A stretch of DNA of 64,000 bases from Pantoea sp. Ep11b (lineage in GTDB: Bacteria; Pseudomonadota; Gammaproteobacteria; Enterobacterales; Enterobacteriaceae). The DNA is taken from NCBI RefSeq assembly GCF_040783975.1, contig NZ_CP160631.1:2604001-2668000 (forward strand), given 5' to 3'. The position numbers and the translations under genes were made by a program. A model generated the notes under the pieces. It searched no databases. It saw only the letters and a list, made by a program, of their open reading frames with translations, and was not told the origin of the DNA. Shown piece after piece: positions 1-64,000 of this stretch (the stretch's first letter is position 1; each line of letters begins with the position of its first letter).

Positions 1-527
1 TGACGCGCCTCACCCATCAGCAGCAACAGGGGCAGTAATCCCCCCGCCCAGAATGCGGACGCTATCAGATGCAGCGCATGGTTGAACGGCTGCAGCACGC
101 CGGGCCAGCCATCGCGCATCGCGGCGTGCCCAATCAAGGCCATCGCAACCAGTTGCAGCACGCCCGCCAGCAAGAGCAGTTGAGAGCGAATGCTGCCGGT
201 CACGAACAGTGCGCCAGCGGCCAGCAGGCTGAACAGGATCTCGCCCTGCCAGACTCTACCAAAATGGGTGCCGAGCACCGCCAGCCAGATATCGGCGTCA
301 GCCAGATGTGTACTGTCACCGCTCATCAGCACATTCTGACAGGCCAGCATCGCCAGCGCGCTGACCAGCGCCAGCCAGACACTTCCTCTTATCAGCGGAA
401 AGAGTCGCTGCGCCAGTTGCGGGCGATAACGCCGGGGTGCCAGCAGCGCGCAGTAACAGGCGCTGCCCGTCAGCAGCATCACGGCGGCGAAGTGCAACGC
501 CCGCAATACTATCCAGAGGGTAGTCAC
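1..527 (-). CDS. copD: Copper resistance membrane protein CopD (YebZ), C-terminus cut by window edge
   Basis: Translated on the minus strand, this frame is open from a GTG at 527 to the left edge with no stop, so about 175 N-terminal residues are visible. They form several hydrophobic helices, including a start reading MTTLWIVLRALHFAAVML and a later HFGRVWQGE loop, typical of the CopD/YebZ family of multi-spanning inner-membrane proteins. The family is linked to copper uptake or handling together with periplasmic CopC. The start lies 5 bases after the copC stop, behind a TAAGG ribosome site, so the two genes are clearly one operon. The GTG start is the only one that fits this spacing. The remaining C-terminal part lies outside the window. 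Confidence 0.88.
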   Translation of the reverse strand, partial: MTTLWIVLRALHFAAVMLLTGSACYCALLAPRRYRPQLAQRLFPLIRGSVWLALVSALAMLACQNVLMSGDSTHLADADIWLAVLGTHFGRVWQGEILFSLLAAGALFVTGSIRSQLLLLAGVLQLVAMALIGHAAMRDGWPGVLQPFNHALHLIASAFWAGGLLPLLLLMGEAR

Positions 528-532
528 CGGCC

Positions 533-910
533 TTACTTCACGCTGAAGCGATAGCGTCCTGCCGTTTTATGCCCATCGACCGACAGAACATGCCAGTTAA
601 CCTGGTAATCTCCCGCCTTCAGCGGCTGCGGCAGCCCGACAATCAGCTGCTTTTTCTGGTCAGCGGCCACGCGGGCTTTATCGGTGGCAACGGGCTTCTG
701 ATGGCTGTCCAGCAGCGTCACGCCACTAAAGGCCGCTTCGATATCTTCGCTGAAATTCAGCGTCAGGGTATCGGGGGAGGATGACACCTGCGCGTTGTCA
801 GCAGGGACTGAGGAGCGAAGATGCGCGTGGGCCGCGGCCAGCGAGCTGAATGCCATTGCACCGGCGGCCATCAGTACCGTAACCACCCGGGAAATACGTA
901 TTTTCTGCAT
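533..910 (-). CDS. copC: Periplasmic copper-binding protein CopC (YobA)
   Basis: A 125-residue protein with a signal peptide of about 27 residues, ending in an AAA-HAHL junction. Cleavage would leave a mature N-terminus beginning with His, which in CopC proteins takes part in Cu(II) binding. The C-terminal HVLSVDGHKTAG segment carries the other conserved histidines, and the overall beta-sandwich length is usual for the family. It is the first gene of the copC-copD operon and probably delivers or buffers copper for CopD. The leader between this gene and holE contains an unusual set of inverted repeats that can pair with the ribosome-binding site; see the separate entry at 917-980. Confidence 0.93.
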   Translation of the reverse strand: MQKIRISRVVTVLMAAGAMAFSSLAAAHAHLRSSVPADNAQVSSSPDTLTLNFSEDIEAAFSGVTLLDSHQKPVATDKARVAADQKKQLIVGLPQPLKAGDYQVNWHVLSVDGHKTAGRYRFSVK

Positions 911-916
911 AAGATC

Positions 917-980
917 ATCCTTTTAACCGCTGCCAGGGCGACAAACAGTGCAAAAGGATACGCTGCTCTATTTGCACTGT
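917..980 (-). promoter_or_regulatory. copC leader with two mutually exclusive hairpins
   Basis: On the copC strand the leader first reads ACAGTGCAAA (980-971), then TTTGCACTGT (954-945), a perfect 10-base inverted repeat with a 16-base loop. The segment ATCCTTTT (959-952) is complementary to AAAAGGAT (924-917), which contains the copC ribosome-binding site. The two pairings share bases 952-954, so only one can form fully. This resembles an RNA switch in which the first hairpin frees the ribosome site. That function is inference; the complementarity is directly visible. Confidence 0.45.
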
Positions 981-1061
981 CGAGGCCAGCGATGCGATCC
1001 TTAATCCTTGATTCAGACCGGCGAAAACATTACTTTTGCCCGCTATATCCAGGAGAAAATT

Positions 1062-1295
1062 ATGAGCCATAACCTTGCCCGACTGCCCCAGGAAGAGAAA
1101 GACAAAATCAATGTCGATTTGGCGGCCGCGGGCGTGGCGTTTAAAGAGCGCTATAACATGCCGGTGGTTGCCGAAATGGTTGCGCAGGAGCAGCCCGAAG
1201 CACTGCGCGACTGGTTCCGTCAGCGCCTGATGCACTATCGCCAGGCGTCACTCAGCCTGTCGCGCCTGCCTTATGAACCGAAGATGAAATCATGA
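1062..1295 (+). CDS. holE: DNA polymerase III theta subunit HolE
   Basis: A 77-residue protein that closely follows E. coli HolE, including the [19 protein letters not shown] core and the [10 protein letters not shown]-terminus. Theta binds the epsilon proofreading subunit in the polymerase III core and stabilises it. The ATG at 1062 has an AGGAG site just upstream and gives the family length; an in-frame start further upstream would add residues the family lacks. The stop overlaps the exoX start by 4 bases, so translation of the two is probably coupled. In E. coli yobB lies between them; here it is missing. Confidence 0.96.
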
Positions 1296-1963
1296 TGTTT
1301 CGCGTTATCGATACCGAAACCTGCGGCCTGCAGGGCGGTGTGGTCGAAGTCGCCTCTGTGGATGTGGTGGACGGACAGATTGTTAATCCCATGAGCGATC
1401 TTATCCTGCCCGACCGTCCGATCAGCCGGCAGGCGATGGCGGTGCATCGCATTACCGAAGCGATGGTGGCCGGTAAACCGACCATCGAAGAGGCGATCCC
1501 ACGCTATTACGGCAGTGCTTTTTATGTGGCGCATAACGCCAGCTTTGACCGCCGGATGCTGCCGGAGATGTTCGGTGAATGGATCTGCACGATGCAGCTG
1601 GCGCGTCAGCTCTGGCCGGGCATTAAATATGGCAACCAGGCGCTGCGCCATTCGCTGAAGCTGGATGTGACGCCCCCTGCCGATCTGCATGCCCACCGCG
1701 CACTCTATGACTGCTATGTCACGGCGGCGCTGCTGATCCGCATCATGGAGACCTCGGGCTGGAGCGCGTCGGAAATGATTGTCCGTTCACAACCGGCAGC
1801 CCAGCGCGACGACATCCTGCCGTTCGGCAAATATCGCGGACAGGCAATCGCGGTGATTGCCCGCAAGGATCCGGGCTACCTGAAGTGGGTGCTGGATAAT
1901 GTCACCGATCTGCGCCCGCCATTGCGACAGGCGCTACGAAAATACCTGACCGAGCCTCAGTAA
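1292..1963 (+). CDS. exoX: Exodeoxyribonuclease X (DnaQ-family 3'-5' exonuclease)
   Basis: A 223-residue DEDD exonuclease. The Exo I motif is [10 protein letters not shown] near residues 5-14, Exo II is the [10 protein letters not shown] segment near residue 80, and Exo III is the HRALYDCY segment near residue 135. A C-terminal FGKYRGQAI segment matches E. coli ExoX. The enzyme degrades single-stranded DNA and works in methyl-directed mismatch repair with other exonucleases. The start sits in an ATGA overlap with holE. The 3' end overlaps the convergent ptrB gene by 7 bases, so both transcripts must end inside the neighbouring gene. Confidence 0.95.
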
Positions 1964-4020
1964 TCCTGGGCTGGCGGCAACGTGCCCTGCGCCAGCCCCA
2001 GCAGGAAGGTATATTCCATCGCAATCCCCTCGTAAGCTTTGTAGCGTCCCGACTTACCGCCGTGCCCGGCATCCATGTCGGTGCAGAGCAGCAGCAGGTT
2101 ATTGTCGGTTTTCAGCGACCTCAGCTTCGCCACCCATTTCGCTGGCTCCCAGTACTGCACCTGCGAATCGTGCAGTCCGGTGGTGACCAGCAGATGCGGA
2201 TAGGCTTTCGCCTCCACGTTGTCATAAGGGCTGTACTGACGGATGTAGCGGTAGTACGCCGGATCGTTGGGATTCCCCCACTCGTCATACTCGCCGGTCG
2301 TCAGCGGGATCGACTCATCGAGCATTGTCGTGACCACATCCACAAACGGCACCTGCGCCACGACCCCGTGAAACTGCTGGGGTGCAAGGTTAATCACCGC
2401 GCCCATCAACAGGCCGCCCGCGCTGCCGCCCATCGCATAGAGCCGTTCAGGATGGCCGAAGCCGCGCGCCACCAGCGCCTCTGTCACCTCAATAAAATCG
2501 GTGAAGCTGTTCATTTTGTTGAGCAGGCGGCCACCGTCATACCACTGCTGCCCCAGCTCGCCGCCGCCACGCACCTGGATAAGCGCATAGACAAAGCCGC
2601 GATCCAGCAGGCTCAGGCGGCTGACGCTGAAATCGGCGTCCATGCTGCTGCCGTAGGCACCGTAGCCATAGACCAGCATCGGGTTCTGTCCCGGCTGATA
2701 ATGTTTACGGTGATAGACCAGCGACACCGGGACTTCAGTGCCGTCGCTGACTTTGATCCAGTGATGTTCGCTTTTGTAATCGTCTGCGTTAAAACCTTTT
2801 ACCGCGCTCTGTTTCAGGATGCGCCGTTCGCCGGTGTCCATATCCAGCTCGAACAGCGTGGTCGGCGTCGTCATGGATGAGTAGCCGTAGCGCAGTTTGC
2901 TGGTGCGCGGCGAGGGGTTGTAGGCCAGCCAGGTGACATAGGTCGGATCGTCAAAGGCGATGCCGCTGGTTTCGCCGCTGGCCCAGTTGATCTGCCGCAG
3001 GCTGGTTAAGCCACGCTGACGCTCCTCCACCACCAGCCAGTCGCGGAACAGCTGAAAATCTTCCATTACCACCGATTCCCGCGCCGGGATCAGCGTCTCC
3101 CAGCGCGACTCATCCAGATAACGGCTGCGGTAGAGCCCGAAGTTTTTGCCTTCCCGGTTAGAGCGAATAAAAAACTGGTGATCGTAATGGTCGATGCTGT
3201 ACTCATGACCGCGACGGCGTGGCAGAAAGACATGCGGCAGCGCATCGGGAAAGTTCGCGTCAATCAGCTGAATTTCGCTGGTGTTGGTGCTGTAGAGCGC
3301 GATCAGGATGAACTGCTTGGAGGTGCTCTTATGCACGCTGAGATGATAGGTATCATCCTGCTCTTCATAGACCAGCTGGTCATCCGACTGCGGCGTGCCC
3401 AGTTCATGACGCCAGACCTGATAGGAGAGCAGGGTCTGCGGATGCTTGCGCACATAGTAGACGGTGCGCGAATCGTTACCCCAGGCAAAGCTGGAAGAGG
3501 CGTTGCTCAGCACCTCAGGATACCAGCTGCCACTCTCCAGATTGCGGAAGCGGATGCCGTACTGACGTCGCGACAGAAAGTCTTCCGCCAGCGCCATCAG
3601 ACGATTGTCCGGGCTGATATGCAGCGCGCCCATGGTGTAGAACTCGCTGTGCGAGGCTCGCTGGTTGGCGTCCAGCAGCAGGCTCCACTCCCCGGATTCG
3701 TCGCTCGCGGCGGGCTGACGGTAATAGGCCGGATATTCGTTACCGCTCTGATAGCGGCTCTGATAGCGGTAGCCATTTTTTACATAAGGCACCGAGTGAT
3801 CTTCCGGGGGCAGCCGATCGATGATCTCTTTTAATACCCGATCCTGCAGCGGCTGCTGCGACGACATGATCTGTTTGCCGTAATTGTTCTCGGCGCGCAG
3901 GTAATCAAGGACTTCGCTGTTTTCACGTTTGTCGTCGCGCAGCCAGTAGTAGTTATCAATGCGCGTCTCGCCGTGCAGCGTCATCTCATGAGGAATTTTT
4001 TTTGCGATGGGAGCTTTCAT
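1957..4020 (-). CDS. ptrB: Oligopeptidase B
   Basis: A 687-residue S9A prolyl-oligopeptidase family serine peptidase, cutting small peptides after Arg and Lys in the cytoplasm. The N-terminal two thirds form the beta-propeller domain, and the C-terminal alpha/beta-hydrolase domain carries the catalytic triad: Ser533 in GGSAGG, Asp618 in GLHDSQ and His653 in DAGHGG. These positions are each one residue off E. coli PtrB. It is a single gene converging on exoX. Nothing appears broken. Confidence 0.96.
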
Positions 4021-4099
4021 CCATCTCTCTCCGTGAACGTCATGATCTTTAAGCGTAACACTTCAGCAGCCGGAAGCCAGAGGCGGGATAGCAGGGTTA

Positions 4100-4132
4100 C
4101 GCTGGCGGGGGCGATAGCCTGCCCCGCCAGCG
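4100..4132 (-). terminator. Strong hairpin downstream of yebE
   Basis: CGCTGGCGGGG at 4100-4110 pairs perfectly with CCCCGCCAGCG at 4122-4132 around an 11-base loop. It lies between the yebE stop (4148) and the ptrB start (4020), both on the minus strand. There is no T-run, so it may stabilise the yebE mRNA end or need a factor to terminate. Confidence 0.5.
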
Positions 4133-4147
4133 GTTGGTCAGCGGAAA

Positions 4148-4801
4148 TTAACCGGCGGGGAGTCGGGCTTTCTCTTCATTGAGATCCTGCTGAATGCCGT
4201 CGCGGACATCCTGCGGGATTTTCAGGGCGTCGCCCAGCGCAGAGAGATAGCTGCGCTCCATAAAGTGATCGATGTCGATAGCTGCACAGCTCAGGAAATA
4301 GAGCTCCAGCGCCTCCTCCTCATTTCTGACATCGGCGGCCAGCCACTGCGGGTCGAGCGGGCGGTTCATCGCCCTCTGGATCAGCTGTTCCGCCTCCTGA
4401 CCGTAGCCGGACTGATGAATATTCTGTTCGATGGCGGCGCGCTCCTGATCGTCAATGTGCCCGTCGCTTTTGGCGGCAAACACCAGCGCCGTGACCAGGC
4501 GTTCAGCTCGTTTATCGATCGGCGTCTGCGCCACCCCAAAGTCAGGTTCGTTCTGGTGCGCTTCGCTGACCCGCTGCTTATATTTGCTCCACAGCACTGC
4601 GCCTGCGGCGGCCCCACCGCCAATTATCAGGGCTTTGCCACCATATTTCGTCAGCAGCTTTCGCGACGATTTACTGGCGACCAGCATCCCGGCCAGACCG
4701 CCCAGCGCACCGGGCGCGAGCATATCGCTTAAGCTGCCGCCCGCTTTACCCTCGCCCTTTTTTGCCAGCACGGACTGAATCTGTTGCAACCAGTTAGTCA
4801 T
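4148..4801 (-). CDS. yebE: Inner membrane protein YebE (DUF533, TerB-like)
   Basis: About 217 residues. The N-terminal part has a glycine-rich segment with a probable membrane helix ([17 protein letters not shown]), and the C-terminal half is a helical DUF533/TerB-like domain with the [17 protein letters not shown] and [13 protein letters not shown] motifs shared with E. coli YebE. Function is unknown; in E. coli it is associated with envelope stress. The second of two adjacent ATG codons (4801) matches the E. coli start and is better spaced from AAGGAG; the first would begin at 4804. The neighbours yebF and yebG of E. coli are absent between this gene and purT. Confidence 0.9.
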
Positions 4802-4912
4802 CATCCACTCCTTTTACAGTGTCAGCCTGCTATCCTGGCGAAACGGATGTCAGGAAACGTCAGAGCGGGAAAAGTAAGGCAAACGGCAGGGTGACCAGGC
4901 CGAAGGATGAGA

Positions 4913-4928
4913 ACGCAAACGTTTTCGT
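4913..4928 (+). promoter_or_regulatory. PurR operator upstream of purT
   Basis: ACGCAAACGTTTTCGT matches the purine repressor operator (ACGCAAACGTTTGCGT) in 15 of 16 positions. It ends just before a TATACT -10 candidate at 4930-4935, so bound PurR-hypoxanthine would block the promoter. The purT start codon follows at 4967. Confidence 0.9.
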
Positions 4929-4966
4929 TTATACTGCGGCCGAATTCTGACTGCTTAGGTGAATGT

Positions 4967-6145
4967 ATGACAACTCTCGGAACCGCGCTGCGCCCGGCAG
5001 CGACGCGCGTGATGTTATTAGGTTCAGGTGAACTGGGAAAAGAGGTGGCGCTGGAGTGTCAGCGTCTGGGGGTAGAGGTGATCGCGGTGGATCGTTACGC
5101 CGATGCGCCAGCGATGCACGTCGCGCATCGCAGCTATGTGATCAATATGCTCGATGGCGCAGCCCTGGCCGCGCTGATTGCAGAAGAGAAACCTGACTTT
5201 GTCGTACCGGAAATCGAGGCGATCGCCACCGATATGCTGGTTGAGCTTGAGCAGCAGGGTCAGCGCGTCGTGCCGACCGCCCGTGCCGCCCGGCTGACGA
5301 TGAATCGCGAGGGCATCCGTCGTCTGGCCGCCGAAGAGTTATCCCTGCCGACCTCCCGCTACTGCTTTGCCGACAGCAAGGCGAGCTTCGATGACGCCGC
5401 CGCCGGAATCGGCTTCCCCTGTATCGTGAAGCCGGTCATGAGTTCATCCGGAAAAGGCCAGAGCTTTATCCGCGACGCCAGCCAGCTTGATCAGGCGTGG
5501 GAGTATGCGCAACAGGGTGGCCGCGCCGGTGCCGGTCGCGTCATCGTCGAAGGCGTGGTGAATTTCGACTTTGAGATCACCCTGCTGACCATCAGCGCGG
5601 TTGACGGCATTCATTTCTGTGCGCCGATTGGTCACCGTCAGGAGGATGGCGACTATCGCGAATCCTGGCAGCCGCAGCAGATGAGCGATGTGGCGCTGCA
5701 GCGGGCGCAGGATGTGGCCGCGCAGGTGGTGAAGGCGCTGGGCGGCTATGGCCTGTTTGGCGTTGAGCTGTTCGTCTGCGGTGATGAGGTGGTCTTCAGC
5801 GAAGTGTCGCCACGTCCTCACGACACCGGAATGGTGACGCTGATTTCGCAGGATCTGTCAGAGTTTGCGCTCCACGTCCGGGCATTTCTCGGTCTGCCGA
5901 TTGGCGGGATCCGCCAGTATGGTCCGTCCGCGTCCGCCGTGATCCTGCCGCAGCTGACCAGCCAGAACGTACAGTTTGTGAATGTGGAAGCGGCGCTGGG
6001 CGCGGGTCTGCAACTGCGCCTGTTCGGTAAGCCGGAGATCAGCGGGCAGCGTCGTCTGGGCGTTGCGCTGGCCAGCGGTGACAGCACCACTCAGGCGATT
6101 GCGCGTGCGGTTGCCAGCGCAGCGGCGGTCACCGTTCAGGGGTAA
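4967..6145 (+). CDS. purT: Formate-dependent phosphoribosylglycinamide formyltransferase (GAR transformylase 2)
   Basis: A 392-residue ATP-grasp enzyme that makes formyl-GAR from GAR, formate and ATP in purine synthesis, the folate-independent alternative to PurN. The N-terminal [12 protein letters not shown] segment is the pre-ATP-grasp fold. A central ATP-grasp domain follows with [12 protein letters not shown] near residues 155-166 and a metal-binding [24 protein letters not shown] region near residues 265-287. The ATG at 4967 gives exactly the E. coli length; the frame is open upstream but the PurR box lies there. Control by PurR is supported by the operator at 4913. Confidence 0.97.
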
Positions 6146-6151
6146 CGGTGT

Positions 6152-6173
6152 GCGGTGAGCCGAAGCTCACCGC
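6152..6173. terminator. Bidirectional hairpin between convergent purT and eda
   Basis: GCGGTGAGC and GCTCACCGC form a 9-base-pair stem with a CGAA tetraloop, placed between the purT stop (6145) and the eda stop (6180). A T-run is lacking on both sides, but the position suits a shared transcript end. Confidence 0.55.
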
Positions 6174-6179
6174 CATCAC

Positions 6180-6818
6180 TTACTTCGCGCCCTCGACCGC
6201 TTCGCGGGCCAGGCGGGTGATGCGATCCCAGTCGCCCGCTTCCAGCGCGTCGTTTGGCACCAGCCAGGAGCCGCCGATACACAGTACGCTTTTCAGCGCC
6301 AGATAGTCGCGGTAGTTCGCAGGCGAGATACCGCCGGTCGGGCAGAAACGCACCTGCGGGAAAGGTCCGCCAATCGCCTGCAGCGCCTTCACCCCGCCAT
6401 TCGCTTCCGCCGGGAAAAACTTGAACTCGCGCAGACCGTAATCCATGCCGGTCATTAATTCAGAGACGGTGCTGATCCCCGGGATCAGGGGAACCGGTCC
6501 CTCGACGGCGGCTTTCAGTAACGATTCGGTCACGCCAGGGCTGATGACAAACTGTGCACCCGCGTCGGTAACTTCCTGCAGCTGCTGCGGGTTGATGACC
6601 GTGCCCGCGCCCACGATCGCCTCCGGCACCTCTTTGATCATCGCACGTAAGGCATCCATGGCGACGGGCGTGCGCAGCGTGACTTCCAGCACTTTAACGC
6701 CGCCCGCCACCAGCGCCTTCGCCATCGGCACCGCATGTTCCAGTTTATTGACAACGATGACCGGCACCACAGGTCCGGTGGTCAGAATCTGTTCAGCACT
6801 CATTTTCCAGTTTTTCAT
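6180..6818 (-). CDS. eda: KDPG/KHG aldolase
   Basis: A 212-residue class I aldolase that splits 2-keto-3-deoxy-6-phosphogluconate to pyruvate and glyceraldehyde 3-phosphate. The Schiff-base lysine is Lys133 in EFKFFPAE and the catalytic glutamate is Glu45 in VLEVTLRT, both at the E. coli positions. It lies downstream of zwf on the same strand, but a terminator-like hairpin separates them and edd, which makes KDPG in the Entner-Doudoroff path, is missing. Here the enzyme may serve mainly hexuronate breakdown, the other source of KDPG, or 4-hydroxy-2-oxoglutarate turnover; that is inference. Confidence 0.97.
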
Positions 6819-6990
6819 CAGTTCCCCTTGCTTGATAACACCGGGATTGCGGCCCGGTCATGGAGCATCCGCTCCTGCCCTGTAAGTTGCGTCACTACCA
6901 TACATGATCCCCTTCCTGAGCGTCTATCATCCTGCCGCCATTTTGAAACAGCAGTTCACTTTTCTCTCTCCGGCGGGCTGACGCAGGGCG

Positions 6991-7014
6991 AAAAAAAAGC
7001 CCGCGTTGCGGGCT
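6991..7014 (-). terminator. Intrinsic terminator of zwf
   Basis: On the minus strand GCCCGCAACGCGGGC folds into a short GC-rich hairpin followed by a run of eight T. It begins 16 bases after the zwf stop and would separate zwf transcription from eda. Confidence 0.85.
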
Positions 7015-7029
7015 TCATCATGACGTGGG

Positions 7030-8505
7030 TTATTCAAACTCGTTCCACGAGCGACCATCGCGGGTGATCATCGCGACCGAGGCCACCGGGCCCCAGGTGC
7101 CCGCCTGATACGGTTTGGAGGAGTCGCCATCGGCAGCCCAGGCGTTGATAATGGAATCCACATAGGTCCATGCGGCTTCCACCTCATCACGGCGGACGAA
7201 CAGCGCCTGAATACCCCGCATACTCTCCAGCAACAGACGCTCGTAGGCATCAGCCAGATGTGACTGGTTAAAGGTCTCGGAGTAGCTCAGGTCCAGCTTG
7301 GTGGTCTGCAGTTTGTGCTTATGATCCAGACCCGGCACTTTGTTCAGGATTTCGATATCCACCCCTTCATCCGGCTGCAGACGGATCGTCAGCTTGTTCT
7401 GCGGCAGCTCAGAGTAGGAATCCTTGAACAGGTTCATCTCCGGGTTTTTGAAGTACACCACGACTTCGGAGCATTTGGTCGGCAGACGCTTACCGGTACG
7501 CAGGTAGAAGGGTACGCCCGCCCAGCGCCAGTTGTCGATATCCACCCGAATCGCCACAAAGGTCTCCGTTGAGCTGGACTTATTGGCCCCCTCTTCTTCC
7601 AGGTAGCCCGGCACTTTTTTACCCTGCACGAAGCCCGCGGTGTACTGACCACGAACGGTTTTCTCGCGCACGTTGGTCTGGTCGATACGGCGCAGCGAGC
7701 GCAGCACTTTGACTTTCTCGTCACGGATGCTGTCGGCGCTGAGATCGGACGGTGGTGACATGGCGATCATGGTCAGGATCTGCAGCAGGTGGTTCTGGAT
7801 CATGTCGCGCATCTGACCCGCTTTGTCGAAGTAACCCCAGCGGCCTTCGATCCCCACCTCTTCTGCCACGGTGATCTGCACATGGTCGATGGTGCGGTTA
7901 TCCCAGTTGTTGACGAAGATAGAGTTAGCAAAGCGCAGCGCCAGCAGGTTCAGCACGGTCTCTTTGCCAAGATAGTGGTCGATACGGAACACCTGGCTCT
8001 CATCAAAATATTCGCCAACGCTGTCGTTGATCTCCTGCGACGTTTCCAGTGAGGTGCCCAGCGGCTTCTCCATGACCACACGCGCCGGCTTCGCATTCAG
8101 CTTCGCGGTGCCCAGCCCCTGACAGATCGCGCCAAAGGTGCTTGGCGGCATCGCAAAGTAGTTAATGGTGGTGCGGTTCTTCTGGTCCAGCATCTTGCCC
8201 AGTTTCGGGAAGTGCGTGGTGTCGTTGACATCGAGGTTGCAGAAGTCGAGACGATTGCTGAGTTTGTCCCACAGCGCTTCGTCAATCTTCTCCTTCATGA
8301 AGGTTTCCAGTGCTTCACGTACCACTTTGGTGTATTCCGCTTTGTCCCACTCAGCACGGCCCACCCCAATGATGCGGGTTTCAGCGTGGATCTGACCCGC
8401 TTTCTCTAACTGATACAGTGAAGGCAACAGTTTACGGCGTGCAAGATCGCCTTTGGCACCGAAAATCACCAGATCGCATGCCTGGGCTGTTTGTGTTACC
8501 GCCAT
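7030..8505 (-). CDS. zwf: Glucose-6-phosphate 1-dehydrogenase
   Basis: A 491-residue enzyme, exactly the E. coli length, that oxidises glucose 6-phosphate with NADP+ and opens the oxidative pentose phosphate pathway. The dinucleotide fingerprint [10 protein letters not shown] lies near residues 16-25, and the active-site motif RIDHYLGKE lies near residues 174-182. The start ATG follows a GAGGAGAGG ribosome site. It is divergent from hexR, whose product represses zwf in related bacteria. With edd absent, 6-phosphogluconate from this branch can only go on through the pentose phosphate pathway unless an edd copy lies elsewhere. Confidence 0.97.
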
Positions 8506-8867
8506 TTTCCTCTCCTCATTGCAGGATAGTCCGGTGGGGATGCATCCTCTGCCACCGGGTCCAGGTTATTATTTTACTGAGCACACTCTACTTTTTTCCC
8601 CGCGCCAGGTAAACCGACTCGCCGGGTCAACCGCATTAACTCTGTACCGGATAAGCGCAGTGCGTGTGATGACCCGTGCGGATGGCCGTTTTTTTCTGTT
8701 TCTGCTGGTGTCAGGAAATCTGACGCGGGTCAAAGTATCTCAAATCAGCAGCCAATCGGCTTGTCCGCCGTTGCGCTTGCCGGGTGCTGACGCGATATAG
8801 TCTCTGTTATTCCGCAGCGACGACAGTGATAATTGAAATTGATAAAAGTGATGATGGTCATTGCCTT
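8506..8867. promoter_or_regulatory. Divergent zwf-hexR promoter region
   Basis: 362 bases without a credible gene, holding the promoters of zwf (left) and hexR (right). Near hexR, TTGCGC and GATATA with 17 bases between them are a weak sigma-70 candidate around 8773. The segment TGATAATTGAAATTGATA at about 8827-8844 faintly resembles the HexR palindrome; this is not a confident site. I see no other structure. Confidence 0.45.
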
Positions 8868-9746
8868 ATGAATATGCTGGAAAAGATTGAGGCGCAGTTC
8901 GCTGCGCTGAGCAAAGCGGAACAGAAAGTCGCCCGGCAGATTCTGGCCGCGCCACAGGCAGCGATGCACTCCAGCATTGCGACGCTGGCGCGGGAAGCCT
9001 GCGTCAGCGAACCCAGCGTGAATCGCTTCTGCCATCGGCTGGGCGCACGCGGCTTTCCCGACTTCAAACTGCATCTGGCGCAGAGCCTGGTAACAGGCAG
9101 CAGCTGGGTCAGCCGGGGCGTGGCAGACGATGATGACGCAGAGAGCTATAGCCACAAAATCTTCGACTCGGCGCTGGCCGGGCTGCAGCAGGTGCGGGAT
9201 CAGCTGAACAGCGTCCATCTGCAGCAGGCGGTCACCCGGCTGGCGCAGGCCGACAAACTCGCCTTTTTTGGTCTGGGTGCTTCCGGCGTGGTGGCGCATG
9301 ACGCTTTTACAAAGTTTCTGCGCTTTAATCTGCCGGTCATCTGGTCGGACGATATTGTGATCCAGCGCATGAGTTGCATAAATAGTCGAGCCGGTGACGT
9401 TTTTGTTCTCATTTCGCATACTGGGCGCACAAAAAATATGATAGAACTGGCTCGCCTGGCCCGTGTAAACGGTTCCACCGTTATTGCCATCACCTCTCCC
9501 GATTCACCCCTGGCCCGTGAAGCAGCGATCGCTTTAGTGCTTGATGTACCGGAAGATACTGATGTCTATTTGCCGATGGTATCGCGCCTGGCCCAGCTGA
9601 CCGTGATCGATGTTCTGGCGACCGGTTATACCCTGGAACGGGGAGCGCCCTTCCGGGAAAACCTGAAACGCGTGAAAGAAGCGTTGAAAGCGTCGCGTTA
9701 CGAAAAGCCCACACTGCGGGAAGAGGATGAGCAGCAAAAAAATTAA
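8868..9746 (+). CDS. hexR: HexR transcriptional regulator (RpiR family)
   Basis: A 292-residue protein with an N-terminal RpiR-type helix-turn-helix (residues about 1-77, containing EACVSEPSVNRFCHRLG) and a C-terminal SIS sugar-phosphate-binding domain (FFGLGASGVVAHDA and VLISHTGRTKN). HexR proteins repress zwf, eda, pykA and other central carbon genes and let go when KDPG binds. The ATG at 8868 gives the E. coli N-terminus MNMLEKI. It sits between zwf and pykA as in E. coli. With edd missing nearby, the supply of its usual KDPG signal in this organism is a real question. Confidence 0.95.
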   Translation: MNMLEKIEAQFAALSKAEQKVARQILAAPQAAMHSSIATLAREACVSEPSVNRFCHRLGARGFPDFKLHLAQSLVTGSSWVSRGVADDDDAESYSHKIFDSALAGLQQVRDQLNSVHLQQAVTRLAQADKLAFFGLGASGVVAHDAFTKFLRFNLPVIWSDDIVIQRMSCINSRAGDVFVLISHTGRTKNMIELARLARVNGSTVIAITSPDSPLAREAAIALVLDVPEDTDVYLPMVSRLAQLTVIDVLATGYTLERGAPFRENLKRVKEALKASRYEKPTLREEDEQQKN

Positions 9747-9748
9747 CA

Positions 9749-9765
9749 TCACATTTACAATGTGA
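9749..9765. repeat. Perfect palindrome between hexR and pykA
   Basis: TCACATT-TAC-AATGTGA is a perfect 7-base inverted repeat starting 3 bases after the hexR stop. It lies upstream of a probable pykA -10 element (TAGAAT at 9791-9796), so it could be an operator for pykA. It has no T-run, so it is a poor terminator, and I do not recognise it as a known site. Confidence 0.5.
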
Positions 9766-9809
9766 GTCGTATCACAACCCGTCGATCATATAGAATAGAT
9801 AACCATGTT

Positions 9810-9829
9810 GTGTCCTCTCACCGGGACAC
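9810..9829 (+). promoter_or_regulatory. Hairpin in the pykA leader
   Basis: GTGTCC and GGACAC pair around an 8-base loop, 25 bases before the pykA start codon. It would lie in the 5' untranslated RNA if the TAGAAT at 9791 is the -10 element. Function unknown. Confidence 0.35.
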
Positions 9830-9853
9830 GCTTAAATGTTTACGGAGTCCTCG

Positions 9854-11296
9854 ATGTCAAGACGTCTCAGAAGAACCAAAATCGTTACAACCCTCGGCCC
9901 GGCAACCGATCGTGATAATAACCTCGAAAAAATCATCGCAGCTGGCGCGAACGTTGTACGACTCAACTTCTCTCACGGCACACCGGAAGATCATCAGCTA
10001 CGTGCCGATAAAGTGCGCGAGATCGCCGCAAAACTGGGGCGCCATGTCGCCATCCTCGGTGACCTGCAGGGCCCGAAAATCCGCGTGTCGACCTTTAAAG
10101 AAGGCAAAGTTTTCCTGAATATCGGCGACCGTTTCCTGCTGGATGCCAGCCTGGGTAAAGGCGAAGGTGATAAAGAGCGCGTCGGTATCGACTATAAAGG
10201 GCTGCCGGAAGATGTGGTGCCGGGCGATATCCTGCTGCTGGATGATGGCCGCGTGCAGCTGAAAGTGCTGGAAGTTCAGCAGATGAAGGTTTTCACCGAA
10301 GTGACCGTAGGTGGCCCGCTGTCGAACAACAAAGGCATTAACAAGCTGGGCGGCGGTCTGTCGGCGGAAGCGCTGACTGAGAAAGATAAGGCGGATATCA
10401 TCACCGCTGCGAAGATTCAGGTCGATTATCTGGCCGTCTCCTTCCCACGCTGTGGCGAAGATATGAACCTGGCACGCCGCCTGGCGCGCGAAGCGGGCTG
10501 TGACGCGAAGCTGGTCGCTAAAGTGGAACGTGCCGAAGCGGTCGCGACGCAGGAAGCGATGGATGACATCATTCTGGCCTCCGACGTGGTGATGGTGGCG
10601 CGTGGCGATCTGGGCGTTGAAATTGGCGATCCGGAACTGGTCGGCATCCAGAAAGCGCTGATCCGCCGCGCCCGTCAGCTCAACCGCACCATCATTACTG
10701 CTACCCAGATGATGGAGTCGATGATCACCAATCCGATGCCTACCCGTGCCGAAGTAATGGACGTGGCGAACGCCGTGCTGGATGGCACGGACGCGGTCAT
10801 GCTCTCCGCGGAAACCGCAGCGGGCCAGTATCCGGCGGAAACCGTCTCGGCGATGGCGAAGGTTTGCCTGGGCGCAGAGAAGATCCCCAGCGTTAACGTC
10901 TCCAAGCACCGTCTGGATGTACAGTTCGACAACATCGAAGAGGCGATCGCGATGTCCTCGATGTACGCCGCGAACCATCTGCAGGGCGTCACAGCGATCA
11001 TCACCATGACCGAGTCGGGCCGTACCCCGCTGATGACCTCACGCATCACATCGGGCCTGCCGATTTTTGCCATGTCACGCCATGAGCGCACGCTGAACCT
11101 GACCGCGCTCTACCGTGGCGTTACGCCGGTCTTCTTCGACAGCAACAACGATGGTGTCGCAGCGGCCCACGATGCGGTTAACCTGCTGCGCGACAAGGGC
11201 TTCCTGGTGTCCGGTGATCTGGTCATCGTGACGCAGGGTGATGTGATGGGTGCGACCGGCACCACCAACACGTCGCGTGTACTGCGAGTGGATTAA
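9854..11296 (+). CDS. pykA: Pyruvate kinase II
   Basis: A 480-residue glycolytic enzyme converting phosphoenolpyruvate and ADP to pyruvate and ATP; the length equals E. coli PykA. Visible motifs include [14 protein letters not shown] at the N-terminus, the substrate segment [10 protein letters not shown], the catalytic lysine region AKVERAEAV near residue 220 and the metal-binding [12 protein letters not shown] near 245. The chosen ATG (9854) matches the family start MSRRLRRTK. The type II isoenzyme is AMP-activated in E. coli. It follows hexR on the same strand with its own promoter region, and a strong terminator comes after it. Confidence 0.97.
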
Positions 11297-11332
11297 TTGA
11301 GCCCGGGTTGACAGTGTCAGTGTAGAATCAAT

Positions 11333-11364
11333 AACGCGACTGCCTGGCAGTCGCGTTTTCTTTT
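11333..11364 (+). terminator. Intrinsic terminator of pykA
   Basis: AACGCGACTG and CAGTCGCGTT form a 10-base-pair stem with a CCTGG loop, followed by TTTTCTTTTC. It ends just before the ribosome site of the next gene. Confidence 0.9.
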
Positions 11365-11380
11365 CTGACAAGGAGGCCAG

Positions 11381-12613
11381 ATGGCCCGTTTTCACCCCAT
11401 CAGCCAGCTTACCGGCCGAATTTTGCTCTTCCCTCTGGCGTTAGTGCTGTTCGAATTTGCCACCTATATTGCGCATGACATGATCCAGCCGGGTATGCTG
11501 ATCGTCACCCGCGAATTTTCCGTCGGCCCGGAATGGGTCTCTACCTCCCTGACCGCCTATCTGATTGGCGGCGTGGTGCTGCAATGGCTGCTCGGCCCCC
11601 TCTCTGATAAATATGGCCGTCGTCCGGTGATGCTCTCCGGCATCCTCTTCTTTGCCGTTGCCTGCATCCTGACCCATTGGGTCAGCTCGATTGAAGAGTT
11701 TGTCACTCTGCGCTTTATTCAGGGCATCAGCCTCTGCTTTATCGGCGCGGTGGGTTATGCGGCGATTCAGGAGGCATTTGATGAGGCACTCGCGGTGCGC
11801 ATGATGGCGCTGATGGCCAACGTCGCGCTGCTGGCTCCGCTGGCTGGCCCGCTGGCCGGTGCCGCCTGGCTCACCCTGGGCAGCTGGCGCAGCATGTTCT
11901 GGCTGTTTGCCGCCTGCAGCGTGGTGGCGTTTGTGGTGCTCTGGCGCGTGATGCCGGAAACCGCCGGCGACCGCAGTCACTCTATCGCCCTGCCCAATCT
12001 GGCACGTAACTATGGGCGGCTGATGAAAGATCGGCTGGTGATGTCCGGCTCCTTTGCCATCGGGCTGGTATTTATTCCGATCCTGACCTGGGTGGCGCTT
12101 TCCCCGGTCATCCTGATGCATGACGAGGGATTATCCCGCATGCAGTATGCTCTGCTGCAGCTGCCGGTATTTATGGCGATGATTGCGGGCAACCTGACGC
12201 TGAGTAAGCTGGCGGGTCGGGTGCCGATTGAGCGGCCGGTGATCTTCGCCGCCTGGCCGATTCTGATCGGCCTCACACTGGCGCTGGTGGCGAGCCTGCT
12301 CAACAGCCACGCCTGGCTGCTGGTGACGGCCGGGCTGAGCCTCTACGCCTTTGGCGCGGGGATGGTCAACGCCGGGCTCTATCGCCTGACACTCTACGCC
12401 AGTCAGGAAGGTAAAGGCAGCGTGGCGGCAATGCTGGGGATGATCAGTATTCTGACGCTGGCGGTGGGGATTGAACTGGCAAAGAGCGGTTACTTCAGCG
12501 GCGGTATGCTGTGGTTCTGCCTGATTAACTTTATCAGCGGCGTGCTCTGGTTCGGGCTGGTGAAGCTGTTTATGCGCGAGCGTAAACGCCGCAGCACGCT
12601 GGAGGCGTTGTAA
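11381..12613 (+). CDS. MdfA-like multidrug efflux MFS transporter
   Basis: A 410-residue protein of the major facilitator superfamily with 12 predicted membrane helices. It aligns along its length with E. coli MdfA. Glu25 and Asp33 in the first helix (LFEFATYIAHDMIQPGM) match the drug-binding acidic pair Glu26 and Asp34 of MdfA. GPLSDKYGRRPVM is MFS motif A, and the LLAPLAGPLAGAAW helix is the antiporter motif C. It would expel lipophilic cations and some neutral drugs in exchange for protons. A perfect AAGGAGG ribosome site precedes the ATG. The gene is not present at this place in E. coli, so it is an insertion between pykA and lpxM. Confidence 0.85.
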   Translation: MARFHPISQLTGRILLFPLALVLFEFATYIAHDMIQPGMLIVTREFSVGPEWVSTSLTAYLIGGVVLQWLLGPLSDKYGRRPVMLSGILFFAVACILTHWVSSIEEFVTLRFIQGISLCFIGAVGYAAIQEAFDEALAVRMMALMANVALLAPLAGPLAGAAWLTLGSWRSMFWLFAACSVVAFVVLWRVMPETAGDRSHSIALPNLARNYGRLMKDRLVMSGSFAIGLVFIPILTWVALSPVILMHDEGLSRMQYALLQLPVFMAMIAGNLTLSKLAGRVPIERPVIFAAWPILIGLTLALVASLLNSHAWLLVTAGLSLYAFGAGMVNAGLYRLTLYASQEGKGSVAAMLGMISILTLAVGIELAKSGYFSGGMLWFCLINFISGVLWFGLVKLFMRERKRRSTLEAL

Positions 12614-12746
12614 CACTGCGCACAGCGTGGTGTGACGGGCGTAGAGGACGGGAGGCCAGGGAGACAGCGTCAGCTCCGTGGCCGGCACGCTCTCCTGTTC
12701 TCTGCGTTTCTGGTTGTTCGCCGGACGCGGTCGACTGAGCGAGAAT

Positions 12747-12770
12747 AAAAAAGGCCGCTTATGCGGCCTT
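12747..12770 (-). terminator. Intrinsic terminator of lpxM
   Basis: AAGGCCGC and GCGGCCTT pair around a TTAT loop, with six T following on the minus strand. It starts 5 bases beyond the lpxM stop. Confidence 0.9.
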
Positions 12771-12774
12771 TCTG

Positions 12775-13749
12775 CTATTTGCGCGGATAGAGCTCTTTGC
12801 GCGAATAGGGTTCGATATCACCCTCTTTGCGGGTCTTGAGCAGCTTCAGTATCCAGGTGTACTGCTCGGGATGCGGACGGACAAACACCTCCACTTCCTC
12901 ATTCATCCGGCGCGCCAGCTGGCGATCGTCGGCTTCCAGCAGGTCATCCATCGGCGGACGCACATAGATCTCAAGTTTATGTGTTTCGCTGTTATAGACC
13001 GGGAACAGCGGCACCACGCGGGCGCGGCACACCTTCATCAGTCGGCCGACTGCAGGCAGCGTCGCTTTGTAGGTCGCGAAGAAATCGACAAACTCGCTGT
13101 GCTCTGCGCCGTGGTCCTGATCGGGCAGATAGTAGCCCCAGTAGCCCTGCCGAACCGAGCTGATGAAAGGTTTAATCCCGTCATTACGGGCATGCATCCG
13201 GCCGCCAAAGCGACGACGCGCGGTGTTCCAGGCGTAGTCCAGCAGCGGGTCACTCTGATTGTGGAACATCGCGGCCATTTTCTGGCCTTCTGACGCCAGC
13301 AGCATGGCGGGAATATCCACCGCCCAGCCGTGTGGCACCAGGAAAATCACATTCTGCTGGTCGGCCTTCATCTGATCGATGATCTCGCGGCCGTGCCACT
13401 CCACCCGCTCACGGATGCGCGCCGGATCGCGCAGAACCAGCTCGGTCATCATGGTCATCGCCTGCGGCGCGGTCGCAAACATCTCATCGACCACCGTGGC
13501 ACGCTGCGCCTCGCTGAGTTCCGGCAGACAGTAATAGAGGTTAATCAGCGCACGGCGACGTGCCCCTTTTGCCAGCTTACCGGCAAAGCGGCCTAAACGG
13601 CCCAGCAGCGGATCACGTACTTTTGGCGGCAGATAAGCCAGTCCGGCCAGCGCACCAATTGCCAGCCAGCTGCCCCAGTATTTAGGTTTCAGAAAAGAAC
13701 GTTCAAAAACGGGAATAAATTCAATGTTATTTTTTTTACGGGTTTCCAT
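12775..13749 (-). CDS. lpxM: Lipid A biosynthesis myristoyltransferase LpxM
   Basis: A 324-residue inner-membrane acyltransferase that adds the last secondary acyl chain to lipid A, giving the hexa-acylated form. An N-terminal membrane anchor (residues about 20-42) precedes the catalytic domain, whose HX4D motif is His140-GWAV-Asp145. It lies downstream of mepM on the same strand, as in E. coli, though a hairpin with a T-run separates them. The eptA-pmrAB cluster later in the window modifies the same lipid A molecule. Confidence 0.95.
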
Positions 13750-13823
13750 GCACTCGCCTCAAGCAATGAGCGGCTAATGATAGTGACCACCTGAAAATTT
13801 GCAATCATCCTGCGCCAGATAGC

Positions 13824-13851
13824 AAAAAACCGACGGTAAACCGTCGGTTTT
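13824..13851. terminator. Terminator between mepM and lpxM
   Basis: AAACCGACGG and CCGTCGGTTT pair around a TAAA loop, with six A before and four T after, so it can work in both directions. On the minus strand it ends the mepM transcript, so lpxM probably has its own promoter. Confidence 0.85.
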
Positions 13852-13872
13852 CTGGCGAGCTGACGAATCTGC

Positions 13873-15204
13873 TTACTTCAGGCCGAGCTGAGGCAGCCAG
13901 GATTTCACCTGGGCCAGATAATCGCTGCGCGCTTTGCCCGTCAGACCTTCCATACGTGGAAGTTTAGCTGTTAACGGGTTCACCGCCTGATTATTGATCC
14001 AGATTTCAAAATGTAGGTGCGGCCCGGTTGAGCGTCCGGTGTTTCCTGACAGACCAATTCGGTCGCCACGCTTCACCTTCTGGCCAGGCTTCACCAGCAC
14101 TTTCTTCATATGCATATAGCGCGTCATGTACTGACGGCCATGACGAATCGCCACGTAGTTGCCGGCAGCACCGCCATTTTTCGCCACGACGATCTCGCCA
14201 TCCCCCACGGCCAGTACCGGCGTGCCGATTGGCAGGGCAAAGTCGACGCCTTTGTGTGGCGCAATACGCCCGGTGACCGGATTAAGACGACGCGGATTAA
14301 AGTTCGATGAAACCCGATACTGCTTCACGGTCGGGAAACGCATAAAGCCACGCGCCAGACCGGAACCGCTGCGGTCGTAGAACTTGCCATCTTCGGCACG
14401 GAAGGCGTAGTAGTCTTTACCACCGCTGCGCAGGCGGACGCCCAGCAACTGGCTCTGCGCACTCTTTCCATCCAGCATTTCGCGTGACATCAGTACGCTG
14501 AACTGGTCGCCTGCACGGAGCTTACGGAAATCCATCTGCCACTGCAGCGCCTTAATGACACTGCTGGCTTCGGCACCTGTCAGCCCGGCACGCTGCGCGC
14601 TGGCCGCGAAACTGCCACGCACTTCGCCCTGCATCACGCTGTTACGCCACTCACCCTTCTGCATCTCGGCGCTCATCGTAAAGCCGCCTTTCGGGTTGCG
14701 CTCATAAGTGCGGGTTTCGCGGCGGGAGATCTCCCAGCTCAGGGTTTTCAGGCCGCCATCATCATCCAGCGTCCAGCTCAGTTGCTGACCGACCTGCAGA
14801 TTACGCAGATCGCGATCGCTCACCACCAGCGCATTAATGTCGCCAATGTCGATGCCATACTGATTCAGGGCACTGCTGAGCGTGTCACCGGAGGAGACGG
14901 TATAGTCGTGGACGCCTGCGGTGTCCGGCACGTCGGTGTCGACATCATCTGCTGGCAACTCTTCGTCCGGTTCCGGTGTGCTCTGATCGATTGGCTCACT
15001 GGCTTCCGGCAGCAGCGTACGAAGTTCGTTTTTATCCAGGTCGATGGTTTTGACGACAGGCGCCACGTCATCGGTGGGATGGTAAACATAAGGCCGCCAG
15101 ACAGCGACGGCCAGAGTAACAACGGTTAATGAACCCAGCATAACGCGGTGGGGGCGCGGCAAATTGTTAAATGCGAGGGCGACAGAGCGGGCTATCTGCT
15201 GCAC
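13873..15204 (-). CDS. mepM: Murein DD-endopeptidase MepM (M23 metallopeptidase)
   Basis: A 443-residue envelope protein. One N-terminal membrane segment (VMLGSLTVVTLAVAVW) anchors it, a LysM-like domain (HDYTVSSGDTLSSALNQYG) follows near residue 100, and the C-terminal M23 LytM domain carries the zinc ligands in HKGVDFA and HLHFE near residues 319 and 400. It cuts D-Ala-mDAP crosslinks so that new murein can be inserted. Its start lies only 13 bases after the znuA stop. This zinc enzyme is therefore probably read out with zinc import when Zur lets go, which is inference from spacing. Confidence 0.94.
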   Translation of the reverse strand: MQQIARSVALAFNNLPRPHRVMLGSLTVVTLAVAVWRPYVYHPTDDVAPVVKTIDLDKNELRTLLPEASEPIDQSTPEPDEELPADDVDTDVPDTAGVHDYTVSSGDTLSSALNQYGIDIGDINALVVSDRDLRNLQVGQQLSWTLDDDGGLKTLSWEISRRETRTYERNPKGGFTMSAEMQKGEWRNSVMQGEVRGSFAASAQRAGLTGAEASSVIKALQWQMDFRKLRAGDQFSVLMSREMLDGKSAQSQLLGVRLRSGGKDYYAFRAEDGKFYDRSGSGLARGFMRFPTVKQYRVSSNFNPRRLNPVTGRIAPHKGVDFALPIGTPVLAVGDGEIVVAKNGGAAGNYVAIRHGRQYMTRYMHMKKVLVKPGQKVKRGDRIGLSGNTGRSTGPHLHFEIWINNQAVNPLTAKLPRMEGLTGKARSDYLAQVKSWLPQLGLK

Positions 15205-15217
15205 TTTTACCTATTCC

Positions 15218-16165
15218 TCATGCTCCTTTCAGGCAGCTTTCATACTGGCTCGACAGTTGTGAGAGGAATTTCACATAGCTGTCTTTGGCTAAGCTGATGT
15301 CTGTGCCCAGGGGGTCGAGCGTGCCTTTACGCACCTGCGTTCCGCGGGCAACAGCATCGATGACTGCTGGCCTGAATTGTGGCTCAGCAAAGACGCAGAC
15401 CGCCTTTTGCTCAACCAACTGTGTTCGTATCTGGTGTAAACGCTGAGCGCCCGGTTGAATTTCAGGATTTACGGTAAAGTGCCCGGCAGGCGAGAGACCG
15501 TACTGTTTTTCAAAATATGTGTAAGCGTCGTGAAAAACGAAATATCCTTTATTTTTAACCGGAGCGAGTTGTGCGCTGACGCGTTTGTTCGTGTCTGCCA
15601 ACGCTACCTCAAACTGCTGGAGGTTGGCGTCAAGTTTGGCTTTATCTTGCGGCATAAGTTCCAATAATTTTCCATGGATTGCAACCGCAGTCTTACGCGC
15701 AATCTCTGGCGACAACCACAGGTGCATATTAAACTCGCCATGATGATGGTGATGAGCCTCAGCCGCCTGTTCTTCAGATTTTTCCGCTGCGTGCTCATCT
15801 TCATCTTCACCGCCGCTAATCAATAACGGTTTTACGCCGTCGATGTTCACCATGGCGAGATTTTTCTGTGCCGGCAGTTCGGCCACCGATTTGGCCATAA
15901 AGGCTTCCATTTCCGGCCCGACCCAGACGACTAAGTCTGCGTTTTTTAAGCGTTTTGCATCAGAGGGACGCAGGGAGTAGTCATGCTCAGAGGCCCCGTC
16001 CGGCAGCAGCACTTCGACCGGCGTTACCCCGTCCGCAATGGCGGAAGCGATGAAGCCGACCGGTTTGATGGATGCCACCACGGCAGAGTGTGCGGGAAGG
16101 CTTAACAAAGCGGTAACGGATAAAGCCGATAAGGCGAAAATTGCGCCCTTTTTATTATGTAACAT
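15218..16165 (-). CDS. znuA: Zinc ABC transporter, periplasmic binding protein ZnuA
   Basis: A 315-residue cluster A-I binding protein with a signal peptide ending near [10 protein letters not shown]. The metal-handling loop near residues 118-148 is rich in Glu, Asp and His (EDEDEH then HHHHH), as in ZnuA proteins, and further conserved histidines lie in SEHDYSLRP and [15 protein letters not shown]. It captures Zn(II) for ZnuB and ZnuC, which are encoded on the opposite strand across a Zur operator. A Cys pair near the C-terminus ([17 protein letters not shown]) fits the disulfide known in E. coli ZnuA. Confidence 0.95.
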
Positions 16166-16195
16166 ATTGCGTCATTCCATCGTGACCATGAAGTG

Positions 16196-16216
16196 GAATG
16201 TGATATTATAACATTC
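16196..16216. promoter_or_regulatory. Zur operator between znuA and znuCB
   Basis: GAATGTGATATTATAACATTC closely follows the E. coli znu Zur palindrome GAAATGTTATAWTATAACATTTC. It is centred between the divergent starts at 16165 and 16243 and so can repress both zinc uptake transcripts when zinc is plentiful. The stated sequence is one base over the palindrome core; the central half-sites are GTGATA and TATAAC. Confidence 0.9.
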
Positions 16217-16242
16217 GAAATTCTGTGCAACCTGTAAATACT

Positions 16243-16998
16243 ATGACCTCACTTGTCACGCTCGAAAACGTTTCGATAAAATTTAACCAGCGTAATGTGT
16301 TGTCAGGCGTCAGCCTGGCCTTGCAGCCTGGTCGCATTCTCACCCTTCTGGGCCCCAATGGTGCCGGAAAATCCACCCTGGTCCGCGTTGTGCTTGGCCT
16401 GCTCGTCCCGGGGAGCGGCACTGTTCAGCGTCTGCCCGGCCTGCGTGTCGGCTATGTTCCTCAGAAACTGCACATCGACCCGACCCTGCCGGTTACGGTT
16501 GAACGCTTTATGCGTCTGACGCGGGGCAGTAAAAGCGCCGATATCCTGCCCGCCCTGAAGAGGGTGCAGGCGGGCCATCTGCTCCATTCACCATTGCAGA
16601 AGCTCTCGGGTGGCGAAACCCAGCGAGTGCTGCTGGCGCGTGCGCTGCTGAATCAGCCTCAGCTGCTGGTACTGGATGAACCGACTCAGGGCGTGGATGT
16701 GAACGGTCAGGTTGCGCTCTATGACCTGATTAATCAGCTGCGCGTTGAGCTGAACTGCGGCGTGCTGATGGTCTCCCACGACCTGCACCTGGTGATGGCG
16801 AAAACCGACGAAGTTCTCTGCCTGAACCATCACATCTGCTGTTCCGGCACGCCCGAGGCGGTCTCACAGCATCCGGAGTTTATCGCGATGTTCGGCCCGC
16901 GCGGTGCACAGGAGCTGGCGATCTATCGTCACCATCATAATCACCGTCACGACCTTCAGGGACGTATCGTTTTACGCAAAGGACAGGGTTCATCATGA
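16243..16998 (+). CDS. znuC: Zinc ABC transporter, ATPase ZnuC
   Basis: A 251-residue ATP-binding subunit. Walker A is GPNGAGKST near residues 37-45, the ABC signature is [10 protein letters not shown] near 124-133, and Walker B is [12 protein letters not shown] near 144-155. The C-terminal tail has the family's histidine cluster ([10 protein letters not shown]). The ATG at 16243 matches E. coli MTSLV; an in-frame GTG six codons upstream at 16225 is less likely. It is translationally coupled to znuB by a 4-base overlap. Confidence 0.96.
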
Positions 16999-17780
16999 TT
17001 GAGTTGTTATTACCGGGCTGGATTGGCGGCGTGATGCTGGCGCTGGCGGCCGGCCCGCTGGGTTCGTTTGTGGTCTGGCGCAAGATGTCCTACTTTGGCG
17101 ATACGCTGGCGCACGCCTCGCTGCTCGGCGTAGCCTTTGGCCTGCTGCTGAACGTGAACCCCTACTACGCGGTGATTCTGGTGACCGTCTGCCTGGCGCT
17201 GGGGCTGGTCTGGCTGGAGCGTCGTCCGCATCTGGCTATTGATACCCTGCTGGGGATTATGGCGCACAGCGCCCTGTCGCTGGGCCTGGTGGTGGTCAGC
17301 CTGATGAAGAACGTGCGTGTGGATCTGATGGCTTATCTGTTTGGCGATCTGCTGGCGGTGACGCCGGACGATCTCTGGATGATGGGCGGCGGCGTAGTTG
17401 TCGTGCTGCTGGTGATGGCGTGGCAGTGGCGTGCCCTGCTGTCGATGACCATCAGCCCGGAACTGGCCCAGGTCGATGGCGTGAATATTCAGCGCACCCG
17501 GCTTATCCTGATGCTGGTCACGGCGCTGACCATCGGGGTGGCCATGAAGTTTGTCGGCGCGCTGATTATCACCTCACTGCTGATCATCCCGGCCGCAACC
17601 GCCCGCCGTTTCGTGCGTTCGCCGGAAGGCATGGCGGCTACCGCCGTGATTATCGGGGTGATAGCCGTCACTGGCGGCCTTACCTTCTCCGCCTTCTATG
17701 ACACCCCCGCCGGTCCGTCCGTGGTGCTCTGCGCCGCCATCCTGTTCATCATCAGCATGGTGCGCAAACCGGCGATGTAA
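16995..17780 (+). CDS. znuB: Zinc ABC transporter, permease ZnuB
   Basis: A 261-residue ABC-3 family permease with about eight hydrophobic helices forming the inner-membrane zinc channel with ZnuC. The conserved [20 protein letters not shown] segment lies near residue 27 and the [20 protein letters not shown] segment near 182. It ends exactly one base before the stop codon of the convergent ruvB, leaving no intergenic space at all. Confidence 0.95.
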
Positions 17781-18785
<1,005 letters not shown>

Positions 18786-18793
18786 GACTTACC

Positions 18794-19408
18794 TCAAATG
18801 GCGGCGCGGAGTGCTTCGCGGATCAGCGTTTCGCAATCCGCATCCGGTCGACCGACTTTACTGATCATACGGCTCGCTTCCTGCGGTTTATAACCCAGGG
18901 ATACCAGCGCTGCAACCGCTTCGGATTCGGCGTCGTTCGTTTCCGGCTCCGGACCCGGCGTGGTGAGGGTAAAGGCAGAGTCGCCGCCAAACAGGTCGCC
19001 ATGCATCCCCTTGAAGCGGTCCTTCATCTCTACCACCAGGCGCTCAGCGGTCTTTTTACCGACGCCCGGCAGTTTCACCAGCGAGGCGATCTCCTCTTTC
19101 TCCACCGCCGTGACAAACTGCTGCGCCGACATGCCGGAGAGGATCGCCAGCGCCAGCTTGGGCCCGACGCCGTTGACTTTAATTAACTCGCGAAACAGCG
19201 CGCGCTCCTGCTTGCTGTTGAAACCAAACAGCAGCTGGGCATCTTCACGCACCACGAAGTGGGTAAAGATCACCGCTTCCTGCTGAAGGTCAGGCAGCTC
19301 ATAAAAACAGGTCATGGGCATGTGAATTTCATAGCCTACGCCGTGTGCCTCAAGCAGCACCAGTGGCGGCTGCTTTTCCAGAATATTGCCCCGTAAACGA
19401 CCTATCAC
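18794..19408 (-). CDS. ruvA: Holliday junction DNA helicase subunit RuvA
   Basis: A 204-residue protein that binds four-way junctions as a tetramer. Domain I is the OB fold at the start ([12 protein letters not shown]), domain II has the helix-hairpin-helix motifs [13 protein letters not shown] and [13 protein letters not shown], and domain III at the C-terminus binds RuvB. It leads the ruvAB operon; a LexA box lies about 55 bases upstream. Confidence 0.97.
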
Positions 19409-19451
19409 CTGAATGCTTCCTTAACTGACGAATGTGGCGGATTTTATAACA

Positions 19452-19480
19452 TAAAAAAGGCTGGATGAATATCCAGCCTG
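19452..19480 (-). promoter_or_regulatory. LexA (SOS) box of ruvAB that also folds as a ruvC terminator
   Basis: CTGGATGAATATCCAG (19461-19476) fits the LexA pattern CTG-N10-CAG and resembles the E. coli ruvA site CTGGATATCTATCCAG. Together with its flanks it reads, on the minus strand, GGCTGGAT-ATTC-ATCCAGCC followed by six T. That is a complete intrinsic terminator placed 25 bases after the ruvC stop. A TATAAA -10 candidate for ruvA lies just downstream. Confidence 0.87.
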
Positions 19481-19504
19481 AGAGTCAGCCCTGCGCGTGT
19501 GTTG

Positions 19505-20032
19505 CTAACCTGAGCGTAATCGCCCGCGCGTCAGCACCAGCTTGCTGTCACTCATCCGCGCTGCGTTCTGAGCGACGTGGCAGTGCGTGATGGCAATCGC
19601 CAGCGCATCGGCGGCATCCGCCTGGGGGTTGGCGGGCAGCTTGAGCAGGGTTCGCACCATGTGCTGCACCTGACTTTTTTCGGCGCTGCCGATGCCGACC
19701 ACGGTCTGTTTAACCTGACGGGCGGCGTACTCAAATACCGGCAGATCGTGGTTCACCGCGGCCACAATGGCGGCCCCGCGCGCCTGGCCCAGCTTCAGCG
19801 CCGAGTCAGCATTCTTCGCCATAAACACCTGTTCGATGGCGAAGAAATCGGGTGAAAACTGCGTGATGATTTCGCAGACGCCCGCGTAGATCAGCTTCAG
19901 TCTGGCGGGCAGCTCGGCGGTATTGGTGCGGATACAGCCGCTGCCCAGATAGGTGAGCTGGCGGCCGGTCTGACGGATAACGCCATAACCGGTGATGCGT
20001 GAGCCGGGATCGATACCCAGGATAATCGACAT
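19505..20032 (-). CDS. ruvC: Holliday junction resolvase RuvC
   Basis: A 175-residue RNase H-fold endonuclease that cuts Holliday junctions symmetrically. Catalytic acids are visible as Asp7 in GIDPGS, Glu in FAIEQVF near residue 66, and the Asp residues of [11 protein letters not shown] near 140. The ATG at 20032 ([11 protein letters not shown]) gives the family start; the frame is open about 32 codons further upstream but that extension is not conserved. It lies between yebC and ruvA, without the E. coli gene yebB. Confidence 0.96.
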
Positions 20033-20069
20033 TACGCCTCTCCGGTTAACGTGATGACAGCAGACGCCA

Positions 20070-20813
20070 TTACAGCGTTTCCGCCACCTCGTCTGAGATT
20101 TCACCGTTGTGGTAAACCTCCTGCACATCGTCGCAATCTTCCAGCATGTCGATCAGACGCAGCAGTTTTGGTGCTGTTTCTGCATCCATTTCCGCTTTGG
20201 TGGTCGGGATCATCGACACTTCGGCGGTATCGGCTTTCAGGCCAGCCGCTTCCAGCGCATCACGCACCGTGCCCATCTCTTCCCAGGCGGTGAACACATC
20301 GATCGCGCCGTCGTCATAGCTGACAACATCTTCGGCGCCCGCTTCCAGTGCCGCTTCCATCACCGCATCCTCATCCTGACCCGGCGCATAGGAGATCACA
20401 CCCCGTTTGTTGAACAGATAGGCGACCGAGCCGTCTGTGCCGAGGTTGCCACCGGTTTTAGTGAAGGCGTGACGCACTTCGCCCACGGTACGGTTACGGT
20501 TGTCGCTGAGGCATTCGATCATGATGGCAGAGCCGCCCGGACCGTAACCTTCATAGATGATGGTTTCCATGTTGGCGTTGTCTTCGCCGCCCACGCCACG
20601 GGCGATAGCGCGATCCATGGTGTCACGCGTCATGTTATTCGCCAGCGCCTTATCCATTGCGGCACGCAGACGCGGGTTTGAGCCCGCATCACCACCGCCC
20701 AGCTTGGCGGCCGTCACCAGTTCACGAATGATTTTGGTGAAGATTTTGCCGCGCTTGGCGTCCTGTGCTGCCTTGCGGTGTTTGGTGTTTGCCCACTTAC
20801 TGTGTCCAGCCAT
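20070..20813 (-). CDS. yebC: YebC/TACO1-family protein
   Basis: A 247-residue protein of the conserved YebC family, starting [27 protein letters not shown] in a form almost invariant across bacteria. Family members act as transcription regulators or as translation factors that help ribosomes through difficult sequences; which role applies here cannot be read from sequence. It lies upstream of ruvC on the same strand, with 37 bases between. Confidence 0.95.
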
Positions 20814-21091
20814 TTCTCTTTTCTCCGATCTTTTACAGGGTGCAGACTCTCTGCGCTGCGGACTGCGCCTCCGGCCCGGCTCTTACAGGATCTGCCTGTA
20901 TGCCCGATAAGGGCGTCCCTGGCGGGGCGAGCTTCGTGAATCGTGCGCTGACGACGTCACGCTGGCGGCGGACAACCTCGCGGCACCGATTACGCCTGAC
21001 TGTTTAAAAGCCTGGTGCAGTCCTGTTAAAACTCACCATATTAATAAAATTTACGCGACCGGCCGCCGGAAAAGCGGGCGGTGGCGCGCAT

Positions 21092-21523
21092 TCAGGCAAA
21101 TTCTTCAATTGCCTGGCGGTTACTCCATGATCGGGTTAATGCTGCTGCCTCCGCCGCCGCCAGCCAGCGAAACGCCAGATGTTCGGTCAGCGTGATATCA
21201 CGCTCCTGCGGCAATTGCAGGCGAAACCAGTGCTCGTGATTATGGGTGACGCCCGGCGCGTAGCGATGACGGAAATGGGGGAAGATTTCAAAGTCAATCT
21301 GACGCTGACAATCCTCCATCTCCAGCCGCTCAGCCACGACGTCGATGCCGACCTCTTCATTCACTTCACGACACGCGGTCGCCAGCGGCGACTCCCCCGG
21401 TTCCAGGCTGCCGGTCACCGACTGCCAGAACGAGGGATCGTCACGCCGCTGCAGCATTAACACCCGGCCAGTATCCCGCGCCGAAATCACGACCAGCACT
21501 GAAACCGGGTGTTTGTAGCCCAT
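21092..21523 (-). CDS. nudB: Dihydroneopterin triphosphate diphosphatase NudB
   Basis: A 143-residue Nudix hydrolase that removes pyrophosphate from dihydroneopterin triphosphate in folate synthesis. The Nudix box is GSLEPGESPLATACREVNEE and the next residues, from about 38 to 60. The C-terminal WSNRQAIEEFA matches E. coli NudB. Its start codon overlaps the aspS stop by one base, so the two are cotranscribed. About 280 bases between it and yebC hold no gene. Confidence 0.94.
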   Translation of the reverse strand: MGYKHPVSVLVVISARDTGRVLMLQRRDDPSFWQSVTGSLEPGESPLATACREVNEEVGIDVVAERLEMEDCQRQIDFEIFPHFRHRYAPGVTHNHEHWFRLQLPQERDITLTEHLAFRWLAAAEAAALTRSWSNRQAIEEFA

Positions 21524-23301
21524 TATTTGTTCTCGAGCTTTTCTTTTTTCACGACCTGAATGCCCAGCTCCAGCAGAGAAGCGGGGTTCGCTTCGCTTGG
21601 TGCTTCGGTCATCATGCAGGCCGCTGCCGTGGTTTTCGGGAAGGCGATAACGTCACGGATGTTGTCGGTGCCGGTCAGCAGCATGGTCAGGCGATCCAGA
21701 CCAAAGGCCAGGCCCGCATGTGGAGGCGTACCGAACTTCAGCGCGTCCAGCAGGAAGCCAAACTTCTCGCGCTGCTCGTTCGCTTCAATCCCCAGAATGC
21801 TGAAGACCGTCTGCTGCATTTCGCCGTTGTGGATACGCACGGAACCGCCACCGACTTCGTAGCCGTTGATCACCATGTCGTAGGCGTTAGCCACGGCCCG
21901 GGTCGGATCGGCGGCCAGCTCTGAGGCGCTCATCTCTTTCGGCGCGGTGAACGGATGGTGCATCGCCGCCAGACCGCCCTCTTCGTCCTCTTCGAACATC
22001 GGGAAGTCAATGACCCACAGCGGTGCCCAGGCGTTCTCGTCGGTGATGCTGAGATCGCGGCCCACTTTCAGGCGCAGCGCGCCCAGGGCGTCAGCCACCA
22101 CTTTGGCACGGTCGGCACCAAAGAAGATGATATCGCCATCCTGCGCGCCGGTGCGGCTCAGGATGCCTTCGACGATCTCCGCGTTCAGGAACTTAGCGAC
22201 CGGGCTCTGCACGCCTTCAAGGCCGTCAGCACGGACATTGACCTTCATCCATGCGAGGCCTTTTGCGCCATAAATTTCGACGAACTTACCGTACTCATCA
22301 ATCTGCTTGCGGCTCAGCTGCGCACCGGCAGGCACACGCAGCGCGGCTACACGGCCTTTGGCATCGTTCGCCGGGCCAGAGAAGACCTGGAACTCCACGT
22401 TTTTCAGCAGGTCGCCCACGTCCACCAGCTCCATCGGGTTACGCAGATCGGGCTTATCGGAACCGTAGCGATGCATCGCTTCCGCAAAGGTCATCTGCGG
22501 GAATTCACCGAGGTCAACGCCCTGCACGTCCTGCCACAGGTTGCGGATTAAACGCTCCATGATTTCACGCACCTGAGGCGCGGTCATGAAGGAGGTTTCG
22601 ACGTCGATCTGGGTAAATTCTGGCTGACGGTCAGCACGCAGATCTTCATCGCGGAAACATTTAACGATCTGATAGTAGCGGTCAAAACCGGACATCATCA
22701 GCAGCTGCTTGAAGAGCTGCGGTGACTGCGGCAGCGCGTAGAATTTACCTTTGTGAACCCGGCTCGGCACCAGATAGTCACGCGCGCCCTCAGGGGTCGC
22801 CTTGGTCAGCATCGGGGTTTCGATATCCAGGAAACCTTCGTCATCCATAAAACGACGGACAAAGCTGGTGATTCTGGCGCGGGTTTTCAGGCGCGTCACC
22901 ATCTCAGGACGACGCAGGTCCAGATAGCGATATTTCAGACGCGCTTCTTCGCTGTTGGTCTGGTTAGAGTCCAGCGGCAGTGGCTCAGAGCGGTTGATGA
23001 TAGTCAGCGCCTGGGCGAACACTTCCACTTCACCGGTCGCCATGTCGCTGTTTTTATTCTTCTCATCACGCGCACGCACGGTTCCGGTGATCTGGATGCA
23101 GAATTCGTTACGCAGTTCAGAAGCCAGCTTAAACGCGTCCTCACGATCGGGATCAAAAAACACCTGCACGATGCCTTCGCGGTCGCGCATATCGATAAAA
23201 ATCAAACTGCCCAGATCGCGACGGCGGTTTACCCAGCCGCAGAGCGTGACTTGCTGACCCACATGAGACAGATTGAGCTGTCCGCAATATTCTGTACGCA
23301 T
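21523..23301 (-). CDS. aspS: Aspartyl-tRNA synthetase
   Basis: A 592-residue class IIb synthetase of the bacterial type. The N-terminal OB-fold anticodon-binding domain ([22 protein letters not shown]) is followed by the catalytic core with motif 2 ([18 protein letters not shown]) near residue 217, the bacterial GAD insertion, and motif 3 ([13 protein letters not shown]) near 530. It charges tRNA-Asp in the cytoplasm. The gene leads an aspS-nudB unit. Confidence 0.97.
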
Positions 23302-23512
23302 AACACTATCCTTTTAACTTCGCCGCTGCAGCTGACAGCATCCAGCCGCGTTGCCTTATGTGATGCTGTCGCAAAAATGGCGGCTATTATAATGGAAAAA
23401 GGCAGGCAGGATAAGCAGATCCACGCCAAAGCGCCGATTTCCCCTGTGCATTTGCCCCTCAGCCCGACGCTGGAGGATAATGGGCTATCTTAACCTGTCG
23501 TCAGGAGCACGC

Positions 23513-24334
23513 GTGACACTTCGTATTGGCCTGCCTCAGTGGCAGCATTCACACTGGAAACGCTGGGGTATCGGCAGCCTGGCGGATTATGCCCGCTATT
23601 TCCACTGTGTGGAGGGAAATACCACGCTCTATGCGCTGCCCAATGCTGAAACGGTGATGCGCTGGCGCGACATGACGCACGAGGCGTTTCGCTTCTGCTT
23701 TAAGTTTCCAAACACCATCAGCCATCAGGCAGCACTGCAACACAGCGACGATCTGCTGACCGATTTTCTGCGCCTGATGGAGCCACTGGCCGATCGTATC
23801 GGTCAGTACTGGCTGCAGCTGCCGGCCAGCTTCTCACCGGCGGAGCTGGAGGCGCTCTGGACGTTTCTGGATAGCCTGCCGCGCCGTTTTCACTACGGCG
23901 TCGAGGTTCGCCATCCGGCATTCTTTGCCAAGGGTGAGGCGGAGCGGGCGCTGAACCGGGGTCTGCTGGCGCGCGGCGTCAACCGCGTGATGCTCGACAG
24001 CCGCCCGGTACACGCCTCTACCTCGCAGAGTCCGGCCGCGCTGGTCGCGCGTTCTCAGAAGCCCCGCGTGCCGCCGCACGCCCTGCGCACCGGATCGCAG
24101 CCGATGGTACGCTTTATCGGCAGTGACAGCGTGGAAGAGAGCGTGCCGCTGTTTCAGATCTGGCATGACAAGCTCATGGCGTGGCAGCAGCAGGGCGATG
24201 TGATGCTGTTTCTGCATACGCCCGATATGGGCCAGGTTTTTCCGCTGGTGCAGGCACTCTGGCCGCAGCTTCAGCAGATCGACCCCGGCATCGGCAACGG
24301 ACCTGACTGGCCGCAACAGAGCTCACTGTTTTGA
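23513..24334 (+). CDS. yecE: DUF72 family protein YecE
   Basis: A 273-residue member of the DUF72/UPF0759 family with a TIM-barrel-like fold. It follows E. coli YecE in the FHCVEGNTTLYALP, FRFCFKFPNTISHQAAL and GVEVRHPAFFAKGEAE segments and ends in the same PQQSSLF. The biochemical role is unknown. I prefer the GTG at 23513, preceded by AGGAG and giving the E. coli N-terminus (TLRIGLPQW); an in-frame ATG at 23480 would add 11 residues. It is divergent from aspS. Confidence 0.9.
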   Translation: MTLRIGLPQWQHSHWKRWGIGSLADYARYFHCVEGNTTLYALPNAETVMRWRDMTHEAFRFCFKFPNTISHQAALQHSDDLLTDFLRLMEPLADRIGQYWLQLPASFSPAELEALWTFLDSLPRRFHYGVEVRHPAFFAKGEAERALNRGLLARGVNRVMLDSRPVHASTSQSPAALVARSQKPRVPPHALRTGSQPMVRFIGSDSVEESVPLFQIWHDKLMAWQQQGDVMLFLHTPDMGQVFPLVQALWPQLQQIDPGIGNGPDWPQQSSLF

Positions 24335-24403
24335 TGAGACAACAGGACAGCGCCCGATCCGCTGGCTAGAATAACCACTTTACCCTGAGTGACAGGAGTC
24401 ACG

Positions 24404-24799
24404 ATGATTAGCGCATTATATGTGGTGCTGGGTGCAATACTGGTGATGAAATTTACGCTGGATGTGGTGCGTTATCGTCGTTTCTATCATGTGGCCTACG
24501 GCGACGGTGGCTATCACGACCTGAAAATGGCCATTCGTATTCACGGCAATGCCATCGAAACCGTTCCGCTGGCGCTGCTGCTGCTGGTCATGATGGAGAT
24601 GAACGGCGCTGATATCTGGATGGTGCATCTCACCGGTCTGCTGTTTTTCATCAGCCGTCTGCTGCACGCCTGGGGTTTACGCAGCAGCGCGATGGCAGGC
24701 CGCAAATATGGCATGATGCTGACGCTGTTTTCACTGTGTGGCATGGTCATTTTTAACCTGATCTACCTGCCGTGGGAGCTGGTCCTGACGCTGCATTGA
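24404..24799 (+). CDS. yecN: MAPEG-family inner membrane protein YecN
   Basis: A 131-residue protein with four predicted membrane helices, of the MAPEG family that also includes glutathione-dependent eicosanoid enzymes. Conserved features include RIHGNAIETVPLALLLL near residue 44 and FFISRLLHAWGL near 80. The bacterial substrate is not known. The ATG at 24404 follows AGGAGT and gives exactly the E. coli length. Confidence 0.9.
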   Translation: MISALYVVLGAILVMKFTLDVVRYRRFYHVAYGDGGYHDLKMAIRIHGNAIETVPLALLLLVMMEMNGADIWMVHLTGLLFFISRLLHAWGLRSSAMAGRKYGMMLTLFSLCGMVIFNLIYLPWELVLTLH

Positions 24800-24814
24800 G
24801 CCAGCCGGGGTTAA

Positions 24815-26574
<1,760 letters not shown>

Positions 26575-26578
26575 GGCC

Positions 26579-27208
26579 TTAGCGGCGAGACAATGCCAGT
26601 TTCGCCGCAAAACCAATAAACACGCAGCCGGTCAGGCGATCCATCACCTTCAGGACCGACGGTTTCCGCAGATGACCGGCGAAATAGTGGCTGCCCGCAA
26701 TCAGCGCCGCATTCCAGATCAGTCCCAGCAGCATATGCGCCAGCGCCATCAGGCTGCACCAGAGCGCCACTGACGCGCCCGCCGGAATAAACTGCGGCAG
26801 GAAGGTAACATAAAACACGCCCACTTTCGGGTTCAGCAGATTTCCCGTTAATCCCCGCATAAAGCAGGCCAGATAGCCCTGCGGCCTGGCCGCTGCCTCA
26901 TCTTCCGCTGTCACCGGCTCCTGACGCGGGTTGAGCAGCAGCCGGATCCCCAGATAGAGCAGCCAGGTTGCGCCAGTCCACTTCAGCAGGTTATAGGCGA
27001 GTTCAGAGGCCATCAGCAGCGCCCCCAGCCCCAGCCCCACCGCAATCCCCCAGAGCAGACAGCCCAGCGTGACACCAAAGGCGGTAGCCCAGGCGCGCTG
27101 CCAGCCCTGCGCAATCGCGGTGCGCAGCACCAGCGCCGTATCAAAGCCAGGGGTCAGCGTCAGGATGGTTATCGCAAACAGAAAGGAGAACAGCGTGGCG
27201 GTCATCAT
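26579..27208 (-). CDS. LysE/RhtB-family exporter
   Basis: A 209-residue membrane protein with about six hydrophobic helices. The N-terminal TLTPGFDTALVLRTAIAQGWQRAWATAFG segment and the central GLTGNLLNPKVGVFYVTFLPQF segment are hallmarks of LysE/RhtB amino acid and metabolite exporters. The substrate cannot be deduced. It sits tail to tail with cmoB and is divergent from gldA, in a place where E. coli has torYZ, so it is accessory relative to that genome. Confidence 0.85.
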   Translation of the reverse strand: MMTATLFSFLFAITILTLTPGFDTALVLRTAIAQGWQRAWATAFGVTLGCLLWGIAVGLGLGALLMASELAYNLLKWTGATWLLYLGIRLLLNPRQEPVTAEDEAAARPQGYLACFMRGLTGNLLNPKVGVFYVTFLPQFIPAGASVALWCSLMALAHMLLGLIWNAALIAGSHYFAGHLRKPSVLKVMDRLTGCVFIGFAAKLALSRR

Positions 27209-27331
27209 AATCTCTTTATCACTCCCTACGTTTTTTCACGCCAGGTAACGGCGCGGGCAGCCGGGTGCCAGGACAGCCAGAATGTGCCAGGCTGGATCAG
27301 GTTAATTCATTCCTGTCACGGAGTTGTGGTT

Positions 27332-28429
27332 ATGAGCAAATTTATTTTTTCGTCACCCCGAAAATATGTGCAGGGCGCCGGCGTACTGGATGAACTGGGA
27401 ACCTGGCTGGCAGAGCTGGGCGATCAGGCGTTTCTGGTGGCGGACGATGTCGTCTGGAAACTGATTGGTGAACGCACGCAGCGGACGCTGCAGTCGGCCG
27501 GTATCCGCTTCAGCTGGCAGCAATTTAACGGCGAGGCCTCCAGTAACGAAATCACCCGCCTCAGTAAGCTGGCGCAGGATCAGGGCTGTAACGTGGTGGT
27601 CGGGCTGGGCGGCGGTAAAACGCTGGATACCGTGAAGGCGATAGCGGATGAGCTGAAACAGCCGGTGGCGATCGTGCCGACGATCGCCTCCACCGATGCG
27701 CCCTGCAGCGCCCTGTCGGTGATCTATTCCGACAGCGGGGTTTTCGAGAGCTATCGCTTTTACAGCAAAAACCCTGACCTGGTGCTGGTCGATACGGCCG
27801 TCTGCGCCAGCGCCCCGGCACGTCTCTTCGCCTCGGGCATTGCCGACGGTCTGGCTACCTGGGTTGAAGCGCAGGCGGTGGCGCGTTCCCATGCCAAATC
27901 GATGGTCAATGGGGATCCGACCCTGGCCGGACTGGCGATTGCCCGCACCTGTGAAGAGACGCTGCTCAAATGGGGTTACAGCGCCTATATCGCCGTGACG
28001 GAAAAGCGGGTCACGCCCGCCGTGGAGGCGGTGGTCGAGGCGAACACGCTGCTCTCCGGGCTGGGTTTTGAAAACGGGGGACTGGCTGGGGCACACGCAA
28101 TCCACAACGGGTTTACCGCGATTGAGGGTGAGATCCACCATCTGACCCACGGCGAAAAAGTGGCCTATGGCACGCTGACGCAGATGGTGCTGGAGCAGCG
28201 CCCGGATGAAGAGATTGCCCGCTATATTCGCTTCTATCGCGCAATCAACATGCCGACGACGCTCAGGGAGATGCATCTGGAGAATGAAAGCTGGGAGAAT
28301 CTGGTGAAGATCGGTGCCCTGGCAAACAGCGACGGCGATACGCTGAAAAACCTTAATCCTCATCTTGCGCCGGAGGATATTGCCAACGCGCTGCTGGCGC
28401 TGGATGCCTTCAGCCGCACGGTGAAATAG
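27332..28429 (+). CDS. gldA: Glycerol dehydrogenase-like iron/zinc alcohol dehydrogenase
   Basis: A 365-residue group III metal-dependent dehydrogenase. The NAD-binding GGGKTLDTVKAIAD lies near residues 93-106, and the metal ligands are Asp172, His255 and His273, one residue off the E. coli GldA positions. GldA oxidises glycerol to dihydroxyacetone with NAD+ and also reduces some aldehydes and ketones. The stretch PTIASTDAPCSALSVIY is nearly identical to E. coli. I chose the ATG at 27332 (MSKFIFSSPRKY); an in-frame start at 27284 lacks family support. In E. coli gldA lies elsewhere, so this is a different location. Some relatives act on hydroxyacetone-like compounds, so the exact substrate is not certain. 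Confidence 0.85.
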   Translation: MSKFIFSSPRKYVQGAGVLDELGTWLAELGDQAFLVADDVVWKLIGERTQRTLQSAGIRFSWQQFNGEASSNEITRLSKLAQDQGCNVVVGLGGGKTLDTVKAIADELKQPVAIVPTIASTDAPCSALSVIYSDSGVFESYRFYSKNPDLVLVDTAVCASAPARLFASGIADGLATWVEAQAVARSHAKSMVNGDPTLAGLAIARTCEETLLKWGYSAYIAVTEKRVTPAVEAVVEANTLLSGLGFENGGLAGAHAIHNGFTAIEGEIHHLTHGEKVAYGTLTQMVLEQRPDEEIARYIRFYRAINMPTTLREMHLENESWENLVKIGALANSDGDTLKNLNPHLAPEDIANALLALDAFSRTVK

Positions 28430-28437
28430 TCCTTCAG

Positions 28438-28459
28438 CAGGCGATCGCCGGATCGCCTG
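28438..28459. terminator. Hairpin between convergent gldA and the YnfC-like gene
   Basis: CAGGCGAT and ATCGCCTG pair perfectly around a CGCCGG loop in the short gap between the two convergent stops. It can serve both transcripts, though only a weak T-rich stretch follows on the gldA side. Confidence 0.6.
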
Positions 28460-29323
28460 TTACTCTTTCGCCGCAGATTCCGCCGCAGACGGCGAGTCCC
28501 AGTACTCATATTTGTAGGCGGAGCTGAGATGACGTTCCAGGGTGCCACGCGTGAAGACTTCTGTCTCATGCTGGTAACTCAGGGTGCAGTTACCGACCTC
28601 ATCCCAGGACTGACACTCATCGACTGAGCGGATAGTGCTGAGTGGGGTCGTCTCCTGCGTGTCGAGTCGTTGTTCACGCCATTGCGCATCATAGCTGTAT
28701 CTGTCGCTGCCGCGGGCAGAGGTAGTATGCGTCACCAGCCCCTGCGGATTCCAGTGATAGTAAAATTCACCGTTGCTCAGCGGATCGCTGCCGCGTGCCA
28801 CGCTCTTTTCCAGCCGAAGCTGGCGATCGTAGTGATAGGTGGTGTCGGTAAAGCCGCTTTTGCCCATCGAGGTAAAGCGGTCAGAGGCGCTGGTGATATT
28901 GCCGTGCTCGCCCTTCTGCCAGTTGATTGTCCCCTGCCGGTTTTCGACCACCTCCTCTTTTCCCGCTTTCAGCACTTTAACCAGCCAGGCATAGTCGGCG
29001 ACCCAGCCGCCCTGTACCCGGGCGATGTGCTGCTCCATGCTGAGGGTCACATTGCGTTCGCTTTTGTCATAGCTGACGTCGGCCACCGTCAGTTCGCCGC
29101 AGGCATCAAATTGTCCCAGCACCCGCTTCTGCGAGTTCACATCCTTACCAAACTCCCCGGCCACCACCTGCTTCACTGCCCCTCTGGCGTTGCCGCCCAG
29201 CAGAATCAGCTGATTGCTGTTAGCCACGGCCGCCCGGTTCGGGAGGCATCCGCTGGTCGCAGCATGGCTGCTGCAGGAGGCCGTCAGCGTCAGGATCAGA
29301 AGAGCCATCAGATTCCGTTTCAT
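28460..29323 (-). CDS. YnfC/UPF0257-like lipoprotein
   Basis: A 287-residue protein starting MKRNLMALLILTLTASC, a short lipoprotein-like signal with Cys17 as the possible lipidation site, although the residue three before the cysteine is Thr rather than the usual Leu. The body has RHS/YD-like repeat motifs (TYHYDRQLRLEK, FYYHWNPQGLVTHTT, RYSYDAQWREQRL) and a C-terminal CQSWDEVGNCTLSYQHETE that resembles the CEYDSHANPVDC segment of YnfC. Membership of the UPF0257 family is my judgement from this pattern; function is unknown. The upstream frame is open to 29455, but only the ATG at 29323 gives a signal peptide. Confidence 0.7.
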   Translation of the reverse strand: MKRNLMALLILTLTASCSSHAATSGCLPNRAAVANSNQLILLGGNARGAVKQVVAGEFGKDVNSQKRVLGQFDACGELTVADVSYDKSERNVTLSMEQHIARVQGGWVADYAWLVKVLKAGKEEVVENRQGTINWQKGEHGNITSASDRFTSMGKSGFTDTTYHYDRQLRLEKSVARGSDPLSNGEFYYHWNPQGLVTHTTSARGSDRYSYDAQWREQRLDTQETTPLSTIRSVDECQSWDEVGNCTLSYQHETEVFTRGTLERHLSSAYKYEYWDSPSAAESAAKE

Positions 29324-29653
29324 AGGGTAAGCTCCAGGCGATGATGCTTTGAGTGTAAACGCTGCGGCGGCGGGCCGCCGCCCTCCCGGCAGATTCCAGC
29401 CCGCGACACCGCGTAGCGGACAGACGCACAGTCTGATAGCCAATAGTCTGAACATGCCGGGTGGCCTTAAATCTCTCCAGGCCGGAACGGGAAGTAAACG
29501 GATAAGAATCGCCCGGCCACAGGAACGTGGAAGCGTGAATCAGTGTCCGCAGCAAACGTTGCACAAAAAGAACCCCAGCAAGCGTACTGGGGTTTGGTAC
29601 TTGCAAACATCACGTCAATGATCGGCGTGCTGCGCGGCAAAATCTGTTGTGGT
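29324..29653. other. Intergenic region between the YnfC-like gene and cutC
   Basis: 330 bases with no credible gene. A GC-rich hairpin (GGCGGCGGGCCGCCGCC near 29362-29380) lies next to the YnfC-like start and could affect its expression, and the cutC terminator lies at the right end. Otherwise I see nothing. Confidence 0.5.
29565..29594 (-). terminator. Intrinsic terminator of cutC
   Basis: On the minus strand AACCCCAG pairs with CTGGGGTT around an 8-base loop, then TCTTTTTG follows. It lies 60 bases beyond the cutC stop. Confidence 0.85.
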
Positions 29654-30406
29654 TCAGGCGACCCGAACGGTGCTCATCTGCATCACGCTTTTCATCGCCT
29701 CGACCACGTCGCCATCAACACAGTAGCGACTGAACTCATCGGTTTCGGCTTCAGAACACATGGAGACGCCCGCTTTGCGGTAGCGCATCGGCGACACCAT
29801 CAGGTGACTGGCCGAGCTATGCACTTCATTTATCCCCATGTCGAGAAACTTTTGCAGGTTGCTGAGGCGTACGCCCGCACCCGCCATAATAATAGGACCG
29901 GTGCTGCTCTCATTTAGTTCCCTGAGTAATGCAATTCCGTTTTCCGCACTCTGCTGCTGACCCGAAGTCAGAATACGCGCTACCCCTAAATCCGTGAGCA
30001 TCTCCAGGGCGCGCCTGGGGCTGTGACAGAGATCAAAGGCACGATGAAAGGTCACCGCCAGGCCATCACACAGCGCCATAATCTGCCGCATCTGCCCCAG
30101 ATGAACGTGGGCATCCTCATCCAGCATCCCGATAACCAGACCGGGAAAACCGAGTTCGCGGATCAGCGCTACATCGGATTTCATCGCCTCAAACTCCCGG
30201 GAGGTATAACAGAAATCGCCACCACGGGGCCGGACAATCGGATGAACCGGAATCGAAACGTCACGACGGGCAGCCTGCAGTGCCCCTATCGAGGGGGTCA
30301 GTCCGCCTTCACGGGGAGCGGCACAGAGTTCAACCCGATCGGCGCCCGCCTGCTGTGCGGTCACGGCGCAATCCACGCCATAGCAGCAAATTTCCAGTGT
30401 GGTCAT
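29654..30406 (-). CDS. cutC: CutC family protein
   Basis: A 250-residue TIM-barrel protein of the CutC family, named for copper homeostasis although a direct metal role in E. coli has been disputed. Conserved parts include the start [29 protein letters not shown] near residue 27, [16 protein letters not shown] near 63, and [11 protein letters not shown] near 195. The ATG at 30406 follows AGGAGA. It is divergent from the PatB/MalY gene with an 85-base gap. Confidence 0.93.
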
Positions 30407-30491
30407 TCTTTTCTCCTGTACATGACTCTGGTTCAAGGCAGATTCATCAGTTAGTCTGGCTGCTGGAATGAGTTTACCGGGAAAGTTAACT

Positions 30492-31637
30492 ATGGCATTC
30501 AATTTCGACCAACGGATAGACCGTCGTCACAGCGATAGCCTGAAATGGAACAAATATGCGGACCAGGACATTCTGCCGCTGTGGGTGGCCGATACGGATT
30601 TCCGATCGCCTGACTGTGTGATCGAGGCGATTAAAACCCGCGCTGAGCATGGGATTTTTGGCTATGGCGATACGCCAGTGGCTTTTATCGACAGCGCAGT
30701 GTCGTGGCTCGCCTCGCGCTATCAGTGGCACGTTAATCCCGAGTGGATCGTGGTTCTGCCGGGCGTCGTCAGCGGGCTTAACCTGGCCGTGCGGGCGTTT
30801 ACCGCCCCTGATGAGCTGACCATTGCGCCCACGCCTATCTATCCACCGTTTCGCGGTGCCGCCAGACTGGCCGAGCGGGGTCAGCTCAACCTGCCTCTGA
30901 CGCTGCAGCAGGGCCGCTGGTTGCCTGATATGGCGAGCGCGGAAGATGCACTGACCGGAAAAGAGCGGCTGTTAATGCTCTGTAACCCGCAGAATCCGGG
31001 CGGCACCGTCTATCGTCGCGAGGAGCTGGAAGCCCAGCTGAAATTTGCGCAGAAGCACGATCTGATCGTCTGTTCCGATGAGATACACAGCGATCTGCTG
31101 CTGGAGCCAGGCGTTCAGCATATTCCGTTTGCTTCACTGAGTGAGGATGCGGCGCAGCGCAGCGTCACGCTGATGTCCCCTTCCAAGACCTTTAATATCG
31201 CCGGGCTGGGTGCCTCCATCGCCATTATCCCCAGCGCAGAGCTGCGTGCCCGCTTTAACCGGCTGCGGCGCGGCATTGTGCCGGAGGTGGATATTCTGGC
31301 GATCACGGCCGCGGCGGCCGCCTGGCGCGAGGGGGAACCCTGGCTTAAGGCCCAGATTGCCTATCTGCGCAGCAACCGCGACTGGCTGGTTTCCCAGGTC
31401 AACAAGATGAACGGCCTGAGCGTCGCCTCACCGGAGGCGACCTATCTCGCCTGGATCGACGCCAGCGCGCTGAACGTTGCCAGTCCGGCACTCTATTTTG
31501 AAAAATATGGACTCGGCCTGACGGCCGGACGCGAGTTTGGCAACGATCAGTTTGTGCGGCTCAATTTCGGCTGTACCCGTGCGCTGCTGGATGAGGCCGT
31601 TGCGCGCCTGAAGCGCGCGCTGGCCGCCCGCATTTAG
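30492..31637 (+). CDS. PatB/MalY-type cystathionine beta-lyase (PLP-dependent)
   Basis: A 381-residue fold type I PLP enzyme. The start [18 protein letters not shown] and the [13 protein letters not shown] segment are typical of the MalY/PatB subfamily of C-S lyases, which split cystathionine or cysteine conjugates into thiols, pyruvate and ammonia. The PLP lysine is Lys232 in [19 protein letters not shown] near 165 and SDEIHSDL near 195 are the other cofactor motifs. Whether it also regulates, as MalY does, cannot be said. It is absent from this place in E. coli. Its 3' end overlaps convergent yecM by 4 bases. Confidence 0.88.
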
Positions 31638-32194
31638 GCCTGTTCGCTGGCGACAATCTCTTCCAGCCGCCACGGGTGAAACTTAATGGTCGTCTGCCCG
31701 TCCGTCACCGCCAGGGTCGGATTGGGCAGGCGTTCATTTTCGCCCTGTGGCGAGCTGGTTTTAAAGGAGATACCCGGCTGCGTCAGGGCCTCGTCAGAGA
31801 GTAACGCCATGGCGCGTACCCCCAGCGTCTGATGATCGCCGCGCAGCACTACCTCGATATGCTCCCAGCCCTCGTGACGATACCGTTTTTCACCCGGCCA
31901 GGGCAGCTCTACCACATCGATCGCCCGATCGGCCACCCGCAGTGGATCATGTAGCTTAAACAGGCAAATCTGCCGTCCGTTGATCGTGGCGGCCGAAAAT
32001 TGATGCCCCATCTGCTGCAAGCCTTGCTGCCAGCGCATCGCGGTCGTCTCCTGATGACAACGCACGGCAATATGGTCAATTTCCAGATCGTTAAGGCGTA
32101 CACCCAGTCGCTGCGCAAAATTCAGCAACGATTCTTCAAAACGCGCTAAATCTGTCTTTAAATCATCCAATTCTGCCGGAAAAGATCTTTCCAC
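31634..32194 (-). CDS. yecM: VOC-superfamily metalloprotein YecM
   Basis: A 186-residue protein matching the YecM family, whose fold is related to glyoxalase and extradiol dioxygenase domains. DLEIDHIAVRCHQ near residues 37-49 and GWEHIEVVL near 109 include probable metal-binding residues. The function is unknown. The start is GTG at 32194, behind GAGGA; there is no other plausible start before residue 70. It keeps its E. coli position next to argS. Confidence 0.85.
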   Translation of the reverse strand: MERSFPAELDDLKTDLARFEESLLNFAQRLGVRLNDLEIDHIAVRCHQETTAMRWQQGLQQMGHQFSAATINGRQICLFKLHDPLRVADRAIDVVELPWPGEKRYRHEGWEHIEVVLRGDHQTLGVRAMALLSDEALTQPGISFKTSSPQGENERLPNPTLAVTDGQTTIKFHPWRLEEIVASEQA

Positions 32195-32508
32195 TATCCC
32201 GATTCCTCATAATTTGTTTAGCATTTATAATCAGTCTGGTTTATTGTGCGCCGCCTGCCTGGCGCTACATAATGATAAGATTCATCTTATTTGCCCGGAA
32301 ATTTAACGCAAAACCTTATAATAACATCTTTCATTTCGGATTTATCTTCTGTTTAGGACCATGAATTGCTTGATGAATGCAGCATAAGCAAATGATTTAT
32401 ATAGACTTCTTTGATACAATAAGATAACTCTTATTTGAAGACGAAACAATTGCAGCCCTCCCTGCCTTCCTATAAATTTGACCTAACACAACTAAAAGGA
32501 ATGGCTCT
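32195..32508. promoter_or_regulatory. AT-rich intergenic region with two related palindromes
   Basis: 314 bases that are clearly richer in A and T than the genes around them. Two near-identical palindromes stand here: GATAAGA-TTCA-TCTTATT at 32274-32291 and AATAAGA-TAAC-TCTTATT at 32418-32435. They lie 144 bases apart and upstream of the 40-residue membrane protein gene. Both share ATAAGA-N4-TCTTAT, as expected of a pair of operator sites for one regulator. I cannot assign a known regulator. The left part also holds the yecM promoter. Confidence 0.55.
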
Positions 32509-32631
32509 ATGTCTATGCTCATCGTTGTCGCTGTCCTTATCGCACTGATGGGATTTGCAATTTCCCGCCATTGGAAGGTGCGTGAAGATAAAAGCGTAAA
32601 GAATCCTCGCCGTCACTTACGACGCCGTTAA
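32509..32631 (+). CDS. Small membrane protein, 40 residues, unknown function
   Basis: An ATG at 32509 preceded by AAAAGGAATGG opens a 40-residue frame. The first 18 residues are a hydrophobic helix (MSMLIVVAVLIALMGFAI) and the rest is strongly basic (RHWKVREDK then KNPRRHLRRR), so it should sit in the inner membrane with the basic tail in the cytoplasm. I do not recognise the family. The good ribosome site, the sharp hydrophobic/basic division and the paired palindromes upstream support a real gene. It lies between yecM and argS on the argS strand, with 210 bases before argS. Confidence 0.65.
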   Translation: MSMLIVVAVLIALMGFAISRHWKVREDKSVKNPRRHLRRR

Positions 32632-32841
32632 TGCCTCCGGGAAACATCTTATTCAGCTCTGTTTCCCCACTTCATCCAACTACTGACGCCCACTGACATT
32701 TCACGTATACTTTTCCCCTCATTTTTTTCCGTTTTGTCTGACCTGTCCGTTTCGCTGTTCCGGTGACGCGGTCTGTTCAGGCAGGATGATGACAGCCCGG
32801 CTTCGCAGGCAGGGCGTTGTTCAGCACATGAAGGTAACGCG

Positions 32842-34572
32842 GTGAATATTCAGGCACTTCTTTCCGAAAAAGTCAGTCAGGCAATGGTTTTAGCCGGCGC
32901 GCCCGCCGATTGCGAACCTCAGGTTCGTCAGTCCGCACGGGTTCAGTTTGGAGACTATCAGGCTAACGGCATCATGGCCGTGGCGAAAAAGCTGGGACAG
33001 GCTCCGCGACAGTTAGCGGAAGCGGTGATCCAGCACCTCGATCTGACCGGTATCGCCAGTAAAGTTGAAATCGCCGGCCCGGGCTTCATCAATATCTTTC
33101 TTGACCACGCCTGGCTGGCAAAACATGCCCGCGAAGCGCTGACGCTGCCGCGTCTGGGCGTGCAGCTGGCTGAACCCCAGACCATTGTGGTGGATTACTC
33201 TGCGCCTAACGTGGCGAAAGAGATGCACGTCGGCCACGTCCGCTCCACCATCATCGGTGATGCGGCGGTACGTACGCTGGAGTTTCTGGGTCACAATGTA
33301 ATCCGCGCCAACCACGTCGGCGACTGGGGTACGCAGTTCGGTATGCTGATTGCGTTCCTGGAAAAGCAGCAGAATGAAGATCACGCCGAGATGGCGCTCG
33401 CCGATCTCGAAGGCTTCTACCGTGAAGCCAAACGCACCTATGACGAAGATCCTGAATTTGCCGAGCGCGCGCGCGGTTACGTGGTGAAACTGCAGGGCGG
33501 CGATGAATATTGCCGTCAGATGTGGAAGAAGCTGGTTGACATCACCATGAGTCAGAACCAGAAAATCTACGATCGAATGAACGTCACGCTGACGCGCAAC
33601 GATGTGATGGGTGAAAGCCTTTACAACGATATGCTGCCCGGCATCGTCGCCGATCTGAAGCAGAAAGGCCTGGCGGTCGAGAGTGAAGGCGCGACGGTGG
33701 TGTTCCTGGATGAGTTCCTGAACAAAGAAGGTGAGCCGATGGGCGTCATCATCCAGAAAAAGGATGGTGGCTATCTCTACACCACCACGGACATCGCCTG
33801 TGCGAAATACCGCTATGAAACCCTGAAAGCCGACCGCGTGCTCTACTACATCGACTCCCGTCAGCACCAGCATCTGGTGCAGGCCTGGACTATCGTCCGT
33901 AAAGCGGGCTACGTGCCGGAATCGGTGCCGCTGGAGCACCACGCGTTTGGCATGATGCTGGGCAAAGATGGCCGTCCGTTCAAGACCCGCAGCGGCGGTA
34001 CCATCAAGCTCGCCGATCTGCTGGATGAAGCCTGGCAGCGTGCTTACACGCTGGTGCGTGAGAAGAACCCGGAGATGAGCGAAGAGGAAGTGAAAGCGCT
34101 GGCCGAAGTGGTGGGGATCAGTGCGGTGAAATATGCCGACCTCTCCAAGAGCCGCACGACTGACTACATCTTCGACTGGGACAATATGCTGGCCTTCGAA
34201 GGCAACACGGCGCCTTACATGCAGTACGCCTACACCCGCGTGCTCTCCGTGTTCCGCAAGGCGGGCATCGACGCCGGATCGCTGGATGCGGAGATCGTAA
34301 TTAGCGAAGAGCGCGAAGCGCAGCTCGCTACACGTCTGCTTCAGTTTGAAGAGATCATCATGCAGGTGGCGCGTGACGGGACGCCGCACGTCATGTGTGC
34401 CTACCTTTACGATCTGGCCGGGCTGTTCTCGGGCTTCTATGAGCACTGCCCGATCCTCAGTGCCGAATCAGAGGCCATCCGTCTGAGCCGACTGCAACTG
34501 GCCGCGCTGACTGCGAAAACGCTGAAGCAGGGTCTGGATACGCTGGGCATCGATACCGTCGAGCGCATGTAA
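32842..34572 (+). CDS. argS: Arginyl-tRNA synthetase
   Basis: A 576-residue class I synthetase. An N-terminal Add1 domain precedes the HIGH-type signature [10 protein letters not shown] near residues 131-140; a C-terminal DALR anticodon-binding domain ends in [13 protein letters not shown]. It charges tRNA-Arg and, as in all ArgRS, needs tRNA to activate arginine. The start is GTG, as in E. coli, following AAGGTAACGC. A clear terminator follows. Confidence 0.97.
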
Positions 34573-34578
34573 TCCCGG

Positions 34579-34607
34579 AAACGGAGAGGACTCCCCTCTC
34601 CGTTTTT
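34579..34607 (+). terminator. Intrinsic terminator of argS
   Basis: AACGGAGAGG pairs with CCTCTCCGTT (a short ACTCC loop) and is followed by five T. It starts 7 bases after the argS stop. Confidence 0.92.
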
Positions 34608-34653
34608 GATCCTGCCCTTCTTATCGCCTCCTTCTCAGCCGCCGGATGACCTG

Positions 34654-35556
34654 ATGTCTGTAGCCACGCACCTTATCAGCAGTCACCTTCCCTCGATTAA
34701 GCAGCTGCAGTGTTTCCTGGCCGTCGCGCACGAGCTTAACTTTCGCCGGGCTGCAGAACGGCTCAGCATGACGCAGCCGCCGCTGACCCGACAGATTCAG
34801 AGTCTGGAAGGTCTGCTGGGGCAGGCGCTGTTTGATCGCAATACGCATGCTGTGACGCTGACCCATGCGGGCCAGGCTCTGGTGGGGAAAGCGGAAGCGA
34901 TCCTGAGTGCGCTGAGCGCGCTGAAGCAGGAGGCACAGCCCGCGCCTTCCCGTGTGCGCATCGGCCTGACCCGGACACTGAACATTGAACGGATTGCGCC
35001 CCTCAGCCGGCAGCTTGCGGAGCTGCACGCCCGCGATGAGATAGAGATGCCCAGCCAGACCTCTCTCCAGCTGTTGCAGAGCCTGATCCGAAACAACCTG
35101 GATCTGGTCATTACCGGCGAAAAAGGATCGGAGAGCCTGCGATACGTATGGCTCTGCCGCGAGCCACTGCTGGCGGCGATACCCGCCGCGCACGCGGCCA
35201 GCCGGGAAGCGCAGGTTTCGCTGGCGATGCTGGCTGACCTGCCGCTGTTCTGGTTTACGCGCAGTGCCAACCCGCTGTTTTATGATAAATGTGAGCGCTA
35301 CTTTTCCACGCTGAACTTTGCCCTCAGGCGCGTCAGGGAGCCGGATGACGCTCTGCTGATGCTGTCGCACATTGCCCGCGGCAAAGGCTTTGCCCTGCTG
35401 CCGCAGTCGAAATGTACCTTTGAACAGGCAGGACTCTGCTACCGTCCGCTTACCGCCGATGCCAGCGGGCCGCTGGCGATTGATGTGTACGCCGCCATTC
35501 GTGCTGATGAAAAGCGCGAGGCGGTTCTCACTGCCCTGCACCACCTCTCTCCCTGA
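34654..35556 (+). CDS. LysR-family transcriptional regulator
   Basis: A 300-residue regulator. The N-terminal winged helix-turn-helix (residues about 15-72) has the family signature FLAVAHELNFRRAAERLSMTQPPLTRQIQSLE, and the rest is a periplasmic-binding-like effector domain. The ligand and target genes are unknown. The ATG at 34654 is chosen because the next upstream start would lie within the argS terminator. The aldo/keto reductase gene follows on the same strand after 150 bases and may be its target; this is a guess from position. Confidence 0.88.
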   Translation: MSVATHLISSHLPSIKQLQCFLAVAHELNFRRAAERLSMTQPPLTRQIQSLEGLLGQALFDRNTHAVTLTHAGQALVGKAEAILSALSALKQEAQPAPSRVRIGLTRTLNIERIAPLSRQLAELHARDEIEMPSQTSLQLLQSLIRNNLDLVITGEKGSESLRYVWLCREPLLAAIPAAHAASREAQVSLAMLADLPLFWFTRSANPLFYDKCERYFSTLNFALRRVREPDDALLMLSHIARGKGFALLPQSKCTFEQAGLCYRPLTADASGPLAIDVYAAIRADEKREAVLTALHHLSP

Positions 35557-35706
35557 TCACCCAGCCGCTTAGCGTGGCGCAGAGAATCCGTCGCTGCCCT
35601 TTTCGCTACCGCCCTGCGTGGTGATACCTTTTTTGCATAACGCAAAGAGCAATTCAGTGTCACCGGCGGGAGTGGAACAATCGCCGCTCACTCACGAGGA
35701 GAGACA

Positions 35707-36705
35707 ATGGAAAAGCGAACCTTAGGTCAGGATCTGGAAGTCAGCGCAATCGGCTATGGCGCGATGGGGCTCAGCGAATTTTATGGTCAGACCGATGACC
35801 GTCAGTCACTGCAACTGCTGAACACGCTGCACGACCTGGGCATCACCTTTATCGACAGCGCCGATCTCTATGGTCGCGGTCACAATGAGCAGCTGATCGG
35901 GCAGTTTCTGTCCGGGCTGAGGCCGGCCGATCGGCTGAACGTCAGCGTTGCCACCAAATGCGGTATTGAGCGCCCGGCTGAAGAGGCGTATGCCCGTACC
36001 ATCAATAATCAGCCCGACTACATTACCCGCTGCTGCGAGGCCTCCCTGAAACGGCTGGGTGTCGAACGTATCGATCTCTTCTATCTGCATCGCATCAGCC
36101 CGGTGACGCCGATTGAGGAGAGCATGCAGTGCCTCAGCCGTCTGGTGCAGGCGGGAAAAATCGCCCGCATCGGGTTATGTGAAGCCGCCGCATCGACGCT
36201 TGCGCGGGCCCATGCTGTCCATCCGCTGACCGCTCTGCAGACGGAGTATTCACTCTGGACGCGTGACATTGAAGAGCAGATCCTGCCAATGGTGAAGCAA
36301 CTCGGTATCGGCCTGGTGCCCTACTCACCGCTGGGCCGGGGCTTTCTGACCGGGAAATACCGCAGGAACAGCGATTTTGCCGAAGGCGATTTCCGCAAAA
36401 ACAATGACCGCTTCCGCCAGGAAAATCTCGACCACAATCTGCGACTGCTGAATGTGATGACGCCGCTGGCAGAAAAATATCACGCGACCACCGGGCAGAT
36501 CGCGCTCGCCTGGCTGCTGGCTCAGTATGAAAAGATTGTGCCGATTCCGGGCACTAAACAGCTGACCTATCTGACCGAGAATGCGAAAGCCGCCGATCTG
36601 ATACTGGACGCGGACGATATCCGGTTGCTGAACACCCTCCATCAGCAGGTGGAGATAAAAGGCGGTCGTTACTCTGAAGAAGGCATGAAAGGCGTTAACG
36701 CCTGA
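35707..36705 (+). CDS. Aldo/keto reductase
   Basis: A 332-residue TIM-barrel NADPH-dependent reductase. The catalytic tetrad appears as Asp50 (TFIDSADLYG), Tyr55, Lys84 (VATKCG) and His128 (FYLHR), and the C-terminal PGTKQLTYLTENAKA segment fits the cofactor phosphate site. It resembles the YajO/IolS-like group that reduces assorted aldehydes. A GAGGAGAGA ribosome site precedes the ATG. The LysR gene upstream may control it. Confidence 0.87.
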   Translation: MEKRTLGQDLEVSAIGYGAMGLSEFYGQTDDRQSLQLLNTLHDLGITFIDSADLYGRGHNEQLIGQFLSGLRPADRLNVSVATKCGIERPAEEAYARTINNQPDYITRCCEASLKRLGVERIDLFYLHRISPVTPIEESMQCLSRLVQAGKIARIGLCEAAASTLARAHAVHPLTALQTEYSLWTRDIEEQILPMVKQLGIGLVPYSPLGRGFLTGKYRRNSDFAEGDFRKNNDRFRQENLDHNLRLLNVMTPLAEKYHATTGQIALAWLLAQYEKIVPIPGTKQLTYLTENAKAADLILDADDIRLLNTLHQQVEIKGGRYSEEGMKGVNA

Positions 36706-37199
36706 GGAGTTGTGGCGCACTAGCGCACCGTGCTGCGGTGCGTTGATCTCATTTCACCCTGATACAGGGGGTGATCCGGTGGCGATGTTAAGAAACATTA
36801 AAGGCTGAATCCGCCCCCTGAAGGGTACGCTTCGATCCGGGTCAATGAGCAACAGCGGCTGATCTTCAGATGAATCGAAGGCAAGGCCGTCGGCCTTTTC
36901 TGGATAAACATTGTTATAAAACGCACAGGTAATGCGCGGCTTCAGGTGCGGTCGGGCAGCATGAAATCCCCTCTTTCCGCTCAGTGAATAAAGAGAGCAA
37001 AACTATGGATCAGGCAACCCGTAAACCGGCTACCTTTATGACGCAGAAAGAGAATCAGGTGGCATAAAACGCGCTGCCACGCTGGCGGCACAGGGGCGTT
37101 AAGCGGGCGTATCCTGAGGAGTGGCAGCCCGCACCATTATGAAAAGGAATGCTGTCGTTATTGGCTGACTCGCGCAGGGTGATGGCAGCAGAGCGTCAC
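36706..37199. other. Intergenic region with hairpins and no clear gene
   Basis: 494 bases with no convincing gene. They hold an inverted repeat GCGCACCG/CGGTGCGT (36723-36743) and another, TCACCC/GGGTGA (36754-36774), just after the aldo/keto reductase, plus AAGGCC-GTC-GGCCTTTT at 36883-36899, which looks like a weak terminator. A 20-codon frame at 37004-37066 has a fair ribosome site but no recognisable product. The segment may be the worn remains of a lost gene. Confidence 0.45.
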
Positions 37200-37591
37200 T
37201 TACTCGTAATTCACCATCACTTCGCTGCTGACCACCCGTAATCCGGGCGGCAGCGCCCCGCTGCCGGCAAAGCCAAACACCATGTGCAACGTTTCGCTGG
37301 CGTTCAGGTGAACCAGCCCGCGCGTGATGCCGCTGGCGCCCTCCAGCGTTGTGCAGCGCTGCTCACCGCACAGCCGCACCTCCAGTCCCGAGGGGGCCGG
37401 TCGGCTCAGCTGATAACGCCAGCTGATGACGCTGACCTCACCCGCGATATCCGCAGGCGGAACCAGCGGCTGCGAACGCTGCCAGCTGCCGCGATTCGCC
37501 AGCGGCGGGCCGCTGGCACTGGCGTTCCATGCGCCGCCGCCCGCCTGCGCCGCCAGAGGCAGCAGCATCAGCGCCAGGATTAGCCCACGCA

Positions 37592-37592
<1 letters not shown>
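37200..37592 (-). CDS. flhE: Flagellar protein FlhE
   Basis: A 130-residue periplasmic protein with a signal peptide (MRGLILALMLLPLAAQA). It follows E. coli FlhE in the WRYQLSRPAPSGLEVRLC segment and in the C-terminal end VVSSEVMVNYE. FlhE is dispensable for swimming in some species and affects proton leakage through the flagellar export gate and swarming. Its start overlaps the flhA stop by one base, ending the flhBAE operon. Confidence 0.92.
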
Positions 37593-39677
<2,085 letters not shown>

Positions 39678-39685
<8 letters not shown>

Positions 39686-40829
39686 CGTTTTTGCTCTCTC
39701 CTGCAAAGTCCATCTCTGCCGGCACCGGCAGGTTTTTAGGTTTGGCTGGGATCAGGCCGCCTTCGCGCTTCCAGCGACGCGACTGCCAGACCCACGCCAG
39801 CACTTCGGCCACGGCCGCATAGAGCGCGCCGGGAATGTGCTGACCAATCTCAGTGTGACGGTATAACGCACGCGCCAGCGGCGGTGCTTCCAGAACCGGG
39901 ATGCGGTGTTCGGCACCCAGTTCACGAATTCTCAGGGCGATTTCACCCGCGCCTTTGGCAATCACTTTTGGCGCACTCATCTTCTTCTCGTTATATTGCA
40001 GCGCCACCGAGTAGTGCGTCGGGTTCGTCACGATGACGTCGGCTTTAGGCACATCGGCCATCATGCGGCGGCGGGCGGCGGCACGCATCTGCTGGCGGAT
40101 ACGCCCCTTCACATGCGGGTCACCCTCCTGCTGTTTGTGCTCGTCGCGGATCTCCTGCATCGACATCTTCAGCTTTTTGAAGTGGCTGTAGAGTTGCCAG
40201 AAGACGTCATACCCCACCATCGGGACCAGCCCCAGCATGACCAGCGAACAGCAGACCGCGATCATCTCCATGCCGTGAATGAGCGCGGTGACCGGTGATT
40301 CGCTGATCAGCCGGAGCATCTCGGGCCAGTGGCTCCAGATGTACCACCAGCCCACGGCACCGACTAAGATCGTTTTGAGGATGCCTTTAAACAGTTCGGT
40401 CCAGGCCTGAGCGGCAAACATGCGTTTGAAGCCCGCCATCGGGCTGAGTTTTTTCAGGTCGAACTTGATCGATTTTCCGCTGAATACGATGCCACCGAGC
40501 AGCATGGGGGCCGCGATCGCCACCAGCACCAGGCCGCCCATCAGCGGCAGCAGCGCCATCAGTGCCTGGGTAATCAGGCTGCCGATATGGCCGACAATAA
40601 TCTTATCGTCCCTGACCATGCCGTGGTCAAAGCGCAGTCCGGTGGCCACCATCGCCGCCAGCCGGTGCGCCATCATGTTGCCGCCAATCCACAGGATCAT
40701 GATGCCTGCCAGCAGCATCAGTAAGGATGTCAGTTCGCGCGAACGCGGAATCTGGCCCTCTTCACGCGCTTTCTCAAGTCGGTGGGCCGTGGGCGATTCT
40801 GTTTTGTCCTCGTCACTTTCTTCAGACAC
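39678..40829 (-). CDS. flhB: Flagellar export switch protein FlhB
   Basis: A 383-residue protein with four membrane helices and a cytoplasmic domain that cuts itself at the NPTH motif (visible in VTNPTHYSVAL, near residue 269). This changes export from rod/hook to filament proteins. The chosen start is the GTG at 40829, which gives VSEESDEDKTESPTAHRLEKA, matching E. coli; the frame is open 14 codons further upstream but without homology. It heads the flhBAE operon. Confidence 0.95.
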
Positions 40830-40988
40830 GACAAACCTCGGTTGGCAGGAATTCTGAGCATAGGATGCCAAATCTGGCTTAAGTCAAAGCGGGGATAAGA
40901 TGGGGAAAACAGGCGTTCTTTCGGGGATGAGTCTGACAATGCGGAACGGGGCCACCGTCGGGGTGCCCCTGTATTGCTTAACCGCTGG

Positions 40989-41018
40989 CCGATCGGCCGC
41001 CCGCAGGCGGGCGATCGG
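40989..41018 (-). terminator. Hairpin after cheZ
   Basis: CCGATCG (40989-40995) and CGATCGG (41012-41018) form the outer stem and GCCCGC/GCGGGC the inner one, 5 bases beyond the cheZ stop. There is no T-run. It separates the che genes from flhB. Confidence 0.55.
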
Positions 41019-41022
41019 AGGA

Positions 41023-41667
41023 TTAGAATCCTAAGCTGTCCAGCAGGTCATCAACCTGATCCTGGTTCGCGACCACGCCTGGTGCATCGGCGTGGATCTG
41101 CGGACCGTTCAGCAGGCTGGTGCCCTCCTGACGCTTCTCGGCGCTGACTTCTGGCATGTTTTCCAGCAGCACCATCAACAGCTGGCGCTCGATCTCCTGG
41201 ATCACATCCATCATGCGCTTGATAACCTGGCCGGTAAGATCCTGGAAATCCTGCGCCATCATAATGGCAAGCAGTTGCTTGTTGGTAAATGAGGTATGCT
41301 CGGGAACATCGGTGAGGAATGCGCGCGTATCCGTCACCAACTCACGCGCATCGCTCAGCTCGATTGGGTTCTCGAACCACTCATCCCAACGTTTTTTCAG
41401 CTGGGTTGCCCCGGCTTCCATTTTATCCTGATGAGGTTGTGCTGCTTCAACGCAGTTCAACGCACGATCGGCGGCCTGCGCGGTCATCTGTACAACGTAG
41501 TCCAGACGATCACGGGCATCAGGAATGGCTTCAGCCGCATCGGCAATGGCTTTATCCAGTCCCAGCTCGCGCAGACTGTCGCGCAGCATACGCGTCAGAG
41601 AGCCAATGCGGGTAATGATGTCGTGTGCCGAGGCATCCATCGTTGGTTTCGGAAGGTCGCTCATCAC
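41023..41667 (-). CDS. cheZ: CheY-P phosphatase CheZ
   Basis: A 214-residue helical protein, the same length as in E. coli. The catalytic Gln147 and Asp143 lie in the [18 protein letters not shown] segment, and the C-terminal CheY-binding tail is [13 protein letters not shown]. It removes phosphate from CheY-P near the receptors, shortening the tumble signal. It lies 6 bases after cheY. Confidence 0.96.
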
Positions 41668-41673
41668 ATCTCC

Positions 41674-42063
<390 letters not shown>

Positions 42064-42102
42064 ATCTACTCCTGAGTTGTCTCGCCCGGCAGGACGGGCC
42101 TG

Positions 42103-43152
42103 TTAAATACGCAATGCCTGTCCGGCGCTAATTTTCGCCAGCATATGCTGGCTGATGTTGCTTAAATCCACGACTTCGCTCACGCCGCCTGTGGCAATCG
42201 CCTCACGCGGCATGCCAAATACCACACAACTGGCTTCATTCTGGGCAATGGTCCAGGCACCCGCCCGGTGCATCTCCAGCATTCCGGCGGCCCCGTCGTT
42301 GCCCATGCCGGTGAGGATCACCCCCACCGCATTCCGGCCTGCGTTGATTGCCACCGATTTAAACAGCACATCCACGGAAGGTTTGTGCCGGTTAACCGGT
42401 GGCCCTTCATTTAGCTTCACCACATAGTTGGCCCCGCTGCGGGCCAGCTCCATGTGCATCGCGCCCGGTGCGATATAGGCGTGGCCCGGCAGAATACGCT
42501 CACCATCTTCCGCCTCTTTTACCGTGATCTGGCAGAGCTTGTTCAGACGCTCGGCAAAAGAGCGGGTAAAGCCTGGCGGCATATGCTGCGTGATCAATAA
42601 CGCCGGGCTGGTCGCCGGTAGCGGCTGCAGCACATGGCGTATCGCCTCGGTGCCACCGGTGGAGGAGCCAATCGCAATCAGCTTCTCACTACTCAGCAAC
42701 GGCCCCGCTTTCAGCGAGGCGGGCACCGGCATCGCGGCACGGTTATGCACGCGGGCACGGGCAGCCGCACGGATTTTGTCGCCAATCATCTGGCTGTAAG
42801 CCAGCATCCCTTCACGGATCCCGAGCTGCGGCTTGGTAACGAAATCGACCGCGCCCAGCTCCAGTGCCCGCAGGGTGATTTCAGAGCCTTTGCCGGTCAG
42901 CGATGAGACCATCACCACGGGCATCGGCCGTAACCGCATCAGTTTTTCCAGGAAATCGAGGCCATCCATGCGCGGCATTTCCACATCCAGTGTCAGCACC
43001 TGCGGATTAAACTGCTTAATCAGATCGCGGGCGACCAGCGGATCGGGCGCCGTAGCGACCATCTCCATATCCGGATGGCTGTTGATGATTTCTGTCATCA
43101 ACTGCCGCATCAGCGCAGAGTCATCCACGCACATCACGGTGATTTTGCTCAT
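42103..43152 (-). CDS. cheB: Chemotaxis protein-glutamate methylesterase CheB
   Basis: A 349-residue protein with an N-terminal receiver domain (phospho-Asp56 in [13 protein letters not shown]) and a C-terminal methylesterase domain with the Ser, His and Asp of the triad in [17 protein letters not shown] and [11 protein letters not shown]. It removes methyl groups from receptors and deamidates them. There are two adjacent ATG codons; 43152 matches E. coli (MSKI), while 43155 would form an ATGA overlap with cheR. Confidence 0.96.
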
Positions 43153-44027
43153 CATCTTTCCTTCGTCAGTCCATAGACGGTTTGTCCACGCAGCCAGAAC
43201 TCTTTACTGATCTGGCTGAAGTTTTCAGAGTGACCGGCAAACAGGATGCCGCCGGGCTTCAGCAGCGGGACAAACCGACGCAGAATCTTCTCCTGCGTCT
43301 CTTTATCGAAATAGATCATCACATTGCGACAGAAAATGGCGTCAAACGGTCCCGGCAGCGACCACTCATTTGCCAGCAGGTTAAGCTGCGCATAGGTGAC
43401 CATATTGGTCAGCTCGGGTCGCGCCCGCACCATCCCCGCATGGGGACCGGTGCCGCGCAGGAAGAAGCGCTGCATCTGAGCCGGTGACAGCGTGCGCAGC
43501 TCCTCCTGGCGATAGACACCCGCTACCGCTTTTTCCAGCACCTGGGTGTCGATATCGCTGGCATGAACCTGAAACTTACCTGGCCCGGTGCCCAGCGTTT
43601 CCGCCAGGGTCATGGCGATGGAGTACGGCTCCTCACCGGTTGACGCAGCCGTGCTCCAGACGCTGTAGTTGCCGTGACGCTTGCGCGCGTGCTCCGCCAG
43701 AATCGGAAAGTGATGCGCTTCGCGAAAGAACGCGGTCAGGTTCGTGGTCAGGGCGTTAATAAAGGCCTGCCACTCGGCGCTGTTGGGGTCGGACTCCAGC
43801 AGCGCCAGGTAACGACCAAAATCGTCAATATTCAGCGTGCGCAGACGACGAACCAGGCGGTTGTACACCATCTCACGTTTGTGGTCGGCCAGTACGATAC
43901 CGGCACGCTGATAGATCAGCTGGCTGATACGGCGAAAATGCGTATCGGAGAGCGGTAAACGCTGCACCATCTGCGACAGCAGCGTTGTCGTCTCGTTTTG
44001 ATCTAATACTGTCGATTTCTTCATCAT
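43152..44027 (-). CDS. cheR: Chemotaxis protein methyltransferase CheR
   Basis: About 291 residues. It methylates receptor glutamates using [37 protein letters not shown] is the N-terminal domain, [17 protein letters not shown] is the SAM-binding motif, and [13 protein letters not shown] lies in the catalytic core. The start is probably one of the paired ATG codons at 44027/44024; an ATG at 44084 would add unsupported residues. Its beta-subdomain usually docks on the NWETF tail of receptors, present on two of the three receptors upstream. Confidence 0.95.
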
Positions 44028-44104
44028 TGCACCTGGCCCGAACTGAATAGAATAACTGTCTGCTGCGATGCCCGGCGGCTTCATGGCGGCCGGGCGACGG
44101 GCGA

Positions 44105-45781
44105 TTAAAAGGTTTCCCAGTTGTCGTCGCTGCGTGCCGCAGCGGAACGACCAACGGCTAACGGTGCGTCTGACTGGCGCGTTTTTATCGCCGTTGTCTT
44201 GTTAACGGCCTGAGCGACAAATTCTTTACCAATATTGAACACTGAAACCGCTTGTTTGAGATGACTTGCCTGATCTTCGAGCGCGGCAGCCGCCGCAGCG
44301 GACTCTTCCACCAGCGAGGCGTTCTGCTGAGTAACGCGATCCATCTCGGTAACGGCCAGGCCCACCTGGTCGATACCACGGCTCTGCTCGTCTGATGCTG
44401 AGGCGATTTCACCCATGATGTCGGTGACGCGGGTGACCGCGCTGACGATATTGCTCATGGTGTCACCGGCGCTCTCTACCAGCACCGAACCGGTATTCAC
44501 ACGGCTGACCGAATCCTCAATCAGGCTCTTGATCTCTTTGGCCGCCTGGGCGCTACGCTGCGCCAGGCTGCGCACTTCTCCTGCCACCACCGCGAAGCCT
44601 CGCCCCTGTTCACCGGCACGCGCAGCTTCCACTGCGGCGTTCAGCGCCAGGATATTGGTCTGGAAGGCGATACCGTCGATTACGCTGGTGATATCCGCAA
44701 TTTTTTTGGAGCTGCCGGCAATCTCTTTCATGGTGGTGACCACGCCATCCACCACTTTGCCGCCCTGCTGCGCGGTTTCGGAGGCGGTCAGCGCCAGCTT
44801 CGACGCCTGACGGGCGTTTTCGGCATTCTGCTTCACGGTCGCCGTCAGCTCCTCCATGCTGGCCGCCGTCTGCTCCAGCGCGGCAGCCTGCTGCTCAGTG
44901 CGTGAAGAGAGGTCGTTGTTGCCGATGGAGATCTCGCTGGCGCCGGTATAGATGGCTTCCGAGCCGTCGCGTACGGTACGCACGGTGCGCACCAGCTCCT
45001 GCTGCATATGCTGTAATGAGGTCAGCAGGTCGCCAATTTCATTACGGACGTTAATCTCAACAGGCTGGGTCAGGTCGCCGCGTGCGATGTGCTGGATATG
45101 TTCAATACTCTGACGCAGGGGGCGGATCAGCACCGTGCGCATCAGGTTCCAGACCAGGATAATCATCAGCAGCGTAACGGCGAGCGTTGCGATGACGATG
45201 GTGATAGAACGGCTGTAAGCCTGCTGGTTAGCTTCCACACCCTGCTGGGCCAGCTCTTTGTTATGCTCCAGCCAGGCGCTGTAATCTTTCTGAAACTTGT
45301 CCTGATAGCTCTGGGTCGGTTGATCCACAAACCCTTTGAAGTTGCCGGTGGTGAAGAAAACCATCAGCTCGGCCAGCGCATCGTGATAGGCCTTGTAATT
45401 CGCCTGCAGCGTCAGAACGTTTTCGGCTGTTTTGCCCTGCTCTGACAGGTTGTCGTTAAAGATCTGATAGTTTACTTCCGCCTGTTTCAGCTCCTCGCCT
45501 GCCAGTGCCACCAGATCTTTTACGCTGGCACCGGAACCTGACATCTGCGCATCCTGCAGAAAACGAATACCGGCGCGGTTCAGGGTGTTGCGCGCCTGAA
45601 CCAGCGAAACCCATGAAGTGCCCATCGCCTGTTGCAGGGTGTTTAAACGCTGGTTATAAGCAAAATTCTCTTTATCTGAACTGACCGTTTTAAAAAACAT
45701 ACCACCGGAAAAGAGCTGCAGCAGCGCAAAGAGCGCCAGCACACACAGCAGGCCGGTAACAACACGAACTCGACTAAACAT
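44105..45781 (-). CDS. Methyl-accepting chemotaxis protein, Tar/Tsr type (MCP1)
   Basis: A 558-residue receptor: membrane helix 1 (residues about 8-30), a four-helix periplasmic domain, helix 2 (about 190-212), a HAMP domain and a cytoplasmic hairpin with the conserved [20 protein letters not shown] tip. With the ATG at 45781, Arg64, Arg69 and Arg73 and Thr156 (in QPTQ) fall at the positions that bind the amino acid ligand in Tsr and Tar. A serine- or aspartate-like attractant is therefore likely. The C-terminal NWETF tethers CheR and CheB. It has its own sigma-28 promoter. Confidence 0.94.
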
Positions 45782-45813
45782 AAACACCTCATTGGTTGGC
45801 GATTCGTGTTTAT

Positions 45814-45840
45814 TTATCGGCGGCGAGGGGGGGAACTTTA
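45814..45840 (-). promoter_or_regulatory. Sigma-28 (FliA) promoter of MCP1
   Basis: On the minus strand TAAAGTTC and GCCGATAA are separated by 11 bases, one base off the FliA consensus TAAAGTTT-N11-GCCGATAA. The start codon lies 33 bases downstream. Confidence 0.93.
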
Positions 45841-45842
45841 TG

Positions 45843-45871
45843 CACAGCGACGGCTTAACGCCGCCGCTGTG
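45843..45871 (-). terminator. Hairpin between MCP2 and the MCP1 promoter
   Basis: CACAGCG and CGCTGTG, then CGGC and GCCG, form an 11-pair stem with one mismatch and a TTAAC loop. It lies 16 bases beyond the MCP2 stop. There is no T-run. Confidence 0.5.
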
Positions 45872-45887
45872 GTGGACGGGGGGAAAA

Positions 45888-47450
45888 TCAGGCGCGGGAA
45901 ATCCTGAAAACAGAGACCGCCTGGGTCAGTACGCTGGCCTGCTGCTCCAGCGCGGCGGCCGCGGCGGCTGACTCCTCAACCAGCGAGGCGTTCTGCTGCG
46001 TCACCCTATCCATCTCGGTGACGGCCTGCCCGACCTGCTCAATACCGCGACTCTGCTCATCGGAGGCAGAGGCAATCTCGCCCATGATGTCAGTCACGCG
46101 GGTCACGGCACCCACGATCTCACTCATGGTGCTGCCGGCGCTTTCCACCTGCAGTGAGCCGCTGTTAACGCGGGAGACGGAGTCTTCAATCAGCCCTTTG
46201 ATCTCTTTGGCCGCCTGGGCGCTGCGCTGCGCGAGGCTGCGCACTTCCCCGGCGACGACGGCAAAACCGCGCCCCTGCTCTCCGGCCCGGGCCGCTTCCA
46301 CTGCCGCGTTCAGCGCCAGGATGTTGGTCTGGAACGCGATGCCGTCGATCACGCTGATGATGTCGGCGATCTTCTTCGAGCTACCCGCGATCTCTTTCAT
46401 GGTGGTCACCACGCCATCCACTACTTTGCCGCCCTGCTGCGCGGTTTCAGAGGCGGTCAGCGCCAGCTTCGACGCCTGGCGGGCATTGTCAGCATTCTGC
46501 TTCACGGTCGCGGTGAGCTGCTCCATACTGGCTGCGGTCTGCTCCAGCGAGGCGGCCTGCTCTTCGGTGCGGGCAGAGAGGTCATTGTTGCCGGCGGCGA
46601 TTTCGCTGGCGCCGGTAAAGATGGCATCCGAACCGTCGCGCACGTTGCCCACCGTCATCACCAGCGACTGCTGCATCTCATGGATCCCGGCGGCCAGCTG
46701 GCTCATCTCATTGCGTCCTTCCACCACAATCGGCTGCGTCAAATCCCCGGAGGCGATAGTGCGAATCTGCACCAGCAGCTGCTGCAGCGGCTGAATCAGT
46801 ACCTGACGCAGGCCAAACCAGCAGGTGATAATCACCGCCAGCACGACCACGCCAATGGTGGCCAGCAGCCACATCATCTGCGTAAAGGCTTTCTGATTCT
46901 GCGCCATACCCTGATCGGAGAGCGCGGTCTGGCGGGCACGCCACTGGTCATAACTGCCCTGCATGGCGACCTGCTTCTGTTCAATGTTCTCTCTGAACAT
47001 CCCTTCCAGATCGCGCGCCTGCAGACTCTTTACCATCGCCTTCAGGCCATTCTCGTAGCTGGCGTAGTCGGCTTCCAGCTTATCGCCCAGGGTTTCATCC
47101 AGGCCCGGCGTGGTCGGCAGGTGGTAGTAGATCTTAAAGTGGCGATCGGCTTCCACTAACTGTTTCTGTGCTTTCGCGATCAGCTCATCAAGCTGACCGC
47201 CGTTCATCTGCGAGGCCATGCTGGTCTGCAAGCGCAGCATGCCGCGGTTGAGTGTGGTACGGCTGTTGTTTAACGAGATATAGGCGTCCGTCATCTCGGT
47301 GACATTGCGATTAGAGACCTGCGACAGTGCAAAGGCCGTTTTGTCTTTGTTGAGTGCTGACCAGAAAAGGCTGCCAGAAAGTAACTGGAGTGCGCCAAAG
47401 ATCACCAGTACCGCGATAAGACTGGTGACCACTTTTATTTTTTTTAACAT
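45888..47450 (-). CDS. Methyl-accepting chemotaxis protein without CheR tether (MCP2)
   Basis: A 520-residue receptor with the same layout as MCP1 and a nearly identical signalling hairpin. The arginine triad is kept at Arg64, Arg69 and Arg73, but the region of Thr156 reads FRENIEQK, so the ligand is probably different. It ends [10 protein letters not shown], about 40 residues shorter than its neighbours and without the CheR/CheB-binding pentapeptide, like the low-abundance receptors Tap and Trg of E. coli. It would depend on neighbouring receptors for efficient adaptation, by analogy. Confidence 0.93.
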
Positions 47451-47486
47451 CTTGTTCCCCTGCAGGTTGATTAAGGTGCAGCGGCT

Positions 47487-47513
47487 ATATCGGCGCAGTT
47501 ACGCGATTAATTA
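47487..47513 (-). promoter_or_regulatory. Weak sigma-28-like promoter of MCP2
   Basis: GCCGATAT (7 of 8 bases of the FliA -10) preceded, after 11 bases, by TAATTAAT, which matches only about half of the -35 consensus. The position, 37 bases before the MCP2 start, matches that at MCP1. A weaker promoter would suit a minor receptor. Confidence 0.6.
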
Positions 47514-47603
47514 ACGCTTTTCGACGCTTTCCGGTAAGAATGCGCTTTTGTAACTATTTTTATCATTCAGGAGGGCTGAGGTTGCGGAAGCGCCGCAGGC
47601 GGG

Positions 47604-47631
47604 GGCTGCGCATCCCGCAGAATGCGCAGCC
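47604..47631 (-). terminator. Hairpin between MCP3 and MCP2
   Basis: GGCTGCGCAT and ATGCGCAGCC form a perfect 10-base-pair stem with an 8-base loop, 5 bases after the MCP3 stop. There is no T-run on the minus strand. Confidence 0.6.
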
Positions 47632-47636
47632 TGTTT

Positions 47637-49310
47637 TCAGAAGGTTTCCCAGTGGGTATCACTGACCGGCGCGGTCAGCGCTTTGCGCGGCGTCTGTGCC
47701 GCCGTAGCAGGCGCCGCAATCGGCAGATGTTTCGTCAGGCTCTGCTGCACGGTGTCGCGTTTGATTCTGAACAGGGCGACAGACTGGCTTAACCGGCTGG
47801 CCTGATCTTCCAGCGAGGCGGCAGCCGTGGCGGACTCCTCAACCAGTGAGGCGTTCTGCTGGGTCACGCGATCCATCTCGGTGACCGCCTGGCCGACCTG
47901 ATCGATGCCGCGACTCTGTTCATCTGACGCCGAGGCGATCTCGCCCATGATATCGGTGACGCGTGTAACCGCATTGACGATGTCACTCATGGTTTCGCCT
48001 GCGGTGCCGACCAGCTGAGAACCGATATTGACCCGGTTAACAGAGTCATCGATCAGCCCCTTGATCTCTTTGGCTGCCTGCGCACTGCGCTGAGCCAGAT
48101 TGCGCACCTCGCCCGCGACCACCGCAAAACCGCGCCCCTGTTCACCCGCGCGCGCAGCTTCCACCGCAGCGTTCAGTGCCAGAATATTGGTCTGGAAAGC
48201 GATGCCATCGATCACGCTGGTAATGTCGGCAATCTTTTTCGAACTGCCCGCGATGTCACTCATGGTTTTCACCACCCCATTGACCACGCTGCCCCCTTTC
48301 TCTGCCGTTTCCGACGCGCTGAGCGCCAGTTTCGACGCCTGACGGGCATTTTCGGCGTTCTGTTTTACCGTGGCCGTGAGCTGCTCCATACTGGCCGCGG
48401 TCTGCTCCAGGGAGGCCGCCTGCTGTTCCGTACGGGCAGAAAGATCGTTGTTACCGGCGGCGATTTCACTGGCACCGGTCAAAATCGCATCTGACCCTTC
48501 ACGCACCTGGGTGACGGTCCGCACCAGAGACTGCTGCATGTCGTGCAGGCTGGCCGCAAGCTGCGCCATCTCGTTGCGCCCCACTACCACAATCGGCTGG
48601 GTCAGATCGCCCTGGGCGATGTGCTGAATATGATTGATGCTGCTGTTCAGAGGGGTCAGCACGATGCGGCGCAGTCCGGCCCAGCAGAGCACGATCACCG
48701 CAAGCACTGCGGCCATAATGCACGCCAGGACCCACATCATACTGCTGTATGCTTCGCTGTTCTTCTCCACACCCAGCATCGCCAGGCGATTCTGGTCGGC
48801 ACGCCATTCGCGGTAAAGCGTCAGGAAGGCGCTCTGGCTGGGGGCGACCGGGATTTTTCCGGCAGCCGCCAGATCGCTGGCCTGCAGCGCGTTTTGCATG
48901 CTGTTCAGTGCGGCAGCATAGTCGTTAAAACGCTGGTCGAGCTGACGGTTAAGCTGCGGGTCCGATCCCGGTGTATCCGGCGTGGATTTATAATCTTTGT
49001 AGTAGCCGTCAGCCGCCTGCAGAAAACCTTTGCTCTCCCCGAAGAGACCGGCCACGTCCGCCGTTTTTCCCTCCAGTTTGCTGGTCGCGAAGCGCAGCTG
49101 AATGCGGGTCAGCAGCACACGACTCTGGTTAAGGCTCATATAGGCATCATTGAGCGACTGCGTGTTTTGCGTTGCCAGCTGCGAGACAGCGAAGCTCTCT
49201 TTATCGTGGCTTAACGCCGAATAGAAAACAGAACCGGACAAGGCCTGCAGCAGCCCAAAGACCAGCAACACCAGAAACAGGCTGGTGACAACACGGATTT
49301 TCGTTAACAT
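47637..49310 (-). CDS. Methyl-accepting chemotaxis protein with HWETF tail (MCP3)
   Basis: A 557-residue receptor with two membrane helices, a periplasmic four-helix domain, HAMP and the conserved cytoplasmic hairpin. With the ATG at 49310 the arginine triad again falls on 64, 69 and 73, which supports this start over the in-frame codon at 49325. The Thr156 region reads APSQS, so the ligand may differ from MCP1. The C-terminal HWETF should recruit CheR and CheB. It is the first receptor after cheW and has its own sigma-28 promoter. Confidence 0.94.
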
Positions 49311-49354
49311 AATTAACCCTGACAAAAGTAGGTGATTAAGGGGTGACGCAAAGG

Positions 49355-49381
49355 TTATCGGCAGCAGCGGGCGGGAAATTA
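49355..49381 (-). promoter_or_regulatory. Sigma-28 (FliA) promoter of MCP3
   Basis: TAATTTCC and GCCGATAA with 11 bases between, a full match at the -10 and a partial one at the -35. The start codon lies 45 bases downstream. Confidence 0.88.
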
Positions 49382-49440
49382 GGATCAGATCGTGCTGAGA
49401 TGATGATTTTAAAAGGATTTATTGCGAGATGAAACTATCA

Positions 49441-49462
49441 CGGGCCGGTTATGACCGGCCCG
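49441..49462 (-). terminator. Hairpin between cheW and MCP3
   Basis: CGGGCCGGT and ACCGGCCCG form a perfect 9-base-pair stem with a 4-base loop, 12 bases past the cheW stop. There is no T-run. Confidence 0.6.
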
Positions 49463-49473
49463 TTATGCGGGAA

Positions 49474-49971
49474 TTACGCGCTACGCAGGTTATCGACCAG
49501 CGCCATCTCGTCGCTGCTCAGCAGCTTCTCGATGTCGACCAGAATCAGCATACGTTCACCCAGCGCACCCAGACCCGTCAGGTACTCGGTGGACATGGTG
49601 ACAGCGAACTCCGGCGAAGGACGGATCTGATCCTGGGTCAGAGAGAGCACATCTGACACACCATCAACCACGATACCGACCACACGGCTTTCCAGATTCA
49701 GCACGATTACCACGGTGTTCTCATTGTACTCCACATCGGGCTGCGCAAATTTCACGCGCAGGTCGATAATCGGCACGATCACACCGCGCAGGTTCGTGAC
49801 GCCGCGGATGAAATCAGGGGTATTCGCGATGCGCGTGACCTGATCGTAGCCGCGAATTTCCTGAACCTTGAGGATATCGATGCCGTACTCTTCGTCGCCG
49901 AGTGTGAAGACCAGAAACTCCTGACCCACAGTTTCGTCAGCGATTTTTGTCACGGTTGCCATTCCATTCAT
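49474..49971 (-). CDS. cheW: Chemotaxis coupling protein CheW
   Basis: A 165-residue scaffold that links receptors to CheA. It follows E. coli CheW closely through [35 protein letters not shown] and [13 protein letters not shown], the segments that form the two beta barrels. It lies 23 bases after cheA. Confidence 0.97.
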
Positions 49972-49994
49972 AATATTTACCCTTTCGTTATCAA

Positions 49995-51992
49995 TCAGGC
50001 GGCAGCGCCGGCCACACGTTTTTCACGGTTAAGTGACTGCAGTGCTGAAACATCAACAATCAGCGCCACGCTACCATCACCCAGAATGGTTGCTGCTGAG
50101 ATGCCCGGCACCTTGCGATAGTTACTTTCCAGGTTCTTCACTACCACCTGATGCTGACCAATCAGCTGATCGACCAGCAGCGCGTAGCGTTTGCCCGCGC
50201 TCTGCAGGATCACCACAATGCCCTGTGTGGCTTCGGTTTTCGCGCCCTGCACATCAAAGACGTTCCACAGCTCGACCAGCGGCAGATATTCGCCACGCAC
50301 TTCCAGCACGCACTCGCCACCGGCCAGCGGTTTCAGCTCTTCGGCGCGCGGTTGCAGCGATTCCATCACCGCATTCAGCGGCAGGATAAAGACTTCATCA
50401 GCTACCCGGACGGACATACCATCCAGGATCGCCAGCGTCAGCGGCAGCAGGATACGGATGGTGGTGCCTTTGCCCTGCTTCGAGGCGATTTCGACGTGAC
50501 CGCCCATCTCCTGAATGTTTCGTTTCACCACGTCCATCCCGACGCCGCGCCCTGACACATCCGTCACCTGTTCGGCGGTGGAGAAGCCCGGCGCGAAGAT
50601 CAGCATGCCGACCTCTTCGTCGCTCATATTTTCATGGACCGGCAGGCCGGAAGAGAGCGCCTTGGCCAGAATACGTTCACGGTTCAGACCTGCACCATCG
50701 TCTGAGACTTCGATGCAGATGTTGCCGCCCTGATGTTCCGCAGAGAGCGTCAGATTACCGGTTGCCGTTTTACCGGTTGCCAGACGTTTCTCCGGCGTTT
50801 CGATGCCGTGGTCAAGGCTGTTACGCACCAGATGCGTTAACGGATCGATGATGCGCTCAATCAGGCTCTTGTCGAGTTCGGTTGAGCTGCCCAGCAGCGT
50901 CAGTTCGACCTCTTTGCCCAGTTTGCTGGCCAGGTCACGCACCAGACGCGGGAAGCGGCTGAAGACATATTCCATCGGCATCATACGAATCGACATGACC
51001 GATTCCTGCAGGTCGCGGGCGTTACGCTCCAGCTGACCCATGCTGTTCAGCAGGTCGCCATGCGCCACCGGATCCAGTTCACCGGAACGCTGAGCGAGCA
51101 TTGACTGGGTAATCACCAGTTCGCCTACCAGGTTGATCAGCTGATCGACCTTCTCGACCGCCACACGGATACTGGTGGATTCGCTCGATTTGGCTGGCGC
51201 CGCAGCGCGCTTGCTCTCCCGCTTCACCGCTGCCACCGGCAGTTCGGTGACGCTGGCGGTATGGACCTCTTCAACCTGGGGTGCAGCGGCCAGCGCCACC
51301 GGAGCGGCTGTGGCATTGTCGGCTTCAGGGAAGCGGATCTGCGCTTCGTCGATAACGAAACAGAGCACGGCGACGATGTCATCTTTACCCACGCCATCGA
51401 TGCAGACATCCAGCGTGCTGGTGCCCTTCTTCACGTCGGTCAGGGTGCCAAGATTGCTCATCTCTTCCAGCATCAGATCGACCTCTTTCTCTTTGAGATC
51501 GATCAGCTGAACACGCAGGCCGCCGGTGCTGGCCGCGCCTGCGCTCACCGGTTCAGCAGTGGCCGCGACAGCAGGGGCAGGCACGTCAACCGGCAGACCT
51601 TTTGCCTCCAGCGCCAGCTGGCGCAGTGCTTCACAGATATATTTGAAGCTCTCCGCGTTAGGCTCCTGCGCGGTTTTATAAGCATCGAGCTGTTCCTGCA
51701 TAATATCTTTGGTTTCCAAAAACAGGTTGATGATGTCGGTGCTGAGCTGCATCTCGCCGCGACGAGCACCATCCAGAATGTTTTCCAGGATATGAGTCGT
51801 TTCCTGTAATACCGTAAAACCAAAGGTTCCGGCCCCACCCTTGATGGAGTGAGCGGCACGGAAGATGGCGTTGAGCTGCTCCGAATCTGGCTCCTGTGGG
51901 TCAAGACCCAGCAGGTGTTGTTCCATATCCGCTAATAGCTCATCGGCTTCATCAAAAAACGTCTGGTAAAAATCGCTGATGTCCATACTCAC
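49995..51992 (-). CDS. cheA: Chemotaxis histidine kinase CheA
   Basis: A 665-residue kinase with all five domains: P1 with the phosphorylated His48 in [16 protein letters not shown]2 for CheY/CheB docking, P3 dimerisation, P4 ATPase ([31 protein letters not shown]) and a CheW-like P5. I chose the GTG at 51992 (MSMDISDF as in E. coli), well spaced from GAGGTG; GTG at 52001 and ATG at 51986 are the alternatives. An internal start for the short form CheA-S was not examined further. Confidence 0.96.
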
Positions 51993-51997
51993 GGGAA

Positions 51998-52942
51998 TCA
52001 CCTCGGTTGTGAGGGGGCTGCTGTATTCACCGCGCTGCCTGGTGTTGCCAGCGGTGCGCGAATCTGTTCAATCGCCGCCGGATCGCTGATCTGGACGGCA
52101 TCACTTTCTGCATTTTCTTTTTCTATTGCTGCTTCGGTGTCGTGGTTCAACACCAGCAGGCTGATGCGGCGGTTTACTGCGTCATTCCCGCCGCGATTTT
52201 TCAGGCGCATGGTGTCGGCCATGCCTAACACCCGTAAAACTTTGCCGCTATCCAGACCGCCCATCACTAGTTCCCGGCGGGAGGCGTTGGCGCGGTCGGC
52301 CGACAGTTCCCAGTTGCTGTAGCCTTTTTCGCCGCTGGCATACTGAAAATCGTCGGTATGTCCGGCCAGGCTGATGCGGTTAGGAATGTCATTCAGAATC
52401 GGCGCTATCGCGCGCAGAATGTCGCGCATGTAGGGCTCAACCTCGGCCCGGCCGGTCTTGAACATCGGGCGGTTCTGACTGTCGATAATCTGAATACGCA
52501 GCCCCTCTTCCACCATGTTGATAATCAGATGCGGACGCAGCGTTTTCAGGCGCGGGTCGGCTTCAATCATCTGGTCCAGCTTTTCACGCAGCCGGTTAAG
52601 TCGAATCTCATCCAGCTGACGTTTCTGGGCATCCATATCGACAGCCTTTTTTACTTCGCCCTCTTTTTTCGTCGGATCGTCACCGCCACCCGGAATGGGG
52701 CTTTCGCTGTCACTGCTGCGCGCCCCGCCGGTAATCGCCACCTTCAGCGGCGTTTTGAAATACTCTGCGATCTGCACCAGCTGCTGCGGGTTGGCGATCG
52801 ACAGCAGCCACATCACCATAAAAAAGGCCATCATCGCCGTCATAAAGTCGGCGTAGGCAATCTTCCACGATCCGTGGCTGCCTTCATGACCTTTATGTTT
52901 GCGCTTTTTGATCAGCACAATTGGGCGATTGCCGTGTTTCAT
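51998..52942 (-). CDS. motB: Flagellar motor stator protein MotB
   Basis: A 314-residue stator subunit. The single membrane helix carries the proton-carrying Asp32 ([18 protein letters not shown]). A plug and linker follow, then an OmpA-like peptidoglycan-binding domain with [27 protein letters not shown]. The start overlaps motA by 4 bases, and cheA follows after 5 bases. Confidence 0.97.
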
Positions 52943-53826
52943 GAAGTCTCGTCCGAAGTTTGTTTAGCCGGGTTCTTGGCGTTACGCACATGCTCTTCCA
53001 GTTCGCTGAACGACGGGCGCTCGGCGGAGTAAAGCGTTTTACGACCAAATTCCACCGCAATCTGTGGCGCATACCCGTTGAGGCTCGACAGCAGAGTCAC
53101 CTTGATGCACTGCATCATCTTGGTGGTTTCCGCACACTTCTGGCGCAGCACCGACGACAGTGGCGAGATAAAGCCATAAGCCAGCAGGATCCCCAGGAAG
53201 GTGCCCACCATCGCGTGGGCCACCAGCGCACCCAGCTCTGCCGCCGGACGGTCAGCTGAGGCCAGCGCGTGCACAACCCCCATCACCGCGGCCACGATAC
53301 CGAAAGCCGGCAGACCGTCACCCACCGCAGCAATACTTTGCGCTGGTACGTCACACTCGTGTTCGTAGGTCTCGATCTCTTCATCCATCAACGCTTCGAT
53401 CTCAAAGGCGTTCATGTTGCCGCTCACCATCAGGCGTAAATAGTCAGTAATAAAATCCACTAACTGTTTATCGGCAAGAATACGGGGATAATTAGCAAAA
53501 ATTTCGCTCTGGCTGGGATCTTCAATATCGCGTTCCAGCGATAACATCCCCTGCTGACGCGACTTTGCCATCAGGCGATATAGCAGCGCCATCAGATCCA
53601 TGTAAACCGCTTTGTTGTATTTTGACCCGCGAAATAATAAAGGCAGCGCCTTCATCGTTTTTTTAATCGACTTACCGTTGTTGCCGACTAAAAAAGCACC
53701 GGCACCGGCGCCCCCGATCATTAATAATTCGGCCGGCTGATAAAGCGCGCCCAGATGGCCACCTACCAGCGCGTATCCGCCTAACACGGAGCCTAAAACA
53801 ACCAGGTAACCTATAATTATCAGCAC
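52939..53826 (-). CDS. motA: Flagellar motor stator protein MotA
   Basis: A 295-residue membrane protein with four helices that forms the proton-driven stator with MotB. Conserved parts include [23 protein letters not shown], the cytoplasmic charged loop around [21 protein letters not shown] and [16 protein letters not shown] with the key proline. The start is GTG at 53826, as in E. coli. It leads the motAB-cheAW operon. I found no good sigma-28 promoter in the 130 bases upstream, although FliA controls it in E. coli. Confidence 0.97.
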
Positions 53827-53900
53827 AAAAATTCCTTACGTCCGAAACGTGTTGGTGGAAGTGACGCCAGCGCCGCAGCTGTTATTACTGAACCGCAAGC

Positions 53901-53930
53901 AAAAAAAAGCAGCGGTATTAACCGCTGCTG
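53901..53930 (-). terminator. Intrinsic terminator of flhDC
   Basis: On the minus strand CAGCAGCGGT and ACCGCTGCT pair with a short loop, followed by eight T. It stands 26 bases beyond the flhC stop and insulates motA from flhDC. Confidence 0.92.
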
Positions 53931-53955
53931 GATGACTTCCACAATGCGAACAAAC

Positions 53956-54534
53956 TTAAACGGCGTGTTTAACCTGTTCATCCAGCAGTTGTGGAAACAT
54001 ATCGGCAGGTTCTGCAGAAAGTTTACGTCTTTTTACGGCGCGTGATGGCGGCTGGCACAGGCTGCAGGTGAAGCTGCCAACTGGCTGATGCGCATGGTTA
54101 ATAAAGCTGCCATTGCAGCACTTGCAATCCGCCAGCTCCAGCATGCCGCTTTCAACGAATCGGACCAGGGTCCAGGCGCGGGTCAGCGCCAACAGCGGGC
54201 CCTCGTCCGATTGCGGACATTGTTCAAGATATAACCGGTAGGCTTTGATCACAGCATCGACGCCGCTGCACAGTCCGGTTTTCAGCAAAAATTTCCACGC
54301 GTTGCAGAAAATCGAGGCGTGAATATTCTGCTCCCAGGTCATGAACCAGTCAGTCGAGAACGGCAGCATACCTTTTGGTGGCGGGCTGCCACGCAGCTCT
54401 TTATAAAGCTTAATTAATCGGCCACGGCTCAGCTGGGTTTCGCTCTCTAACATCTGCAGGCGCGCACCTAAGGTGATCAGTTCCATCGCCAGCTGAATAT
54501 CACGGGCTTCCTGAACAATACTTTTTTCACTCAT
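53956..54534 (-). CDS. flhC: Flagellar master regulator subunit FlhC
   Basis: A 192-residue protein. The zinc ligands Cys137, Cys140, Cys157 and Cys160 (in CKCCNG and FTCSLC) are at the E. coli positions. With FlhD it forms the FlhD4C2 activator that starts class II flagellar genes, including fliA and flhBAE. It is translationally coupled to flhD by a 4-base overlap. Confidence 0.97.
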
Positions 54535-54884
54535 GACATCGCTCTCTTTTTAGCAGGCAGATCATCTTTAGACGCATTACGCAGTAAACCACTCGATAAT
54601 AAAATACCGGTGTGGATTTGTTGTAAATCATCCACGCGCGATTCCTGTGTCAGACGATTGATCGCTGTGCTGTCGGTAAAACGGAACTGACAAACCAGTT
54701 GATTGGTTTCCGCCATTTTTACCATCTCAGGCAATGTTAATTCAGATAAGGCATTCGCCATTTTCTCATCGATTCCGAGGCGAAACATCGCAGAGGCTTT
54801 ATCCTGGTTAATTAAACGCTGCGCGAGCAGTAAATAAGACAAGTTGAGGTCGTAAATATGTTTCAGTACTTCAGAGGTGCCCAT
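54531..54884 (-). CDS. flhD: Flagellar master regulator subunit FlhD
   Basis: A 117-residue helical protein, with Cys65 (NQLVCQF), which forms an intersubunit disulfide in E. coli, retained. It begins [25 protein letters not shown]. It partners FlhC and sits behind an almost 1 kb non-coding region with a consensus CRP site. Confidence 0.97.
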
Positions 54885-55191
54885 TTTTTTCCATCCTGAG
54901 AGATGAGACGTAACTGTATCGCAGAAAATTATCTGCGGTTCGAGCTGCTGTTTATTAAATCAAAAGATGGCAAAGAAACCTTCAGCTAACCTTAATGCCA
55001 TGCTTTCTGCCTTCTGTTTTTTGTGGGTTTCAGACCCACCGAAGGTCAAAAATCCATGCCATTTTATTTTCGAGTTCTGGTCACCTTCCGTGATGTCTTC
55101 TTACGTTTTTTAGGACTAATCCGAAAACAACGCAAATCTATATCGTCTGTTTTCGACATACAACGACAGCCAGATGAAATTTTAGATAAAG

Positions 55192-55207
55192 TGTGACGTA
55201 GATCACA
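55192..55207 (-). promoter_or_regulatory. CRP site upstream of flhDC
   Basis: TGTGACGTAGATCACA is a full match to TGTGA-N6-TCACA, inside a longer inverted repeat (AAGTGTGA...TCACACTT). It lies about 308 bases before the flhD start codon. That spacing resembles E. coli, where cAMP-CRP activates flhDC from upstream of a long leader. Confidence 0.92.
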
Positions 55208-55830
55208 CTTTTAAGGCAAATTTCTTCAGCAACCCTTTACCATCGCTAACCTTCTGGTCAAATTCTGAGCAAAAATTTGCGTTTTTAAGTCCAATTTGTC
55301 CTGAGAAAGGTTTAATAGGGGGTAAATACAGCGTTATTCGACGCTTTAAACATGATGAAATGGATATCAGGTGTTAATCGTTTTATCACCCTATTTAGAA
55401 CCAACTAATAAGAGATTGTCAGCATTTTATGCTGCACAGGGAGGTCGGTATTTACTGTTAAATTAGTCACTTAAAGGAAGTGTCGCGGAGCGTGAGTAAT
55501 GAAAGCGTTAAGGTTTTAGCGGCAGTGTGGGGGGTTTCAGACAACCTGTTGTTAACAATTGCAGCAGAACGTTAAGGCTCCGGCAGCCTGTGTAACAAGG
55601 GTTTATATAAGAAATATGAATGAATTAACAACAAGTTATGCTTCGCCTCTGTCTCTATCGGCAGCCTGGCGAAAAACTTGAGTAAAAAAGCTAAAGAAAG
55701 TGACCAGCCACGGGCGACAGGGGCTTGCAGCGATCCCTGCAGGAATCGGGCCACTCTGTGCCGCGCGTCACGGACGCAGTAAGGAACAGGGCGCTGGCAA
55801 TGTGAAACAAAAAAGGGGGCGTGGGGCGAG

Positions 55831-55868
55831 AAAAGCAAACGGCAGCGGTATCACAGGATACCGCTGCC
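55831..55868 (-). terminator. Intrinsic terminator of otsA
   Basis: GGCAGCGGTATC and GATACCGCTGCC form a 12-base-pair stem with a CTGT loop, followed on the minus strand by GTTTGCTTTT. It starts 14 bases after the otsA stop. Confidence 0.85.
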
Positions 55869-55881
55869 GCTGTCAGCCTAA

Positions 55882-57318
55882 TCAGGCGAGTTTCGGGAAG
55901 GTCGCAACTTTGTTGGCGGTGTTATGATCCACACTGCGCGGATCGATGCGTTCCAGGTCTTTCAGGAAGCTCTCACGCCAGGCGGTAATGTCGTTCTTAC
56001 GTAAAACGGCCATCATGTCGTTATAGCGGGAGATCCTTTCCGTACGCGGCATGGTGATCGCCTTATCCAGCGCAGCGGCCACCTCATCGCGGTCATAAGG
56101 ATTGACGATTAACGCAGAGGTCAGCTCGTTGGCCGCACCGGCAAAGCGCGACAGCACCAGCACACCCGGATCGTCCGGGTCCTGCGCCGCCACATACTCT
56201 TTTGCCACCAGGTTCATACCGTCACGCAGCGGCGTGACCAGACCCACATCGGTCAGGCGGAAGATCTTCATCAGCAGGCGACGGTCAAAATGCTGGTTAA
56301 GGTAGTAGAGCGGGGTCCAGCCCAGCGTACCGTACTTACCATTGATGCGCCCTGCCTCGGTCTCCAGCTGATGACGGATATCCTGGTAGGCCTGCACATC
56401 TCCGCGTGAAGTCGGTGCAATCTGCGAGTAGCGGATTTTGCCACGGTGCTCCGGGTAGTTTTCCAGCAGGGCTTCATAGGCAAGAAAACGTTCCGGCAGA
56501 CCTTTGGAGTAGTCGAGGCGTTCGCAGGCGATAATATTGCGCGCATCACCCAGCTCTTTTTTCATTGCGGCCATTTTTGGCGGCAGCGGTCCTTCGGCCA
56601 TCTCTTTAATACTGTCTGGCTCGATCCCGATCGGATAAACCTCAGTCATAAAGGTATTGCCAAAGGCGCGATGTTTTTTGTCGCCTTTGTTCTGCAACTG
56701 CGTCAGCTGGCTGACACTGTCCAGGAAGGCCACGCGATCCGATTCCGTCTGGAAGCCCAGCAGGTCATATTCACACAGCATCTCCAGCAGCTCTTTATGC
56801 GGCGGCAGCGCGTTGAATATTTCCGGGGTCGGGAAAGGAATGTGCAGGAAGAAACCGATACGGTTATTAATGCCTGCCCGACGCAGCGCGGCAGCGAAGG
56901 GTAAAAAGTGATAATCGTGGATCCAGACAATATCATCCGGCTTAATCAGCGGCTTTAAACGCTGCGCCACCGCGTCATTGACGTCACAGTAGCCTTCCCA
57001 GGCTTCACGCTGGAACTGCACCAGATCGAGACGATAGTGGAAAGCGGGCCAGATGACCGTATTCGAAAACTGGCAATAATAGAGATCGTAATCGTTCTGG
57101 CTCAGCGGGAAGGAGGCATATTCGATACCTTCGTGCTCCTGGACTTTGACCTCTTCCTCTTCTTCGCCAGAGAACTCGCTGATTTCGCCGTTCCAGCCAA
57201 ACCACAACCCACCAGTGCTTTTCAGTGCATCGAGAATGCCGACGGCCAGGCCGCCTGCGCTGGTTTTAGACCCATCTGGCATGGCGACACGGTTAGATAC
57301 AACCACTAAACGACTCAT
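55882..57318 (-). CDS. otsA: Trehalose-6-phosphate synthase OtsA
   Basis: A 478-residue GT20 glycosyltransferase that joins UDP-glucose and glucose 6-phosphate. [24 protein letters not shown] at the start holds the glucose 6-phosphate site, with [19 protein letters not shown] and [17 protein letters not shown] later, and a C-terminal [18 protein letters not shown] binds the UDP moiety. It makes the osmoprotectant precursor for OtsB. The start overlaps otsB by 4 bases. Confidence 0.97.
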
Positions 57319-58103
57319 AACCTAAACTCCTTACCGACGTTGTCTTGTTCTGATAGTAATAATGTTTTTTCCAGCCAGCCGTAAACCGCATTGACATCCT
57401 TCAGCCGGTAGTGCGCCTGCGTGGCACCCTCACCCACTTTGATGGAGATGCCCTGCCGGGCGTTCACGGCGGCAAAGCCCTTCTCATCTGTCAGATCGTC
57501 GCCGATGAAAACCGGCGTCCGTCCGGCAAACGGGGGCTGCTGCATAAAGTCGCTGATGGCAGCGCCTTTATCGATACCTTGCGGTTTAATCTCGACCACA
57601 CATTTTCCCGGCTGGAGCGCCAGCCCCGGAAAACGTTTTACGGACTGTTCAGCCAGTCGCAGCACATCCTGTTCATGCTGCATCGCCTGGCGATAGTGAA
57701 GAGCAAAGGCCATGCCCTTAACTTCCAGCTGGGTGCCCGGCCAGGCGGCCATCGCATCCTGCAGTTCTGTCCTGAGTGCCTGCTCGACCTCAACGGGCAG
57801 GCTGATGCGCTGCAGCTGCCCTTCCGCATTACGGCGTTCAGCGCCGTGCACGCCCGCCGCCGGCCCCTGCCATGGCGCGGCCAGCGCATCGAGTTGTGTA
57901 ATGGGTCTGCCGGAAACCAGCGCAAGTGCGCCCTGCGCATGGGCAGAAAGTTGCTGGAGTTGGGCGATAACCTGCTCAGGAATAAAGACCGCTTCGGGAC
58001 GGGACTGAATTGCTGCCAGCGTTCCATCGACATCAAAAAAGAAGGCGTACTCTCCGCCCGCTAATGTCGGGTAACTGGGATGGGGGTCTGCCACCTGGTT
58101 CAC
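57315..58103 (-). CDS. otsB: Trehalose-6-phosphate phosphatase OtsB
   Basis: A 262-residue HAD-superfamily phosphatase. Motif I with the nucleophile is FFDVDGTLA near residues 22-30, motif II is LVSGRPI near 62, and motif IV is FIGDDLTDEKGF near 195. It releases trehalose and leads the otsBA operon. A sigma-S-like promoter lies about 190 bases upstream, so stationary phase and osmotic stress should induce it as in E. coli. Confidence 0.96.
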   Translation of the reverse strand: MNQVADPHPSYPTLAGGEYAFFFDVDGTLAAIQSRPEAVFIPEQVIAQLQQLSAHAQGALALVSGRPITQLDALAAPWQGPAAGVHGAERRNAEGQLQRISLPVEVEQALRTELQDAMAAWPGTQLEVKGMAFALHYRQAMQHEQDVLRLAEQSVKRFPGLALQPGKCVVEIKPQGIDKGAAISDFMQQPPFAGRTPVFIGDDLTDEKGFAAVNARQGISIKVGEGATQAHYRLKDVNAVYGWLEKTLLLSEQDNVGKEFRL

Positions 58104-58295
58104 GTCACTTCTCCTGAAATCGTATTAAATAAATCATTGAGTTAAAACAAGAATGTCCTGACGCAGTCAGGTCAGCAAGCGGGAAATTCTGAAAGGCGGT
58201 GATTGAGGGGTAAAACGTGGTACTTGGATAGATCACTCTCCTCAAACGTGCAAACGCGTTGCTGACAATACTGGCTAACTGAGAACACCTTTGCA

Positions 58296-58305
58296 TTAAG
58301 TGTAG
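58296..58305 (-). promoter_or_regulatory. Sigma-S-type -10 element of otsBA
   Basis: On the minus strand CTACACTTAA matches the sigma-S extended -10 consensus CTAYRCTTAA fully. It is 193 bases upstream of the otsB start. The E. coli otsBA operon is RpoS dependent, which agrees. Confidence 0.78.
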
Positions 58306-58479
58306 TCATTGACAGGGGTTACGCCAGAAATATGCAGTTTTTATGCCAGCCGCTGCGGTTAAATAAGCAGAAAATCGCTCCGTCAGCATGCGCTCTTTCA
58401 GAGGATGCCGCCGGTTCCGGTCCGCCAATGGCTGGAGTTCATTCTGTGCAGCGGGCTGTCCAGCAGGCCGCGCTCAATC

Positions 58480-58505
58480 CTTAAGGCTCTTAAGGTATTC
58501 CTAAT
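58480..58505 (+). promoter_or_regulatory. PmrA box upstream of eptA, with an extra half-site
   Basis: CTTAAG (58489-58494), five bases, then CCTAAT (58500-58505) fits the PmrA pattern YTTAAK-N5-YTTAAK with one mismatch. A further CTTAAG stands at 58480-58485, only 3 bases before the first. The eptA ATG is 50 bases downstream, so the whole operon is probably self-activated. Confidence 0.75.
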
Positions 58506-58554
58506 ATTGAAAGCGCACTCTCATGACACTTTTATTATTCTGGTTTCTGCTCAC

Positions 58555-60183
58555 ATGGCGTTTACCCTTAAAAGGCCGCTGATTAGCCGCCTCAGCTTGC
58601 TGATCGTCGCTGCGATCTACATCGCAGTATGTCTGAACATCGCCTATTACCGGCAGGTGCTGGCGGTGATGCCGCTGGATAGCCTTCGCACCACGCTGGT
58701 ATTTTTATCGATGCCGCTGGTCGCCTTCAGCGTCATCAATATCGTGCTTACCCTGGCCTCATTTCTCTGGCTGGACAGGCTGCTGGCCGCCCTGTTTATC
58801 CTGGTCTCCGCCTCGGCGCAGTTCTTTATTCAGACCTATCACATCGTGATCGATCGCTCGATGATCACCAATATGATGGATACCACGGCGTCAGAAACCT
58901 TTGCACTCATCACGCCGCAGCTGATTTTTACGCTGCTGACCTCTGGCGTGCTGATGGCCCTGCTGGTGTTCTGGCCACGGGTGAAACGGCAGCAGTGGCG
59001 CGGGATGCTGGTACGCCTGCTCAGCGTGGTACTTTCGGCTGCGCTGATCGTGCTGGTCGCCCTGCTCTTCTACAAAGATTACGCCTCGCTGTTCCGCAAC
59101 AACCGTGAACTGGTAAAAGCACTGAGTCCGTCGAACAGCATCGCCGCGACGCTCTCCTGGTATAAGCATCAGGAGTTGCAGAACGTACCGCTGGTGCGCA
59201 TCGGTGAAGATGCGCATCTGCTGCCCGATCACAGCACAGGTAAACCTCAGCTCACCATTCTGGTGCTGGGCGAGACCTCGCGCGCGCAGAACTTCTCGCT
59301 GGGCGGTTATGCGCGGCTGACCAACCCTCTGCTGGCGAAAGATGATGTGATCTACTTCCCGCACACCACCTCCTGCGGCACGGCGACCGCAGTGTCGGTG
59401 CCCTGCATGTTCTCCAACATGCCGCGCGCCCACTACGACGATGTGCTGGCCGCCCATCAGGAGGGGCTGCTGGATGTGATTCAGCGTGCCGGGATCCGCG
59501 TGTTGTGGAATGAGAATGACGGGGGCTGTAAAGGCGCCTGCGATCGGGTTCCGCATCAGGATATGACCAGCCTGAATCTGCCCGGCATGTGTATCGATGG
59601 CGAATGCTATGACGATGTCCTGTTCCACGGTCTGGAGACGTACATCAGCCAGCTGAAGGGCAACGCGGTGATTGTGCTGCACACGATTGGCAGCCACGGG
59701 CCGACTTACAGCCATCGCTATCCGCCGCAGCTGCGTCAGTTTGCCCCGACCTGTGACACCAATCAGATTCAGGATTGCTCGCAGCAGCAGCTCATCAACA
59801 CCTATGACAATACGATATTAAACGTGGATCACATTGTTGATAAGGCCATCGGCATCCTGCGTGCGCATCAGGATCGCTTTACCACCAGCCTGGTCTATCT
59901 TTCTGATCACGGGGAATCGCTGGGCGAAAATGGTGCCTATCTGCATGGCCTGCCCTACGCTATCGCCCCGGACACGCAGAAACATGTCCCGCTGCTGCTC
60001 TGGCTGTCACAGGATTATCAGCAACGTTTCGCGGTTAACCGCAGCTGTCTGAACAAACTGGCCGCGACAGACGATTTCTCTCAGGATAATCTGTTTTCCA
60101 CTCTGCTGGGATTAACCGGCACCGCAACCCACGAATATGTGCCTGCGGATGATATTTTGACATCGTGTCGGAGCCAACCTTAA
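58555..60183 (+). CDS. eptA: Lipid A phosphoethanolamine transferase EptA (PmrC)
   Basis: A 542-residue inner-membrane enzyme with five N-terminal membrane helices (to about residue 175) and a periplasmic alkaline-phosphatase-like domain. The domain holds [15 protein letters not shown] with a metal ligand, [14 protein letters not shown] with the catalytic threonine and [16 protein letters not shown] with further metal ligands. It moves phosphoethanolamine to lipid A phosphates and so gives resistance to cationic peptides and polymyxin. The ATG at 58555 fits E. coli EptA; the frame is open 50 codons upstream but that extension covers the PmrA box. Its stop overlaps the pmrA start (TAATG). Confidence 0.94.
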
Positions 60184-60863
60184 TGAAGATACTGATTGTT
60201 GAAGATGACGCCCTGCTGCTGCAGGGGTTGATGCTGGCGCTGGAAGGTGAAGGCTATGTCTGCGACGGCGTGTCGCGGGTGCGCGATGCCGAGGCGCACT
60301 TTGCCAGCGGCCTCTACAGTCTGGTGGTGCTGGATCTGGGTCTGCCCGACGAAGATGGGCTCCATTTCCTGATCCGTCTGCGGCGGCAGAAGAAGATGAC
60401 GCCGGTGCTGATCCTGACCGCGCGCGACACCATCAGTGAGCGCATCGCCGGACTTGACGCAGGCGCTGACGACTATCTGATTAAACCGTTTTCGCTGGAT
60501 GAACTGCTGGCGCGGATCCGCGCCCTGATCCGTCGTAACGTCAATCAGGGTGACACTCAGGTGAGAGTGGGCGCACTGGCGCTGGATATGACGCATCGTC
60601 AGATCTCGCTCAGCGATGTGTTACTGGACCTGACGCCTAAAGAGTTCGCGATTCTGTCACGCCTGATGCTCAAGGCCGGCAATCCGGTGCACCGCGAAAT
60701 TCTCTATCAGGATATCTACAACTGGGAAACTGAGCCTTCGACCAATACCCTGGAAGTGCATATCCATAATCTGCGCGACAAGATTGGCAAAAGCGCCATC
60801 CGCACCGTGCGCGGCTTTGGTTATGCGCTGGTCACGCAGGATGCGCTTCGTGAGGCAACATGA
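60183..60863 (+). CDS. pmrA: Response regulator PmrA (BasR)
   Basis: A 226-residue OmpR-family regulator. The receiver domain has the acidic pair in VEDDA and the phospho-acceptor Asp51 in [12 protein letters not shown], with Lys101-type LIKPF; the C-terminal winged helix follows from about residue 125. PmrA-P activates lipid A modification genes from the YTTAAK-N5-YTTAAK box. Two such boxes are in this window, at eptA and before the small protein gene at 61915. Confidence 0.95.
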
Positions 60864-61918
60864 TAAGACGTTTCGATCATCGCAGTATGCGCTTTCGCCT
60901 TATTCTGACCATTGGCCTGATCCTGCTGGTGTTCCAGGTGATCAGCGTGGTCTGGCTCTGGCACGAGAGTAAAGAGCAGATTCAGTTTCTGGTGGAAGCG
61001 CATCTGCAGAAGCGCAATATGGACAGTAACGTCGAGCGCGAAGTCCGCGAAGCCGTGGCCAGCCTGGCGGTGCCGAGTCTGGTGATGATCACCCTGACCC
61101 TGCTGCTCTGCTATCAGGCGGTGAAATGGATCACCCGGCCGCTTTATCGCCTGCAGAGAGAACTGGAAAGCCGCAGCGAAGAGAATCTCGACCCGGTGGC
61201 CTGCCACAGCCAGGTACAGGAGATCGATGCGGTGACGCAGGCGATCAATCAGCTGGTGGCCCGTCTCAACAGCAGCCTGGAGCGCGAGCGCCTCTTTACC
61301 GCCGATGTGGCGCATGAGTTACGCACCCCGCTGGCCGGTCTGCGCCTGCATCTGGAGTTAATCGAACGTCACAGCGATGTCAAAGTTCAGCCGCTGGTTC
61401 AGCGACTGGATCAGATGACCCACAGCGTGTCACAGCTGCTGAGTCTGGCGCGCGCCGGACAGTCATTTACCTCCGGCACCTATCAGAACGTGGGGCTGAT
61501 TGAAGATGTGATTCTGCCGATGGAGGCGGAGCTGAGCATCATGCTGGAGGCGCATCAGCAGACGCTGCTGCTCGATCTGCCGCAGGAGCATTTTGTACGG
61601 GGTGATGCGACGCTGCTGAAGATGCTGCTGCGGAATCTGGTGGAGAATGCCCATCGCTACAGCCCGGAGAACAGCACCATCAGTGTGCATCTGCTCGCGT
61701 CACCGCAGCCGATGATGGTGGTGGAAGATCAGGGACCGGGGATCGATGAGAGTAAAAGTGGCGAACTGAGCAAAGCTTTTATCCGGATGGATAGCCGCTA
61801 TGGCGGGATAGGTCTCGGGCTGAGCATCGTCAGCCGCATCGTCCAGTTACACCGGTTTAAGTTTTTCCTGGAGAACCGTCGCGATCAAAGCGGCTGTCGG
61901 GCCGTGGTCCGGTTTTAG
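60860..61918 (+). CDS. pmrB: Sensor histidine kinase PmrB (BasS)
   Basis: A 352-residue sensor with two membrane helices (about 13-34 and 71-90). The short periplasmic segment between them has Glu36 and the Glu61-x-x-Glu64 motif, which in Salmonella PmrB bind Fe(III). A HAMP domain follows, then the phospho-acceptor His152 in [12 protein letters not shown] and a degenerate-looking ATPase domain ([32 protein letters not shown]). It should sense ferric iron, acid or cationic peptides. It overlaps pmrA by 4 bases. Confidence 0.95.
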
Positions 61919-62034
61919 GCGCTGAACCAGGCCGAGAGAAACAGAACGACCGTCGCGGCGGCAATCAGCAGTGCAGCATATTCGCTGACCGGACGCGGGG
62001 TGGTAACAGGCAGGTCAGCAGAGACAGTTTTCAT
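61915..62034 (-). CDS. Small membrane protein, 39 residues, under a PmrA box
   Basis: The ATG at 62034 is preceded by GAGGAGG at ideal spacing. The product has a polar N-terminus (MKTVSADLPVTTPRPVSEY) and one hydrophobic helix ([20 protein letters not shown]). The stop overlaps the 3' end of pmrB on the opposite strand by 4 bases. A consensus PmrA box stands 42 bases upstream on the same strand. In Salmonella a small PmrA-activated membrane peptide, PmrR, blocks the lipid A kinase LpxT; a similar role here is attractive but is inference, and I do not see sequence similarity that proves it. Confidence 0.8.
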   Translation of the reverse strand: MKTVSADLPVTTPRPVSEYAALLIAAATVVLFLSAWFSA

Positions 62035-62075
62035 GGCATCCTCCTCAGTTGGAGCAGGCAGTATCGCGACTGCAT

Positions 62076-62092
62076 ATTAAGGAAACCTTAAG
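62076..62092 (-). promoter_or_regulatory. Consensus PmrA box before the 39-residue membrane protein gene
   Basis: Read on the minus strand, CTTAAG-GTTTC-CTTAAT matches YTTAAK-N5-YTTAAK at every fixed position. It is oriented towards the small gene at 62034. The neighbouring plus-strand flavin reductase gene lies the other way and has its own sigma-S-like -10. Confidence 0.88.
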
Positions 62093-62167
62093 CTCAGGAT
62101 GCTGCCGCGAAAATGGCGGTAAACCGTCCGTCTAACCCGCCACCCGCCTGCTGCATCCGCAGCGTGC

Positions 62168-62178
62168 TCTACACTTAA
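62168..62178 (+). promoter_or_regulatory. Sigma-S-type -10 element of the flavin reductase gene
   Basis: TCTACACTTAA matches the sigma-S extended -10 consensus KCTAYRCTTAA completely. A start of transcription near 62184 would leave a leader of about 24 bases before the ATG at 62208. Confidence 0.78.
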
Positions 62179-62207
62179 TGGCTACGTTCCGTTGACGGAG
62201 TGACGCT

Positions 62208-62774
62208 ATGAGCCCGCGCATGCACAAATATGCTTTTCCGGTCAGTAAAGCCCGCAAATATCTGGAACCTGGTCCGGTGCTGCTGCTCAGTTCGCAGTAT
62301 CAGGATCACCATGACATCATGACCCTCGGCTGGCACACCGTGCTGGAATTTTCGCCCTCCCTCGTCGGCTGTATGATCGCGGGGGTGAATCACAGCCATG
62401 AGCTGATCCGCCACAGCGGCCAGTGTGTCCTGAATATCCCCTCCGCCTCGCTGATTAATGAAGTGGTTGCCATCGGCAACAGCCACGGCGATCGGCTGGA
62501 TAAATTCAGCGCCTTTAACCTGACGCCGGAACCGGCCCAGGTGGTGAACGCGCCGATGATCGCCGAATGTTTTGCCAGCTTCGAATGTCAGCTCTATGAC
62601 GACGCGATGGTGGACCGCTATAACCTGTTTGTTTTTGAAATTGTCAAAGCACATGTCGCTGAACAGCCGGAGTACCCCGCGACCCTGCACTACACCGGCG
62701 AAGGCCGGTTCAGCGTGATGGGCGATAAAATGCTGGATAAGAGCGGCGATTTTAAACCTGAGATGCTGTTTTAG
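62208..62774 (+). CDS. Flavin reductase-like FMN-binding protein
   Basis: A 188-residue protein of the flavin reductase/flavoredoxin domain family. PVLLLSSQYQDHHDIMTLGWHTVLEFSPSLVGCMI is the FMN-binding region, followed by VLNIPSASLINEVVAIGNSHGDRLDKF. Members bind FMN and hand electrons to a partner oxidoreductase; the partner here is unknown. A sigma-S-like promoter just upstream suggests a stress or stationary-phase role. The ATG follows ACGGAG. Confidence 0.83.
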   Translation: MSPRMHKYAFPVSKARKYLEPGPVLLLSSQYQDHHDIMTLGWHTVLEFSPSLVGCMIAGVNHSHELIRHSGQCVLNIPSASLINEVVAIGNSHGDRLDKFSAFNLTPEPAQVVNAPMIAECFASFECQLYDDAMVDRYNLFVFEIVKAHVAEQPEYPATLHYTGEGRFSVMGDKMLDKSGDFKPEMLF

Positions 62775-62833
62775 TTGAAAGCCCGTTATCCCGCCCCCAT
62801 TCAACTCTTTCGACCTGACAGGAGTAAAATATT

Positions 62834-63367
62834 ATGGCAATCGAATATGCAGTGATCGCAGGTGGCTGTTTCTGGTGCACCGAAGCCGTGTTTAAGGATG
62901 TGATTGGCGTTGAGTCAGTGGAAAGTGGCTATACCGGCGGCGCCCGGCCTAATCCTACCTATGAGCAGGTCTGCAGCGGCGCCACCGGTCATGCCGAAGC
63001 GATTCGTATTGGCTTTGACCCGGAGAAAGTGAGCTTCGGCGATCTGCTGGATATCAGCTTCGTAACGCATGATCCGACGCAGCTTAACCGTCAGGGTAAC
63101 GATATCGGCACGCAGTATCGCTCGGCGATTTTTCCGGCCAATGCCGAACAGGAAGCGGAAGCACGCGCCGCCATTGCACGCGCCCAGGCTGACCATGAGG
63201 TGCCGATAGTCACCACCATTGAGCCGCTGAAAGAGTGGTATCCTGCCGAAGCCTATCACCAGGATTACTGGGAAGGTGCAGGCCAGCGCAACGGCTACTG
63301 CATGGCGGTGATCCCGCCCAAGCTGCAGAAACTGCGTAAAAGTTTCGCTAACCGCGTAAAAAGCTGA
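62834..63367 (+). CDS. msrA: Peptide methionine sulfoxide reductase MsrA
   Basis: A 177-residue enzyme that repairs methionine-S-sulfoxide. The catalytic Cys12 lies in GGCFWC, and [28 protein letters not shown] and [23 protein letters not shown] are further family motifs. It is the short MsrA type, without the N-terminal extension of the 212-residue E. coli protein, and a Cys near the C-terminus (GYCMAVI) may be the resolving one. It follows the flavin reductase gene after 59 bases with its own AGGAG site. Confidence 0.94.
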
Positions 63368-63555
63368 TTCACCGGGGGGACATCGTGCGGTCAGTTACGC
63401 CGCGGATGTCGCCCTCATGCGATCTTTATCGCTGGCCTGGACCGCGTAACGCTGAAGATTTCGGCAGAGAAAGGCGTATAAATCGGCGGTTTTGCAGTGT
63501 GGCAAATCGATTCGTACAGAGCTTAAGCGAATAGATCAAAAGAAAAAAATAGTGC

Positions 63556-63584
63556 TTGACCGTTTTCAGCCGACTCCCTATAGT
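63556..63584 (+). promoter_or_regulatory. Sigma-70 promoter of tRNA-Ser
   Basis: TTGACC and TATAGT are separated by exactly 17 bases and followed by the GC-rich discriminator AGCGCC, typical of stringently controlled stable RNA genes. The tRNA begins 39 bases after the -10. Confidence 0.92.
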
Positions 63585-63623
63585 AGCGCCCCGTTGACCC
63601 AGCGCGGTCAGCGAAGTAAATGT

Positions 63624-63711
63624 GGTGAGGTGTCCGAGTGGCTGAAGGAGCACGCCTGGAAAGTGTGTATACGGCAACGTATCGGGGGTTCGAATCCCCC
63701 TCTCACCGCCA
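63624..63711 (+). tRNA. serW/serX type: tRNA-Ser(GGA)
   Basis: An 88-base serine tRNA with the long variable arm, and the CCA end is encoded. It matches the E. coli serW/serX tRNA except near the acceptor 3' strand. The anticodon GGA is at 63658-63660 and the T-arm GGGGGTTCGAATCCCCC is intact. The acceptor stem GGTGAGG pairs with TCTCACC with one G-T pair. Confidence 0.97.
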
Positions 63712-63784
63712 CATTCCAAAGAAGAGCCTGAACGAAAGTTCAGGCTTTTTTTTTGCATATTGCACTGCGAGAGGGGGTGAGAAG
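63694..63784 (+). repeat. tRNA-Ser tail repeat, copy 1
   Basis: This 91-base segment begins within the T-arm of the tRNA gene, includes its last 18 bases and the terminator, and ends at GAGGGGGTGAGAAG. It recurs 169 bases later with a single T missing from the T-run. Confidence 0.95.
63725..63754 (+). terminator. Intrinsic terminator of tRNA-Ser
   Basis: AGCCTGAAC-GAAA-GTTCAGGCT with a run of nine T, directly after the tRNA. Confidence 0.95.
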
Positions 63785-63862
63785 CTCCGCCGGGGTTCGA
63801 CAGCGCAACGCGATGGACAGCGGAGCTTGCGACGCTGCCCGCAGGGTGAGCGCAGCGAATCC

Positions 63863-63952
63863 ATCCCCCTCTCACCGCCACATTCCAAAGAAGAGCCTGA
63901 ACGAAAGTTCAGGCTTTTTTTTGCATATTGCACTGCGAGAGGGGGTGAGAAG
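63863..63952 (+). repeat. tRNA-Ser tail repeat, copy 2 with second terminator
   Basis: A 90-base copy of 63694-63784, identical except for eight rather than nine T. It contains the last 18 bases of the tRNA, CCA included, but no tRNA body, plus a second functional-looking terminator (stem at about 63894-63915). Confidence 0.95.
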
Positions 63953-64000
63953 TCTGTCTGCTTAAGGGGCTTCCGCGCAGCGGGCCACCGAATCCCGGCT

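Follow-up and report, generated by a model that had tools for sequence, protein, structure and literature searches.

A predicted pmrR gene opposite pmrB in Pantoea and its probable relatives at other chromosomal and plasmid addresses

The 64,000-nucleotide stretch of the Pantoea sp. Ep11b genome analysed here (contig NZ_CP160631.1, positions 2,604,001 to 2,668,000; hereafter the window) contains a 39-codon frame opposite pmrB that is a genuine gene and is very probably the pmrR of this Pantoea, encoding a predicted PmrA-induced inhibitor of LpxT as in E. coli. In E. coli the pmrR promoter has a PmrA box, the 3' end of the gene overlaps pmrB and PmrR inhibits LpxT, according to the accessible part of PMC8129183. 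The same small open reading frame (ORF), with a 25-bp pmrB overlap, is described in the portion of PMC8004244 that was available, and excerpts of PMC13405929 report pmrR to be up together with eptA and the arn genes in E. coli B adapted to Fe(III). No report of PmrR in Pantoea or Erwinia was found in the open-licence literature. A sequence-only reading of the window had pointed to the frame, a GAGGAGG site, one membrane helix, a perfect PmrA box and a 4-base overlap with pmrB, all of which are borne out at the coordinates given in Table 1.

Table 1 Features of the eptA-pmrA-pmrB locus and of the small ORF opposite pmrB (positions in the window).
Feature	Position	Strand	Basis
eptA	58555-60183	plus	NF008619, 914 bits (cut-off 660); start taken from the beginning of the model match, listed frame opens at 58405
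PmrA-box-like site before eptA	58489-58505	plus	11/12, 1 mismatch
pmrA	60183-60863	plus	NF007928, 358 bits (cut-off 330)
pmrB	60860-61918	plus	NF008025, 555 bits (cut-off 314)
pmrR-type small ORF, 39 aa	61915-62034	minus	ATG start; frame, profiles, selection, hydropathy
4-base tail overlap of small ORF and pmrB	61915-61918	both	ORF coordinates
Ribosome-binding site GAGGAGG	62040-62046	minus	read from sequence; 5 nt before ATG
-10-like element GATACT	62060-62065	minus	10 nt after box
PmrA box CTTAAG-GTTTC-CTTAAT (CTTAAGGTTTCCTTAAT)	62076-62092	minus	12/12 to YTTAAK-N5-YTTAAK

The small ORF lies antisense to pmrB in the eptA-pmrAB locus, the two genes overlapping at their 3' ends, and past it follow a flavin-reductase-domain gene (62208-62774, plus strand) and msrA. 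Elsewhere in the window, an exact 60-nt direct repeat (63694-63753 and 63863-63922) takes in the 3' end of tRNA-Ser(GGA) (63624-63711) as well as a hairpin carrying a T run; after it comes a second exact repeat of 38 nt (63747-63784 and 63915-63952), and the repeats at the tRNA end look like a duplication or insertion scar.

Judged by Kyte-Doolittle hydropathy alone, the product is a tiny protein with a single hydrophobic membrane helix, best placed at residues 20-37 (best 18-residue mean 2.34), and its N-terminus is about 10 residues longer than that of K-12 PmrR, with no net charge before the helix. Searches of Pfam and NCBIfam with the 39-aa protein gave no match, in keeping with the earlier description of the gene as unannotated, yet it is conserved and under purifying selection. 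Close copies (67-82% identity) occur in 7 of 35 other same-genus genomes (60 genomes searched, its own included), all of them adjoining pmrB, and copies are present in 10 named records of Pantoea, overlapping in part with the seven and including P. anthophila LMG 2558, P. agglomerans NBRC 102470, P. conspicua and P. brenneri; the frame is thus conserved in relatives, the comparison that the sequence-only reading had proposed. Over 13 distinct sequences (78 pairs), dN/dS is 0.18 overall, rising to 0.32 in codons 1-15 and falling to 0.10 in codons 16-39, the helix part (74 of 78 pairs computable), ratios that are approximate because dS is high (median 0.86) and near saturation. Differences at the three codon positions number 688/269/1234, so that the third position dominates. 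A lack of protein constraint had been named in advance as grounds for giving up the gene, and these ratios contradict it. A chance ORF is disfavoured for the 39-codon frame. Across 47 distinct proteins encoded at the pmrB tail, F32 and W36 are invariant, and this pair together with the helix is likely to form a contact surface.

The same figures bear on a reading in which what is conserved is the box plus an antisense RNA covering the end of pmrB, with the frame incidental. The ORF transcript would indeed overlap the end of pmrB, and no terminator-like site was found within 61700-62300, but an incidental frame sits badly with the excess of third-position changes and the low helix ratio, with a frame kept in 48 loci and with family members that have the same promoter and no pmrB match nearby; we consider this reading exceedingly improbable.

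The PmrA box is the sole site in the window that fits YTTAAK-N5-YTTAAK without mismatch, and it had rightly been called better than that of eptA. Perfect matches number 8 genome-wide versus 6 for a reversed control pattern, so the box alone is weak evidence; it stands above chance because it is conserved across the pmrB loci that have the ORF. Another PmrA-box-like site, with 1 mismatch (CTTCAGCTAACCTTAAT, window 54980-54996, plus strand), is not followed by any obvious small membrane ORF. Of 197 family genomes, 96 yielded a PmrB ortholog (95 over cut-off), as did 32 of 34 further same-genus genomes, and 130 pmrB loci from 127 genomes were surveyed, excluding a partial match in genome G177. 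A box of at least 11/12 on the antisense strand, within -60 to +350 of the pmrB stop, is present in 48/48 ORF-bearing loci and in 0/81 readable loci lacking the ORF (82 before one at a contig end, L164, was left out), against 0.54 of 48 loci expected from single-base shuffles. The box scores 12/12 in 37 of the ORF-bearing loci and 11/12 in 11; since it is nearly symmetrical, the opposite strand also reaches 11/12 in 21 of the 48. From box to ATG the distance is 41 nt in the window and 40-46 nt from box to start across the 48 loci, a range narrowed somewhat by taking, of the in-frame starts, the one closest to 42 nt from the box (45 ATG, 3 GTG). An ATACT-type -10-like element stands at one spacing in the 48 loci (conserved columns A 98%, A 90%, C 88% and T 98%). 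A sigma-70 scan found no promoter for the small ORF, as would be expected if the promoter depends on an activator and lacks a -35 element. With a perfect box in its promoter at a conserved spacing, the small ORF is a predicted member of the PmrA regulon.

The near symmetry of the box also leaves room for a role at the divergent flavin reductase gene, towards which, read on the plus strand, it has 1 mismatch. Its distance is nevertheless fixed relative to the small ORF in 48 loci, three loci (L009, L010, L014) combine ORF, box and msrA with no flavin reductase match, and K-12 has proP in that place, which makes such a role very unlikely.

Kinship with PmrR is seen in both position and profiles. 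K-12 pmrR (b4703) occupies the same place on the antisense strand and likewise overlaps the 3' end of basS/pmrB, and the PmrA box and its spacing, the single helix and an F-x3-W core are common to the window ORF and PmrR of E. coli K-12 and Salmonella (NF033224). The two differ in length and C-terminus (29 aa ending in WFATY in K-12, 39 aa with WFSA in the window) and in tail overlap, 25 nt in K-12 against 4 bases here; the antisense overlap noted earlier is therefore present without being special to this lineage. Identity to K-12 PmrR is 25%, which counts against the PmrR reading. Profiles were compared over a pool of 3603 ORFs of 22-110 aa, of which 114 are tail ORFs (antisense, with a stop at most 60 nt from the pmrB stop). 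The top 31 ORFs for a K-12-type hidden Markov model (HMM; 5 sequences) and the top 19 for a Pantoea-type HMM (8 sequences), seeds included, are all tail ORFs. Both separate profiles reach three ORFs (L165, L190, L166) at E<0.02, and three more (L161, L183, L148) score well on the Pantoea-type profile and 0.07-0.16 on the K-12-type. An iterated HMM from both seed sets retrieves 48 tail ORFs and zero other ORFs at E<0.01, a tail match at an obgE locus (L098, E=0.57) having been dropped before the counts. The window ORF is thus, by position and profile sequence comparison, a relative of PmrR beyond a mere analogue: the sequence-only reading had named the right protein, and its word 'analogue' was too weak.

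The NCBIfam PmrR model NF033224 (cut-off 30 bits) gave no match to the window ORF at E<=1. At E<=0.01 it matches 17 of the 47 distinct proteins encoded at the pmrB tail (Pfam, 0/47) and is hence narrow, so that the window ORF is not filed under this equivalog. Over 99 family genomes it yields 5 matches above cut-off, the window's genome not among them; its weaker matches are mostly chance-like, and those in two genomes (G068 and G133) adjoin pmrB and were later recovered as family ORFs. Annotation misses the pmrR of Pantoea because the protein has drifted.

A candidate target for the peptide is at hand, given that the window's genome encodes one LpxT (G000:C1:2974453-2975133), 61% identical to that of K-12. 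At E<=1e-8, 122 of 127 pmrB-bearing genomes gave an LpxT match, and the other five (G257, G143, G156, G195, G203) gave none. Family members at any address occur in 95/122 LpxT-bearing versus 0/5 LpxT-less genomes (p=0.0008, the genomes not being independent), or by genus in 45/64 versus 0/4 (p=0.011, uncorrected for relatedness); a match in G086 (L310, 19 aa, box 7/12) was dropped before these counts. The association of pmrB-tail copies alone with LpxT was not significant (p=0.16), and 19/64 LpxT-bearing genera showed no family member. By analogy with E. coli and from this co-occurrence, the window peptide would act as a brake on LpxT.

A peptide descended from PmrR and induced by PmrA might instead have PmrB or EptA, not LpxT, as its main target, and a direct regulator of either had indeed been offered by the sequence-only reading. 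The window ORF adjoins pmrB and some relocated copies adjoin eptA; moreover, in the available part of PMC7790251, artificial Dcr peptides need PmrA, PmrB, ArnT and EptA, not PmrR or LpxT, and the pmrB downstream region, the site of pmrR, departs from the prediction of a simple feedback model in the passages seen of PMC8004244. The Dcr peptides resemble PmrR as small peptides acting on the PmrAB pathway, but, as the accessible text of PMC7790251 has it, they were selected from random sequence and work via PmrAB without PmrR or LpxT. Copies away from pmrB are common in the family, E. coli PmrR acts via LpxT (PMC8129183, in its accessible part) and the five LpxT-less genomes have no family member at all, so direct action on PmrB or EptA is less supported and, to our mind, unlikely.

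From the observed gene, promoter layout, protein-level selection, PmrR kinship and single LpxT, we propose the following course for LpxT inhibition. Fe(III) or mild acid, sensed by PmrB, would lead PmrA~P to bind the box and transcription to start from the ATACT -10 element; a short leader would be translated into a 39-residue single-helix inner-membrane peptide, which would bind and restrain LpxT as in E. coli and Salmonella. With LpxT held, the lipid A 1-phosphate would not be converted to the diphosphate and would be left free for EptA, and fewer negative charges binding Fe(III) would feed back on PmrB.

Where the pmrB-tail copy is missing, many genomes carry a relative at another place under the same promoter, and no tested genome held a pmrB-tail copy together with a copy at another address. 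pmrB itself varies in setting: it adjoins ObgE in 38 of 130 loci by tblastn (ObgE model-confirmed in one, L085), and a second pmrB with its own pmrR lies on a separate contig in two genomes that each hold another pmrB (L187, G006:C2; L188, G034:C19). In the latter genome (L012) a pmrR copy stands opposite the second pmrB, between that pmrB and arnT. A plasmid search with the window protein gave no match, whereas one with a relocated relative found three Pantoea plasmids. The relative lies between fetA and a formyltransferase resembling the N-terminal half of ArnA on pPAT9B01 (Pantoea sp. At-9b), near arnB and an RND adaptor in P. soli, and between fetA and eptA in Pantoea sp. BRR-3P; the peptide gene is absent from the gene lists of the three records, PLSDB gene tables being incomplete. 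The box of relocated Pantoea copies scores 10-12/12 and stands 41-45 nt before the start, taken again as the one closest to 42 nt; the exception is L028/L230 with 10/12 at 53 nt.

A further address (38 loci read, L274-L311) is found in other genera and in four same-genus genomes. Here the ORF lies between crcB and cspE in 23 loci and beside cspE in 4; in 10 it has crcB on one side and, on the other, a TetR-like gene with an MFS-like gene after it (both labels assigned by eye), and in 1 it has none of these neighbours. Without the doubtful L310 and the context-free L302, the crcB/cspE address comprises 36 loci in 22 genera. Of the 38 loci read, 21 have PagP within reach, and Pfam confirmed CrcB and PagP in L244 and L254. 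A box of at least 11/12 at 34-61 nt before the start is found in 34/38 family ORFs compared with 45/1554 small ORFs of these loci. These ORFs share with the pmrB-tail ORFs one hydrophobic helix, a related core in profiles and a PmrA box at similar distance, but lie away from pmrB and often have W replaced by F or Y. A model of them (A6) has the window ORF as its single match at E<=0.01 in the window's genome and a pmrB-tail ORF as best match in 29/48 pmrB-tail genomes, five other matches being weak (E>=0.007); in the reverse direction, on the pmrB-tail model, they score E 2e-8 to about 0.5, some weakly (L310 apart). Common descent of the two groups is likely, not proven, from these sequence comparisons.

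Of the 48 pmrB-tail genomes, 30 were read at their best crcB match, and none showed a family ORF there (0/30 versus 37/79, p=5e-7). Two biases affect this test: genomes of the second group supplied the sequences for the model, and in six of the 30, which have second crcB copies, only the best match was read. In eight of the 30 the crcB locus contains a box of 11/12 or 12/12 without a family ORF; several of these boxes sit roughly at the presumed start of pagP and could be PhoP sites. No report linking crcB and pagP with PmrA, or a small membrane protein with a PmrA box, was found in the open-licence literature.

Counted by genus, the pmrB-tail address is occupied in 23 genera and the crcB/cspE address in 22; the window's genus enters both counts through different genomes. 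PmrR as a kind was already known; this Pantoea member is new, and what merits further attention is the hidden family that changes its address. We think it rather likely that PmrR is the tip of a large, mostly unannotated, address-changing family of one-helix peptides with a PmrA box, in which promoter and peptide travel as a unit (pmrB tail, crcB/cspE, and Pantoea plasmids near eptA, fetAB and arn), never with both types together and absent without LpxT, so that PmrA would brake LpxT by a peptide in most of the pmrB-bearing Enterobacteriaceae (GTDB) genera sampled (45/68). With the window gene, the feedback loop of E. coli and Salmonella would be extended to Pantoea, a plant-associated genus. 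The curated model recognises no more than about a third of the pmrB-tail PmrR proteins, and the 47 natural variants show which residues matter (F32, W36). The generality of one peptide-LpxT brake becomes testable.
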